Assembly (NCBI RefSeq): GCF_019320115.1
Contig: NC_089593.1
Span: 33,498,536 to 33,562,535 of the forward strand
Direction: 5' to 3'
Length of the DNA stretch: 64,000 bases
DNA from: Miscanthus floridulus
Lineage: Eukaryota > Streptophyta > Magnoliopsida > Poales > Poaceae
The position numbers were made by a program, and so were the translations under genes. Under the pieces are notes generated by a model. The model saw only the letters and a program-made list of their open reading frames with translations, was not told the origin of the DNA and made no database searches. Shown piece by piece: positions 1 through 64,000 of this stretch. Positions within the stretch are counted from its first letter, which is position 1. The number at the start of each line of letters is the position of its first letter.

Positions 1-916
1 TCTGTTTGGACCTGCGACTCCTGAATTGTACCAAAGGTGACTTGTTGCGACCCTAACGGGGGAAGCAGGGTTTGTGTTTAGGAATACCCCTCCAGCTGGA
101 TAGGAATCGATTCGAATCGCCGTCTCTCCCGGATAGTGAGAACTTGACTGAGCAGCGGCAACGTAGATTCAATTAACTTAACGATATGGTTAAATGGATG
201 ATGATAAGGTTGCCACAATGAATACCTGATATGGTTATTAATGTTTGCACCCTAATAAAATGATTGCTTAGTATAGGTGCTAATATAGATGACAGGTTAA
301 TGGCTAAAAAGTTACTGCTATTTCAGGTTAAGAGTTGATCATTATTACTTATGCTTTTCTGCAAAAAGAAAGTGTCAGCCAGCTCCACTACATTAAGCTA
401 TGCATAATCCTTGGTGTCATTTGTTTGGTTTTCGACTGGGTAAGTCTAGCTAAGTACATTCCCGCACTCAGGGTTTATTCCCTCTTGTTGCAGATGACCT
501 TCTATATTAGGGATTCTGCAAGTATTGTCTCCACCCAGTGGGTGATGAGGACTAGATCATGGGCATGATCTCCTTTCTCTTATCTGAATGCTTTTGCGGT
601 CTGTGATCAGCAAACTAGTATGTGTATTTGAACTCGGTGTGTGAGTTAAACTATTTGCTTCCGCATGTTTACAAGACTTGTTTTGTAATAACAATGACTC
701 TGTGATGATGTAACCTATTTGCGAACGTATGCGAAATGTTGTAATGTATGATATGTTATGTTGAATTACTGTGATCTTGGTTGTATGCAAGTTGGTTTGA
801 AATCCTTCGAGATTTCGGTTGACTACCGGGTTTATATGGGCTCAAGTTCGAGAATTTGATCATTTCAGCGATTGTTTTTGTACTTGTGCTCTTATAAATT
901 GGTCGGTTCCGCGACA
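1..916 (+). mobile_element. 3' end of a chromovirus-family LTR, truncated by the window edge
   Basis: This matches the last ~900 bp of the long LTRs at 9396-13850 and 20338-24762: the same run through the conserved CGCCGTCTCTCCCGGATAGT box (about 119-138), the hairpin at 450-471, and the ending TCTTATAAATTGGTCGGTTC followed by CGCGACA. The LTR ends at 916. The bases after it (GCTTTGATCCTGG) continue the Athila LTR, matching GCTCTGATCCTAG at 25440-25453, so the element inserted into the left Athila LTR. Whether it was a whole element or a solo LTR cannot be told. Confidence 0.85.
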
Positions 917-1431
917 GCTTTGATCCTGGTAGACATATGAATTAGGGGTTTTGGCCCTTAGGCTCTCAGGATCAAATGCCTTATGCCTTGGAGGGGGGTA
1001 TAGTCAGATATATGTAGGGCCCTTGAAGCATCCTGGACCCTCAGATCAAACTGACTTGAATGGATGGCGTAGATGTGATTCTTGAGGCTATGGAGAACCA
1101 ACATAGCAATGCAGAGACTGATGGTGGGGCCCATAGGCTAGCTGACCTGACAGTGGTGCCGACCAGCCCCACCTGGTAGGGGCTCAAGCTCCATTTCGGT
1201 GGAGAAGCTCCTAGAGTCTTCCCACATTGTTTATCCTACGGAATTACGTGATCTCCTTTGATGAATAGGTCCTCCTTGGCGGTTTTCTGATTAAATCCTG
1301 CTGGAAATAGAGATTCACCAAAACTCATGGAATTTGTTAGTTAAAACCCCTAAGTCTATGTTGGTGGTCCATTTTAATAATTTATGCAAGGTATATTGAT
1401 GGTTTGTGATGAATGCTAACTACCATCAACA
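917..1431 (-). repeat. Left (3') LTR of the Athila element, partial
   Basis: About 510 bp aligning base for base, with scattered substitutions, to 30649-31160. It shares GACATATGAATTAGG near its left end and the terminal GCTAACTACC(A/G)TCAACA. It ends with CAACA at 1431. The rest of this LTR is displaced to the left by the chromovirus insertion ending at 916. Confidence 0.85.
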
Positions 1432-1446
1432 AACTCCCCCACACTT
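1432..1446 (-). other. Polypurine tract of the Athila element
   Basis: On the minus strand this reads GTGTGGGGGAGTT directly before the 3' LTR, the expected place and composition for the plus-strand primer of reverse transcription. Confidence 0.7.
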
Positions 1447-3184
1447 AGGCTTTTACTCGTCCTCAATAAAAGGATGGATTACTTAAGACATAACCTTGGG
1501 ATAAGACATCAACATAAACTATTCCTAGTCATTCATGTACTACAGGATTCAAAGTGTCTACCATGAAACTTTGGGTGGTTGAAGAATGGAACAGCTTGAA
1601 ATAGATCACCATCTTCCTTTAGTCAAGTCAATTGGAGAAACACTTTAAGATTTTTGAAAACAAAACATAGCTTACCTCCTTCTTTTGTAGTACTCTCAAA
1701 TCACTCTATATATGTAGTGGATCCTTACCAAAGCATTGATGACTTTGCCTTCTTTTTGCCTACTTCCAAAAGTTTATGTGGATCTCACGTAGGGATAATA
1801 TGAGAATCATACTTGCATTGCATATATTGTAAAGTCAAAACAAGGATCCAAGGAGAAAAATGCCACTCTTAGATCAAGATGTGTGTGTGGATATGTATAT
1901 GGTGGCTTACCTAATTCTACTATGCTCATCATATCTCTCTTGAATGAAACTTTGAAACACTTCTGCAAGAAAACATGGGCTATCTTATTCAACTTTCTTT
2001 CTTCTTTCTTTTTTTTTCAAGCATCTAAGTACCCATTGTTTTCAATATCTCAGACACTTGTCCATTTTTTTCAATACTTTCTTTTTCATGAATAACTCTT
2101 GCATAGCCCTTGTCTCTTTTTCTACAATTAAAACTTTTCAAGAGAGACATTTACAAGAACTTGGAGCATTTATCCTAACAAACATATTTTTATGTCTATT
2201 TCCAATGTAGGAGTAGAACATTTTTTTGGGTGGATGGAAAGCATGTTGTTGCGTATTTCTAGTGTAAGAGCAGCAGATATATGTGGAGTGTATGTGATCT
2301 TGATCTTGAGAGCATGATAAATTTCTCAACAGGGGTCACAAGGTTTGACCAAACTCAATACAATGACAGGTAATATATGTAGACGGTTTCCTAGTCTATC
2401 CTATTTGACTCTGGTGGGACATTGCTTACCACAAAGGAGAGGTGTAGCAATTCTTTTACTTTTTGAAATAAAATTCTCCAATAACAAGACATCAAGAATC
2501 AAGTTCTCATTATTCTACTACATCTCATTCCACAACAAATTAAGTAACATGGGGTCCCTAATAATAAGTTCCCAATAGTGATAGGACTTTTAGGAAAAGT
2601 ATTATGTGAGCCTATCCTTTATTCATGACTGAAATAATCTTTCCTCATGTTTTGAAGTTGTTTTATCAAAGGATTTTTAATTCAGTTTGAAACGGAAAGT
2701 ATAAAAATGTGAAAATAGAACTTATGGGCCGCAAACTTGACCGTGGATGAAGCACGAGGTGGGAGGCCACTATGGTGGGCTAGCTGACCCATAGGGGAGA
2801 CCGAGTAGCCTGGCTCGAAGCCCATTTGGGTCTAGCTTTGGTGACGTGGTTCTTGGTCCATTACTTCCTGAGTTTTGTGATTTTCGTGATCGGATCTCAT
2901 TCTGTTGTCACGGTGTGCTTCCCCACACTTATTTCCTGTTATCCTTTATGCACAACATGTGGAGACAAACATATACCCAAAAACAAATAGAGAGCAGGTA
3001 ATGAAAACAAGACTCCATTAATATCATAAGGCACTTTATTACACAATCAAACTAAGCACAAGCTTTTTGACTAGCTAACACAAACTTCAACCACTCTAGC
3101 AATCTGAGCTAAACGATTAACCTAAACATTCGATCTTAAACACTTGATCTAACCACTCATGCCTTATCATAACCTATCTCACTC
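1447..3184 (-). other. 3' untranslated region of the Athila element, no gene seen
   Basis: AT-rich sequence between the accessory ORF and the polypurine tract. Only short unsupported reading frames are present. Nothing resembles a conserved domain, RNA gene or nested insertion. Confidence 0.6.
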
Positions 3185-3775
3185 TTACTTCCTAGGCCTG
3201 GTAACATAACAATTTAAAATGTTTACATCGTGTTGTAGGCTCTTGCAATGAACATATTCTTCGTCAATCCTCTGCTCTAAAGTATGGACAAGATCAGTAA
3301 GATCTTCAATTTTCTTCTGTAGGAGTGCCATGGTCATCTATGGGCACTTTTCTTCATTCTCTATAACTGGTGGTGCCCTCCTCTTCTTCTCCTTGGGAGG
3401 AACAACCTTGATCTACTCCGACATAGCCCAAACTCCATCAATGGTTGTATGTGGGGTGACCGACTTATGCTTCACGCATGTGACATCTCCAAATTTGTTG
3501 GTCTTCACCCCAATCAGTACCTCATGCCCCTTTGGAGGAAGGAGGTTAATCTCCTTCGTTACTTTGATCAACTTTGAGACATCTAGCCGAGGCTCTTGCT
3601 AGCGTGGATTACCTTCAAGAAGTAGATGTGGAGGTGGTAGAGTGATCACTGGATGATGGATGGCTTGAGCGAAGTAAGATTGGTTGGAGGGAACATGAGC
3701 TATTCCTTGAGGTGGGATGATGCTTAGAGGTATGGGTTTGTCAACTCAGTAGGGAACGATCTCTCTACTGGCCAT
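3185..3775 (-). pseudogene. Accessory ORF downstream of pol in the Athila element, with in-frame stops
   Basis: One minus-strand frame of exactly 197 codons runs from the ATG at 3775 (MASREIVPY) to a TAA at 3185, interrupted by four nonsense codons (three TAG/TGA pairs of W or Q type and one more), each one transition from a sense codon. The middle is rich in lysine and valine. Residues from about 145 to 185 form a heptad-like coiled coil beginning LLQKKIEDLTDLVHTLEQ. It sits where Athila elements carry an env-like ORF, but I see no signal peptide or membrane segment and do not recognise the family. A TATA box lies ~80 nt upstream (3856-3867), suggesting separate transcription. That a single frame persists despite decay suggests it once encoded a protein; the function is unknown. 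Confidence 0.5.
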
Positions 3776-3855
3776 TGGATCTAGGGAAGTGGAAAGCTTT
3801 GATGCTGTTGGAGATGAAGGCTTTGATGGAATGGCTATGGAGGCATGCATGGGCT

Positions 3856-3867
3856 CGTTTATATAAG
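3856..3867 (-). promoter_or_regulatory. Internal TATA box upstream of the Athila accessory ORF
   Basis: The minus strand reads CTTATATAAACG, a good plant TATA box, ~81 nt upstream of the ATG at 3775. The spacing fits a TATA, start site ~30 nt later and a short leader. It is not in the LTR, so it would be an element-internal promoter. Confidence 0.45.
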
Positions 3868-4159
3868 GGTGAACAACTTACAGCAGGGGTAAAGATCTAT
3901 CCATTAGGGTCTCATAATGAAGAAAACTGTGGGATTGTAGAGGGGAGGATTCTAGAAGATACGAGAGAATCGACCGCACATGAGGTGGCTTACAGGTGGG
4001 CCAGCTAGCCTAGGGGTGGGACTGAACGATCCCACATGGTGCCCCCTGCGGAGATTTTTCTCACAGCGGTTTCTAATCCCTATCTTATCTCAAAAAGTAT
4101 ATTTATCCATTATGAAATGTAAAGAGGATGGTAGTGGTGTAAATCTATGGTGAAATCAG

Positions 4160-4999
4160 AAAATCTACCTCATCCAAATCCTCAGGTGTTTTTTTAGGTT
4201 CTAGAAAGATCTTGAGACGGTGGCCATTTACCAATAACGTACCTTCCTCATTTTGAAGTGTTACCACTCCATGGGACGAAGTGCTTCTTACCTTGAATGG
4301 TCCTTCCCATTTGCTTCAAAGTTTTCCATGCCTGAATAATTTCACCCTAGAATTAAAAAGTAATACCTTATCTCCAGGGGTGAACTCCTTCTTGATCCTC
4401 TTGTCATGCCATCTTTTTGTTCTCTCCTTGTATATCTTGGCCATTCCTCTTGTCATGCCATATTTTTCATGCCATCTTTTCACTTTGCATGGCATGGCTT
4501 TAGCCCACTTGGAGACATAGTTAATTACCACCAAGATGTATTCATAGTTCTTTGACTTCGAAAAAGGTCCCATGTAGTCGATACCCCAGACATCGAAAAG
4601 TTCAATCTAGAGGTTATTGGTGAGTGGCATGGCATCTCTTGAATTGATATTCCCATGCCTCTGACATGCTCCACAGCTCCAGATGAAGTCCTTTGTATCT
4701 TCATACATGGTTGGCCAAAAGAATCCACTTTGTTATATCTTTGAATGAGTGTAGAATGCACCATAATGTCCTCCATATAGTGATGAGTGGCATCGTTATA
4801 TGATCTTGATGCCTTCCTTTGATGGTATATATCTTTTGAGTAGGCCATCAGAGCAGACTCTAAAGAGGTACATCTCATCCCATATATCGAGACAACTTTC
4901 ATAGATGAGCTTCCTTTTGTTTTCCCCTGGTGGTACATAACCTGCAACCATAAAGTTGACAATACTCATGTACCAGGGGTCGGATTTGGTGATCTTGAA
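4160..4999 (-). pseudogene. Integrase of the Athila element, core largely deleted
   Basis: The minus strand encodes, in several frames, the N-terminal zinc region (SCGACQRHGNIN near 4660) and the start of the core with [11 protein letters not shown] (near 4560). The frame then jumps from [14 protein letters not shown] (near 4490) straight into the C-terminal part with [13 protein letters not shown] (near 4380). In intact integrases the second Asp and the Glu of the DDE triad lie between those points, so they are missing. Further stops and frameshifts occur at 4316 and 4600-4800. The enzyme cannot function. Confidence 0.7.
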
Positions 5000-6584
5000 G
5001 AGCATGTCATCCCGAGGTGAATCATTGATGGACAATTCCTGCAGATTTTCAAACTGCATTCTAGACAAGTGATCGGCAACAGAATTTTCTACTCCCTTTT
5101 TATCTTTTATTTCTAAATCAAATTCTTGGAGTAACAAAATCTATCTTATAAGTCAAGGTTTAGCATCTTTCTTAGTGAGCAAGTATTTTAAAGCAGCATG
5201 ATTAGTATAAACAATCACCTTAGCTCGTACTAAGTAAGATCTAAACATATCAATAGCAAAAACAACATCTAGGAGTTCTTTTTCAGTTGTTACATATTTA
5301 AGTCGAGGTCCTATCAGAGTTTTGGTAGCATAAGCAATTTCATGATGCTTTTTATCTTTTGTTTGTCCCAAAACTACCCCCACAGCATAGTCACTAGCAT
5401 CACACATGATTTCAAAAGGTAGCGACCAATCAGGGGGCTGAATGATTTTTGCAGAGATGAGTGCTTTCTTAAGAATGTTAAAAGATTTGAAGCACACATC
5501 ATCAAATTCAAAGGGAATATCCTTAGCCAAAAGATTCATATGTGGTCTAGCAATATGTGAAAAATCTTTTATGAAGCAGCGGTAAAATCCTGCATGACCA
5601 AGAAAACTGCAGATCCCTCTGATATTTACGGGAGGAGGTAATTGTTCAATTACCTCAATTTTAGCTCTATCTACCTCAATCCCTCGTTCGAACACCAAGT
5701 GTCCAAGCACTATGCCTTCTCTAACCATGAAATGACATTTTTCCCAATTAAGGACCAAGTGCTTTTCTTCACATCTATGGAAAACCTTGTCTAAATTTTC
5801 AAGACAATCATCAAAAGTTTTTCCATAAACAGAAAAATCATCCATAAAAACTTCCATGATTTCTTCAATCATATCAGAAGATATAAACATCATGCATCTT
5901 TGAAAAGAAGCTAGAGCATTACATAATCCAAAAGACATTCTTCTGTCAGCATAAGTTTCATATGGACATGTAAAAGTGGTTTTGCTTTGGTCATCTAGAT
6001 GGATCGGTATCTAGTGATAACCTGAATACCCATCTAGAAAACAAAAGAAAGAGTGATTGGCCAGTCGCTCCAACCTTTTATCAATGAAGGGCAACATAAA
6101 ATGATCTTTCTTTGTTGCCTTGTTAAATTTTCGATAGTCAATACACATCTGCCATCCAGTGACGGTTCTTTGGGGGATTAATTTATTCTTTTCATTTTTA
6201 ACAACAGTCATGTCCTCCCTTTTTAGGCACAAGTTGAACAGGGCTCACCTATTCACTGTACGGAATGGGATAGATGATCTCGGTGTGCAGGAGTTTCAAG
6301 ACTTCTTTCTTAACAACCTTTCTCATCGCATTGTTAAGCCTACGTTGTGGCTCCCTAGAAGGTGTAGAATCAGGATCTGTAGGGATGTGATGGGTGCAAA
6401 GAGCAAGGCTAATTCCCTTAAGGTCTTGGAGCAAGTAGCCAAAAGTAGAGAGATGTTTTTCTAAGACAGTTATCAAGTGGAGGGATTCTTCCTGAGAGAG
6501 TTTATCACTTATGATCACAAGAGAATCCTGATCATTATTGAGAAAAAGCATATCTAAGGCTAGAAGGTAGGGGTTTAAGCTCAA
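5000..6584 (-). pseudogene. Reverse transcriptase and RNase H of the Athila element, frameshifted
   Basis: Reading leftwards: linker and RT fingers (MCIDYRKFN, near 6140; FLDGYSGYH near 6020), the palm with catalytic FMDDFSVYG (near 5840), the thumb/connection (FLGHAGFYRCFIKDF near 5600), RNase H (CDASDYAVG near 5395) and its end (VADHLSRMQFE near 5060). This order is the Ty3/gypsy polyprotein. Frames break near 5940-6010, 6232-6249 and 5140-5153. It would have copied element RNA into DNA within virus-like particles. Confidence 0.85.
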
Positions 6585-6942
6585 TGGTGGGTGTAGGTGG
6601 TTCTAGCAATTCATCTAGAGGTTCAGAATCTATAGGGTTTTCCTCCTCTTCTTCGATGAAGAACTGGGCATCATCTTCAAAGTTGGATTCGACCAAATCA
6701 TCAAGAGATGCAACCTTAACCTCCTCCATTGGGTCTTCCTCAGGAATTGGCTCAGTCTCAACATTTAGAGAATGAGTGATAGGTATAGAAAGTTTAAATT
6801 TTTTCCCAAGACTTATTTTCAACTTCCCAATTTGTCCTTCTTGGATAAGTCTTTCAATTGGTTGTCCTATCAATAGGTCGAACTCTATGATATCATAGAT
6901 ATAAAAGCTCAAATGAACCATGGTTCCTTTTACCTAGACAGG
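6535..6942 (-). pseudogene. Athila pol, end of protease and acidic linker
   Basis: The minus strand reads HLSFYIYDIIEFDLLIGQPIE, the typical end of a retropepsin fold before the RT, followed by a strongly acidic stretch (EEEEENPIDSEP). It is separated from the upstream protease part (8151-8643) only by the solo LTR at 6948-8145 and its target duplication. Confidence 0.7.
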
Positions 6943-6947
6943 GAGGA
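6943..6947. repeat. Target site duplication GAGGA, left copy
   Basis: GAGGA directly precedes the LTR start TGTTGACGG at 6948 and is repeated at 8146-8150 directly after the LTR end TCAACA. Confidence 0.85.
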
Positions 6948-8145
6948 TGTTGACGGTCATTAACACCAATTATAAACCATCAACATAACATGCATATATA
7001 CTTAATTCCATCACCAAACATAGTTATAGGGTTTGATTCTAACAAGTTCCACGAGTTTTGATGCTCTCACTTGTCTCGCAGGATATTTAATTTTCATAGA
7101 ACAAAATTATCTCAAATGGTAAATTGGAGTGCACCATTGCGAAGAGCTCGTCAAGCTGATCAAAACAAATATATTATTTGCTATATTTGGAGCTCGGAAT
7201 GAAAAGATATAAATTTCACAAATTAAAGAAAAACTCCACATCATGAGTTGCGGGATTAATTGGGCCCAATTCAGAATTTGGCCCGTAAAGGCCTTGTGTA
7301 TTTTAATGAGATAAGGGAGAAAGTTTAGTGCCAATGGGGCTAACTAAGAGGGGAGGGAGCCAGGCCCCCTCATATATAGTAGCCCCTATCCCCTCCCTAT
7401 AGCCATCCTGAAACCCTAATTCATATCCTCATCTTAGGATCAGGACATCAAGAGAAGATTAGTCCTCTATAGGATCTAGTCTTGTAAATAAAAATATTGA
7501 GTTAAAGAGTGAAGGAAGAGTTTGGAGGAAGTACCTGGCCTATCGGTGCTACCTCTATGACTTGTACTTTTGTGGATCCAAGCTTCTCTAAGTCTACATC
7601 TGAGATACTTTTGGTAATTGATTTCTATTTAAAGTAAGTTTTGAGCTCTTTTGTTCACAGGTTCACAGTTCTTTTGAGTGCTCTAGTCCTTGTTAGGCCT
7701 CTAGATTAGAGTAGTAATCGTTAGCATAAGCGAGGAGCTTAGGCTATCAGGCTGCTTGTGTTTGCTCCTTGCTTCTTGGTTGTGTGGTAGCAGCAGGGAG
7801 GTGACAGCCCCATCTATCCTTTGTAGTCCACGTCGAATTGAGTAGGTTCTTAAATTAGTAGGACCATAGTCGTGTTGGTAGAGTTATCTATTAGTGGTGC
7901 TTTACCGTCTAAGCGGCGTGCCGAATTGAACACTAGAATCATAAGCCTTGCTTTGCAAGGGTCATAACCATAGGAATCGTCTCTACTCATATCTTAAACC
8001 TTGATTGCTATCCCTAGACAAACTAGTTGTTAGACAACACACGTTTCTCTATGGATACGATACTTGATAATACTTCGAGTGAAAACTACTTTGATACCCA
8101 TGCACTTGCAGATTTTGTCTCTGTGTGCCTCCACAGGTGTCAACA
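6948..8145 (+). mobile_element. Solo LTR, Athila-related family, inserted in the Athila protease region
   Basis: A 1198-bp LTR begins TGTTGACGGTCATTAACACC and ends GTGTCAACA, flanked by a perfect 5-bp duplication GAGGA. It resembles the reverse complement of the outer Athila LTR (which begins TGTTGACGGTAGTTAGC) but is clearly diverged, so it belongs to a related subfamily in the opposite orientation. There is no internal region or second LTR, so it is a product of LTR-LTR recombination. A promoter-like region around 7360-7500 gives the usual LTR layout. Confidence 0.85.
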
Positions 8146-8150
8146 GAGGA
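8146..8150. repeat. Target site duplication GAGGA, right copy
   Basis: Second copy of the duplication flanking the solo LTR; see 6943-6947. Confidence 0.85.
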
Positions 8151-8699
8151 CATATAGAATTCCCAATCTTGGGAGAATGTGTCCTGAAAGGCTTTTCAAT
8201 AACTTTATTGTTGGGGTTAATGGCATGTCCTTCAACAAGTCATGAGCAAAAGATGCAGACATGATATTAACACCCACAACTGGATTATAAAGAGCATTGA
8301 AAGGAGCTTTGTTAATTTGGCAATGAATAGAAATAGAAAGTGAATCTAGACGAATCACATTAGAGGAAAACTCTGATTCTTCTAACCATTCATTGCTTAT
8401 TATGGAGACTAGCTCTTTCGTAGTCTTTTTAAGGAAAGCTTCATCAGAAGGGTCTAGGATTTCTTCATGGGATGATGATTTCCTAGGCTTCTGGGGTCTC
8501 CTCATAGTATGGTAATTCAAGGTATTTCCATATTTGTCAAAAACTTCATCCTTGAATTCAAGCGTAAAATCCAAAATTGGAGTTTTCTCCTTTTCCGGTG
8601 GTTTGGGATTTGGGATAGCTAAAGCTGGTGATGGGTTAGGCAAAAGTTCGAGTTCAGCTATCTGGGATTCCTCTTCTAGCGGCTTATTTTCTACTTCTT
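8151..8699 (-). pseudogene. Athila gag C-terminus and protease N-terminal part
   Basis: The minus-strand frame from 8643 reads a proline- and lysine-rich linker and then, near 8290, NALYNPVVGVNIMSASF, placed where the retropepsin active site and following strand lie in Athila polyproteins. The canonical D-S/T-G is not visible here, so either the family lost it or this copy is mutated. The frame is cut at 8150 by the nested solo LTR. Confidence 0.55.
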
Positions 8700-9261
8700 C
8701 AGGGGTGTTCTATAGAAATTTAGTAAGAATGCTTCTCCCCAAATTGGCAGAAACATGGAGGAACGAGCCTCCTGAGGCCGTATCAAGACGCTTTGAGGTT
8801 TTCCTATCAATACCCATATAAAAATGTTGAAGAAGAATGAGGTCTTGAATGTCAAGGTCAGGACTAGTATTAATGAGAGCATTAAAATGTTCCCATGCCA
8901 TGGCTAGAGATTCTTTTTCTTCTTGTTGAAAAGATAGATCCTCTGAACAAAGGCTGACTACTCTAGAGATGGGAAAGAAATGTGAGCAAAAGCTAGAACA
9001 CAAGGCTTTCCAATCTCCATTATAAGGTTTCATCTAACATGCCCACAATGCATAGGTAGGCATAGGTCTGTTCAAACTCATTTAGGTGGGAATAGGGATT
9101 TTCATCATCTTCGCCCAAAAAAGATTGATCCTAAACCATGTTAATTAAACACGGGCGCAGCTCATAGCTAGGTGTTAGGATAGGCTTTGCAGATTCTAGT
9201 GGCCCTGGCATGTGCTCGTAGGTGTAGCGTATTGGTAGATAGGGGTGGATTCTAGATCCAT
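8700..9261 (-). pseudogene. gag of the Athila element
   Basis: An ATG at 9261 opens MDLESTPIYQYATP. After an early frameshift the typical Athila gag block follows: PSYELRP and ENPYSHLNEFEQ (9190-9070), then FFPISRVVSLCSEDLSFQQEEKES split here by composition only (8975-8920), then DLILLQHFYMGI and LDTASGGSF (8850-8760). This is the retrotransposon gag capsid fold that assembles virus-like particles. Stops and at least one frameshift (around 9190) disable it. Confidence 0.75.
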
Positions 9262-9335
9262 GGTAAAAAGAAAGAAAAGTAAAAGAATAATGATACAAGG
9301 ATAAGCTAGGTTCAAAGTTAACTCAACAACCATTT

Positions 9336-9352
9336 TCTCGGTAACGGCGCTA
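9336..9352 (-). other. Primer binding site of the Athila element (tRNA-Asp type)
   Basis: The minus strand reads TAGCGCCGTTACCGAGA, a G-to-A-mutated form of TGGCGCCGTTGCCGGGGA, the complement of the 3' end of plant tRNA-Asp. It lies 8 nt inside the LTR end at 9361. Confidence 0.75.
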
Positions 9353-9390
9353 GAAATGCTTGTTGGTATAAATTAATGCACACAGAATAA

Positions 9391-9395
9391 TCCGC
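9391..9395. repeat. Target site duplication TCCGC, left copy
   Basis: TCCGC precedes the chromovirus LTR start TGTAACACC; the same five bases follow the 3' LTR at 24763-24767. Confidence 0.9.
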
Positions 9396-12300
9396 TGTAA
9401 CACCTCGGGTGTTAGCCTTGCATAACTTGACTTGCATAACATGAGCATGATCATCACGCATTCATAAACAAGCATTTACAATTGAAACATTTGATTGAAA
9501 CATCTGCAACATTTGCTTGTTATCGCATGTTTCATTAACATATGCAACCTTTCTCATTATTTCATGTCTCCATGTGTATATGCATATGATCATGAGTGGA
9601 CACATGTACTTGGTTAATATGAGTCACCAAAATATTTTGGCAATGCTTAGGTTCACAATTGGAACATGGTTCATGAATGTCATTTTCCATGATCAAGTCC
9701 TTAAGTCATGTTTCATGTGATTACTTTAAATGGCCCTATGAGTGACTACTACATGAAATGATTGAATGACCTTGCAAATTGCTTAAAAATGTTTAGAGTA
9801 TCTTTATGAACAACTTTGATATTCATGGTTAGGGGTAAAAGGGTCATTAAGCCATGCTTTGATGTGTATCATCATGTAAATGTGACATGTTTGACCAAGT
9901 TTGAACTAGAGGTTAGAGACCTTGCATGGCGGAGATCACTAAAGCAAAGTTGTAGTATTCGACATAAGGAACAACTTTTATTTTTAGGTCATTGATTGAT
10001 TTAGCTTCTAACATGCTTGAATGGGTCCCACAAAAATCAGTAAAATCAACATCTCATGACTTAACAAAATTTTCTAAGTCTTTGATTGACTGACAGACTG
10101 ACAGGCCTATGTTGGGGGTGATTTTTCTCAGTCTCGGTTGAGAATTGGAGCATGATCCTTGAACAAAAGTTGTAGCTGGTACATTAGACTTCAACCTTGA
10201 TGTACTACATTTTCGCTGAAAGCCATTGGTAATGAAGTTTTCATCGTTGCAATACGCGTTGTCAGGCTCGGCTTGGCTTAACTGAATCAACTGACGACGC
10301 CGTTCAGTGGCCGACCGACACTAGGGCAGAGCCGCCGCGTGGACGTCGTGGCTGGCCGTGTGTCGCCAACGCCCTGCCCCACGCGGCAAAGCCAGGCCAG
10401 AGCACGGCTTTAACACCGCCAGCGCCCGCCCAACCCCTTCCGCGCTCCGTTTTTTATTTCCTCGGCCTTCTTCCTCGCCCGCTGCTGCAGCCATTCCCGC
10501 ACCGAGAGCCGCCGACGCCATTGCCGATGATAGCTCATCCTCGCTGCTCCTCCGCCACCGCAATAGCACCACCGTCACCCCAGCAACTCCAGACGTCCCC
10601 CATTGCCCGCTGTTCCAGCTTGGTAAGCCACAGCAACGCACACGCTCCCGCCGGAGTTCACCGCCATGTTCCGTCGTCGTGGCCACGCCGTTATAGTCTA
10701 CCATTCCATGCGATAGCGGATGCGCTAGGTTCGCCGTAGTACACTGGTGCTCATCCAAGCTTTAGGTCGAGCCACTGAGGTCATCACCGGCGTTTTGCCA
10801 TCGTTCCACCCCGCCGTGCCATCACAGCCGTCCGCCATGGTCAGCGGTGAAGTGCTTCGGTGCTCCTTCCATCCATACGAAGGCCACCACCGGGTGCGGG
10901 TGAATGAGTAGACCATGTAGGTGTAGTCGCTACCACCGGCAAGTTCACCAGCGATGAGCTAGGGCTGTGCCACGTCGAACGGCACTGTCACCCCTGTTTT
11001 CAGTCGATGACAAGCGGGCCCGGCTGACCGGTGGGCCCCAGGTTGCCAGTGACTGGTATTAGAAAGCTAGTTCATTTAAATCCAGATCTGGTGTTGTTTT
11101 GTACTTTTTGTATCTTCAGTTTGGTAGCTTCAAAAATTGTGAAATAAATTTGTTAGTGTTCCCTGGGAAGTGTAGTATTTAGGAAAAATATGTTCTTGAC
11201 ATTTACAGTAGAAATTTTTGAAGATTTAAATAGAGAATTGAAATACAGCTTTTGAATGCATTCAAATTTGTTTATTTTATATCTAGAGTTTCCTATGCTC
11301 CAAAAATTATGAAATTTTTGTGGTAAGCTAGTCTTAGCATATATGAGCTCTGGTAAAAATTTGAAGATGAGTGCATGTGTAGATTTGTAGTTAATAGATT
11401 TTTCTTTTATAATTGGGAGATCCTTGTGTAAATTTTTATAAATTATTTAGGAATCCAATACTCATGAAATTTGTTGGAGGGTATACTAGTAGTATATGGA
11501 TGCTAAGAAAAATAGGAAATCTATTGCTTGACACTTTTCAATAGGGTTTTCCATTTATGCTATTTCAAGCCTTGCTGCCTTATCATTTTTGTATAGGGTG
11601 TTCTACTAGATAAAATGACATGAAATTTTTATAGTAGTCCTTTGATAGCATTAGTAAGGCACTGTAAATTTTTAAGAATTTTTGAAACACATCTTATATA
11701 TGTTTATTATTTAACCTAAATATCTAAATAAAATAATAAAGGCATTTAAATAAATAATTTGGGCTTCACCATTATATTATCTTAAATGGATTTGGTATGC
11801 TTAAACTGTTGGTAGGTTTTATGTTGTCAAATTTGGAATGATTACATGAAGTAGAAGTATTGTTACTTTGTATTGCATGTTGAATAGTTTCTGGATAGAT
11901 TCTAGAGTTTGATGAATTGCATGTTGGAGATGATGTGTACTATAAAAATGGTTAATAACAAAGTTGTAGAGAATTTGATAAGCTTTCCAGAAAGTCCTAG
12001 GATCACTGTGTTTGGATTAGTAGAACTCCTAGTTATGAGTGAAACAAGTAGCTACTGTTTTGTGGCATAATCGATGCATTGTGGAAATAGTTAATTAAAT
12101 AATCGAGAAGAGATATGCACCTACTCAATAAACATGATGCACTTGTTAACATATATGCATTCATAATACTTATGCCATACTCATGCATCTAGGATCGGAG
12201 GAAGAGATCACGTTGCTAGAATTCGAAGAAGCAGAGGAAGGGAATCAGCAGGAGGATCCGCAAGCCGCAGCTCCCGAAGGCGTGGAGCAGAACCCTAAAG

Positions 12301-13850
12301 AGCTTCCGGAGTGTCCTGACCACCACCCTACTTCCTTTCTGCGAGGCAAGCCCTAGAGCATTATAAGTCTCCCTGTAATTTACAAATGTTTACTTAAGTA
12401 CTTATGATTGATGCATTAGGTTATAAGAGTTGAATGGAACCACTTGATGCATATAAATTCCTTGTCCAGATATTACACCTTTAACCGGTATAGGTCTAGG
12501 ATCGAATATATGCTTAGCCATGCTTAGACCGGTAGAAGTCGGGTGATGTCCTGTCACCTACGAGATGTAGGTGGATACCGGAAGCACGGTTGGCTATATC
12601 TGCTATCATGGAACAGAACCATGGGGTAAAAGTAAATCGAGACCGGACTGGGAAGTTCGATAGAGAAGCAACAAGACATGGAGGTCTTGGGTGTGGATCT
12701 ATCCCTGTCTGTGTCAATTAAGGACTGTACCATTGTTGGCTGCTTCTGATAAGATTGAACAGCATGCCTCTCACTTAGCTGGCCGGATAACTCGTTCCGA
12801 CCAGCGAAGCTGAGTAATTCAACTCAGGCTAGGAAACCAGTTCTATTGTGCGCTCCTTCCAGGGAACGATCAGACTGAGCCCAAGGGCAGGCTTGGCCTG
12901 AGCATCCTGGCATCTAGTGTTCTAGATTGTGCGGCACGGTATGGACCCGCGAAATGTGTACATGAGTTGTACCATAGGTGACCTAAGGCTATCGTGGCTG
13001 GTAGACCTGGGTTTGTGTTAGGAATAAATTCCCAGCTGGTTGAAATCGATTCAAATCGCCGTCTCTCCCGGATAGTGAGAAACTTGGCTAGTCCCAAGAT
13101 CGTAGTAACTGTGTTATGGAACATGATGGTTAGGATGAATATGGAATTACAATACCTGCTATGGTTACTATTGTATGCTTCTAAATGATATACCACATGT
13201 TTGGCACAGGATAGTTGCTAACCTAGAAATGGATAGTTATAAATAACCTGGTAAAGAATTTGTAACTGTACCATGATTCAATTGCTTTTACACAAAAATG
13301 TTGTCAAGTTATGCCCACTTATACAGCCTTGCATAATCCTTGGAGTTATTTTATTTCTGGTTCATGACGGGTAAGTCTAGCTGAGTACCTTCTCGTACTC
13401 AGGGTTTATTTTCCCATTGTTGTAGATGGCACTGTGTATCATGGTTATTGCAAGAGTTGCTTCTATCCCGCCGTGGATGAGGAGTAAGCCTTGGGCAGGC
13501 TTCTTTATTAATTCCTATCCTTGCTTTTGTGGACCGTGATCTTGCTTGGCACTGTATTAAACTATGTTGGAAACTTTATTTTTGAACTTATTTGCTTCCG
13601 CTTTATTTATCAAACTCGGTTTGTAATAACTTTTATTCGTACTCTGATGACGAAATGTATCTGTGAACTTTATGTAATATGTGGCATGTATGTTGAATCC
13701 TGTATGATCTTGGTTGTTGTAAATCGTTTATCGAGACCCGTCGTGGTACTCGACGGACTACTAGGTTTATATGGGTTCAAGTATGACAGTGCGACCGCTT
13801 GCGGGCTGCCATTGTACTTGTACTCTTATAAATTGGTCGGTTCTGCGACA
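9396..13850 (+). repeat. 5' LTR of the chromovirus (4455 bp)
   Basis: Begins TGTAACACCTCGGGTGTTA and ends TTCTGCGACA. Layout: AT-rich U3 (to ~10230), a GC-rich island (~10250-11060), a second AT-rich block (~11060-12180), and a 3' part with a conserved box (about 13050-13075) and a hairpin (13381-13402). Reading frames on both strands of the GC island (for example 10321-10758 minus) appear in both LTR copies but have no recognisable domain; I treat them as compositional. At over 4 kb this is unusually long for an LTR. Confidence 0.9.
13381..13402 (+). promoter_or_regulatory. Conserved LTR hairpin
   Basis: Arms CTGAGTAC and GTACTCAG pair perfectly around a 6-nt loop (CTTCTC), preceded by GTAAGTCTAG and followed by GGTTTATT. 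Equivalents are at 450-471, 24291-24312 and, on the minus strand, in the solo LTR near 32660-32690. Its place in the 3' third of the LTR would fit an RNA signal (R region or 3' end), but that is inference. Confidence 0.5.
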
Positions 13851-13852
13851 GC

Positions 13853-13864
13853 TAGTATCAGAAC
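13853..13864 (+). other. Primer binding site of the chromovirus (tRNA-iMet type)
   Basis: TAGTATCAGAAC differs from TGGTATCAGAGC, the complement of the initiator tRNA-Met 3' end, by two G-to-A changes and lies 2 nt after the LTR end. Confidence 0.8.
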
Positions 13865-14605
13865 AAGATTTAACGTTATTTGTAACAAGTGTATTTAAAA
13901 CAAAAAGTTTTGTTTTCCAAAAACCCTCCTCTAGCAACTAATAGTTATATAATAGGTATTTGAAATCTAAAGTGTGCCAATGATCACTTTCCTTATGCCC
14001 AAATTAAGGACTATTAGGTGGCTATTTAAGTACTAACATGGGGGTTTCTACTTCGTCGTCCATACGACATGCTATTGTATGGATGCCATTCACTTGAGTG
14101 GTAATGTATGGATCAAATGCCTCTACGTCCAAGGTAAGATGATGAGTGTATGACCGCAAGATGTGAGTGTGCGGTCGGAGAGAGTTAGCTTTGGTACGGC
14201 TATGTAGGCATGCTTGCATGTGTATATGGTGCATATTTAATTATGGGTTTAAATTATTGTCGGGTAGATTGATACGGAAGTATATGTATGGGTTTACATA
14301 TATGAAAGTATTTACCACTACATTCTGCATATTTCATTATGGGTTAGGGCTGAGATGAAATTTTATGCAGGTACACAAACAACGAAACGTGTAGCTCGAC
14401 TAGTTACGCTATTTGTGAGAGAACGTATGTATGCCACCGTGTCTACCGTTAGAAACAAATTTTTTCCTAAGTCTATGAGGACGTATGGAATGAGCATGCA
14501 TCATGATAATTACCATTCACATAGTTACATTGTTCCTCCCCTTATAAAATTCTTACTCGGTTATGTAACTCTTATCCATTATGGCATTATCTCACCAAAG
14601 GGTAC
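13865..14605 (+). other. Chromovirus leader, non-coding
   Basis: About 740 bp between the primer site and the accessory ORF. Short frames only; no domain or repeat recognised. It would form the untranslated leader and might hold packaging signals. Confidence 0.5.
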
Positions 14606-15523
14606 ATGTTAATGGTGCAATTGGCACGCACCAAGCAGACTGCTCGCAAGTCCACCAGAGGCAGAGCTCCTAGCCGTCAGCTTGCTCCATGTACCCATCA
14701 ACGTCACACGTTCCTTGGAGAGTTTGGGATGCCTACACTCTTGTGGAGAGTGCTCAGTTATGTAGGCTATCCTGATGGAATGGAACCCCACTACTTCTGG
14801 GCGAATGAGCAGTTGGGAGAAGGTCTCTTAGTTACTGTGGAGGCCGTTGTTCATCCCCGAGGTGACGATTCTGAGTGGACAGGTTGGTGTTATGAGTCAA
14901 CTGGTAGGACTGCTGAAGAAGCAGTTGGTAGAGCAGCCTTTGGGATCCTGAGGGATATCATGGATCATTTTCCTCAGGAGCTGGCAGCCGCTTTGGTTGG
15001 AGTCTTTCCAAGGGGTAACCCCTCCACTGACTCATGGCAGCAGGCAAGAGGAATATCTTTGGAGATTGGTGCAGTAGAAGGGTAGAACAGCGATAACCCT
15101 TCCATGAGCGCCATGTTCGCAGTGATGAGAGTGTTAGATGGAGTAGAAGGTAGCCTCAGGTGTGTGTCTGGTGCTCTTGGTCATGCCTGTGAGGACCGAC
15201 GTCAGCTTTAGAGGGAGCACGACGCCGAGATTGAGAGGCTCATTGAAGAGATGACTTGGTTAACTCACCAAAGGAATGCGGCCTGGACCAGGGAAGATGT
15301 TCTGAGAGCTCGATAGTTCGAGCTGGGGCAGTAGCTGGCCAATGCGGAAGAATACAACGATCACCTACATGAAGAGGTTCATCTACTAAACAACCAGCTC
15401 CACCCTTATGTCCCACCTAGAGCTGCAAAGATGGATCAAGAAGTAGAGCTTGAAGAAGAAGTGGAGCCTGAGGAAGGAGATGATCCTATGTCTAACCTTG
15501 ATAGTGATCATGATGAGGATTAG
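14606..15523 (+). pseudogene. Accessory ORF with histone H3 N-terminal tail mimic, upstream of gag
   Basis: A single frame of 306 codons from the ATG at 14606 to TAG at 15521-15523, interrupted by four TAG codons (first at 15083), each explicable as CAG to TAG. Residues 7-27 (nt 14624-14686) begin ARTKQTARKST, identical to histone H3 residues 1-11, and the next ten positions keep G13, A15, P16, Q19, L20 and A21; in all 17 of 21 match (changes G12R, K14R, R17S, K18R). The codon before ARTK is TTG, probably a mutated original ATG. The sequence then leaves H3 entirely: a middle region with TGRTAEEAVGRAAFGIL (near residue 110), patterned like the last helix of a double-stranded RNA-binding domain; a charged helical region; and an acidic tail (EVELEEEVEPEEGDDP). 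Function unknown; it may be methylated or read as H3 is. This is not a histone gene, as no histone fold follows. Confidence 0.85.
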
Positions 15524-15879
15524 ATCGCTTAGCACTTAGTGCAAGGTCTAATGTATCACCTTTATTCATGTAATGGACCTATAGTTCGAGTTTGGCATTA
15601 GTGACCCGACTATCATGTAATGTTGATTAATTGCACGTTTGGTTGAACATCAATGCAATTACAGTCCTTTGTCGATAATCACGATTTAAATTTGCATGCG
15701 TTATGAGCGCGATGAGTGGTCAAATTGGGGATGTCATGTTGCGAGAATGAATTGTTGTGCCTCTATTTTTATTGTGATTTTGAGAATTTTCTCCAGTAAT
15801 TTTAGTTTGGCATGAGTACCTAATTCATCTGCAATCTCTTGACATCAACCAATAATCGCTTATTGTTGCAACATCGCAG
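15524..15879 (+). other. Spacer between the H3-tail ORF and gag
   Basis: 356 bp of AT-rich sequence with no supported reading frame. It separates the accessory frame from gag, so gag would need internal initiation, splicing or a separate transcript. Confidence 0.5.
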
Positions 15880-16956
15880 ATGACGTGCACCCGTGCTGGA
15901 GCTAGTGGCAGCCAGGATGGCAACCATGACGACTTGCCACCCCCACCACCGCCGTCTGCTCAGGAGTTCTTTACCCAGTTCCTGGGGAGCCAAAGGACAA
16001 TGGAGGAAGCTTTGCGCCTTATTGCGCAAAACACTGCTCGTGGCCACCCACATCAACCAGGGGCCGAGCCAAATTAGCATAATACATTCAAGGAGTTTCT
16101 GGATACGAAGCCTCCAATCTTCAAGGTCGTTGAGGAACCACTACAGGCCGATGAGTGGCTGAATACCATTGAGCAGAAATTCCGTCTGCTGAGGGTCACG
16201 GAACATCTGAAAGCAGAGTATGCTTCTCATCAATTGCAAGGACCAGCAGGGATCTGGTGGACACATTTCCTATCGTCTTTGCCTGCTAATGCGCGAGTTA
16301 CCTGGGAATAGTTCAAGATGGCTTTTAGGGGACACCATATTCCCCTGGGCCTGATGCGCATGAAAGCAGCCGAATTTATGAGGCTCACTCAAGGAACAAA
16401 GTCACTCACAGAATATATGCATGCATTCAACAACTTGTCCAGATATGCTCCAAGTTTCGTGGATACTGAGGAGAAAAAGATAGAGAGTTTCAAGCGAGGT
16501 TTGGGTACTAAACTAATGAAGACCATGGCCAATTCTAGGTGTGCCATGTACAATGAGTTTATTAGTGATGCCTTGACCCAAGAAAATCACAACAACATGC
16601 ATGCAGTTGCCAAGGGTCGCAAGAGGGCATATGAGGCCGGTGCATCTAGATCTTTCCAGTCGAAAGCGCCTATCACAACTAGGCCACAATTCCATCCACC
16701 TGCACCCAAGTTTAGGCCTCCACCACCTAAAGCTCAGAATAATAGGCCACAGAAACCATTCCATAAGCCATTTACTATTGCCTTACCAAAAGGAAATGGC
16801 AATCAGGACAGCTCCATCGGATTCAGAAGTAATCAACCATGTTTCAACTGCAACCAACTAGGTCATTGATCCAAGGAGTGCCCCCACCCCAAGAAGAATA
16901 GCAACCAAAATCAGAACTATCAGAGATAGGTGAATGCCAGGGCACGTTAGGGACAA
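15880..16956 (+). pseudogene. gag of the chromovirus
   Basis: One frame from the ATG at 15880, continuous with pol. It shows the retrotransposon gag capsid region (about residues 80-210; EEPLQADEWLNTIEQKF, WWTHFLSSLP and RLTQGTKSLTEYMHAF are visible) and then a proline-rich linker (PPAPKFRPPPPKAQ). A CCHC zinc knuckle follows, CFNCNQLGH, with a TGA where tryptophan usually sits, then SKEC. Nonsense codons occur at 16075, 16312, 16867, 16927 and 16948, all explicable by one transition. Gag would form the particle and bind element RNA. Confidence 0.88.
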
Positions 16957-19900
16957 GTGCATTATACCGCTGTGGAGGAAGTGCCCGCCGGAGAAGTTGT
17001 CATGGCTGGTATGTTTCTCGTCAACAAGCATCATGCTGTTGTTTTATTTTATTCGGGAGCTTCTTATTCATTTATGAGTCAAGCATTTGCATCTAGACAT
17101 GATCAAGAAATAATTGAAGTAAGCAAAGGGGGTTTTAACATAAGTTCAGTAGGGGGAACTGTTATTACCAAAAAGATAGTAAAAAATGTGCTCATCTCCA
17201 TACAAGGGAGGGAGTACACAACAGATTTGATAATATTGCCCAGGTTATCGATAAGTGTAATCTTAGGCTTGAATTGGATGAAGGATCATGGTGTTCTTAT
17301 TGACACTAGCACCCGTACTATTATGTTGAGAGAACCCACGGGAGGGAATGCTTTTCTAGTGCCACTCTCCTGTGATTTCGAACCCCAACATTTAGCCTGT
17401 GCTATCCAAACCACCACACTTTGTGAGATTCCAGTGGTTTGTGAGTTTCTGGATGTATTTCCAGAAGAATTACCAGGTCTACCCCTGGATAGGGATGTGG
17501 AATTTAAGATCGAGTTAGTGCCAGGTACGGCACCCATATCAAGAAGGCCCTATAGAATGCCACCCAATGAGTTAGCGGAACTTAAGGTTCAACTGCAAGA
17601 TCTGTTGGACAAGGGTCTTATCCAACCTAGCTCATCTCCATGGGGATGTCCAGCCTTGTTTGTGAAAAAGAAGGATAAGTCACTGAGAATGTATGTAGAT
17701 TACAGACCACTCAATGCGGTGACCATCAAGAACAAATATCCGTTGCCCCGCATCGACATCTTGTTCGATCAGCTAGTGAAGGCAAAGGTATTCTCCAAAA
17801 TTGACTTGAGATCAGGCTACCATCAGATAAAGATCAGACCGGAGGATATACCTAAAACTGCTTTCTCTACCAGGTACGGCTTATATGAGTATTTGGTTAT
17901 GTCTTTCGGACTAACAAATGCTCCAGCCTACTTCATGTACCTGATGAACTCGGTATTCATGCCCGAACTTGACAAGTTCATGGTCGTGTTTATCGATGAC
18001 ATATTGATTTATTCAGAAAATGAGTCAGATCATGAAGAGCATCTGAGGATTGTCCTATCCAGATTGAGGGAGCATAAGCTATATGCCAAGTTTAGCAAAT
18101 GTGAATTTTGGATGAGCAAAGTACCTTTCTTAGGTCACATTTTATCAAGAGATGGAATCATAGTAGACCCATCAAAAGTACAAGAGGTCATGGATTGGAA
18201 AGCCCCAACTTCGGTTCATGAAGTTCAAAGTTTTCTAGGGTTAGTAGGATACTATAATCGGTTTATTCCAGATTTCTCAAAGATAGCTAAGCCTATGACC
18301 AGATTACTTCAGAAAGATGAGAAGTACAAATGGACACCAGAATGTGAAACAGCTTTTCACACCCTCAGAACTTTGTTGACTACAGCACCTGTGCTAGCAC
18401 AACCAGACATTGAAATGCCTTTTGATGTATTTTGTGATGCATCGGGAATAGGTTTGGGATGTGTGCTTATGCAAGAAGGAAGAGTAATTGCATATGCTTC
18501 TCGACAATTGAGAAAACATGAAGTCAACTACCCTACACATGATTTGGAACTTGCAGCCATTGTCCATGCATTAAAGATATGGAGACATTACTTGTTGGGC
18601 AATGTATGTCATATCTATACTGACCACAAAAGTCTCAAGTATATCTTTAGCCAGCCAGAGCTGAACATGAGACAATGAAAATGGTTAGAATTGATTAAGG
18701 ACTACAATTTAGAAGTGCATTACCATCCGGGTAAAGCTAATGTAGTAGCCGATGCACTCAGTCGGAAGTCCCATTGCAACACTGTGGAAGCATTGTTGGA
18801 AGATGGATTCAACTTGTTACATCCTGCTATACTACACAATATCACGATCAGTTGTTCACTTGAGAGCAAAATCATAGAGCTACAGCAGACAGATGTAGGA
18901 ATAAGTCACATCAAGAGAAAAATGCAAGAGCAAGAAACCAAACATTTTAGATTGGATGAAAGAGGTGTATTATGGTTTGAGGACTGACTCGTGGTACCAA
19001 AAGACCATGAGCTAAGGAATCAAATTTTAGCTGAAGCTCACTCGTCCAAATTGTCTATCCATCCGGGTAGTAGTAAAATGTATCAAGATTTAAAAACCTA
19101 TTTTTGGTGGACTAAGATGAAGAAAGAGATCACAGCCTATGTTGCTAGGTGTGACAACTGCAGTAGAGTAAAAGCTATCCATATGAAAACTGCGGGACTA
19201 CTCCAGCCATTGCCTATTCTAGGATGGAAATGGGAGGAAATCAGCATGGATTTTATCATAGGCCTTCCAATGACGCCACAAGGTCACGATTCAATCTGGG
19301 TTATTGTTGATCGTCTCACCAAGTCAGCACACTTTATACTCGTGAACACATGGTATATAGTTGGAAAATACGCTGAGATATATGTTTCCCAGATCATGAG
19401 ACTGCATGGAGTACCCCGTACTATAATCTCCTGATCGAGGACCACAGTTCATAGCTCATTTCTAGGAGCACTTACACCAGGCTTTGGGAACCAAGCTAAT
19501 CAGAAGCTCGACATATCATCCGCAAACTTCAGGACAGACAGAGCGAGTGAACCAAATCCTAGAAGATTTACTTAGAGCTTGTGTTATATCTTCAAAAGGT
19601 TCATGGGAGAAATGGTTACCTTTAGCAGAATTCTCCTATAACAACAGTTATCAAGCGAGTATCAAAATGGCTCCATTTGAAGCCTTGTATGGCAAAAAAT
19701 GTAGAACTCCCTTGAATTGGATTGAGCCAGGTGAAAGGAGATACTTTGGTATTGATTTTGTTAATGAAGCCAAAGAGCAAGTACGTATCATCCAACAACA
19801 TATGAAGGCAGCTCAATCAAGACAAAAGAGTTATGCCGACAAAAGAAGAAGACCACTAACTTTTGAAGTGGGTGACTATGTATACTTGAGAGTATCACCC

Positions 19901-20293
19901 ATGAAAGGTGTGAAAAGATTTGGGATGAAAAAGAAGCTTTCACCAAGATATGTAGGGCCATACAAAATTTTGGAACGAAAAGGGAATGTTGCATATAAGT
20001 TACAACTTCCACCAGAGATGAGTGCAATCTTTGATGTGTTCCATGTTTCTCAGTTAAAGAAATGGCTTCGAGTACCTGAAGAAGCTATTGCACCCACCAA
20101 CGTGCAGCTTCAATCGAATTTGACCTATGAAGAAAAGCCAATTCGAGTATTAGAGGAGATGGAGAGAGTAACAAGGAGTAAGATTATTAAGTTCTATAAG
20201 GTGGTGTGGAACAATCATAGTGAACAAGATGCTACGTGGGAAAGAGAAGATTATCTGCGAGAAGTTTATCCCGCCTTTTTCCAAGAATGGTAG
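16957..20293 (+). pseudogene. pol of the chromovirus: protease, RT, RNase H, integrase, chromodomain
   Basis: Same frame as gag. Protease: FYSGAS at 17047, where the catalytic Asp of D-S-G is Tyr (TAT at 17050-17052). [12 protein letters not shown] (17685), catalytic FIDDILIYS with FIDD at 17989-18000. RNase [10 protein letters not shown] (18433), TDHKSLKYI (18620). Integrase: HHCC zinc region (HPGSSKMYQ to CDNCS, 19060-19165), first core Asp in SMDFIIGLP (19249), second Asp in the DRGPQF region (19435) and Glu in TSGQTERVNQ (19530). Chromodomain: about 20140-20280 with KVVWNNHSEQDATWE. Damage: TGA at 18676 and 18985, one inserted base at about 19431 giving a frameshift, and TAG near 19465. 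The ~1.47-kb-codon polyprotein is otherwise full length. The chromodomain would guide integration to marked chromatin. Confidence 0.93.
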
Positions 20294-20323
20294 GTCTTGC
20301 AAATCTCGGGATGTGATTTTTAT

Positions 20324-20336
20324 AAGGGGGGAGGGG
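20324..20336 (+). other. Polypurine tract of the chromovirus
   Basis: AAGGGGGGAGGGG lies one base before the 3' LTR, a textbook plus-strand primer. Confidence 0.85.
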
Positions 20337-20337
20337 C

Positions 20338-23300
20338 TATAACACCTCGGGTGTTAGCCTTGCATAACTTGACTTGCATAACATGAGCATGATCATCACG
20401 CATTCATAAACAAGCATTTACAATTGAAACATTTGATTGAAACATCTGCAACATTTGCTTGTTATCGCATGTTTCATTAACATATGCAACCTTTCCTCGT
20501 TATTTCATGTCTCCATGTGTATATGCATATGATCATTGAGTGGAAACATGTACTTGGTTAATATGAGTCACCAAAATATTTTGGCAATGCTTAGGTTCAC
20601 AATTGGAACATGGTTCATGAATGTCATTTTCCATGATCAAGTCCTTAAGTCATGTTTCATGTGATTACTTTAAATGGCCCTATGAGTGACTACTACATGA
20701 AATGATTGAATGACCTTGCAAATTGCTTGAACATGTTTAGAGTATCTTTATGAACAACTTTGATATTCATGGTTAGGGGTAAAAAGGTCATTAAGCCATG
20801 CTTTGATGTGTATCATCATGTAAATGTGACATGTTTGACCAAGTTTGAACTAGAGGTTAGAGACCTTGCATGGAGGAGATCACTAAAGCAAAGTTGTAGT
20901 ATTCGACATAAGGAACAACTTTTATTTTTAGGTCATTGACTGATTTAGCTTCTAACATGCTTGAATGGGTCCCACAAAAATCAGTAAAATCAACATCTCA
21001 TGACTTAACAAAATTTTCTAAGTCTTTGATTGACTGACAGACTGACAGGCCTATGTTGGGGGTGATTTTTCTCAGTCTTGGTTGAGAATTGGAGCATGAT
21101 CCTTGAACGAAAGTTGTAGCTGGTACATTAGACTTCAACCTTGATGTACTATGTTTTCACTGAAAGCCATTGGTAATGAAGTTTTCATCATTGGAATACG
21201 CGCTGTCAAGCTCGGCTTGGCTTAACTGAATCAACTAACGACGCCGTTCAGTGGCCGACCGATGCCAGGGCAGAGCCGCCGCATGGACGTCGTGGTTGGT
21301 CGCGCATCGCCAATGCCCTGCCCCGCGTGGCAAAGCCAGGCCAGAGCGCGGCTTTAACACTGCCAGCGCCCGCCCGACCCCTTCCGCGCTCTGTTTTTCA
21401 TTTCCTCGGCCTTCTTCCTCGCCCGCTGCTGTAGCCATTCCCGCACCGAGAGCCGCCGGTGCCATTGCCGACGATAGCTCGTCCTCGCTGCTCCTCCGCC
21501 ACCGCAACAGCACCACCGTCACCCCAGCAACTCCAGACGTCCCCCATTGCCCGCTGTTCCAGCTTGGTAAGCCACAGCAACGCACACGCTCCCACCGGAG
21601 TTTCGCCGCCGTGTTCCGTCGTCATGGCCATGCCGTTATAGTCTACCATTCCATGCGATAGCGGATGCGCTAGGTTCGCCGTAGTACACTGGTGCTCGTC
21701 CAAGCTTTAGGTCGAGCCACTGAGGTCATCACCGGTGTTTTGCCGTCGTTCCACCCCACCGTGCCATCACAGCCGTCCGCCATGGTCAGGCGGTGAAGTG
21801 CTTCGGTGCTCCTTCCATCCATACGAAGGCCACCACCGGGTGCAGGGTGAATGAGTAGACCATGTAGGTGTAGTCGCTACCGCCGGCAAGTTCACCGGTG
21901 ATGAGCTAGGGCTGTGCCGCGTCGAACGGCACCGTCTCCCCTGTTTTCAGTCGATGACAAGCGGGCCCGGCTGACCGGTGGGCCCCGGTTGCCAGTGACT
22001 GGTATTAGAAAGCTAGTTCATTTAAATCCAGATCTGGTGTTGTTTTGTAATTTTTGTATCTTCAGTTTGGTAGCTTAAAAAATTGTGAAATAAATTTTTT
22101 AGTGTTCCTTAGGAAGTGTAGTATTTAGGAAAAATATGTTCTTGACATATATAGTAGAAATTTTTGAAGATTTAAATAGAAAATTGAAATATGCTTTTGA
22201 ATGCATTCAAATTTGTTTATTTTATATCTAGAGTTCCTATGCTCCAAAAAAATGAAATTTTTGTGGTAAGCTAGTCTTAGCATATATGAGTGCATGTGTA
22301 GATTTGTAGTTATAGATTTTTCTTTTATAATTGGGAGATCCTTGTGTAAATTTTTATAAATTATTTAGGAATCCAATACTAATGAAATTTGTTGGAGGGT
22401 ATACTAGTAGTATATGTATGCTAAGAAAAATAGGAAATCTATTGCTTGACACTTTTCAATAGGGTTTTCCATTTATGCTATTTCAAGCCTTGCTGCCTTA
22501 TCATTTTTGTATAGGGTGTTCTACTGGGTAAAATGACATGAAATTTTTATAGTAGTCCTTTGATAGAATTAGTAAGGCATTGTAAATTTTTGAGAATTTT
22601 TGAAACACATCTGATATATGTTTATTATTTAACCTAAATATCTAAATAAAATAATAAAGGCATTTAAATAAATAGTTTGGGCTTCACCATTATATTATCT
22701 TAAATGGATTTGGTATGCTTAAACTATTGGTAGGTTTTATGTTGTCAAATTTGGAATGATTACATGAAGTAGAAGTATTGTTACTTTGTATTGCATGTTG
22801 AATAGTTTCCGGACAGATTCTAGAGTTTGATGAATTGCATGTTGGAGATGATGTGTACTGTAAAAATGGTTAATAACAAAGTTGTAGAGAATTTGATAAG
22901 CTTTCCAGAAAGTCCAGGATCACTGTGTTTGGATTAGTAGAACTCCAGTTATGAGTGAAACAAGTAGCTACTGTTTTGTGGCATAATCGATGCATTGTGG
23001 AAATAGTTAATTAAATAATCGAGAAGAGATATGCACCTACTCAATAAACATGATGCACTTGTTAACATATATGCATTCATAATACTTATGCCATACTCAT
23101 GCATCTAGGATTGGAGGAAGAAATCACGTTGCTGGAATTCGAAGAAGCAGAGGAAGGGAATCAGCAGGAGGATCCACAAGCCGCAGCTCCCGAAGGTGTG
23201 GAGCAGAACCCTGAAAGAGCTTCAGGAGTGTCCTGACCACCGCCCTACTTCCTTTCTGCGAGGCAAGCCCCATGAGCATTATAAGTCTCCCCGTAATTTA

Positions 23301-24762
23301 CAAATGTTTACTTAAGTACTTATGATTGATGCATTAGGTTATAAGAGTTGAATGGAACCACTTGATGCATATAAATTCCTTGTCCAGATATTACACCTTT
23401 AACCGGTATAGGTCCAGGATCGAATATATGCTTAGCCATGCTTAGACCAGTAGAAGTCGGGTGATGTCTTGTCACCTGCGAGATGTAGGTGGATACCGGA
23501 GCATGGTTGGCTATATCTACTATCGTGGAACAGAACCATGTGGTAAAAGTAAATCAAGACCGGACGGGAAGTCGATAGAGAAGCAACAAGACATGGAGGT
23601 CTTGGGTGTGGATCTATCCCCGTCTATGTTGATTATGGACCGTACCATTGTTGGCGCTTCTGACAAGATTGAACACATGCCTCTCACTTAGCTGGCCAGA
23701 TAACTCGTTCCGACCGTGAAGCCGAGTAATTCAACTTAGGCCGGGAACCATTCTGTTGTGTGCTCCTTCTGGGGAACGATCAAACTGAGCCCAAGGGCAG
23801 GCTTGGCCTGAGCATCCTGGCATCTAGTGTTCTAGATTGTGCGGCACGGTACGGACCCGTGAAATGTGTACCTGAGTTGTACCAAAGGTGACCTAAGGCT
23901 ATCGTGGCTGGTAGACCTGGGTTTGTGTTAGGAATAAATTCCCAGCTAGTTGAAATCGATTCAAATCGCCGTCTCTCCCGGATAGTGAGAAACTTGGCTA
24001 GTCCCAACATCGTAGTAACTATGTTATGGAACATGATGGTTTGGATGAATATGGAATTACAATACCTGCTATGGTTACTATTGTATGCTTCTAAATGATA
24101 TACCACATGTTTGGCACAGGATAGTTGCTAACCTAGAAATGGATAGTTATAAATAACCTGGTAAAGAATTTGTAACTGTACCATGATTCAATTGCTTTTA
24201 CGCAAAAATGTTGTCAAGTTATGCCCACTTATACAGCCTTGCATAATCCTTGGAGTTATTTTATTTCTGGTTCATGACAGGTAAGTCTAGCTAAGTACCT
24301 TCTCGTACTCAGGGTTTATTTTCCCATTGTTGCAGATGGCACTGTGTATCATGGTTAGTGCAAGAGTTGCTTCTATCCCGCCGTGGATGAGGAGTAAGCC
24401 TTGGGCAGGCTTCTTTATTAATTCGTATCCTTGCTTTTGTGGACTATGATCTTACTTGGCACTATATTAAACTATGTTGGAAACTTTATTTTTGAACTTA
24501 TTTGCTTCCGCTTTATTTATCAAACTCGGTTTGTAATAACTTTTATTCATACTCTGATGACAAAATGTATCTGTGAACTTTATGTAATATGTGGCATGTA
24601 TGTTGAATCCTGTACGATCTTGGTTGTTGTAAATCGTTTATCGAGACCCGTCGTGGTACTCGATGGACTACCGGGTTTATATGGGTTCAAGTATGACAGT
24701 GCGACCTGCTTGCGGGCTACCATTGTACTTGTACTCTTATAAATTGGTCAGGTTCTACGACA
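20338..24762 (+). repeat. 3' LTR of the chromovirus (4425 bp)
   Basis: Aligns along its whole length with 9396-13850. It begins TATAACACC (TG mutated to TA) and ends TTCTACGACA. Differences are scattered transitions, small indels and one 24-bp deletion after 22290. Confidence 0.9.
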
Positions 24763-24767
24763 TCCGC
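24763..24767. repeat. Target site duplication TCCGC, right copy
   Basis: Matches 9391-9395; the Athila LTR resumes at AAGCGCATGG. Confidence 0.9.
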
Positions 24768-25449
24768 AAGCGCATGGATTTTATACCGATGTAGCACTTC
24801 ACTTGGGAGTACCCAGTTTTATATCGTACTCAAGGAAACGTATGTGAGAATAACCAAATCTAACTTAGCCTAACTTCACAATCAAGGCTAGATAATAGGA
24901 GCATAATGGAGATTGCTAAGGTCGTCTAGTTCTAACTTTGGTAAGCTTTGTCTTCTATTGTTCAATTATGGGAATATTAGTAGAGAAAACACAAGCAGAG
25001 TATGTTTTCTATAGTAACAAGGTCCTGCTAGGCCTACTAACGGGAGGTGGACTACAAAGGATTCAACAAGGCTATAAGAATCACCCTCGCGAGCTACCAC
25101 CAATCTAGAAAGTAGGGTACATCCACTGAGTGACCAAGTATAAGCACCACGCTTACACAACAAATACTACTTTAACCCAAGAGCAACAAGGATTAAAGTA
25201 CTCAAAAGAGAGTTGCAAACCTAAAGAACAATATGAACAAGATGCTTACTTCAATTAGAAGTCAATTACCAGAGAAATCTCAGAATTAAGCTCAAGAAGA
25301 ACTTGATTTTGCTAGAGTACAAGCCATAGAGAGAGCACCGACAGGCTAGGACTCCTCCTAAACTCTTCTCTCTCACTCCATCTCTCTATCTCTAATACAA
25401 GACCAGATCCTATCAATGGCTAATCTTCTCTTGATTGCTAGCTCTGATC

Positions 25450-25454
25450 CTAGT
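25450..25454. repeat. Target site duplication CTAGT, left copy
   Basis: Pairs with CTGGT at 30649-30653 (one mismatch). The corresponding uninterrupted site in the left Athila LTR (921-932) reads TGATCCTGGTAG. Confidence 0.75.
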
Positions 25455-25927
25455 TGTGGGGTGTATGACCCCGGATACCCATGACAGACCACATGGGCTA
25501 CGCCCTCAGGGGTGGCCTAGCCCACAAGACGAAGCCTTGCGGGGCACGACTCTGCTCGGTGCCTCCCACAAGACATCTAGAAGATATCCTAAAGATACTA
25601 TGAGATCTGTTAGGATATGTATGATCCCAAGATTCCTATAATCAGTTATTACTTTCTGATAATCTCTCAGATCTAACCGACCTGTAAACCTGCTCCCCGG
25701 ACTATATAAGGCAGGCAAAGACCCCCTCCAAACTCACGCAATATCATACGATAGCTAATACAAACCAACAGACCACAGGAGTAGGGTATTACGTCATACT
25801 GATGGCCTAAACCTATGTAACTCGTGTGTCTCTGTTGCCTTCTTGTTCTTGATCTCAAGCTCCTTTGCCGATCAATCTACCTTCGTGGGATACCCCTCGG
25901 AGGACTGCCGATGATATTCTATCGATA
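25455..25927 (+). repeat. 5' LTR of the Tat-type element
   Basis: Begins TGTGGGGTGTATGACC and ends CTATCGATA. A TATA box (GACTATATAAGGCAGGC, ~25700) marks the promoter. It pairs with 30176-30648. Confidence 0.85.
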
Positions 25928-25929
25928 GT

Positions 25930-25947
25930 TGGCGCACCAGGTAGGGG
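25930..25947 (+). other. Primer binding site of the Tat-type element
   Basis: TGGCGCACCAGGTAGGGG lies 2 nt after the LTR. The same sequence follows the 5' LTR of the element at 58256, so the two share a primer type. Confidence 0.75.
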
Positions 25948-26019
25948 CTTGCGTGCTATTTCCTTGTCGAACAAGATGACTTTTTCTATAGGCTCTTTGT
26001 CCCTCCTATAGCCCAGCTA

Positions 26020-27480
26020 GATCTTCATGGTCAGATCGATCTCGTGGATCATCAACACTAACAGAGTCGGAGAGCTCCTTGAGTCGACACAGATCGATTA
26101 TGCACCGATCACCCCCTCACCTGTGATAGCAGATCCAATCTCTAGACCACCTCCAAGGTCGCCTTCATCGATGACTCATTGCTTGCTTCCTTGCTACCAG
26201 AGGAGGCAGATTAACAATGATGATCTGATCGCATCTATCGATCAGGTCGGTCTGAAGCTCACCGATTGCCTCTTCATCGCCGAATCGGCTCTGGACAATC
26301 TGGTCTAGCGCTGACCACCCAAGTGATCCAAATCTGCTAGAGGCTGCTTGGAAGACTACAAGAGTTGTGGCTCTGCCCTTTAGGATTGCCAACGCCGCCG
26401 CCACCTTCCAAGACGCCCTAAGGGGCAAATTCACCGACCAGGTGGGAGACATCCATCCTCTTATCGACCAGAACGCCGACCAGCCTCTGCCGGCTGTCAA
26501 CATGCTCCACATCAGCCGATGCTCTAGAGCAGTCCCTCTAGACCATCCTAGAGGAGAATCCAGACTCTGAGTCCCAAGGCTCTATGGAGACCCTCAGCCG
26601 AAACCTTCACTGAGCAACTTCCTCTCCCTCCTTTTTGGGGTGGTGCAATCTTCAACGTCAGCGTCGATAGCCCCCCTCAGAATGGTGAGACTGAGGAGGA
26701 ATGCAGCCACTCATGAGAACCAAAACATCAACCATGCACAACACCAAGCAAATGAGAATGTCCTTGTGATGGCCGAGCAGCAGCTCAACTCGTAAGGAAG
26801 GCCACTCTAGCGCAACCTCGCTGAAGAGTTTCTCCGTGTTGATGGCCATGACGTCTTCAAGACTCCAAGCACCAATCTGGCAGTGTCTGCCAACAAGCTC
26901 GCTCGCCTCCTGCAGACACTTGAGCTCACCAAGGTTGCCACCATGCTTAAAGCGGTGCACTACTAGGTCAATGAGATTCACCAGGATCAGAGACCTTCAT
27001 ACTCCACCACTTTGATTTACCGATCAGTCGCCACAAGAACCGATCGTCGCCAAAGTCGCTTCACTAACTAGCGCCAGCGACGCCTTAGGGGGGCACTTTT
27101 TGATCCTCAGCCACCACTAGCTTCATCGCCCTAGACTCTGGCGCATCGCTGGCAACTCCTAGCTTCTACTCCCGAAGACCCTGATGGTTCTCGCTATTGC
27201 CTTGGGTATCGTTGCCTGACTCGTCTGCTACTAGGCGCCAATTGTTCACCGCCGCCAAGTCCGCTAGCGGTAGCGGTTGACTCCTTCGCCGATGTGGCTT
27301 CCACCCTAGGTTTAGCCATCGGCTATTCGATAGTCTGGATTGGCAGGGTCAGATCCTCCGTACGCTTTGCACTGCATCAGATCGGCTCGTCAGTTGCCAG
27401 AAAAATTAAGAAACTACAACAAAGTAACTCCAAGACAAGGGTACTTATAGTTTGGTTTGCTGGTTCAACTGCTTGAACTG
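26020..27480 (+). pseudogene. Gag-region remnant of the Tat-type element
   Basis: Several plus-strand frames with stops: RSISWIINTNRVGELL near 26030, a helical segment near 26850, and VASTLGLAIGYSIVWIG near 27290. The position after the primer site, and resemblance of the first segment to the N-terminal gag region on the minus strand near 50400 (HSLISMVELLHYQDG-like composition), suggest a gag remnant. No zinc knuckle or pol motif is visible. Confidence 0.35.
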
Positions 27481-27549
27481 GCAGTGCCTACTCGAGCCCC
27501 CAGGCGTAGCCATGGGGTTGACTCCCATGCTCTAGGGGGGAGGTCCTAC

Positions 27550-29138
27550 CTCCTCCATAGCCAACCTCTGTTCTGCCTGTCGCTTTAGGATCCTCTCCAC
27601 CTACCGCTCTAGGTTTACCTCTGCCTGTTGCTCGGGGACTCCCGTCACTTGCCCCGTAGGGACTCCCATCGTCTGCTGTGTGGGGGCTTCCCTTGTCCGC
27701 TGCTCGGGGACTTCCCTTGTTTGTTGCTCGGGGACTTCTTCAGCTCCCCTTGATTGATCCTCTGTGCGCGTGCTACGTGGAGGCTCCTTCATGCTCGGTG
27801 GAGGAGCCATCGGGACTTCATCATCATCAGACCAATTGAACACCATGGTCCTTCATGTTTGAGTGGTTTGATCATCACCAAGCGAGATGCCTCCTAGTTT
27901 GAGTGGAGCAGCAGCCGCTGTCTTCCTCTTCTTCTAGGCCGGCTCATCCACCACTGCCCTCTTCCCCTAGGCTTTCTCCAACATCGGGGGAGGACTCTTC
28001 GTCTGACCAGTATCCATACCTTCCTCTGAAGAAATACCGATGGAACTTTCTTCAGGTTGAGCCGGTGGTCGTGCATCCACCGCTGGTGGCCAATCGCCCC
28101 TTGGCACACCAGAAAAGTACATCGCCCTATCCTATGAGTGGATCTTCGCATAAGTGAATTAGTCCACTACTCGCCAATGACAAAGGATAAAAAGCATTAG
28201 GAATACACAACTGAGATATTTACCTAAGGAGGAAGATTTTTGCAGTTAAAGGGCTTCGTATACCCTAACATGTTGAATGGGGCAAATGGAGCGAATAGCT
28301 CTGTAGCCTGCTCTTCAACAACGTCCCTCAATGGCATCTCCGGCCTCTTTTGGGTACCGTCGGTCTCCCCCTTGAACTCGAAGGCTAGGTGCGCCCTCTC
28401 CTTATAGGGCTACATGTGGCGTACTATAAAGCTCGCCGCTACCATTCCGCCATTGGTCCTTATGCCCTTTATTAAGGCAAGGAGCTCCCTCACTTGCTCC
28501 ATGTCAGCGCTACTCGACATCTTCAACCAGCTCCTCTGGCTCTCCAGGATGTGGTCGGTGTCGCAGCGGATGGCTGGGTGGCTCTGTTTCATGTAGAACC
28601 ACCTGGCATTTCACCCCTTCACTGATGTGTTCAGCGGCACGGTAAGGTACTCGCCCGCCATCCCATCGTGTAGTTGAAGGTACACCTCACCAACCACCTT
28701 GGAACCACCGCCGCCTCTCTTCTTCAGCCAGAATAGGTGATAGAAGAGGTTGAAGTGGGGGAGGATTCTGAGATATGCCTCATAGAAATGGATGAAGATT
28801 GAGATGTGTCGAATGGTATTGGGATGAAGGTTGCATAGACTAACCACCCAGAGCTCCAACAAATCCCTCAGGAATGGATGAACAGGAAATCCCAACCCGT
28901 TCTAGAAATAATCCTCGAACACCACCACTTCATCGGTATGAGGTGTTGGGAAGGACTCACTAAGGGCCGGCCGCCATCCGGCGGTAGCACGGTCAGGAAG
29001 AACGCTAGCCTCCACCAAACTGTTAAGCTCCGCCTCTCCTGTTCATGATGGCACCCACTCTTCGTCATGCCAGGCACTAGCGCTTGCCTTCTTGGGGCTT
29101 GTTTTCTTTGATTTGGCAGCTCCCTTCTTCGGCGCCAT
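27550..29138 (-). pseudogene. Antisense accessory gene (PF04195-like) in the Tat-type element
   Basis: Coded opposite to the element. The ATG at 29138 opens MAPKKGAAKSKKTS. After an early stop the conserved block follows from ~28900: GFPVHPFLRDLLELW, LHPNTIRHISIFIHFYEAYL, MAGEYLTVPLNTSVKG, then RWFYMKQSHP (28590) to MSSSADMEQVRELLALIKGI (28510). This is the pattern of the 'putative gypsy type transposon' family (PF04195). A probable intron lies after KPFNCKNLPP (~28230). The C-terminus (27601-27846) holds short repeats of the type EVPEQQTR. Stops and frame breaks occur, so this copy is decayed. Such genes are known between pol and the 3' LTR in some Tat elements (for example maize Grande); the role is not established. 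Confidence 0.75.
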
Positions 29139-29261
29139 CTCTCAAATGTGATTGGGGTTTGGCGGCAGAAGCAAATGTGGATGCGAATCTAGAAATGCGA
29201 GGACTGAGGATGAAGACGGAATGTCAAAGTGTTAAAGGTGGGAACGAAGGATGCGGCGGCG

Positions 29262-29275
29262 TAGTTATAAAGCAC
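29262..29275 (-). promoter_or_regulatory. TATA box of the antisense gene
   Basis: Minus strand GCTTTATAACTACG lies ~125 nt upstream of the ATG at 29138; the equivalent gene at 40730 has a TATA box at the same distance. Confidence 0.4.
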
Positions 29276-29544
29276 TTTCCCCACCCTTTCGTATTCTAGG
29301 GTTTTTGGGGAACCGTTCCCATGATTTGCGCCCCTCCGAATTCTCCAACATGGCTTAATGGGCCGTAACCTAGGCTTTCATGCAACCGTAGCCCATGTCG
29401 CCCTTTTATCGCTGCTGTTGGTTGTCACTCGCTGAATAATCACCGACTTCTCCACCGTTTATTGAGGCTTAGTAATAGTTACTGTACAACCATTACTCCG
29501 GTTTTTTCTCCATGGTTGTTTTTTTCCAGATATCTCCGTAAACA

Positions 29545-29855
29545 GCTCGGGGACTGGCTACCTACTCGGCTAATCTTTTTACTATTTTTCTATTTCTGAC
29601 CCTAGCACCACATGACTGTGTCACCTACTATCAGGCTCGGGGACTAAGTGGGCACACTTCACCTTGCGGTGAATGTGCTTTCTCTCATTTTAGGGCTACG
29701 CTCGAGGACTGGCTACCTGCTCGGCTGGTCTTTTACTATTCTTCTACTTTGGACCCTAGCACCACATGACTATGTCATCTACTATCAGGCTCAGGGACTA
29801 AGTGGGCACACTTCACCTCATGGTGAATGTGCTTGCTTTATTCTAGAAGACTCCA
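29545..29855 (+). repeat. Tandem duplication of a 155-bp block before the 3' LTR
   Basis: GCTCGGGGACTGGCTACC at 29545 recurs as GCTCGAGGACTGGCTACC at about 29700. Each copy ends in a hairpin-forming segment with GTGGGCACACTTCACC. A third copy of the hairpin segment is in the other Tat-type element at 61485-61525. Confidence 0.7.
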
Positions 29856-30175
29856 CACCTCTTGAAGCTGAAGAAGACTATCTCCTTTTCTCGTGGTCGG
29901 ACTCTAAGTGGGCACACTTGGTCCACTACGAAGAAATTTTTGACTCTAAACTTGAGCTCCTTACACCCTTATGGCAAGCCATGCTTGGGTTATGCTGCTC
30001 GGCTACGGTTCGTGTTGCTCGGTGATAGTACACGTTGCTTGGCAACTGCTCACAACTACTCGGCTACTCATCATGGAGGTCGGACCATGAGTTCGACTGC
30101 TCGGCTTCGTTCGCACCTGCTTGGACAAGCATAAGATGGCGTTGCACTATGGGTACAAGGCACTTGGGGACTAGC

Positions 30176-30648
30176 TATGGGGGGTATGACCCTGGATACC
30201 CATGGCAGACCACATGGGCTGTGCCCTTAGGGGTGGCCTAGCCCACAAGATGAAGCCTTGCGGGGCACGACTCTGCTCGGCGCCTCCCGCAAGACATCTG
30301 GAAGATATCCTGATGATTCTACGAGATTTGTTAGGATATGTATGATCCCAAGATTCCTGTAATTAGTTATTACTTTTTGGTTATCTCTTAGATCTAACCG
30401 ACCTATAACCTTGCTCCCCGAACTATATAAAGCGGGCAGGGACCCCCTCCAAACTCACGTAATATCATACAGTAGCTAATACAATCCAACAGACCACAGG
30501 AGTAGGGTATTACGTCATACTGATGGCCTGAACCTATCTAACTCGTGTGTCTCTATTGCCTTCTTGTTCTTGATCTCACGCTCCTCTGCCGATCAATCTA
30601 CCTTCATGGGATACCCCTCAGAGGACCGCCAATGATATTCTGTCAACA
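30176..30648 (+). repeat. 3' LTR of the Tat-type element
   Basis: Begins TATGGGGGGTATGACC and ends CTGTCAACA; matches 25455-25927 with scattered substitutions, including a TATA box near 30423. Confidence 0.85.
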
Positions 30649-31160
30649 CTGGTGGACATATGAATTAGGGTTTTTGGCCCTTAGGCTCTTAGGATCAAAT
30701 GCCTTATGCCCTGGAGGGGGTACATGCAGATATATATAGGGCCCTTAAAGCATCTTGGACCCTCGAATCAAACTAACAAATGGATGGCGTAGATGTGATC
30801 CTTGAGGCGGTAGAGAACAGACATAGCAATGTGGAGACTGATGGTGGGGCCCATAGTCCGGCTGTCCTAACAGTGGGGCTAGCTGGCCCCACCTAGAAGG
30901 GGCTCAGGCCTCGCTTCGGTGGAGAAGCTGCTGGAGTCTTCTAGAGTCTTCCCACATTGTTTATCATGCAGAATTACGCGATTTCCTTTGATGAATAGGT
31001 CCTCCTTGGTGGTTTTTTGATTAAATCCTGCTGGAAACACAGATTCACCAAAACTCATGGAATTTGTTAGTTAAAACCCCTATGTCTATGTTGGTGATCC
31101 ATTTTAATCATTTATGCAAGGTTTCTAATGGTTTGTGATGAATGCTAACTACCGTCAACA

Positions 31161-32196
31161 CTTACTCGCTAGTAGCATAGGTGCGGCGATCTTGGCCAAT
31201 GAGGCCATTGTTGTAACAACCCATCCCAACAAGGGACTAAGTCTCTGAGCATGACTCAAGAGCAAAGGGATTATAAACGAAAGTAATTTCATTTCATTAA
31301 TTGGGAACGACCCAATTACAATATACAGTGTCAAAAACCATTTCTCCAAGAACCGCCCATGTGGCGGTAGCAGCCACGCCAGCCTGCCTAACCCCTAGGT
31401 CGGGGGCGTGCAATTTGCTAACATGCGTGGGAAGAACCAGATGGCATTCCCCCAACCTAGGAAGTGGGGGTGGCTTCACAACAGCAGCAACAACGAGGGG
31501 CGAAGTAGAGGAGGAGAGCTAGACCCCAGCCGTGTCCTCTCTCTCACCAGGCTCTAGCTCTATGTTGGTCAGTGACCCCCACGGCGGACAAAGTGCTCTA
31601 ATAAAAGAGGGCAGCCCTAGCGATCCACATCGCTGGGGTTCTTCGACCCTCCAGAGGAAGATGGCGGGGAAGAAGCGTGGTGGCGTGCGTAGTCGGGAGA
31701 GTAACGAGGGTGGCAGCGCATGAGGAAAGGACAGCGTCCCTCGGTGCAGACCCTCACCCCCTTTCGTGTGGTGCCTTGGCCTTCCCCTCATTGGAATCCT
31801 TCCACCCTCGAAGAAGCAATCACCCACTGGACCAAGACAGGCTCACCTAGAGGTAAGCGTCGCACTTCATCGTCGCCATCACCGCTGAAGAGATGGATTT
31901 GAGAGGAAGAAGAAAATGGGCCAAAGGACAGGAATTGAAGATGCTGCATTCCCCAGGGCTCCCCTTTATAGCCTAGACAGTGCACTGTGTGTGGCTCCAG
32001 GCCCTCCGATTAGCCTTCAATGGCTTGAAGGGGCCCTAGGGAACCGGCTAGGCATCTCTTCAATCCCCGCAGCGCACCTCAAGGTAGATACGTGATGACG
32101 ACCGTGTAGTAAAGGCAAAGTCATGGAACCGCTAGCAATGAGTCAAGTCCTTGATCCAATTTCCACCACGTGCGCCGCCCACTCCGCGCACGCCTC
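31161..32196 (-). other. Unassigned, probably retroelement-derived flank
   Basis: No coding domain recognised. The minus strand carries a TATA-like GGCTATAAAGGGG (about 31959-31973) followed ~80 nt later by short frames, and near 31207-31300 a segment ending GGGTTGTTACA that looks like an LTR terminus. Together with 37057-38524 it forms the sequence into which the 4.86-kb solo LTR inserted. Confidence 0.35.
32192..32196. repeat. Target site duplication GCCTC, left copy
   Basis: Repeated at 37057-37061, flanking the solo LTR. Confidence 0.85.
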
Positions 32197-35100
32197 TATA
32201 ATAGAACCATCCAATTTATAAGAGAACAAGTACAATAGCAATCACCGAAGTGATCATACCATTATACTTGAACCCATATAAACCTGGTAGTCCGATGAAA
32301 TCACAGGGGATCTCAAACAAATCAACGTACAAACCAAGATTGTACATGATTCAACACAACCAGTCAAATGTTACAATAGGTTCACAAATAGTTCTCATAC
32401 ATAAGAGTTTCAACAAAGTTATTACAACTCAAATTTAGAAGTAGCGGAAGAAACATAGTTTTGAAACAACATCATGATAGTTCAAATACATAGCCAGTTT
32501 AGGATCATCTCCAACAAAAACACCTAGGTGAGATGATATAGAATGACCATGCCCTTGGTCTTACTCTCCATCAATAGCAGGAGTTATGTAGTGCTTGCAA
32601 TAACCATGGTACATCACGTCATCTGTAACAAATGGGATTAAACCCTAAGTACAAGAATGTACTCAGCTAGACTTACCCGTCATAAACCAAAATAATAAGA
32701 CACCAAGGAGTATGCATGTCTTTAAGAGGTGGAGTTAGCTTGACAACATTTTGCATAAAAGCTTAAGTAATATAACTTGGAGATTTAGTACCTCTAGCAT
32801 CAGTTTGAATACCTATTCAATTAAGCATCTCTAGATTAGCACCTATACTAGAGCAATCACTTGATTAAGCTAACAAGCATTAGTAACCATATCCGGTATA
32901 AGAGTAATTTGAGCATCATCATAACCATCAAGTTTCAATTAGTGCTTCTACGTTGCCGCTGCTCAGTCAAGTTCTCAGTATCCGGGAGAGATGGCGATTC
33001 GAATCGATTCCTACCCAGCTAGGGAATTTATTCCAAACACAAACCGAGGCACACCCTGTGAAGGTAGCCTCAGGTCACCTTTGGTACAATTTAGGACTAA
33101 CTCGCGGGTTCGATCAGCGCCGCACCCTCAGAGATTCTACCAATCTGCCAGGAAGATTGGGACCCGGTCCCACCCTTGGACTCACGCCATTGGCTCTCCA
33201 CACATCCTTACTGCCTCTAGCGTGCACACTTTCACTTATCGGGGCCTAGCCTGAATTGAGCTACTCGGCTTCGTGGTCGTATCATCGGATCCGGCCAACT
33301 AAGTGCTAGGCATGCATTCAACATGACATGAGGACGTACAGCGGATCGGTCCTTAGACGACACAGACGGGGATAAATAGGCACCCAAGACCTCCATGCCT
33401 TGTTGCTTCTTTATCATGATCCCGCCTGATCTCCTTTATTCATTGACACATGGTTATATTCCATGCTAGCACATATAGCCAACCGTGATTAGTTATCATC
33501 CTATAACATGCTGGTGATAGGTAATCACCCGAGTTCTACCAACTAAGCATGGCTAAGCATATATTCAATCCTGAACTTACATAGGATTCAAGATATGTAT
33601 ATCTGGACAAGGAAGATATATGCAACAAGTGATTCCAATCAACTCCTTGTACTTAATGCATCAACATAAAAGGACTCAAGTTGAATTTGAAAACATAGGA
33701 GGCTTAAAATGCTCCGGGGCTTGCCTTTCACAAAGGTTGAGGGATGGTGATCTGGGCACTCTGGCAACTATTCACCGTCGAGCTCGCCTTCTCCTAGGAC
33801 CTCCTGTTGCTGCACTTCCTGATGCTCTTCCTGGGGATCGGCTTCGTACTCCAACACGGTGATTTCTTCCATCGCACCTATTGCATGCATATGCAAAAAG
33901 TCAGAATCATGAATGCATAAGAAGAGTCATGGATGATATGTCATGATAATGTGCATGGTTAAATGATGAATATCATATTAGGTCATTAGGATGATAACAA
34001 GGTGAAATTCTTATTTACTTAGTAGGTGCATATCTCTTCTGTAGAAATTTCAAGGATCCACACTAAGTCTATTTCTGGACCACAACATAACAGCTACAAG
34101 TTTAGATCATAACTGGAGTTCTACTCAACCAAATGCTATGATCCTAGACTTTATGGAAAGCTTATAAAATTGCATACAACTTTCATTTAATCACCAAAAG
34201 CTGATTCAACTACTATCCTAGCCAAAATAGGTAACTTCACAGGTCTGTCCAGAAATTCCAGAGAGTAAGCATTTCGGAAGCCAACTTCTAACAGCTATAA
34301 CTCTCAAACTACTTGGCCTATTGCCCTGAAATTTTGACACAAGCTAGATAAATAAATTCCCTACAACTTTGTTATTAACCATTTTTACATCAAACTCCAT
34401 TTTACCTATGCAAAATACCTAGCAACAGAATCTGTCCAAACAACTTCTATAATTGAATTTTAGAGCCATAATATATTACTGCATACTAGAAATAAAAAAT
34501 TGGGCATGACCAAAGGTACCAACAGTTCATAGGCAGCATACACACTCTAGAAAATATAATGGTCAAGCCCAAATAAATTATTTAAATGCCTTTATTAATT
34601 TATTTGGACACTAAGGTGAAATAAAGAAAATATATCAAAATGCACAATAAATTCTAAGAAAATTACAGTAGCTTACAAATGACTCCAAAAGTCTACTGCA
34701 CAAATTTCATGCCATTTGGATAAGTATAGCCATCTCAACATAAATAACAAGTTATAAGGGCTGATTTTAGTGAAAATAGTTATCCCAATTAAATAGTGTC
34801 AAACAACAGATTCTATATTTTTCTTGGCTTCCCTAAAACCCATTAACACTGTACAAAAAATTGCATGGCAATATGTTACTTATTTTTATCCTTATGAATT
34901 TCCTCAGAAAACACCATTTATTAAAAGATAAATAGAAAGACACTACTCCAATCAAGTTTACTGCAAGTTAAACATTTTTCCGAACAAGAGCAAGTCAACA
35001 CAAGATCTACAAAATTGGAATCACAATTTTATCACTTTCCTAGCTCTAGTTATACATTTTACAAGATTGCAAATAATTTAAAAGCACTTATATAGCTCTA

Positions 35101-37056
35101 TTTAATTCTCCCAGAAAAACATCACAAACAGTAAGTTTCATATTTTTATCAAATACTGCACTTCATGATGAAGCTAACAAAATTTGGTTCACTCCATTTG
35201 GACACTCCTAGCTCTAGATATTAATTTTTGAAGCTGGAAGTCAAATCTGTGAAAAATAAGAAAAAATCAAAACAAACATAGTGACTGACAGATGGGGCCC
35301 ACTGGTCAGTAGAACCCACGTGTCAGTGAACCAGAACAAAGGCGGCATTCGACCAGTGATAGCTCGCCGACAGTGAGGTCTCCGGTGGTAGCGTCACCAC
35401 GGTTGCACTCCCCACACTCCCCCGCACCCAATGGTGCCCTTTGTTGGACCGGCGGTGCACTGGAGCACCCTCGCCTACGGTAATGGCGGACGACGGAGTA
35501 GGCGCGGTGGTACACCGGCGTTCTCCGGCCATGGTGTGCTCAGACAAGGTGTGTCATGGCTTCATGGTAACCTAATGAAGCTATCTATGGTGGTAGGGAT
35601 TTTGGTGAGCGGTGGCGAGCTCCGACCGCGCGCATGTCGCGGCGGCGGTGCACAGAGCACGGTGGTGCTCTCAGCGTTCTGGCTAGACGGTGGTGAGAGG
35701 TAGGTCTTCGTCATGCCAACTGCTTGGTCAAGGCTTACTCAACCTAATGCTCATGAAAGAGATGGGAGGCGATAGGCCAGCTCGGTAACGGTGAGCTCGA
35801 ACGCCTCAGTGGCCATGGCGACCGCGGCGAGAGCGGCGGTGTGTTCCCGCACGACCAAGCAGTAGCATCAAGCCAAGCTACTACCTAAGCGTAAGGACCA
35901 CAATGCAACTACAAATCAGAGAAAAGGAGGACATGCGATGTGTTGGATTGGTGCGGCCACGGTAAGCCGAGCGCATGGTGGCGCTTCGACGAGATCGTGG
36001 CGACAGCGATGCAAAATACACCCTTACCAAGGCTCGGTAAGAGGGAATAGCAGGTCAGGGTGGAAGAGGTGATGATGGTGGAGCTACTGGTGAACTGAAT
36101 TGGACAGTGGTGTAGCAATGATGGCACTACGCGGTGGCAGAGCTGGCGGCAACAATGGCGAGCGCGGCGCTCCACTGGCGGGTGCGAGAGCGAGCGAGGG
36201 ACGAAAAATGAGCAAGAGAGACGCAGACGGGCGCGTTGTGGTGATAATGAGGCTCTCGCCAGCTAGACTAGTGGGGCTCATGCTGGTGTATGGCCACCAG
36301 ATGGCAGGCGCAGCCTGATGGCGGTCAGCCACCACCGGCCTACCCAAACATGGCATGAGCCTGTTTCATACGACTGAAATGGTCCCCTTCCTCACTCTAT
36401 ATCTCTTAAACCAACATGATTTAGCAAAAACTGTAAGAATCGAAGTTGTAGAGCTATATGAGTACTCCAACTTTGCTTAAATGAGTTTGGTCTAGATCAG
36501 CCAAGTTTATGAGCTACAACATGACAAACATCGGTACATTGAAACTGTAAATCAATTCTGGACTTTGAAAATTTTTCAAGTGCTAGAATAGTATTTTGTT
36601 GCTAATTGTGAGCTGTTATTGAGCATGTTAGGATCTGAATTAGACCATGACCCAAAAATAAAAGTTGTTATCCTAGTTGAGTACTACAACTTTGCTTAAG
36701 GGTGCACTACCATGCAAACACTCTATGCTATAGTTCAACTTAGGTCAAACATACAACTTGAAAATGGTAAGTTACACTATAACCATGACTTAGAGGCCAA
36801 ATTGGTCCAAGTCATGAATACCAAAGTTGTTTCATATGACATTCTAAACATGTTTAGGGTACTTCTAAGGTCCCAAAAGCATTTTATACATTGGTCACAT
36901 GTAAACCCTAGCATATGTAAAGCATTTAGTGACAACACATGTAATATAAGCAATCACAGAGATACAATTTGTGATGCTCATGCTTATGAATGATCAATGA
37001 TGCTTGTGCTCATGTAATGACAATGCCAAATGCATGCTTAACACCAGGGTGTTACA
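32197..37056 (-). mobile_element. Solo LTR of a chromovirus-related family, 4.86 kb
   Basis: On the minus strand it begins TGTAACACCCTGGTGTTA (37056) and ends near TTATAAATTGGATGGTTC (32200), the same terminal architecture as the LTRs of the 9396-24762 element. The reverse-oriented CGCCATCTCTCCCGGATACT box (~32975) and the hairpin (~32660-32690) are shared. It is flanked by a perfect GCCTC duplication with no internal region or second LTR. The GC island here (35280-36360) differs in sequence from that of the full element, so it is a distinct subfamily. Frames in the island have no recognisable domain. Confidence 0.88.
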
Positions 37057-37061
37057 GCCTC
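37057..37061. repeat. Target site duplication GCCTC, right copy
   Basis: Second copy, directly after the LTR end GTTACA. Confidence 0.85.
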
Positions 37062-38524
37062 CTCGTAGGACTTGAGGGGATCTGACTCCCCTTAGGCCCA
37101 CCAGCTATCATCGACGGCCTAGATCCACGAGCACCAAGTGCCATGGCTCCTCCTCCACTAGATCTACTCCATGTGGCCCTGATGCCCCATCTCCTAGATG
37201 AAGTGGGATGGTGCGGGGGTGCATGCCATAACTCCTCCACCAGGCATGATGGCCCAGACACCATCAATCGCCTACGCAAGACATCAGCGGAAGGGACGTG
37301 CCTAGAAGCCACCACTCCCACTAACAGGGAGGCTCCACAATGGCCTCGAGGGCTATGCCAGCTCCCTAGATGGATCAACCTAACTCTGATCGACAGGGGC
37401 TCAGGTGATGTACCCCTAGAAACCAACCAACTCCCTAGAGTTGGGGTGGGAGCCGCTGAGCAATGGGCCCAACAAGGGCCTCCGACCAAGGCTCAGCGTA
37501 CTCCCCGCACCCCGATCTATGGCCGTGCAAGGTCAGCCCCCAGAAGATCAGCTCAAGAGGATTAGGACTTGCCACCGTAGCCCTTAGAAGGGCGTTTGGT
37601 AGGCTTCGATCAAAAAGGAGGTCACCCCTGGGCCCAAGGTCAACAACTCCTAGACAAGCTTGCCGAGCCCTCACCTTGAGTAGAAGTCCTACGCAACATA
37701 GGCTCACGAAGGGGTCAGCACCATCGCCGCTTGACCTTGATAGCCGAGCAACACCCATCACATTGGAGAAGAAGGCCCCAAGCAGGGCACAACACCCTTG
37801 TCAGCGGAAGCCATCCCTACCAAGGAGGGTTCGGTCACTAGAAGATCGAATTCAGCCCTTTATCACCATCATGCCAAGTTAGGCCACTAAGGGCTCAAGG
37901 GCTCTTAATGAGATCCTAACATATGGGTATGTTAAGCCTTGGGTCCAATGGTTCCTAAACAAAGAAGATCCCTCGACTGACCCCTCTAGGATTGCCTAGG
38001 GGCTTAGGGGCTATACCCATTAGGTATGCTCATGCACACCCTCTGGAGGAGAAACCCTACCGAGCCTGACTATGCCACGACCTCCGTTTGGGGCTCGGGG
38101 GCTTGCCCGAGCCTAGAGGCTCTAGATCTACGCTAGCACTCTGGCCTAGCCCTTGGTTCCTGCCTAGCCAATAATGCTAGCCAAGGCTCTGGTGCAGGAA
38201 GACATGACCTAAGCTACCAAGGCTCAAGGGCTCCCTAGTGCTGCCCCTTGGGCATGGCATTCCTAGCCACATTCCCGACATGGTCATGCACGGGGCGTGA
38301 CATAAGAAGACAGAGCATCCCGTGGCCTCCAGGGGCTTAGAGGCTCCAGGGCCCATGCATTAGCCCCTAGAGCTGACCTCCTTCACCGCCAAGAAGACTC
38401 TAGAAAGTCCACCTAGGGGAGGCCGTTCCAAGCCGACATAGCCTAACATGCGGAGTGTCAAAATAGAGTAGTCGGACGACGCCCAAGGCTTCTTCGGCGC
38501 CAGGATACTGTGATGGTCCACAAC
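37062..38524 (+). other. Degenerate retroelement sequence, no gene recognised
   Basis: GC-moderate sequence with opposing long frames but no domain. Phrases such as GGGGCTCGGGGGCTTGCC (~38092) and GGGCTTAGGGGCTATACCC (~38000) resemble the 3' internal region of Tat-lineage elements in plus orientation. I cannot delimit an element. Confidence 0.35.
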
Positions 38525-39138
38525 TGTTGGTGTTTGATGACCAGCAACTCGGCATGGGGTTACCTGGGATGATGTTTGAAGGGCTTTGGCATACGCAGAA
38601 CTTGATAGTAAATGCAAAGAGACGAACGATTTATACTAGTTCGGGCCTTCTTGTCGAGTAATAGCCTTTATGTCCAGTCGACATGTAGCCTTTTGTGTTG
38701 GATTGATTGTATGATTGTTAGGGTTACAAGGGTGTGCACCATACCTCTGTTTATATAGGGGAGAGGGTAGGAGCACGTATCTAGTCCTAGTCAGTCACAA
38801 GAGATGAGTCCTAGTCCTATTACAGAATATAGCTTTCATAGTAAGCCAACTAAGTTGATCTGGAATACCTTGAAGTCCATGCCACCTTGTCTCACATCCT
38901 TCAACAGATCGTGGGCCATCCTAGAGCCCATCTAGGTAGTACCCCCATGGGGAACCCCTAGGACCCTAGTACGTTAAGCTCCCGAGTGTGTCATGGTTGA
39001 ACTCGAAAGCCTTCTTGTTCCTCCTAGTCTTACCGAGTAGAAACAAGCATAATCCGAGTGCTTTCATGTGTGAAGCCATGAGGTGCTCTATAAAGCCTCT
39101 AGGTGACATGCACTTTTAAGAAAAGTACACTCACTAAA
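38525..39138 (-). repeat. Probable 3' LTR of the Tat element (right boundary approximate)
   Basis: The plus strand starts TGTTGGTGTTTGATGACC. The minus strand carries CCTATATAAACAGAGG (TATA, about 38746-38761) at ~230 bp from the LTR end. The right boundary is set by CTCGAGGGCTAC on the minus strand (39141-39152), which matches the CTCGGGGACTAGC seen just before the 3' LTRs of the two other Tat-type elements. Confidence 0.45.
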
Positions 39139-39152
39139 TGTAGCCCTCGAGC

Positions 39153-40597
39153 CTCTTGTTGTTTGCAAAACAAGGAGTTAGAGGGTCTAAAAGAAAAAAC
39201 ATCTATAGAGGATATGTACTCTATACCCCCTAAGCCTATGTCCGAGTACTTGTACTCGAAACAAGAATCTAAAAAGAATAAATATACTCAAGGATGAGAG
39301 TGTCAGCTAAAATTATTGCCCTGTCTATTTGTACAGAAGCAGGTAAGACATGTCAAAGTCACATGCAAAGCTTCAGTACAGAGAGGCCAAAGATGCTTAG
39401 GATATTCTTGGGAATATGCCATCCTAGGTGCCACCGAGTGTACTATGACTTCACATGTGTTGAGAAAAGGTCATCTGTACACTAAAAAGTGTAGTGGAAC
39501 ACACTGTACCCTTGTAGTATAGCACATGAACCTATGTAGGAGTCAGTAGCTTGCCCATGTAGTACACATGAACCTGGTCCATAGACAACATCGGAACACC
39601 TATAAAAACCCTCCTAGCGAGCACTTAAACCTTAGTTGTAGAGGAAGCAATGTGACTTAGAGTTTGAAACTTGCAAATATGGTGGTGAGCGAAGTAGACC
39701 AGCCCTCAAGAATACTCGGTTGGAATAACCAAGAGCTGTAGTGACTAGAAGAATTCTTGTGAGAGGGTTTAGAGGTAGGCTAAACTCACAGTTGTGCACA
39801 GTAGAGTAGCCTGGAGCTGCAACTAGAAGAAGTCTTGTGATGGCTGGTAGGGCGGCACATCCAGCAATCCTAAGTTAGTTCTTCTAGGGTGCCTATCAAT
39901 GTCTGTCCATGAAGGGTCGTACTCAGACCCAAATGTGTACAGATGGCATCGGCTGGGTGGCAAGATGTGTGAGCAGCTCATCCTTCATACTTGCCAGCAA
40001 GCTTCCTCTTGCAGTAGCTATGCTCCCAAGGGTAGTCGCCCAACAAATGTTCATAGTCATATAGTCTTCCCAAGGTTCTAGGCTAGGACACACTGCACTT
40101 TTGTTATCTACCCAGATGCATTACTCCTCTCTTGGATCTAGGTGCATCAGGTACAAAAGTACCTACTGAGAAGCACTTAGAGTATGAGTACTCTGTTATA
40201 TCTGAGTAGGTGTTGTCTTTGTTATTGACTGAAAAATCTTGTACTGAGTGGTCTTGAATCTTGTAAAGTGTGCAACTTTGTATCCATTGTACTGTTGTTG
40301 AATAAAAAATCTTCATCCGAGTACTGCTCTATTTATTGCATACTATTAAGAAACTATCCAAGTACTATAGCAATCATCTACGTACTTCACGATGTGGCTA
40401 TGTAGATAACGGTCGTAGCGTGGCAGGTACTTGGAAGGAGTGAATCTAGAGGATAAGTCTGAACACATTGTGACCCATTGGAAATCGTGAAAAGGCGCAC
40501 AACCATCGTATCAACCACGGTAGCCGCATTAAAATGGAAGGGAAATCGAAATGTCATGCCCATTGGCATGATTATCAGGCCACAACACGGTGAAATC
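39153..40597. other. 3' internal spacer of the Tat element
   Basis: AT-rich, no supported gene. It contains many GAGTAC/GTACTC words, including a near-perfect palindrome CGAGTACTTGTACTCG at 39243-39258. Confidence 0.5.
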
Positions 40598-40610
40598 CCT
40601 ATAAAAAGGG
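40598..40610 (+). promoter_or_regulatory. TATA box of the antisense gene in the Tat element
   Basis: CCTATAAAAAGGG lies ~125 nt upstream of the ATG at 40730, the same spacing as at 29262/29138. Confidence 0.5.
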
Positions 40611-40729
40611 AACCATTCCTATGCATCATCTTCCTCTGCTCCATTTGCTTTCTGCCTAAGCCCCCAAACCACTATGAGTGCTGCCAATCTCGCATCTACA
40701 ACCCTAGATCTATAAAAGAGCCCCACTTC

Positions 40730-43700
40730 ATGGGTAAAGGCAAGAACCTAAGCACCACCACCAAGAAGACTACCAAGAAGAAGGCATTGGATGTGCCAGA
40801 GATGGCCATCGCTGCCTAGATTTGGCCGGCACCAAGCATGAAGCTGAAGCACCTCTAGAAGCTCCGTGATCAGGGCTATTTGATGGACCAGAAGCTTAGT
40901 GAATGGAAGGCGCTTGGTGAGCACCGTATTCCCAATCTTGAGCCAAGTGAGATTGTGCTCTTTGTGTCATTCATCTAGCATGGGTTAGGGTTGCCAGCCT
41001 ATCCCTTTTTGCATGGATTTTTGCATTACTATGGCATAACCCTAAATCATCTGAACCCTAACTCCATCCTGCATCTTTTGATTTTTGTTCATCTTTATGA
41101 AATTTTACTTGGCATTCCCTCGTCCATCACTCTTTTCCTCTATTTTTTCAAACTGAAACCACACCCAGACATAGCAAACCCAAGCATTTTGGGGGTTGCC
41201 AGGTATTTAGTTCTAGGTAGGGAAGAAGAAAGAATGTCTCCACTATACCCTGGTTGATTCTGTAAAGAATTGGACGGCTGAGTAGTTTTATGCATGGAAT
41301 ATGTGGCTGCAGCTAGAGGTTCATAGCAACGCCACACTAGTGCCCAATGCCCGCTAGGAGAAGGAATTGATGAACACGATAGAGCTTGAAGGAATTTGTC
41401 TGTTCCTCAAGCAGCTCTTGGCCATGAAGAATCAAGGCCTTAATGGAGTTAGAGTAGTTGCCAGCTTTATCAGGTGTCGAGTGCAGCCGCTTCAGGAGAG
41501 GGTACACTACGGCATCGAGTACATCGGGCCACATGATCTAGCTTAGGTGACAGCTGAAGAGTTGATAGAGGATGAGATCCTAGAGAGGATTCAGGATATA
41601 CTCTAGGCGATATTGGTGATACCGTGCTAGTACCCTGAGTTTGACCATCAAAATCCACCGGCTAACGTAAGTACTCTAACCTTTATGACTATGCAATGTC
41701 TTGATATTGTGGAGACTAACTCCTATAGATTGATAACTGTTGATACAACATTTGGGGCACAACTTCAATGATTTGCCCACCCTGCCTCCACGATCTAGCT
41801 TTGGAGGAGTTGGCGAAAGCGGAGTGATGTTCGCTGGAGCAGATGGAGGGAGCGCCGCCTCCACCATCCTACTAGAGCAGGAGGGTGATAGTGACTCAGG
41901 GAACCCAGACGACTTCATAGTCTAGGCCAATCCAAGTGTTGGCCAGGGAGTTGTTGGTGGGAAATGGCCATTGGAGGCTGATGTTGCCATAGAGAGAGGG
42001 ACGATGCACAATAGGCCCCATTGAGCCTACACGTTGAGACTAGGTAAGAGATGTCAGAACTATCTTAGTGTAGTCTAAATGTTACCTTATGTTAAATCCA
42101 ATTCGTGAACAATTACTATAGGTGAGGCTATGGAGGAACAGTCAGAAGAGGAGGAAGACACCTCATTTTCTGTCAAACAGTAAGCATTTTTTTCAAGTAA
42201 AATTCTATTACTAAATTCTGACATAGATGTATTTGGTAACATTGAACTACTCTTATCAAGATGCTGCCACCAGACCTATTGAGCACCCGTGTGTCAACTT
42301 AGGGTGATGGGATCACACTTGGACAAGATGCTAGTACTGCAAGTCATCTAGAGGACTCAGTACTGTCAGCATTAGTGTCGAGCCTGTGGCTGGGTCGATC
42401 CCTTAGTAGTATGTCACTTGCCAAACCCACCCTGATGAAGAGATCCTAGTACCAAGTAAGTTTCGAAATTTCCTCTATATGTTATTTTTGTTCCTAGGAC
42501 ATCACTTGACTACTGCTTATACCAGGGTACAAAAGACAATGAGTACCCGGGCACAGAGTGAAGAGCCCTAGGTTGAAGAGAACCCATGTACTGATAGTGA
42601 ACAGGTGGAAAAAGGACAGGTAAGTGGGCCTGTGTCTCCACCTAGGTCCACTAAAACACCTAGGGCACAAGGTGCAACGTTCGCTATTGGGGAGGTAGAG
42701 CAACTTGCATAGCCAGGTACTGAAGAGAGTGTGGAGGTGCCACAGCCACAGGTAGTGGTGCCTATTGGTGATGAGGTGCACCAGCTGCCATTGTTGGAGC
42801 CTACGGAGGCTACTACTGATGAAGAGGTGTGGAGCGTGAGGGCTAGCCCAAGCTCTGCTGCACCAAGTAGTCCTGCTCTAGAGGTGCCAACGACAAGCGC
42901 CTAGCAAGCCGAGGGGGACGACATTGTCCCTGGTTACTAGACCAGGTACCTAGCTATAGGCTTATAGTCTGGGTTTCACTAGGTTGATGAGGTCGTGGTC
43001 TAGGGTTGCTGGATCAAGCTTCTACCTTCGACGGCCAGTTGAGGGTAAGTAAACACATTTTGTCATTTCTAGTTATAAATAACTCCCATGTTCTCATTCC
43101 TAGAAATAGTCGTATGCTCAGGGCGCAGAGCTAAAGCCCTCTATCAAGGTCCAAAAGATCCAGGCAGAGCTTACCAAGCTAAAGGAGGAGTAGGCCCAAA
43201 AGGTGGCCAAGTGGGAATCTACGTAGAAACACCATGAAGAAACCCTTTGTATCCTCCGTTCTCTGATTGGTGAAGTTGAGTGCCAAAAAGCAGCTAGCCG
43301 AGACAAGGAAAAATGAAGCCTTTGATTCTTTATTGAAGATGACAGAGAAGGCTGAGCTCTTTGACACCAAGCTAAAAGGTAAGAGAATGATACAATTTCT
43401 CTATAGTTGATGACATGTAGTAGTCGGTGATCATGATGATGATCATTTATGGACCTTTTTGCAGAAGAGCAGATTAGAACCCGAAGGTTGGAAGGCGAGG
43501 TGAAGGTGCTGAATGAAGCTATAAGAACCAAGCACAACCAAACTGAAGAGGTAACTGAATGAGTGAGTGAAGAACTCAGCTCGAGCTAAGCTAATAAAGC
43601 GGGGAGCTGATCATGATCTAATGGAGGCTCTGAAGTCAGTAACTGACATGAAGGCCTAGCTGGAGAGGGCACAATAAAAGCGAAACACTGCTCTGGGAAG

Positions 43701-43970
43701 CGGTGAAGCCACTCGTCCTCCTCTTCCGCAGGCTAGCATATGGTGAAAAGAGGTGGGTGGATATAGTGAAAGATATCCCCAACCGCTTCGAGGGTTATGT
43801 GCGTGGAGCCGCCAAGGTTTGGATCTAGAATGTACTCGGTACGCTTCGAGTGCTATACCCGGCTATGGATCTCTATCCGATAACCAGTGGAGTATGATGA
43901 TGAAGGTCATCTTACTGCCATGGAGAGAGCTGAGGAGGAACTCGATGGACTCACCACCACCATAACTAAT
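40730..43970 (+). pseudogene. Antisense accessory gene (PF04195-like) in the Tat element, multi-exon
   Basis: Coded opposite to pol. The ATG at 40730 opens MGKGKNLSTTTKKTTKKKA; the same frame, through three TAG codons, enters GLPAYPFLHGFLHYYG (40985), LNPNSILHLLIFVHLYEILLG and EERMSPLYPG (41250), the PF04195 'putative gypsy type transposon' pattern. A further TGA replaces the usual tryptophan in the segment after LYPG. Candidate introns follow: 41667-41728 (GTAAGT to TATAG) and one opening at ~42044 (GTAAGAG) and closing ~42120. The C-terminus near 43130-43380 is lysine- and glutamate-rich and heptad-like (KIQAELTKLKEE). The structure matches the antisense gene of the 25455 element. Its product may be nuclear, as reported for the related accessory gene of Grande; its function is unknown. 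Confidence 0.75.
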
Positions 43971-44835
43971 GAATTAGACCTTAGGATGGAAAAGCCTGAC
44001 AAATAGGCTATGTAAGTTTGAAAAAACTTGTTAAGCATATGTGCTGGGTAGGCACAGTTGTTAGAAATAATGTTCTTTTGCTTGTGTAGGCTTGTTAGTT
44101 TAATAACAAAACTTAGCCTGTGTGTTGTGAATATGATACGTCTTGTCAGGGTTCTTAAACTCCTAGGATGGGTTTTTCAACTTGTTTAGACTTGGTAGTC
44201 TTTTAAGTAAGACTGTAGTCTACTTAGGCTATAAATTTGTCTTGTAGAGTCCTTTAGAAAGGTGCATAAGACTGAGTAGCCAAGTAAAAAGTGATCAACA
44301 TAGTCGCTATGAATAGAATCATGTTAGACCCTTTTGTTGATGTTAAGTGCTTGAAGTCACTTGTTCAAGGAACCCTTATAACGATTGTTTGCTATTAGGA
44401 TCCTGTCCCATAGCCAACAAATCAGGTTACTTGCTTCTGGGAATTACCCTACCCAAGGTGAACATGTAATAGTTAAACTAGATGTCGACAATTGGCTCCC
44501 AGCCAAGGAGATGTCAGCCATCCGAGTAGGAGGCATATCTCGTATAATATAACCCAGTACTCAGTATACAGAATAAGAACTGTGTGTCGAGTGAATTTAT
44601 CATATTGAGAGATGTGTAGCCATGCAATTAGTCAGCTATATATCTCGTATATGATGTAACATAGGGTTCAAAAACAGAAACAACTAAAAACTTGTGTATT
44701 TTGCACAAAAGAAAAAAGATAGTTTCATCTAGCGAAGAACATTGACTCTGTATTATTCACAAAGAATCTTAAGTATAGAAGCTAGAACACTATTTAATAA
44801 TATTAAGCGTAAAATCTTCGTAGCTGATCAATGTT
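43971..44835. other. Spacer between integrase and the antisense gene
   Basis: AT-rich, with only short frames. It is the 3' untranslated side of both convergent coding units. Confidence 0.5.
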
Positions 44836-45900
44836 CTAGGAGTTAGGCACATGATCACCGTCCTCTATGATTAACTCGAAGGAGCCTGGTCGAGTAACTT
44901 TGGAGACGATAAAGGGGCCTTCCCAAGGGCTGAGTAGCTTGTGTCGTCCTACGGTATTCTGGATATGCTTGAGGACTAAATCTCTAACTTGAAAGGTATG
45001 GGGCATATGTTCTTGTCGTAGGCCTTGCAGGTACCTGGCAGACTGAGAATTCCATATCAAATCTGCTGGCAAGATGGTCTCTGAGCCATAAACTAGAAAA
45101 AAGGGAGGGTACCTATCGCTCTGCTTTGCTGAGTGCGCAGTCCCCAAACTCATATATCACTTGCCACCATAGTCTTTAAGCTTGTCGAATAGCCTAGGCT
45201 TTAGTCCTAGCTAGAAGTAGCCTGTTAGCCCACTCTACTTGGCCATTTGCTTGAGGATGAGCTACAAAAGCATAGTCGATGCTGATGCCACAATCTTGAG
45301 TCCAACTTCTAAACTCGATAGCTATAAAGGGTGAGCCAAGATCTATAATGATCTGATTGGGCATACCGAACCAATACATAATGTCTTGCATGAACTTGAC
45401 TGCCTTTGTAGCATTGAACTTGACAAGTGGCATGTACTCTATCCACTTAGTGAACTTGTCAATAGCCACGTAGATGTACTTGAAACCACCCAGTGCTCGT
45501 TTGAGAGGTCCAACCATATCGAGCCCCAAGCATGAAAAAGGCCATGATGGAGGAATGCAGATAAGGTTATGAGCTTGGACGTGGGCTTGCTTGGAAAAAA
45601 ACTAATAGCCCTTGCAGTGTCGCACTAACTCTTTTGCATCTTTTAGTGCTGTAGGTCAATAGTACCTGGATCTAAAAGCCTTATCGACTAAAGTCCTGGA
45701 GGTTGCGTGATTACCACAACACCCGTAGTGGATTTCCTCCAAGATTTGTTGCCCTTCTTTAGGTGTAATGCATTTGAGGAGAACACTAGATGATGCACCC
45801 CATTGGTAGAGCCTATCCCCGACTAGGACATAATTCTTGCTACTATGCGTGATCTGCTCTACTTCTACCTTGTCGTCATGCAACTTATGATCTCAGATGT
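44836..45900 (-). pseudogene. Integrase of the Tat element
   Basis: Three frames right to left: the zinc region (HYGCCGNHATSRTLVDKAF with RYYWP, 45740-45660), the core (GLDMVGPLKRALGGFKYIYV, 45529-45470; then IDLGSPFIAIEF where the second catalytic Asp is present as D-L-G; then AHPQANGQVEWANR, 45260, with the catalytic Glu), and the C-terminal part (RDLVLKHIQNTVG, SPWEGPFIVSKVTRPGSFEL, ~44990-44860). Frameshifts lie near 45170 and stops near 45600. Inactive. Confidence 0.82.
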
Positions 45901-46182
45901 AATCAATAAATACTTGTGTCCATGCCAGCGCGACCACTAGTACCTGGACATTAGGAGTCGAAGTACTGGCAGATGTGGAGACTTCTTGTTTGATTAAAGG
46001 GACTTGGAGTTCCTGAACAAACACATCAGGGGGTACCTAGGCTCTATCTGACCCCAATTTGGCAAAAAATCAGTCGCAACATTGAGATCTCGCATAACAT
46101 GGAGGATTTCTAGACCTTGGAAGTGTTTCTCAAGTTTGTGGACTTCTACGTAGTAAGCGTCCATGGTCTCCTTGGTGCAGTC

Positions 46183-46416
46183 TCAATCCTTGTTGACCTG
46201 GTTGATGACCACTAAGGAGTCGCCATAGACGAGCAAACACTTGATACCAAGTGAGACTGCTACTTGGAGGCCATGAAGGAGGGCCTCGTACTCAACTTCA
46301 TTGTTGGTAGCAGGCCAGAGTATTTGTAGGACATATTTAAGCTGCTTTCCATCTGGAGATATGAAGAGAACACCAGTGCCTATGCCTCCTAGCTTGAGGG
46401 AACCATCGAAATACAT
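46183..46416 (-). pseudogene. Second (archaeal-type) RNase H of the Tat element
   Basis: MYFDGSLKLGGIGTGVLF, NNEVEYEALLHGLQVAVSLG and LLVYGDSLVVINQVN give the D-E-D catalytic pattern of archaeal/plant-type RNase H. In Ty3/gypsy elements an extra copy between the retroviral RNase H and integrase is characteristic of the Tat lineage. Confidence 0.85.
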
Positions 46417-46449
46417 CTTCCAATGCTCGAGGATAATAGTCGGAGTAGG

Positions 46450-47720
46450 CTACTAGGCTTTGGTCCACTCGGCTATGAAATTAGCCAAGACTTGAGATTT
46501 GATAGCCTTGCGGGAGACAAACTCAATGTTTTGAGCTCTGAGTTCAACTGACCACTTGGATATGCGCCCTATTGCATCCCGATTACATAGGACATCACCA
46601 AGTGGGAAGTCAGATACCACTGATACCTTGTGTTTGTCAAAGTAGTGGCGTAGCTTGCGTGAAGTGATCAAAAGGGCATAGAGGAGCTTTTGCACATGTG
46701 GGTACATGGCCTTGGATTCTAATAGCACTTCGCTAATATAATAGATAGGTCATTGTACCTTATATATGTGCCCTTCTTTAGCCCGCTCCACAACTATTGC
46801 CGTGCTGACTACCGTAGTAGCAACTACAATGTAAAGTAGGAGTGGTTCATGCTTCTCGGGTGGAGTATGTATTGGAGAGGTGGACATGTACTCTTTGAGC
46901 TTCTAGAAGGCTTCGTTAGCTTCAGTTGTCCACTCGAATTTGCCCAACTTCTTTAACAACTTGAAGAAGGGTAAACCTTTCTCCCCGAGTCGCTGAGATG
47001 AAATGATTGAGGGCAGCCATGCACCCTATCAGTTTCTAAACATTCTTTGACATAGTGAGGTCGAGTCATCCAAGTGATTGCTTGAATCTGTTTCGTGTTA
47101 GCTTTGATACCCCAATGGTTCTTGAGGAAACCCAATAGCTATCCTGAAGGAACTCCTAACACACACTTTGTTGGGTTAAGCTTCCACTTGTACTCATGAG
47201 GATTATCAAAGGTTTGCTTCAAGTCCTCGATCAGAGTAGAAGGGTCCTTAGTTTTGATGACAACATCATCCATGTAGGCGTCTACATTATGACCTATCTG
47301 TTCACTTAGGCACGCCTAGATAGCCCGCTAATAGGTTGCACCAGCATTTTTTAACCCAAAGGATATGGTCATGTAATAGTAGGCACCAAACGAAGTGATG
47401 AAGGATGTCTTGCTCTGATCTTCTTTACGGAGGGCAATCTAATGTCAACCTAAGTAGCAATCAAGGAAGGATAAAAGAGCTGACCCGGTCGTAGAGTCTA
47501 TGATCTGACAATGCGAGGTAAGCCAAAGGGATCCTTCGGGTAGTGCTTGTTGAGATTTGTGTAGTTGACGCACATGCGCCACTCTTTTGAATTCTTCTTC
47601 TAGATGAGTACAGGATTGGCCAGCCAGGCAGGGTGAAGGATTTCCCTAATGAACCCGACTACTAATAGCTTGGTGATTTCCTTCTTGATTGCTACTTTCT
47701 TCTCTGGTGAAAACCATCAC
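46450..47720 (-). pseudogene. RT and RNase H of the Tat element
   Basis: Right to left: RMCVNYTNLNKHYPKDPFGL (~47575), SFGLKNAGATY (~47350), catalytic YMDD at 47267-47278 in AYMDDVVIKTK, thumb (GIKANTKQIQAI, 47100), and RNase H with LLESKAMYPHVQKLLYALL (46725). Several stops and frameshifts lie between 47400 and 47560. Inactive. Confidence 0.82.
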
Positions 47721-47859
47721 AGATGTTGCTTGACCGGCTTTGAGCTAGGATTTAGATCCAATTTATGCTTAGCCAACTCTCTCAGAACACCCAGCATATC
47801 AGTCGGTTTCCACGCTGAAGATATCTTTGTTTCCCCTAAGAAAGTTGGTGAGTGCGAGT

Positions 47860-48490
47860 TCCTATTCTTTGGAGAGGTGGGCACTGATGATAGCCATTTT
47901 AGAGGGATCACCAGTACCTAGATCAATCTCAATGGTATCCATCTTAGAGGGTGGTGTAATGATTCCCGCCTTCTTAGTCAGAATCTTCATGTCTTCTGGC
48001 TTAGTCTGTTGTGCAATATTGGCAATCTCCTGTGCTTCATAGGCTTGCTGCGTTCTAGCTACAATTTTGATGGCTTCCAGTGTCGCAATCATATGAGCGC
48101 TTGAGGTCACCTCAGAAGGAGAGTACTGCCATTAGGACCTGACATCTTGAGCAATATGTATAGGTAATGTGGTACTACCATGAACTTGGCCAAAGCAGGT
48201 TGACCGAAGATAGCATGGTATGATGATTGAAAGTCAGCCACCTCAAACTTGATGAACTCCGTTCAGAAATTGTTTGGGTTGCCAAACGTTACCGGGAGCA
48301 TGATCCATCCGAGTGGCATGGTAGCCTTATCGGGTACTATCCCATAGAAAGGGATGTTAGTGGGAGTGAGTAGGCTGGTAAAGTCTAGGCCTCTCTTCTT
48401 TAGCGTATCTACAAATATTATGTTCAGTCCTATGCCACCATCGATCAGGACCTTGGGGACTATCATGCCAGCTATTGTTGGACCCAAGAC
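47860..48490 (-). pseudogene. Protease of the Tat element
   Basis: KVLIDGGIGLNIIFVDTLKK (48440) contains the retropepsin D-G-G motif in its Tat form, followed by FYGIVPDKATMPLGWIMLPVTFG (48360-48270). A stop follows at 48262, and further fragments read on to ~47860. Confidence 0.75.
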
Positions 48491-48599
48491 TGAGTGGATA
48501 GTGGCCGGTGTTAGTCATGCTAGTCCATTGATATTTTCTAGAAATATGGATCAGGTACTTGGACCAATTAAGGTACTTTGGTGTTGAGGGTTCTCCTGC

Positions 48600-50480
48600 C
48601 ATGATGTCCCGAAGAGCCAACTTCCCTAGAGCAGCTTGTTTGATGAAGTCAGTAGGCCTGCAAAGATTACTGTGATTTGGCCCTTAGACTATTGAAAGCC
48701 AGGGTCAGCGTTGTCATCTCCATATTTGTTGTTATTAGCTTTACCCTTGCCCTTGTTGTTTTTACCGTAGAAACCCAGTTCTTATAGTTGTCAGCACTCT
48801 GCCGCCGTGTGCTTGGTGTTCTTGTAGAAAGGATAGGGTAAACCCATGGAAGCGAGGGTGTTGTCGGGTCCTCTCTTTCTGGCGGATTGTGTACCCTGAT
48901 TGCTTCTGGGGGTCATAACCTTTGTCCTATTGGCTGCGTGGGAATCGTTCATGAGTATGTTCTTAGATGCAATCATCTTCTATACTATATGCTTAAATTC
49001 CTCGGCGGTCTCTAGATTATCGTCGCAGAATTTTTCAAACTAGCCACTTATATTTGATCCCGTTGGCAAAGTGATCTATCACCTTCCTGTATGTGATATC
49101 AAAGACTTGGGCTTGTATTTCAGCAAAGCAGTGATAATATTGATGGAAGGTTTCATCTGGTTTCTATTTGCAAGTTCTTAGCTCGTTCTGAGTACTTAGG
49201 TGGGTGAGGACACTGCAAAACTTTTCATAGAATTTGCATTGATGCTGTCCCCAAGTATCAATGGAGTTGGCTCATAGCTTGTCAAACTAGGCAAGAGGCA
49301 CAATGTCGAGTGCCATGGGGAAATAGAATGCTTTGATGTCATCATCGCTGCCAGCCAACTCGATGGACTAAGAGTAGATGCGCAACCATTGGTTGGGTTC
49401 TATCTTCCCATCATACTTGGTATGGTTGGATGGCTTGAACTTGTAGGGAAGCTAGATAGAGAGTAGTCTATTAGAGAAACATGGGAACCTATTCGATGGG
49501 ATACTGGCTTCTCTGTACTTAGACTTGCCTATGCCTTCCCTGTTGCTGTACTGGTGCCCATGATAGCCTGACTATGCAGCACCCTGATTCCTGTTATGGT
49601 TACCCTCCGGCCCTAGACAAGAGTGGGCTGGTACTCGCTGTTCTCCACCTTGGTTACCCTATGGTCCTAGATGAGAGTGGGCTGGTGCCCATGCCTCTCA
49701 TCCTCAGGAAGGGTTAGCTTGGGATGTTGCTTTTGCAAGCCTGCATCTGAAGGGCTATGGATTCCAAAATGACTTTGAGTCGTTGCTGATGTGGAGTACG
49801 GTTTTCTATGGCCATCATCTCTTCTACCAGGGCATTGACATTGGCATAGGGCATAGTGAGAACCCTATGGCCAGCTACTTCCATTAACTTAGGCTCAAGA
49901 TTGCGTGAAGCAGAGGCTCTGATGGCATCATGGTCTTGGCACTGTCGTTCTACTTCTTCATCCCATAGACGCTGTTCATATGCTGCTTCTATAGCCAAGC
50001 GCCATCGTTCAACATCTCGACAAGCCGATTGATACCACTGCCACTCCTCCCTGTGGTGTTGGGCATAGTTCGCCAGGCCTACCAAGCTCTGTTCTTCTTT
50101 TCCCTAGCCATCCTCTGCTCATCCTATCTCTCCATTGGGTGGCACAGTATCTGAGGAGATGTTAGACAAGGCTTCTTGTCCATCTTGGATATCTAGGTGG
50201 GTTAGGAATAGGGATCTAAGGTGGTTGCCTAGCTATAAAGACTTCTCTGGAGTGCCTCATGGCCGAGTGAGTCCTAGATTCTATAGTCGTCGCAATGTTC
50301 AAGATCTCTATAGAATCATGATCGTTGTAGTCCGCTGGAAGAGTGCTGCCATCCTGATAATGCAAGAGCTCCACCATGCTGATTAGACGAGATGGATCTG
50401 TTAAAGAAGTGTCGGGTAGAGCACCCAGCCAATGGATGATGCCTCCTTCGGGTGTCATGGATAGAATGAAACCTCTCTAG
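48600..50480 (-). pseudogene. gag of the Tat element
   Basis: Frames at 50458-50216 (GGIIHWLGALPDTSLTDP) and 50085-49714 (a helical, charge-rich stretch with NYAQHHREEWQWYQSACRD) sit at the N-terminal gag side. The region around 48976-48791 ends YPFYKNTKHTAAEC, the degenerate zinc-binding element near the end of Tat gag. The central capsid part (49050-49500) is riddled with stops but still reads as gag. Confidence 0.65.
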
Positions 50481-51061
50481 GCACCCATAATAGGGATCTC
50501 TTGCTTAGACAGCATGAGGTAGCTCATCATATCTTAATAGATTGAAGCTGAATTCTTGCATCGCTGCAAGGCTCTCCTGGACTCCGACGCATGTAGACCA
50601 TAGACTCATTCTCTCAAACCATCATGTACCCAACCTATCTCATTATATAAGGGATAAGTTCATACCTAGGGAGGGGAGAATGATCATCATAAGATCATTC
50701 CATTCCTTAGCCTCTACTCAGCATCAAGAGCAAGGCAACCTAGAGAGGGGCACCAAGAGCTCCTCCACCGTATCCTGTCATCTTCCTATTCTCTGATGAG
50801 GGGAAGGCTCCACCAACGGTGAGGCAACCTTAGGATTAGCACCGAGCTAACCCTCTATCAAATCTCTCTACAACCCTATTGTAACCCCCAATTTTGGGTG
50901 CTTTTGAGTATAAGGATCATCAGCTACTGGACATAGGGCACTGATTGACCCATACCAGGATAAACCGTTGCATCCTCTCTATGATTCTTGTATTCTTGAG
51001 TCCACCCAAGCCACCAGAGACCCATACTCTAACACCGACTTGAACAACAATGCATGTCGTG
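50481..51061 (+). repeat. LTR-like fragment in plus orientation
   Basis: A TATA-like CATTATATAAGGG (~50641-50653), a transcript-leader-like stretch, GTAACCCCCAATTTTGGG (~50881) and an ending with ACCCATACTCTAACACCGAC give an LTR layout. The left edge is unclear and no target duplication is visible. It separates the Tat element from the Copia element. Confidence 0.35.
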
Positions 51062-51159
51062 GTTCCAACCCCATGATAGTACCATTACCATCCTTCCTAA
51101 GCATATAATCATCATCAATTGAAATGGGTTTAGGAGTGTTACCTAGGGGATATTAATGA

Positions 51160-51850
51160 GCCATGTGTCCCCTTTCCTAGTATAAGTACCACTTCCTCTT
51201 TGATTGAGCCTTCTCTTCCTTGCTCATGTTGTGCTTCTCATTGTCTTACTTCTTGTTTGCTTAAGCTTCTTCTCAAGCTTGTTTGGGCAACCCAAAGCTA
51301 GGTGACCCATTTCATCACAACTGTGGCACTTGATGTAACATCCTTCATCTTCTCTTCTTTGCTCTTGCTCACTTTCTTTGTGTCTTGATTCATCCTTGGA
51401 TGCATTGCCCTTTCTCTGGCTTTTCCACCCCTTCTTGTTTTCTTCTTCATCATCATCAAATCACCACCATCTTCATGGTCGATCTTGAATGTGCTCTTGG
51501 GGTGTATTTTCTTGCTCAACTTGTAGCTTTGGTTGAGGCTCTTCTTGTTGCTTCACCACTTGCTTGGTTGGGCACATAGAGGTGAGATGACCCCATGTAC
51601 AACACTTGAAGCACTTGACATCCATTAGCCTCTCTTCTAACTTCTTCAACTTGAGCTTTTCCTTGTTAGGGCAACCATGTGCAAGATGTCCCACTTTATG
51701 GCATTTGAAGCACATGAAATGAGAGAGCTTCTCTTGTTCTTGCTTCTTCATTTCTCTTTTATATCTTCTCTTGCCCCATCTCTTGCCCTTGCTCATGCTC
51801 TTGTTGAAGCCAATGCCACTCATGTCACCAAAGTTTCTTTGAGTCTTCAA
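51160..51850 (-). pseudogene. Copia gag C-terminus with three to four zinc knuckles
   Basis: Within 51850-51473: CFKCHKVGHLAHGC (51700) and CFKCCTWGHLTSMC (51600), both CX2CX4HX4C. A third, CHSCDEMGHLALGC, lies in another frame near 51325, and a fourth (YLY-stop-ERGHMAH near 51180) has lost its cysteines. Linkers are lysine- and glutamine-rich. The knuckles bind element RNA; the frame change around 51470 is a frameshift. Confidence 0.75.
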
Positions 51851-52141
51851 CGTATGCTCAAAGGTGACTTAAGAGTTGTAGCACCTCTCTAACTTGTTGC
51901 TCAAATTCTTCACTTGTTTATTGAGCTCATTGTTCTCCTTCAAAAGGTTAGTCTCACAAGACAAGGAAGTAGAACAAGTATCTATATGTGAAGAACATGG
52001 CATAGCTAATAAAAATCATCACAAGAGGTGGATACATGCTTCTTGCCTACATCACAAGGGTTAGCAACAATAATATGTGATTGATCAATTGACCCATGTG
52101 ATGAGCTCTCACTAGGTTTAGATTTTTCAATTGAAAGCTCT

Positions 52142-52873
52142 TTAGTGAGAAAAGCATGGTCTTATACTGAAGTTATCATTAACAACACTAAGTTCCTCAT
52201 GAGCTAATTTTTGCTCCTCATGTGAACAAGTAGTGACATAAAGTAGATGCTTTTGTTGTTCACATGTGGTCTTTAGAAAAGAGTTTTCATTTTTCAATTT
52301 CTCAGTTTTAGTCATCTCTTTTTCTAAAGCCTTGATCATCCTACCAAATTTATCTAGAAGCTCTTCATATGAATCAAGATTAATCACATTTGCATTTGAT
52401 ACCTTGATGCAACCTTGTGACATGAAGCAATGTGATGTAGTGGATGAGCTTGTAGTAGCAATGTCACCCGAGCATGATCCATCATCATCACCAAGTGTGC
52501 TTGAGGTAGAATCATCATTTGAATCACTTGGGACATCACCATCAACATCAGTTGACCATGAGGTGGAGCAATCTTCCACAATCACCAAATTGTGGTCATG
52601 CTCAACACACTCATGTGTCTCCTCCTTGGAATCATCCTCCTTGACTTTGCCATCTTCACATATGGATGAATCACCATAGAGGTGGTTGATTGTCTCCCAC
52701 AACTCATGGGCGGTTCCTTTGCAATCCACCCTATAATAAATCTCCAAACTCAAAGCATCCATTATAAAGCAATAAGCATGTGCATCATGTTCAAAGAGAA
52801 CCCTTTGAGCTTTGGTGAGATTTTTATGATCTAGCACATGAGAAATGCCATTCATAACCATCCACCAAAACAT
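52142..52873 (-). CDS. Copia gag N-terminal part (UBN2-like) with coiled coil
   Basis: Uninterrupted 243-residue frame: LTKAQRVLFEHDAHAYCFIMDAL and GTAHELWETINHLYGD (residues ~20-65) match the UBN2/gag-polypeptide pattern of plant Copia elements; then an acidic serine-rich stretch; then ELLDKFGRMIKALEKEMTKTE and following heptads (residues ~165-235), a coiled coil that would help capsid assembly. The start is uncertain because the frame may open further upstream. Confidence 0.7.
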   Translation of the reverse strand: MFWWMVMNGISHVLDHKNLTKAQRVLFEHDAHAYCFIMDALSLEIYYRVDCKGTAHELWETINHLYGDSSICEDGKVKEDDSKEETHECVEHDHNLVIVEDCSTSWSTDVDGDVPSDSNDDSTSSTLGDDDGSCSGDIATTSSSTTSHCFMSQGCIKVSNANVINLDSYEELLDKFGRMIKALEKEMTKTEKLKNENSFLKTTCEQQKHLLYVTTCSHEEQKLAHEELSVVNDNFSIRPCFSH

Positions 52874-53006
52874 AGGTCCCTTTACACGAAAATGATCAAG
52901 CTTGTGATTTTTCCACCGTGCACACCAAAAATGTGTGAGTCACAATCATCTAGCCCACTAACCGCCATCCTCTTGGGTCGGTGAAGACTACAAATGAGAG
53001 ACCAAT

Positions 53007-53017
53007 CTCTGATACCA
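53007..53017 (-). other. Primer binding site of the Copia element
   Basis: Minus strand TGGTATCAGAG, complement of the initiator tRNA-Met 3' end, next to the LTR end at 53020. Confidence 0.8.
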
Positions 53018-53019
53018 CA

Positions 53020-56000
53020 TATAGGGTCAAAATGGCAGACTAGAGGGGGTGAATAGTCCTTTCTAAAATTAATTGCACTGGCTAACCAAAACAAATGTGG
53101 AACTAAAACTAATGGTCTAGACAAGACTACACCCCTCTATCTAAGTTCACAAGCACCTTATAAATTTGCTAATTAGGCAACAAAGGTGCCAGGCTAGCTA
53201 GAGCTCACCTAATCAATTCTTTGAGCAAGGTCACACAAACCTATGCCACTAATACTTCAAGCAACGGGGGAGCTCCTACACATGCTAGTAAGCAAAAGCA
53301 CTAGAGCCATCTAAGCTCACTAGCAATGCTCAATAATAAGGCTACACAAGGCAAATTATAGAGCATAATTTACTTAGCTACACAAACTAAGCAATGTGAC
53401 TAACAAGGTTACTCAAACCAAATTAGTCATGCAAGGGAGCTACTTCTATGCTACACAAGCAAGAAGGTAACTAGCAAGCTACACAAGCTAACTAATTACA
53501 AGAGCAACTACACAAGCACAATGAATGTGAAAGTAATTACAAGCTTGTGTAAGGGGATGCAAACCAACAAGAAGACAAGGATGACATGATTATTTTATCC
53601 TAAGGTTCACGTACCTGCCAACACGCTAGTCCCCATTGTGTCGACCGCTCACTTGGTGGTTCGGTGGCTAATTGGCATCACCCGCCAAGCCTGCATGTCG
53701 GGCACCGCAAGAACCTACCCACAAGTGAGGGTAGCTCAATGACATGCTCTACTAGAGTTGCTCTTTGTGGCTCCCATGGGGTGAGCACAATCCCCCTCAA
53801 CATCACTTCTCCAGAGCACCGCACAATCTTCTTTGCGTGCTTCAACGGAGACCACCACCAAGCCATCTAGGAGGTGGCAACCTCCAAGAGTAACAAGCAC
53901 CACCATCTTGCAACACGATCACCTAGTGCCACTCGATGCAATCTCACAATGCAACGCACTAGAAATCACTCACTCACACAATCGGATGACCACTATCAAG
54001 CAAATGTGAGTTAGAGGGCTCCCAAGCACACCTACACAAGCCAAGGACCGGACGCGCCACCATGTGAAGACCTGACGCACCATTGCTAGTGCCCGATCAT
54101 TTATAGAGAGCTCCCGAGGAGGCCAAAATATGACTGGACATGTCAGGTTAGTCATGACCGGAGTCAGCACCCGAATTCGGTCCTTCTCCACCTGCCACAG
54201 TGTCACTACCGCTCCTCAGCGCCATAACGTCATCGTATGTCATGTCTGACCAGACTGTAGAAGCATCAGTGTCCGGTCACCTCTAGGCACCAACGTCTAG
54301 TCAATTGACCGAGACCGTGCCTCTTCTTCTTACACTGACCAGACACTGCCTGACAGAGTCTGGTCCTATTGATGGCCAGTGTTCGATCACCTCTAGAGAC
54401 CACTTTTCACCTACTTTCCTTCACCGAGTTGATCCACATCAACTCCAACTTCTTCCCCTTTGCAAATGTGCCAACACCACCAAGTGTACACCACCATGTG
54501 CATGTTTGTTAGCTTTTCACAAACATTTTTTCAAAGGTTTATCACTCATTTCACCATGAATAGTATGAAAACAAGTTTGCTCCTCTTGATAGTACTGGCC
54601 ATCTATCCTAAACCCGGTCATGAACTTCTCTACACACCAATGACCGGTGAAATGAAATGCCCTAGGTTATACCTTTGCCTTGCGCATTCCTGTTCCATCT
54701 CCTCCAATGTCGATGCAACACATGCACCAACATGATCAATAATGATGACCCACTCCATATAATCATGTGACCATATTGGTTCATCGATCTTGACTTCACT
54801 TGCTCTTCATCGTTTCTTTGGTCCATCAGCAGCTAAGTCATCACTCAACTTGCTATTGACGGTAGTTACCATTCATTATAAACTTCAATATAACTTGAAA
54901 TAATGCATTAAAATGATCACTAACATAGACTTAGGGGTTTAAACTGACAATTTCTATGAGTTTTGGTGAATCTATATTTTTAGCAAGGTTATTTTAGAAA
55001 AACATCAATGGGGATCAAAATGTCAAATTAAATCGTGCTTATCCATGTGAAATATACTCCTAGAAGGTTCCAGAGGACTCGGGAAGACACCACACTGAAG
55101 CGGAGGCCTGAGGCGCTGACATGTGGGGCCGACCGGCCCCACTTGTAAGCCGCTCAGCCCCCTGGACCCACATGTCAGCCCCTCCTTCAAATGTCAGCTC
55201 TCCACCTCTTATGTTACATCTACGCCATTCTTTAAGTCGGTTTGATCTAAGGGCTCACGTTGGACGCTCCGACCTATATAACCAGCCCCTACCCCCCCTC
55301 CAGAGCATGCTACCATAAGTCAAGATCAGACCTAGAAATTAGGGTTTCCAGAGAGAAGAGAATAGAGCTCCAATTCTTCAAGTTTCTAGTATAGGCTAGC
55401 TAGCAAGGTTCGAGTAGAGTGTGGGCTATTGCTTAGGATTCTAGATCCACCATCTAGAGACTGGTATAGCCATTGTATCTCTATAATTATGACTTTGTGC
55501 TACTTCAATATTATGTTGCTATTTATTATGTTCCTAGTTTGCTCTAGATATATGCTTGATATAGTTATGATTGATGATGAATTTATGCATATGTTTGCAA
55601 AGCTCTTAGCTCAGTACTCGAGTGAGTTAAGTGGACAACACTATGTAAGCATGGTGCTTAGATATTGTTTGCCTGTGGATGCATTCTGCACTCTAGGTCA
55701 TGTGGTAGATCGTGGATGTGACACTCCCATTGAGTCCTTTGTAGTCCACTCCCTATTTGTAGAGCAAGTAGAACACGGTTGCGAAGGGAGACAAGCTCTA
55801 TTCTTGATCTTCCTTAGTAATGTTCTTTATGCATAGATCCAAAGTTAGTTATACTATAGATGAGAGTGTATATACTTGGGTGTACAAAAGACTTAGTAAA
55901 TAAGGAATGACTTAGGAATCTTTTACTCTTAATGAATCTCCTATTTAGCCATACTACATTTTATGAGTCTCTATTTCTATCTCTGGAATACCATTATTAC

Positions 56001-56581
56001 CTTACACTTATCATTTATTTATCCCTTGACTTACCCCTACCATAGCATGAGAGTGGTTTTATCATAAGTATATATAGTTGTCAATATCTCTATGCCAACA
56101 CAACTCCATAGCTCCTCCCTAGTGGATAAAATATAAATAACGATACCTAGTATACTCCCAGGTGAAATGCTACAATGGTATATTATCTGTGCACTTGAGG
56201 ACACTTTAATATATATATAATTTTCCTCTGAGTTTTCAAGTGTCATTTATAATTACCAACATCACATTTCTAGCATCATGCTAGGGATGACAACTTAGTA
56301 AAGAGTGATGCTAAGAAATATCAACACTTGCCCTTCACACTTGCAACTGGTCCATCAAGCCAAGTCTTGTCTTGATCTTCTCCACCTTAGTCACATGACT
56401 CAATGTCATGTCTCATATGCAATGAGCTCCTTCATCACATGCGTGAGCTTTGCAACATCTACAAGCTATTTTCACCTCCATGGCATATGTTGCTCACACA
56501 CATGTACCCATGGACTAATTACCTATGTTTCTCACATTAAACACAATTAGTCCACCTAGGTTGTCACTAGTAGGATCAACA
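53020..56581 (-). repeat. 5' LTR of the Copia element, interrupted
   Basis: Pieces 53020-54853 and about 56310-56581 (~2.1 kb). It begins (minus strand) TGTTGATCCTACTAG at 56581 and ends CCATTTTGACCCTATA. The middle is occupied by an Athila-family LTR. No long open frame is supported in the LTR. Confidence 0.65.
54854..56310 (+). mobile_element. Athila-family LTR with primer site, truncated, nested in the Copia LTR
   Basis: Starts TATTGACGGTAGTTACC (TG mutated) and ends ATTACCAACA at 56261, matching both ends of the outer Athila LTR. A TATA-like CTATATAACCAGCCCC is at ~55272. After 56261 comes a degenerate tRNA-Asp-type primer site (56271-56289, TAGCATCATGCTAGGGAT) and ~20 bp of leader before the Copia LTR resumes. 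So this is a 5' LTR plus leader, not a solo LTR; the rest was deleted. No matching target duplication is visible. Confidence 0.7.
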
Positions 56582-58008
56582 CCGTCATGCCTCATGCGGA
56601 TGAAAGGAGGCAGCATGTGTAGGGGAACTAGAAACTCCTGAGGGTATAGTCAAAGGCAATAGTTAGGGTTGGGAGTTGATGTTAAACTGTGCAAAGATGT
56701 TGGCCTTTTATATTGTTCTCTGGGTCTAGACTAGACCAATACCATTAATGAGGCATGCCATGCCTAGAAAGTGGCCAGGCACTGACCCAATGCATCAGGC
56801 CAGGCTAGTCTAGGCCCGCTACTCATCAGGCTGTGCTGTGCTTGTGCTGGGAGAAAATATCAGGCTTCGGGTCGAGTCAACAGCCGTGGGCTATAGATGG
56901 CGGCAAAAGCGGAAGTGCGTGTGCATATATAGGGTGCGGGCGGTGGAGCCAAGGTCGGCAGCGGCGCATGGAAGATGGCTTAAGAACTACTCCCTCTATC
57001 CCCAACTAACTGTCACCATTGGTTTCCGTGCCAAAAGTTTGAGTCCATTTGTGGAAAATACGTGCAACATTTGTACCTTCAAATATGTTTATTAAAAAAC
57101 TAGATTCAAATATCTAAATACATACTTGTGTTATGGAGAAATGGATAAGGTTCACCACAGATCATATGTTGCTACTAGGTCGTTGAGCTTTTTCCATGCA
57201 CCCTACGGTCCGGTGCTTGTTCTTTCTTCACAGCAGGACCGTCTAGTGCTTGTATTCTTCTTTGGCCACTTCTCTAGGTAACACTAGATGCCACGTTGTC
57301 TTCACTTTTTCTATGTTGGATTATTTGTTGATCTTTGTCAAACAATTCCTCACTTTTAGCCTAGTTTCTGAATATCACCAGAAGATACGCTGAGTATAAG
57401 GCTGCACACCACACTGTCTAGTGAATGGTCTGGCGAGGAATATTCCCCAGGCATTTCTATTCATCAATCATTTTTTTTTCTCACGGGGCTATTTGGATTT
57501 GCTTCTTTTTTGTTCTGTTTCTTCCACAGCCTTTGCAACACTTCTATTATAACCTATCTAACACATCTTTAACACATTTGTTAGTCCTAGGTTTGTGTTG
57601 TCATCTTTAACACATTTAGTTTTAGTTATAACTTACTATGATTCTTATTGAAAACAGGGGAAGCCTATTTTTGGCCATCAAACTATTGCCCCAGTTTATC
57701 CTTAGCCATGCAACTTTATAACTAGAAATCTTTGACCATTGAACTATCAATACAAGACAAATATGAGACCATTTAGTTGGTTTCAATAGTAGTTATTAAC
57801 TTTTGAAAGTAGTAAAATGGGGATATTTTGAAAAAAACAACTAGTTCACTTTAAAGCAGAAAAACATGAAAAATTATCAATTTCTAAAATATAATCAATG
57901 TGTTGTTACACTCTCAGAATTATTGGAATTTTACCTTTTCTGTTCGTAGTTTTTATATATAGCTAGTAGCCATGTTTGTTACTTTTTTTTGAATGATCAC
58001 TGGGAGGG
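56582..58008. other. Intergenic stretch without a recognised gene
   Basis: Mostly AT-rich and unassigned. It contains the Stowaway-like fragment from 56988. Short frames (56838-57095, 57425-57610) have no domain. Confidence 0.5.
56988..57130 (+). repeat. Stowaway-like MITE fragment (left end)
   Basis: TA followed by CTCCCTCTATCC is the Stowaway terminus with its TA target; GTCACCATTGG and AAAACTAGATTCAAATATC continue in family style. No opposite terminus is seen, so it is truncated. Confidence 0.5.
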
Positions 58009-58194
58009 ATGATATATATTTTACCTGAATTTTCATTGCCACAAATGTCCTTGAACTCTCTCTATCGATGCATAGCATCGTGCAGCTTAGGCAATGGGTC
58101 AATAGTGCTTTTCTGGGACGATAAATGGTCACATGTTATTCTTGCTGAAACCTTCCCACACCTTATGCAGTTCTCTAGAAATGACAGGATTTCA
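58009..58194 (+). pseudogene. LINE ORF2 fragment (zinc-finger region after RT)
   Basis: SLGNGSIVLFWDDKW and LAETFPHLMQFSRN match the region downstream of the reverse transcriptase in plant LINE ORF2 proteins (zf-RVT type: G-x-G, FWxDxW, P-x-L). Only ~60 residues remain; it is cut at 58194 by the CACTA terminus. Confidence 0.55.
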
Positions 58195-58250
58195 CACTAC
58201 TATAGAATCGGACATCACTACCGGCCTCATCACTGCCGGATTTGGGTGAA

Positions 58251-58255
58251 CCGGC
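58251..58255. repeat. Target site duplication CCGGC, left copy
   Basis: Repeated at 62254-62258, flanking the LTR element. Confidence 0.9.
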
Positions 58256-58725
58256 TGTGGGGGTATTAACCCCTATACCCTTACGGCTAAGCTTGGGCCG
58301 GCCCAGATCAGAGGGTCCGGTCCACCAAAAGACGACGCGCGGCCCGGCCAACCTGTTCGGGGTCCTGCGCAAGGAGTCAAGGCAGATTTGGCAGTCAAGC
58401 AAGATCTTGGTCGGTTAGAATAGGAATCCTTATCCGGCCACCTATGGCAATTGTAACTGACTAGGATTAGTTTCCAGATCTGTAACCCTACCCCCGGACT
58501 ATATAAGGCGGGCAGGGGACCCCTCTAAAAAACATCTCTCATTGACATATAACAATACAATCAGACGCATGACGTAGGTATTACGCCTTCTTGGCGGCCG
58601 AACCTGGATAAAACCTCGTGTCTGTCTTGCGTCACCGTCTTGTTTGTAGCTTGCGCATCTGTCTGCCGATAATCTACTATCTTGGGCATACCCCTAGGTA
58701 GACTGCCGACCATATTTCATCGACA
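58256..58725 (+). repeat. 5' LTR of the coding-free element
   Basis: Begins TGTGGGGGTATTAACCCC and ends TTTCATCGACA; TATA near 58499. Pairs with 61783-62253. Confidence 0.9.
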
Positions 58726-58726
58726 G

Positions 58727-58744
58727 TGGCGCACCAGGTAGGGG
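58727..58744 (+). other. Primer binding site of the coding-free element
   Basis: TGGCGCACCAGGTAGGGG, one base after the LTR; identical to 25930-25947. Confidence 0.75.
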
Positions 58745-59449
58745 GTGTGCGCGCTGATCCATAGCGAACCAGATGGATCTCAAGATCATCCGCACGTTCA
58801 CGGTGATGGCCTCGTGCATCCAACTGCTTGTACAGGCTATCGTTGGGAACGTGCTCCTACACAAGCAAGCTCGCTGCGCCATCCGATCTCAAGATGCTAC
58901 GCTGGAGTATCACCATGATTACGTACCGGGTCATGCTCATGGCCACAACGCGCATCGTCGTCCAGTTGCCGAGATCCAAGCAAAGGCCACGCCTACAGTG
59001 CCATGCAATGCAAGCTAACTCCATACAAGCTAATTAATTGTTGAGGCTTGCATGCTTGTATACAAGCGACGTGCAACTCCTCAGCGTCGTCCACGGCCAC
59101 TCGGTTTCTGGCGGCAGTGTTTTCACCCACGTACGATGGGACTCATCTGATGCAATCGATCTGAGTTCTAATCCAATCACGAGTCTCAGAGCGAAGCCGG
59201 AGGATAAACTCGACTTGTCTTATTTTCTCCGCAACCGTTCATGTCGATCAGGATCGGAACATCCAGTTCAACAGATCAATTGGTCGTATCAACTAGCAAA
59301 CCAGGAAATCTAATCTACGATCTACGGACACCATGCGAAGCTGATTGAAGTAATCCAGATATGCAGCTTGCATGTGCTTATACGGATCTGCATGCATGCA
59401 ACTATGCAAGTATGAATCTACACGGGCACATGCATGCATGTGGATTGAC

Positions 59450-60350
59450 ACCGCTGAGCTCCGACCGCGTCGACCACGGACCACGTCGACCACGTTCCGA
59501 GCGGCTCCGCCGAGCTCCGACCACGGACCATGTCGATCACGTCCCGAGCGGCTCTGCCGAGCTCCGACCACGTCGACCACAGACTACGTCGCGATAATGA
59601 TCGCTGCGAAGAACGGCACTACGACAATCGCGACCACCGTCATGATGATAGATCCAATCTAAGAAGCCTCGCATCGAAGCCGGCGGATCAATCAATTTGC
59701 AGCTCTGTCGTTGTTACAGAGACGCGAGCATGGCATCTTCACGAGAAAACAAGGACGTAGCTCAGACATGCAAGGGGATGGACTTGCATGTACATGCATC
59801 ACTGCCTTCACGATCGCGCGCATGAGCTATTACTTGATGCCGATCAACATTGACGATGCAGCGGCTGTCAAACCAATTCAAGATCAATTCTTCTACTCGT
59901 CAAGTCAAGCCGTCTGACTCCGATTCTGATAGGCACGCGAGCTGACTGGTCAGTTGCGTCGAGCCGCTGAGCGAGCCACGGCGAGCCGCGTTGAGCCGCT
60001 GAGCAAGCTACATCGAGCCACATCAAGCTGTTCAAGCCATCCAGTGGGCCACGCCGAGCCAACCAGCGAACCGCATGAGCTGCTGAGCGAGCCACGTCGA
60101 GCCATCAACCGAGCCGCTGAGCAGCTCCACCGAGCTCCGACCACGTCGACCATGTCCCGAGCGGCTCCGTCGAGCTCCAACCACCAGACCACGTCGACCA
60201 CGTCCTGAGCGGCTTCGCCGATCTCCGACCACCAGACCACGTCGACCACGTCCCGAGCAGCTCCACCGAGCTCCGACCACCAGACCACGTCGCAATGATG
60301 ATCGCCACGAAGAACGGCGCTATGACAACTGCGACCAACATCACAACAGG
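59450..60350 (+). repeat. Minisatellite arrays and a large internal duplication
   Basis: Units of about 50 bp built on CCGAGCTCCGACCACGTCG occur at 59453-59595 and 60115-60295; both arrays are followed by a similar GAAGAACGGC block (59606 and 60311), so a ~200-bp segment was duplicated. Between them (59944-60120) is a shorter 20- to 23-bp repeat of GAGCGAGCCACGTCGAGCC type. Confidence 0.75.
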
Positions 60351-60966
60351 CCGAAAAGCTCGAGGACCGGACGACTTCATCACCACCGACCAGATTTCTA
60401 TCAAAGATAAGTACACTTCTAATATTTATATTTAACACAATTTTCATTACGACGTTCCTCCACAACGTCCTCGTCATGATTATTCTTCAAATAACGTTTG
60501 TCCATGTATACCATCTTAAATATAACATACAGCTATACTTAATGCAAATCCTCGACCAGTCATGTTGACGCTCGATGCCTATAGAGATAGCCCTATCTCC
60601 GGCTTCTCCCTACATGTGCACGAGCGTCTGCCCTCTGCGTTATGGGTGGTCGGCAGTGGCTCCTTAGCGACGCTTTGTTCTTCCTACTCGTGCACGGGCT
60701 CCGTGCCCCGCATTATGGTTCACGGGCTAGCTAGGGCTGAAGACTCAGCTACATACTAACTGGTCGGGCGGTTTATATTAAGTATAAACACAAACTTCAC
60801 ATTAACACTGATGTTTACAAAGCACCAACTGCTTTATCACATCATGCTCATTTGCAAATGACTGCTAAGCGTTGTTTCTTCACCGCTGATTTTTCTCCAT
60901 AATTTATTATTTTGTACATCATGTACTACCATTCTACATATTTATATTGTAGGAATTTCGAGCTAT

Positions 60967-61238
60967 GCTCGGGGACTTCGTCGCTCGCTTCTCAACCTAC
61001 GCTCAGGGACTGCCTCGATCACTCTCCGACCACGGCTCGAGGACTTCGTCGCTTGCTCCTCGACCTACGCTCGGGGACCGCCTCGATCACTCTCCGACCA
61101 CGGCTCAGGGATTTTGTTGCTCGCTCCTCGACCTATGCTCGAGGACTGCCTCAATCACTCTCTGACCACAACTCGGGGACTCCGTCGCTCGCTCCTCGAC
61201 CTGCGCTCGGGGACTGCCTCGATCACTCTCCGACCACG
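60967..61238 (+). repeat. Tandem repeat, four 68-bp units
   Basis: Units begin at 60967, 61035, 61103 and 61171, with a partial fifth at 61239. Each is two 34-bp half-units starting GCTCGGGGACT. Because 68 is not a multiple of 3, the repeat is not coding. Confidence 0.9.
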
Positions 61239-61782
61239 GCCTAGGGACTTTGCGTCTCAACTACATACAACTAGCGACTCGCATACAGTTGGGATATTCT
61301 TTCTCGTTTAGACCTTGCTACAAGGCTCATACCTCGTCTTCCAGCAAGCTCGGGGACTACATCAGTACGATGCACCTGCCGGTGCATCTCGTATCGCCTG
61401 TACGACGATTGGATTCTCAACTTAACTGGGAATTCTTTTTAGACCTTGGCACCACGTGCCTACGTCACCTACTGCCAGGCTCGGGGACTAAGTGGGCACA
61501 CTTCACCTTGCGGTGAATGTGCTTGTTTTTCGACCACTACGCCTCTGATGATCAAAGATGCTACGCTTCAAGATGCACTTACATTTCTTCTTAGAAATAC
61601 AAGTGGGCACACTTCCTGGGACGGAAATCTTTTTCTTTCTTCTTAAGAGCACCATACATTCTTCGGACAACCTACTTCTCCGGCGACAACGGTGGTCAGA
61701 GATGTCAAGAACTCAAGCCTCACTATTCGGAGAAGGTTAAAATGGCGTGTCGCAGCATAATACATGGTGCTCGGGGACTAGC

Positions 61783-62253
61783 TGTGGGGGTATTAACCCC
61801 TATACCCTTACGGCTAAGCTTGGGCCGGCCCAGATCAGAGGGTCTGGTCCACCAAAAGACAACGCGTGGCCCGGCCAACCTGTTCGGAGTCCTGTGCAAG
61901 AGTCAAGGTAGATTTGGCGGTCAAGCAAGATCTTGGTCGGTTAGAATAGGAATCCTTATTCGGCCACCTATGGCAATTGTAACTGACTAGGATTAGTTTC
62001 CAGAATCTGTAACCCTGCCCCCCAGACTATATAAGGCGGGCAGGGGACCCCTCTAAAAAACATCTCTCATTGACATACAGCAATACAATCAGACACAGGA
62101 CGTAGGTATTACGCCTTCTTGGCGGCCGAACTTGGATAAAACCTCGTGTCTGTCTTGCGTCACCGTCTTGTTTGTAGCTTGCGCATCTGTCTGCCGACAA
62201 TCTACTATCTTGGGTATACCCCTAGGTAGACTGCCGACCATATTTCGTCGATA
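61783..62253 (+). repeat. 3' LTR of the coding-free element
   Basis: Matches 58256-58725 closely, preceded by GCTCGGGGACTAGC as purine-rich primer region; ends TTTCGTCGATA. Confidence 0.9.
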
Positions 62254-62258
62254 CCGGC
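62254..62258. repeat. Target site duplication CCGGC, right copy
   Basis: Second copy; the CACTA subterminal sequence resumes at AGTGATGTGCC. Confidence 0.9.
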
Positions 62259-63290
62259 AGTGATGTGCCTTCACTGACGGTTCTAAGCTTGAAAATCAGA
62301 AAAATGCTTGGGGCTGGGCCAAAACCGACAGTGAATTTCCACATCACTGCCGGTTTGTGACTTGCACCAGTAGTGGCTTGACATCTACTTATCACTAGCC
62401 TGTTCTAGCCAAGAACCCTTAGTGATGTTGGGCTATCACTATAAGTTCTAGACAAGAACCGACGGTGATAACATCACAGTACAACAAGCTGGCACCGTCC
62501 TCTCCTTCCTCCTCTTTTTCCATCCCGAGCATAGAGCCATGCGTTTGGGCCGCTCCCTCCATTTTTGTGGCTGCTCTTCACCATGAAGCTAGCTATTGGA
62601 TTTGGAAGAATGGGTTGATCTTCTTGCTTTAAAGTTAGTAACAAGCATCCACTCCTTTGATTTTATTGCTTAATTAGCGTTGTTTTGATAGCTACATTGC
62701 TTGATTTTCATTCTAGTTCTTTCTCCATTCTAGAGAGAACTTTTCTAATTGGCCTTTGTGCAAGGCTTCCAAGCAAATTGTGGTGAATCCATCATCCAAA
62801 AGGTTGGTGTCTTTGAACACATTTAAATTCCTATCTAATTACATGGTGGTCAAGTTGATTGTTAGTATGTGAGGCTATAATTAGTTCTTGTTAGAATTAG
62901 AGTAGATTCTTTTACAATTTTGGTGAGCAAATTAATCCATGTGTCACCTACCAACACATTGTTTGGAGCTACATTGTTGTTCATGATCATATCTCCAATT
63001 TTAGTGTTTTTTAATTAGTGTCTCCATTTTTATGTAGCATGGAGTAGAATAATTGTTCTTCATTATTGTGAAATAATTGTTTTTATGGGGCTACGATTTT
63101 CAATTTATATGGCCGAGGCTACCAATTTCAATTTTCCAATAATTAGTGTACAATAATGTTTTCCAAAAATGGGGTCACTAAATTAAATAAGTGTAGAATA
63201 AATTGTAGTTTCAAGCAACAATTGTTGTTCATGAAGCTCCACATGTTATTAATTTCTCTGTAATTACTATCTCAATATTTTGTTGTGCAG
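62259..63290 (+). other. CACTA subterminal repeats and transposase leader
   Basis: To about 62490: repeats of ACTGCCGG/CACTGACGG type, likely transposase-binding sites. From 62490: AT-rich sequence without a supported frame, ending TTTTGTTGTGCAG at 63290, a plausible splice acceptor just before the transposase exon. Confidence 0.6.
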
Positions 63291-63307
63291 AGTTGGATTG
63301 AGAGTGG

Positions 63308-64000
63308 ATGTATCTGTTCCGAATGGACAACTGGTACATGCAAGGTGTCAGCAAGTTTCTCACCGATGCCAAAGCCCATGCTGAGAATGGGAACCCTATC
63401 TTCTGGCCATGCAAAGATTGCATGAATCAAAGAAAATGGCCTCAAACTGAGTCTATACGATCGCACTTGATTACTAGGGGGTTCATACCAAACTATACGA
63501 TATGGACTATGCATGATGAGGTTGGTGTGAATGTTCCACAGGAAAATGATGCTGATGTGGCCATGTCTGATGTAGCCCTTCACGAGGCTATTATGGAACC
63601 TTGTGTTAACACAGAATGTATGGCCACAGTTAATAATGTGTTTAGGAACACACTAGCTGATGACACCGAGAATAACGATGGCATTTCTCAGCTGCTACAT
63701 AATGTAGAGAGCGGATGTCTTAGTGAAATACAGCTGAGAAAGCTAGAGAAAATGAGACAAGATGGCAGAACACCATTGTATAAGGATTGTCTAGTGAGCA
63801 AACTGGAAGGCGACATCATGCTGTTAGAATTCAAATCGACAAATAGATTGAGCAATAAAGGCTTCGATCAGTTGTTAGGTATAATAAGGAAATTGCTCCT
63901 AGGAAAAAATGAGTTGCCAAAAAAGACATACCTAGCCAAGCCAATGATCTGCCCCATTGGCCTTGAGGTTGAAAAAAAAATCCACGCGTGTTCCAATGAT
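63308..64000 (+). CDS. TNP2-like CACTA transposase, 5' part, runs off the window
   Basis: Open for all 231 codons to the window end. Residues 1-60: the transposase-associated domain (MDNWYMQGVSKFLTDAK, WPCKDCMNQ, SIRSHLITRGFIPNYTIWTMHD). From about residue 140: start of the Tnp2 transposase (TPLYKDCLVSKLEGDIMLLEF, NRLSNKGFDQLLGIIRKLL, ending KKIHACSND). In intact relatives the domain continues C-I-L-Y-R. The family catalyses excision and insertion of the transposon by binding its subterminal repeats. The ATG at 63308 is preceded in frame by TGA (63299-63301), so the usual start just upstream is lost or the first exon is spliced in. No other lesion is visible. Confidence 0.88.
   Translation, partial: MYLFRMDNWYMQGVSKFLTDAKAHAENGNPIFWPCKDCMNQRKWPQTESIRSHLITRGFIPNYTIWTMHDEVGVNVPQENDADVAMSDVALHEAIMEPCVNTECMATVNNVFRNTLADDTENNDGISQLLHNVESGCLSEIQLRKLEKMRQDGRTPLYKDCLVSKLEGDIMLLEFKSTNRLSNKGFDQLLGIIRKLLLGKNELPKKTYLAKPMICPIGLEVEKKIHACSND

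Follow-up and report, generated by a model that had tools for sequence, protein, structure and literature searches.

The stretch of DNA analysed here (64 kb, hereafter the window) contains an LTR retrotransposon with an additional open reading frame, ORF0, between its 5' LTR and gag. The features of the element are the following:

9391-9395: target duplication TCCGC, left copy, before the 5' LTR
9396..13850, forward strand: 5' LTR, 4455 bp, TGTAACACC...CGACA
14606-15523, forward strand: ORF0, whole extent, broken in the window copy
14606..15085, forward strand: open part of ORF0, 159 aa
14624..14704, forward strand: H3-tail segment, with the codon of residue 21 ending at 14686
14717..15004, forward strand: predicted dsRBD-fold domain of ORF0, ORF residues 38-133, from AlphaFold and fold matches
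15086..15523, forward strand: decayed remainder of ORF0, frame unchanged, with further stops; acidic C-terminus at 15434-15520
16318..16869, forward strand: part of gag (PF03732 and the start of a zinc knuckle, by Pfam); gag starts upstream of the listed ORF
16957..20293, forward strand: pol, spread over four listed ORFs: protease, RT, RNase H, zinc-binding and C-terminal parts of integrase, and a weak chromodomain match last
20338..24762, forward strand: 3' LTR, 4425 bp
24763-24767: target duplication TCCGC, right copy, after the 3' LTR

The two LTRs are 95.8% identical. Pfam matches follow the order gag, protease, RT, RNase H, integrase, which is that of Ty3/Gypsy elements; for integrase the zinc-binding and C-terminal parts were matched, and the core had no Pfam match in the element. 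The C-terminal chromodomain (PF00385) is matched weakly (E 0.0017, 18.7 bits as compared to a cut-off of 25.1). LTRs of more than 3 kb, the target duplication, the Ty3/Gypsy domain order and an ORF upstream of gag are features of Tekay/Del chromoviruses with ORF0. Elsewhere in the window, two segments on the reverse strand (32203-34835 and 36622-36898) are ~69-74% identical to parts of the element's LTR and are probably the remains of a diverged relative. A 261-aa ORF at 5153-5938 (reverse strand) looks, judged by eye, like RT/RNase H of another Ty3/Gypsy element, and 59471-60343 and 60967-61240 are G+C-rich tandem arrays with units of ~47-48 and 68 bp.

Near its start, the open frame of ORF0 encodes the beginning of histone H3. 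Translation of 14624-14686 (forward strand) gives ARTKQTARKSTRGRAPSRQLA and confirms the earlier note, which had recognised ARTKQTARKST as H3 residues 1-11: these eleven residues are identical and 17 of 21 match overall, the differences being G12R, K14R, R17S and K18R. That note had called chance implausible. When all 64 kb were scanned in six frames, the next best place matched 8 of 21 residues, and the highest scores in 15 mononucleotide shuffles lay between 7 and 10 of 21. When the window ORF was compared to PDB sequences by phmmer, the best E value was 2.2e-4; 139 entries matched with E up to 10, and the best 60 of them were all H3 entries on the tail segment. Relatives gave stronger matches to PDB sequences, P0003 with E 1.5e-5 and P0128 with E 4.1e-6 over H3 residues 2-29; P0128 is the only one in which similarity to H3 reaches residue ~28-29. 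No Pfam histone match, as expected from a histone-fold core, was found in the window ORF and the eight relatives scanned.

A protein search with the window ORF0 in 5.8 billion proteins yielded 141 relatives at E <= 1, of which the best 120 were taken, and a profile search yielded 3698 at E <= 10 among 7985 candidates scored, of which again the best 120 were taken. When the domain of P0094, a diverged member, served as the query, 102 proteins were found at E <= 0.001. Among 272 relatives and the window ORF, the domain start was found by pattern in 87, comprising 31 with a tail, 48 without and 8 that start too late. A tail was defined by at least 5 of 11 matching H3 residues, which favours conserved tails among the 31, and since the relatives share ancestry their counts do not represent independent events. 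The 48 tail-less proteins consist of 44 members of a sister lineage, P0127, P0132 and P0133, which begin inside the tail region, and P0107, which has an unrelated start and belongs to the tail clade by its domain. P0118 bears a tail, was missed by the domain-start pattern and stands outside the 31. Tail-bearing subfamilies are the window-like one, P0036, P0065/P0067/P0079, P0097/P0150/P0169, P0125, P0128 and P0154. As these diverged subfamilies carry the H3-like string, it is not a recent fragment in a single copy. Open ORF0 copies longer than that of the window occur in P0123, P0124 and P0125. Just 5' of ORF0, the leader contains an 85-aa ORF (14355-14612, forward strand); its reading (MHHD..., IVPP.I...) is resembled in P0118, which bears a tail, and in P0179 and P0221, which do not, suggesting that the leader DNA is conserved.

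The tail had been placed at the probable original start of an element protein, and an ATG directly before ARTK had been named as a check. The placement is supported by the family: Met precedes the tail in 30 of the 31 tails compared, and 25 of these 30 predicted proteins begin with that Met. In the window copy Leu precedes ARTK, so that this copy would start at an upstream in-frame ATG. Three residues, K9, P16 and L20, are present in 31/31 tails (window included), followed by A1, G13 and A21 (30/31), T6 and A7 (29/31), R2 and S10 (28/31), T3, R8, T11, A15 and Q19 (27/31), G12 (23/31) and R17 (22/31). K4 is kept in 26/31 (R in 4, W in 1) and Q5 in 18/31 (L in 11), so that an H3K4-type reader cannot be a general target. 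K9, mostly in an ARKS setting, is the sole invariant lysine. K14 remains in 2/31 tails (R in 27), K18 in 0/31 (H in 21, R in 7) and K23 in 0/31 (R in 27), and the K27 column holds K in 0/31. Acetylation sites are thus nearly all gone from the tail, while K9 is kept. The proposed replacement of both K14 and K18 by arginine applies to the window copy; across the family K14 is mostly Arg, and K18 mostly His.

The tail might be a mere nuclear-import or basic segment from H3, retained for its charge. H3 tail import signals use K14 and K23, and in ORF0 tails both are mostly Arg, which would keep the charge and block acetylation. Moreover, Poaceae 5'aORF proteins are predicted to be nuclear (PMC11728184). 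Charge alone, however, gives no account of K9, P16 and L20 in every tail, nor of His at K18 in 21 of them, and the sister lineage, having no tail, apparently does without a signal of this kind. We regard this explanation as quite unlikely.

In the sister lineage the protein starts, where covered, with MALSHQ.YMLMVQM-A(A/T)P.G.EN-FL..FGTPTLLWRVL, the same stretch in window-type relatives being MALSHQGYMLMVQM-ARTKQTARKSTGGRAPSRQLAPRTRQRHT-FLGEFGMPTLLWRVL. Both lineages have the ORF0 domain in common (the window ORF and P0185 are 39% identical in it), as well as the acidic end (87% identity over 23 residues for P0269). In P0274 a sister-lineage ORF0 is joined to a gag which is 75% identical to the window gag over 48 residues. 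In an unrooted domain tree of 22 of the 31 tail rows and 22 of the 44 tail-less rows, 21 tail rows lie on one side of a 100/100 branch, the exception being P0094. The simplest reading is that one lineage gained the tail immediately behind its start codon, a direction which we infer, as an unrooted tree gives none. Capture from a host H3 gene, as suggested in the earlier note, is supported by this tail-less lineage and by P0128, whose tail retains K14, T22 and A24 and matches H3 2-29, a pattern better explained by descent from an H3 gene than by convergent evolution of a short motif. The mimics known from viruses and cells do have short motifs, e.g. ARSK in NS1 (PMC10612106). Yet here ~20 residues align from residue 1 onwards, some of them at positions with no evident role in mimicry, and together with the additional residues of P0128 this makes convergence very improbable.

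Tail and domain were compared at the protein level in 171 pairs from 19 of the 31 tail rows. The tail was more alike than the domain in 89/89 pairs with a domain identity below 60%, in 37/39 pairs at 60-70% and in 4/4 at 70-80%; above 80% it was ahead in only 19/39. With one row per subfamily (7 rows), mean identity was 70% for the tail, 58% for the domain and 30% for the linker, and the tail was higher in 17/21 pairs, all four exceptions involving P0154. Retention across subfamilies is an indication, from protein comparison, that the tail may be under constraint. This bears on the possibility that the tail is a relic, an H3 fragment caught by chance which hitchhikes with no role of its own. 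The broken window copy, the degraded tail of P0154 and the choice of tails, biased to conserved ones, would fit a relic. A tail averaging 70% identity where domains between subfamilies range from 47 to 71% and the adjoining linker falls to 30% would not, and we give the relic little credence.

Downstream of the tail, the AlphaFold model of ORF0 shows a helix, three strands and two helices in this order, in which the alpha-beta-beta-beta-alpha fold is present. Mean pLDDT of blocks is 83-92 over residues 41-130, as compared to 66.6 for the whole model (pTM 0.57). The predicted fold resembles the dsRBD docking modules of DRB7.2, DCL4 (dsRBD2) and TRBP (dsRBD3); Foldseek alone gave no match to the ORF0 model at E <= 0.001, and Pfam dsrm had no match in ORF0 or the relatives scanned. 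KKxAK is the RNA-binding motif of dsRNA-binding domains. It is absent from the first 140 residues of 273/273 proteins (272 relatives, many of them fragments, and the window ORF), and an adjacent K/R pair at the start of helix 2 was found in 1 of 227 extracted. The best explanation of the model is a predicted dsRBD fold of the protein-binding type. By analogy with P0125, the remainder at 15086..15523 probably comprised a coiled-coil region. In the metagenome proteins P0263, P0265, P0269 and P0232 and in P0006 of the tail clade, the domain meets the acidic end with no coiled coil between, as if by internal deletion or splicing.

With a probability of about one half, ORF0 of this chromovirus lineage is a nuclear accessory protein composed of a captured H3 tail (residues 1 to ~28), a dsRBD fold, a coiled coil and an acidic end, whose tail is a histone mimic likely to interfere with or divert silencing by H3K9me and small RNAs. 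The tail, its retention in subfamilies and its absence from the sister lineage are observed; the architecture is predicted. The protein would have to be translated, act in the nucleus and be modified and bound there, and the direction of its effect is likewise a matter of interpretation. In plants, SUVH4-6 write H3K9me2 and CMT3 reads it, while SHH1, a possible recruiter of Pol IV, recognises methylated K9 in combination with unmethylated K4 (PMC7617993). K9 of the tail would be expected to serve these writers and readers (SUVH4/5/6, CMT3, SHH1), by which transposons are silenced, as a substrate or docking site, and recruitment or titration of readers and writers by the putative mimic, as proposed before, would be plausible. 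A tail with K9 and no acetylation sites could be methylated and occupy H3K9 readers, and the fold, similar to Dicer/DRB docking modules, could dock on DCL/DRB proteins; for these two reasons a role in anti-silencing or diversion is favoured, and the likeliest outcome would be that H3K9me and small-RNA silencing, which are linked in the host, are disturbed or diverted. As cells place marks on the H3 tail to turn transposons off, the findings suggest that the element imitates a host silencing signal through the H3-like start of a putative helper protein. More tentatively, it is possible that the captured 5' end of an H3 gene became an acetylation-proof H3K9 mimic which, fused with a coiled coil and a docking fold of the Dicer/DRB type, would address both arms of silencing in one protein as an anti-silencing decoy. 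In the window subfamily, upstream in-frame ATGs could mask the free N-terminal Ala needed by many H3 readers.

Alternatively, the methylated tail might be a tether instead of a decoy, i.e. the ligand of a chromodomain (the type II chromodomain of the element's own integrase, or one of the host), assembling the integration complex or taking it to heterochromatin. The invariant K9 fits, pol ends in a weak chromodomain match, and type II chromodomains are described as having no known partner (PMC6317226, PMC12786077), a place for which the ORF0 tail is a candidate. However, type II chromodomains are described as devoid of the aromatic residues of the methyl-lysine cage (PMC6317226, PMC12786077), and the sister lineage with its homologous gag manages without a tail. 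We consider the tether unlikely.

Our reading of ORF0 as a nuclear accessory protein with a histone-mimic tail can be compared to several known systems. ORF0 upstream of gag has been described for Retrosat2, RIRE3 and RIRE8 (PMC3485330), and the 5'aORFs of maize and sorghum Tekay elements have a DRBM-like fold and a long C-terminal helix (PMC11728184). Like these, the present ORF0 lies as an additional frame between gag and a long 5' LTR and diverges faster than pol. Neither source establishes a function for grass Tekay-type ORF0, and the word histone occurs 0 times in their main texts, so that the H3 tail sets the present ORF0 apart, as far as descriptions can be placed side by side. Metabolic enzymes were suggested for ORF0 in PMC3485330; compared by description, the present models suggest otherwise. 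In the open-access literature we found no transposable element for which an H3 tail had been reported. A conserved H3 tail which has kept K9 and lost its acetylation sites gives the ORF0 of this lineage a concrete, testable putative role. Although DRB7.2, DCL4 dsRBD2 and TRBP dsRBD3 have a fold like the one predicted for ORF0, the latter has neither the Pfam dsrm match nor KKxAK. In G9a/GLP and ATF7IP, an H3K9-like motif is methylated and bound by chromodomain proteins, which for the ORF0 tail would only be expected; those motifs sit in host chromatin proteins and not at a captured N-terminus (PMC9768651). As in orchid Ty3/Gypsy elements with an m6A demethylase domain, a host-type addition may act on host control, there an enzyme domain and here a histone tail (PMC9289625, PMC12786077). 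With its ARSK tail, influenza NS1 likewise mimics the start of H3 although it is no histone and belongs to a genetic parasite (PMC10612106). The NS1 tail is a four-residue C-terminal motif with no free amine (PMC10612106), whereas the ORF0 tail comprises ~21-28 residues, is N-terminal and was apparently captured from a gene. In ORF0 a transposable element would thus have taken over a histone tail, as opposed to a short motif that evolved.
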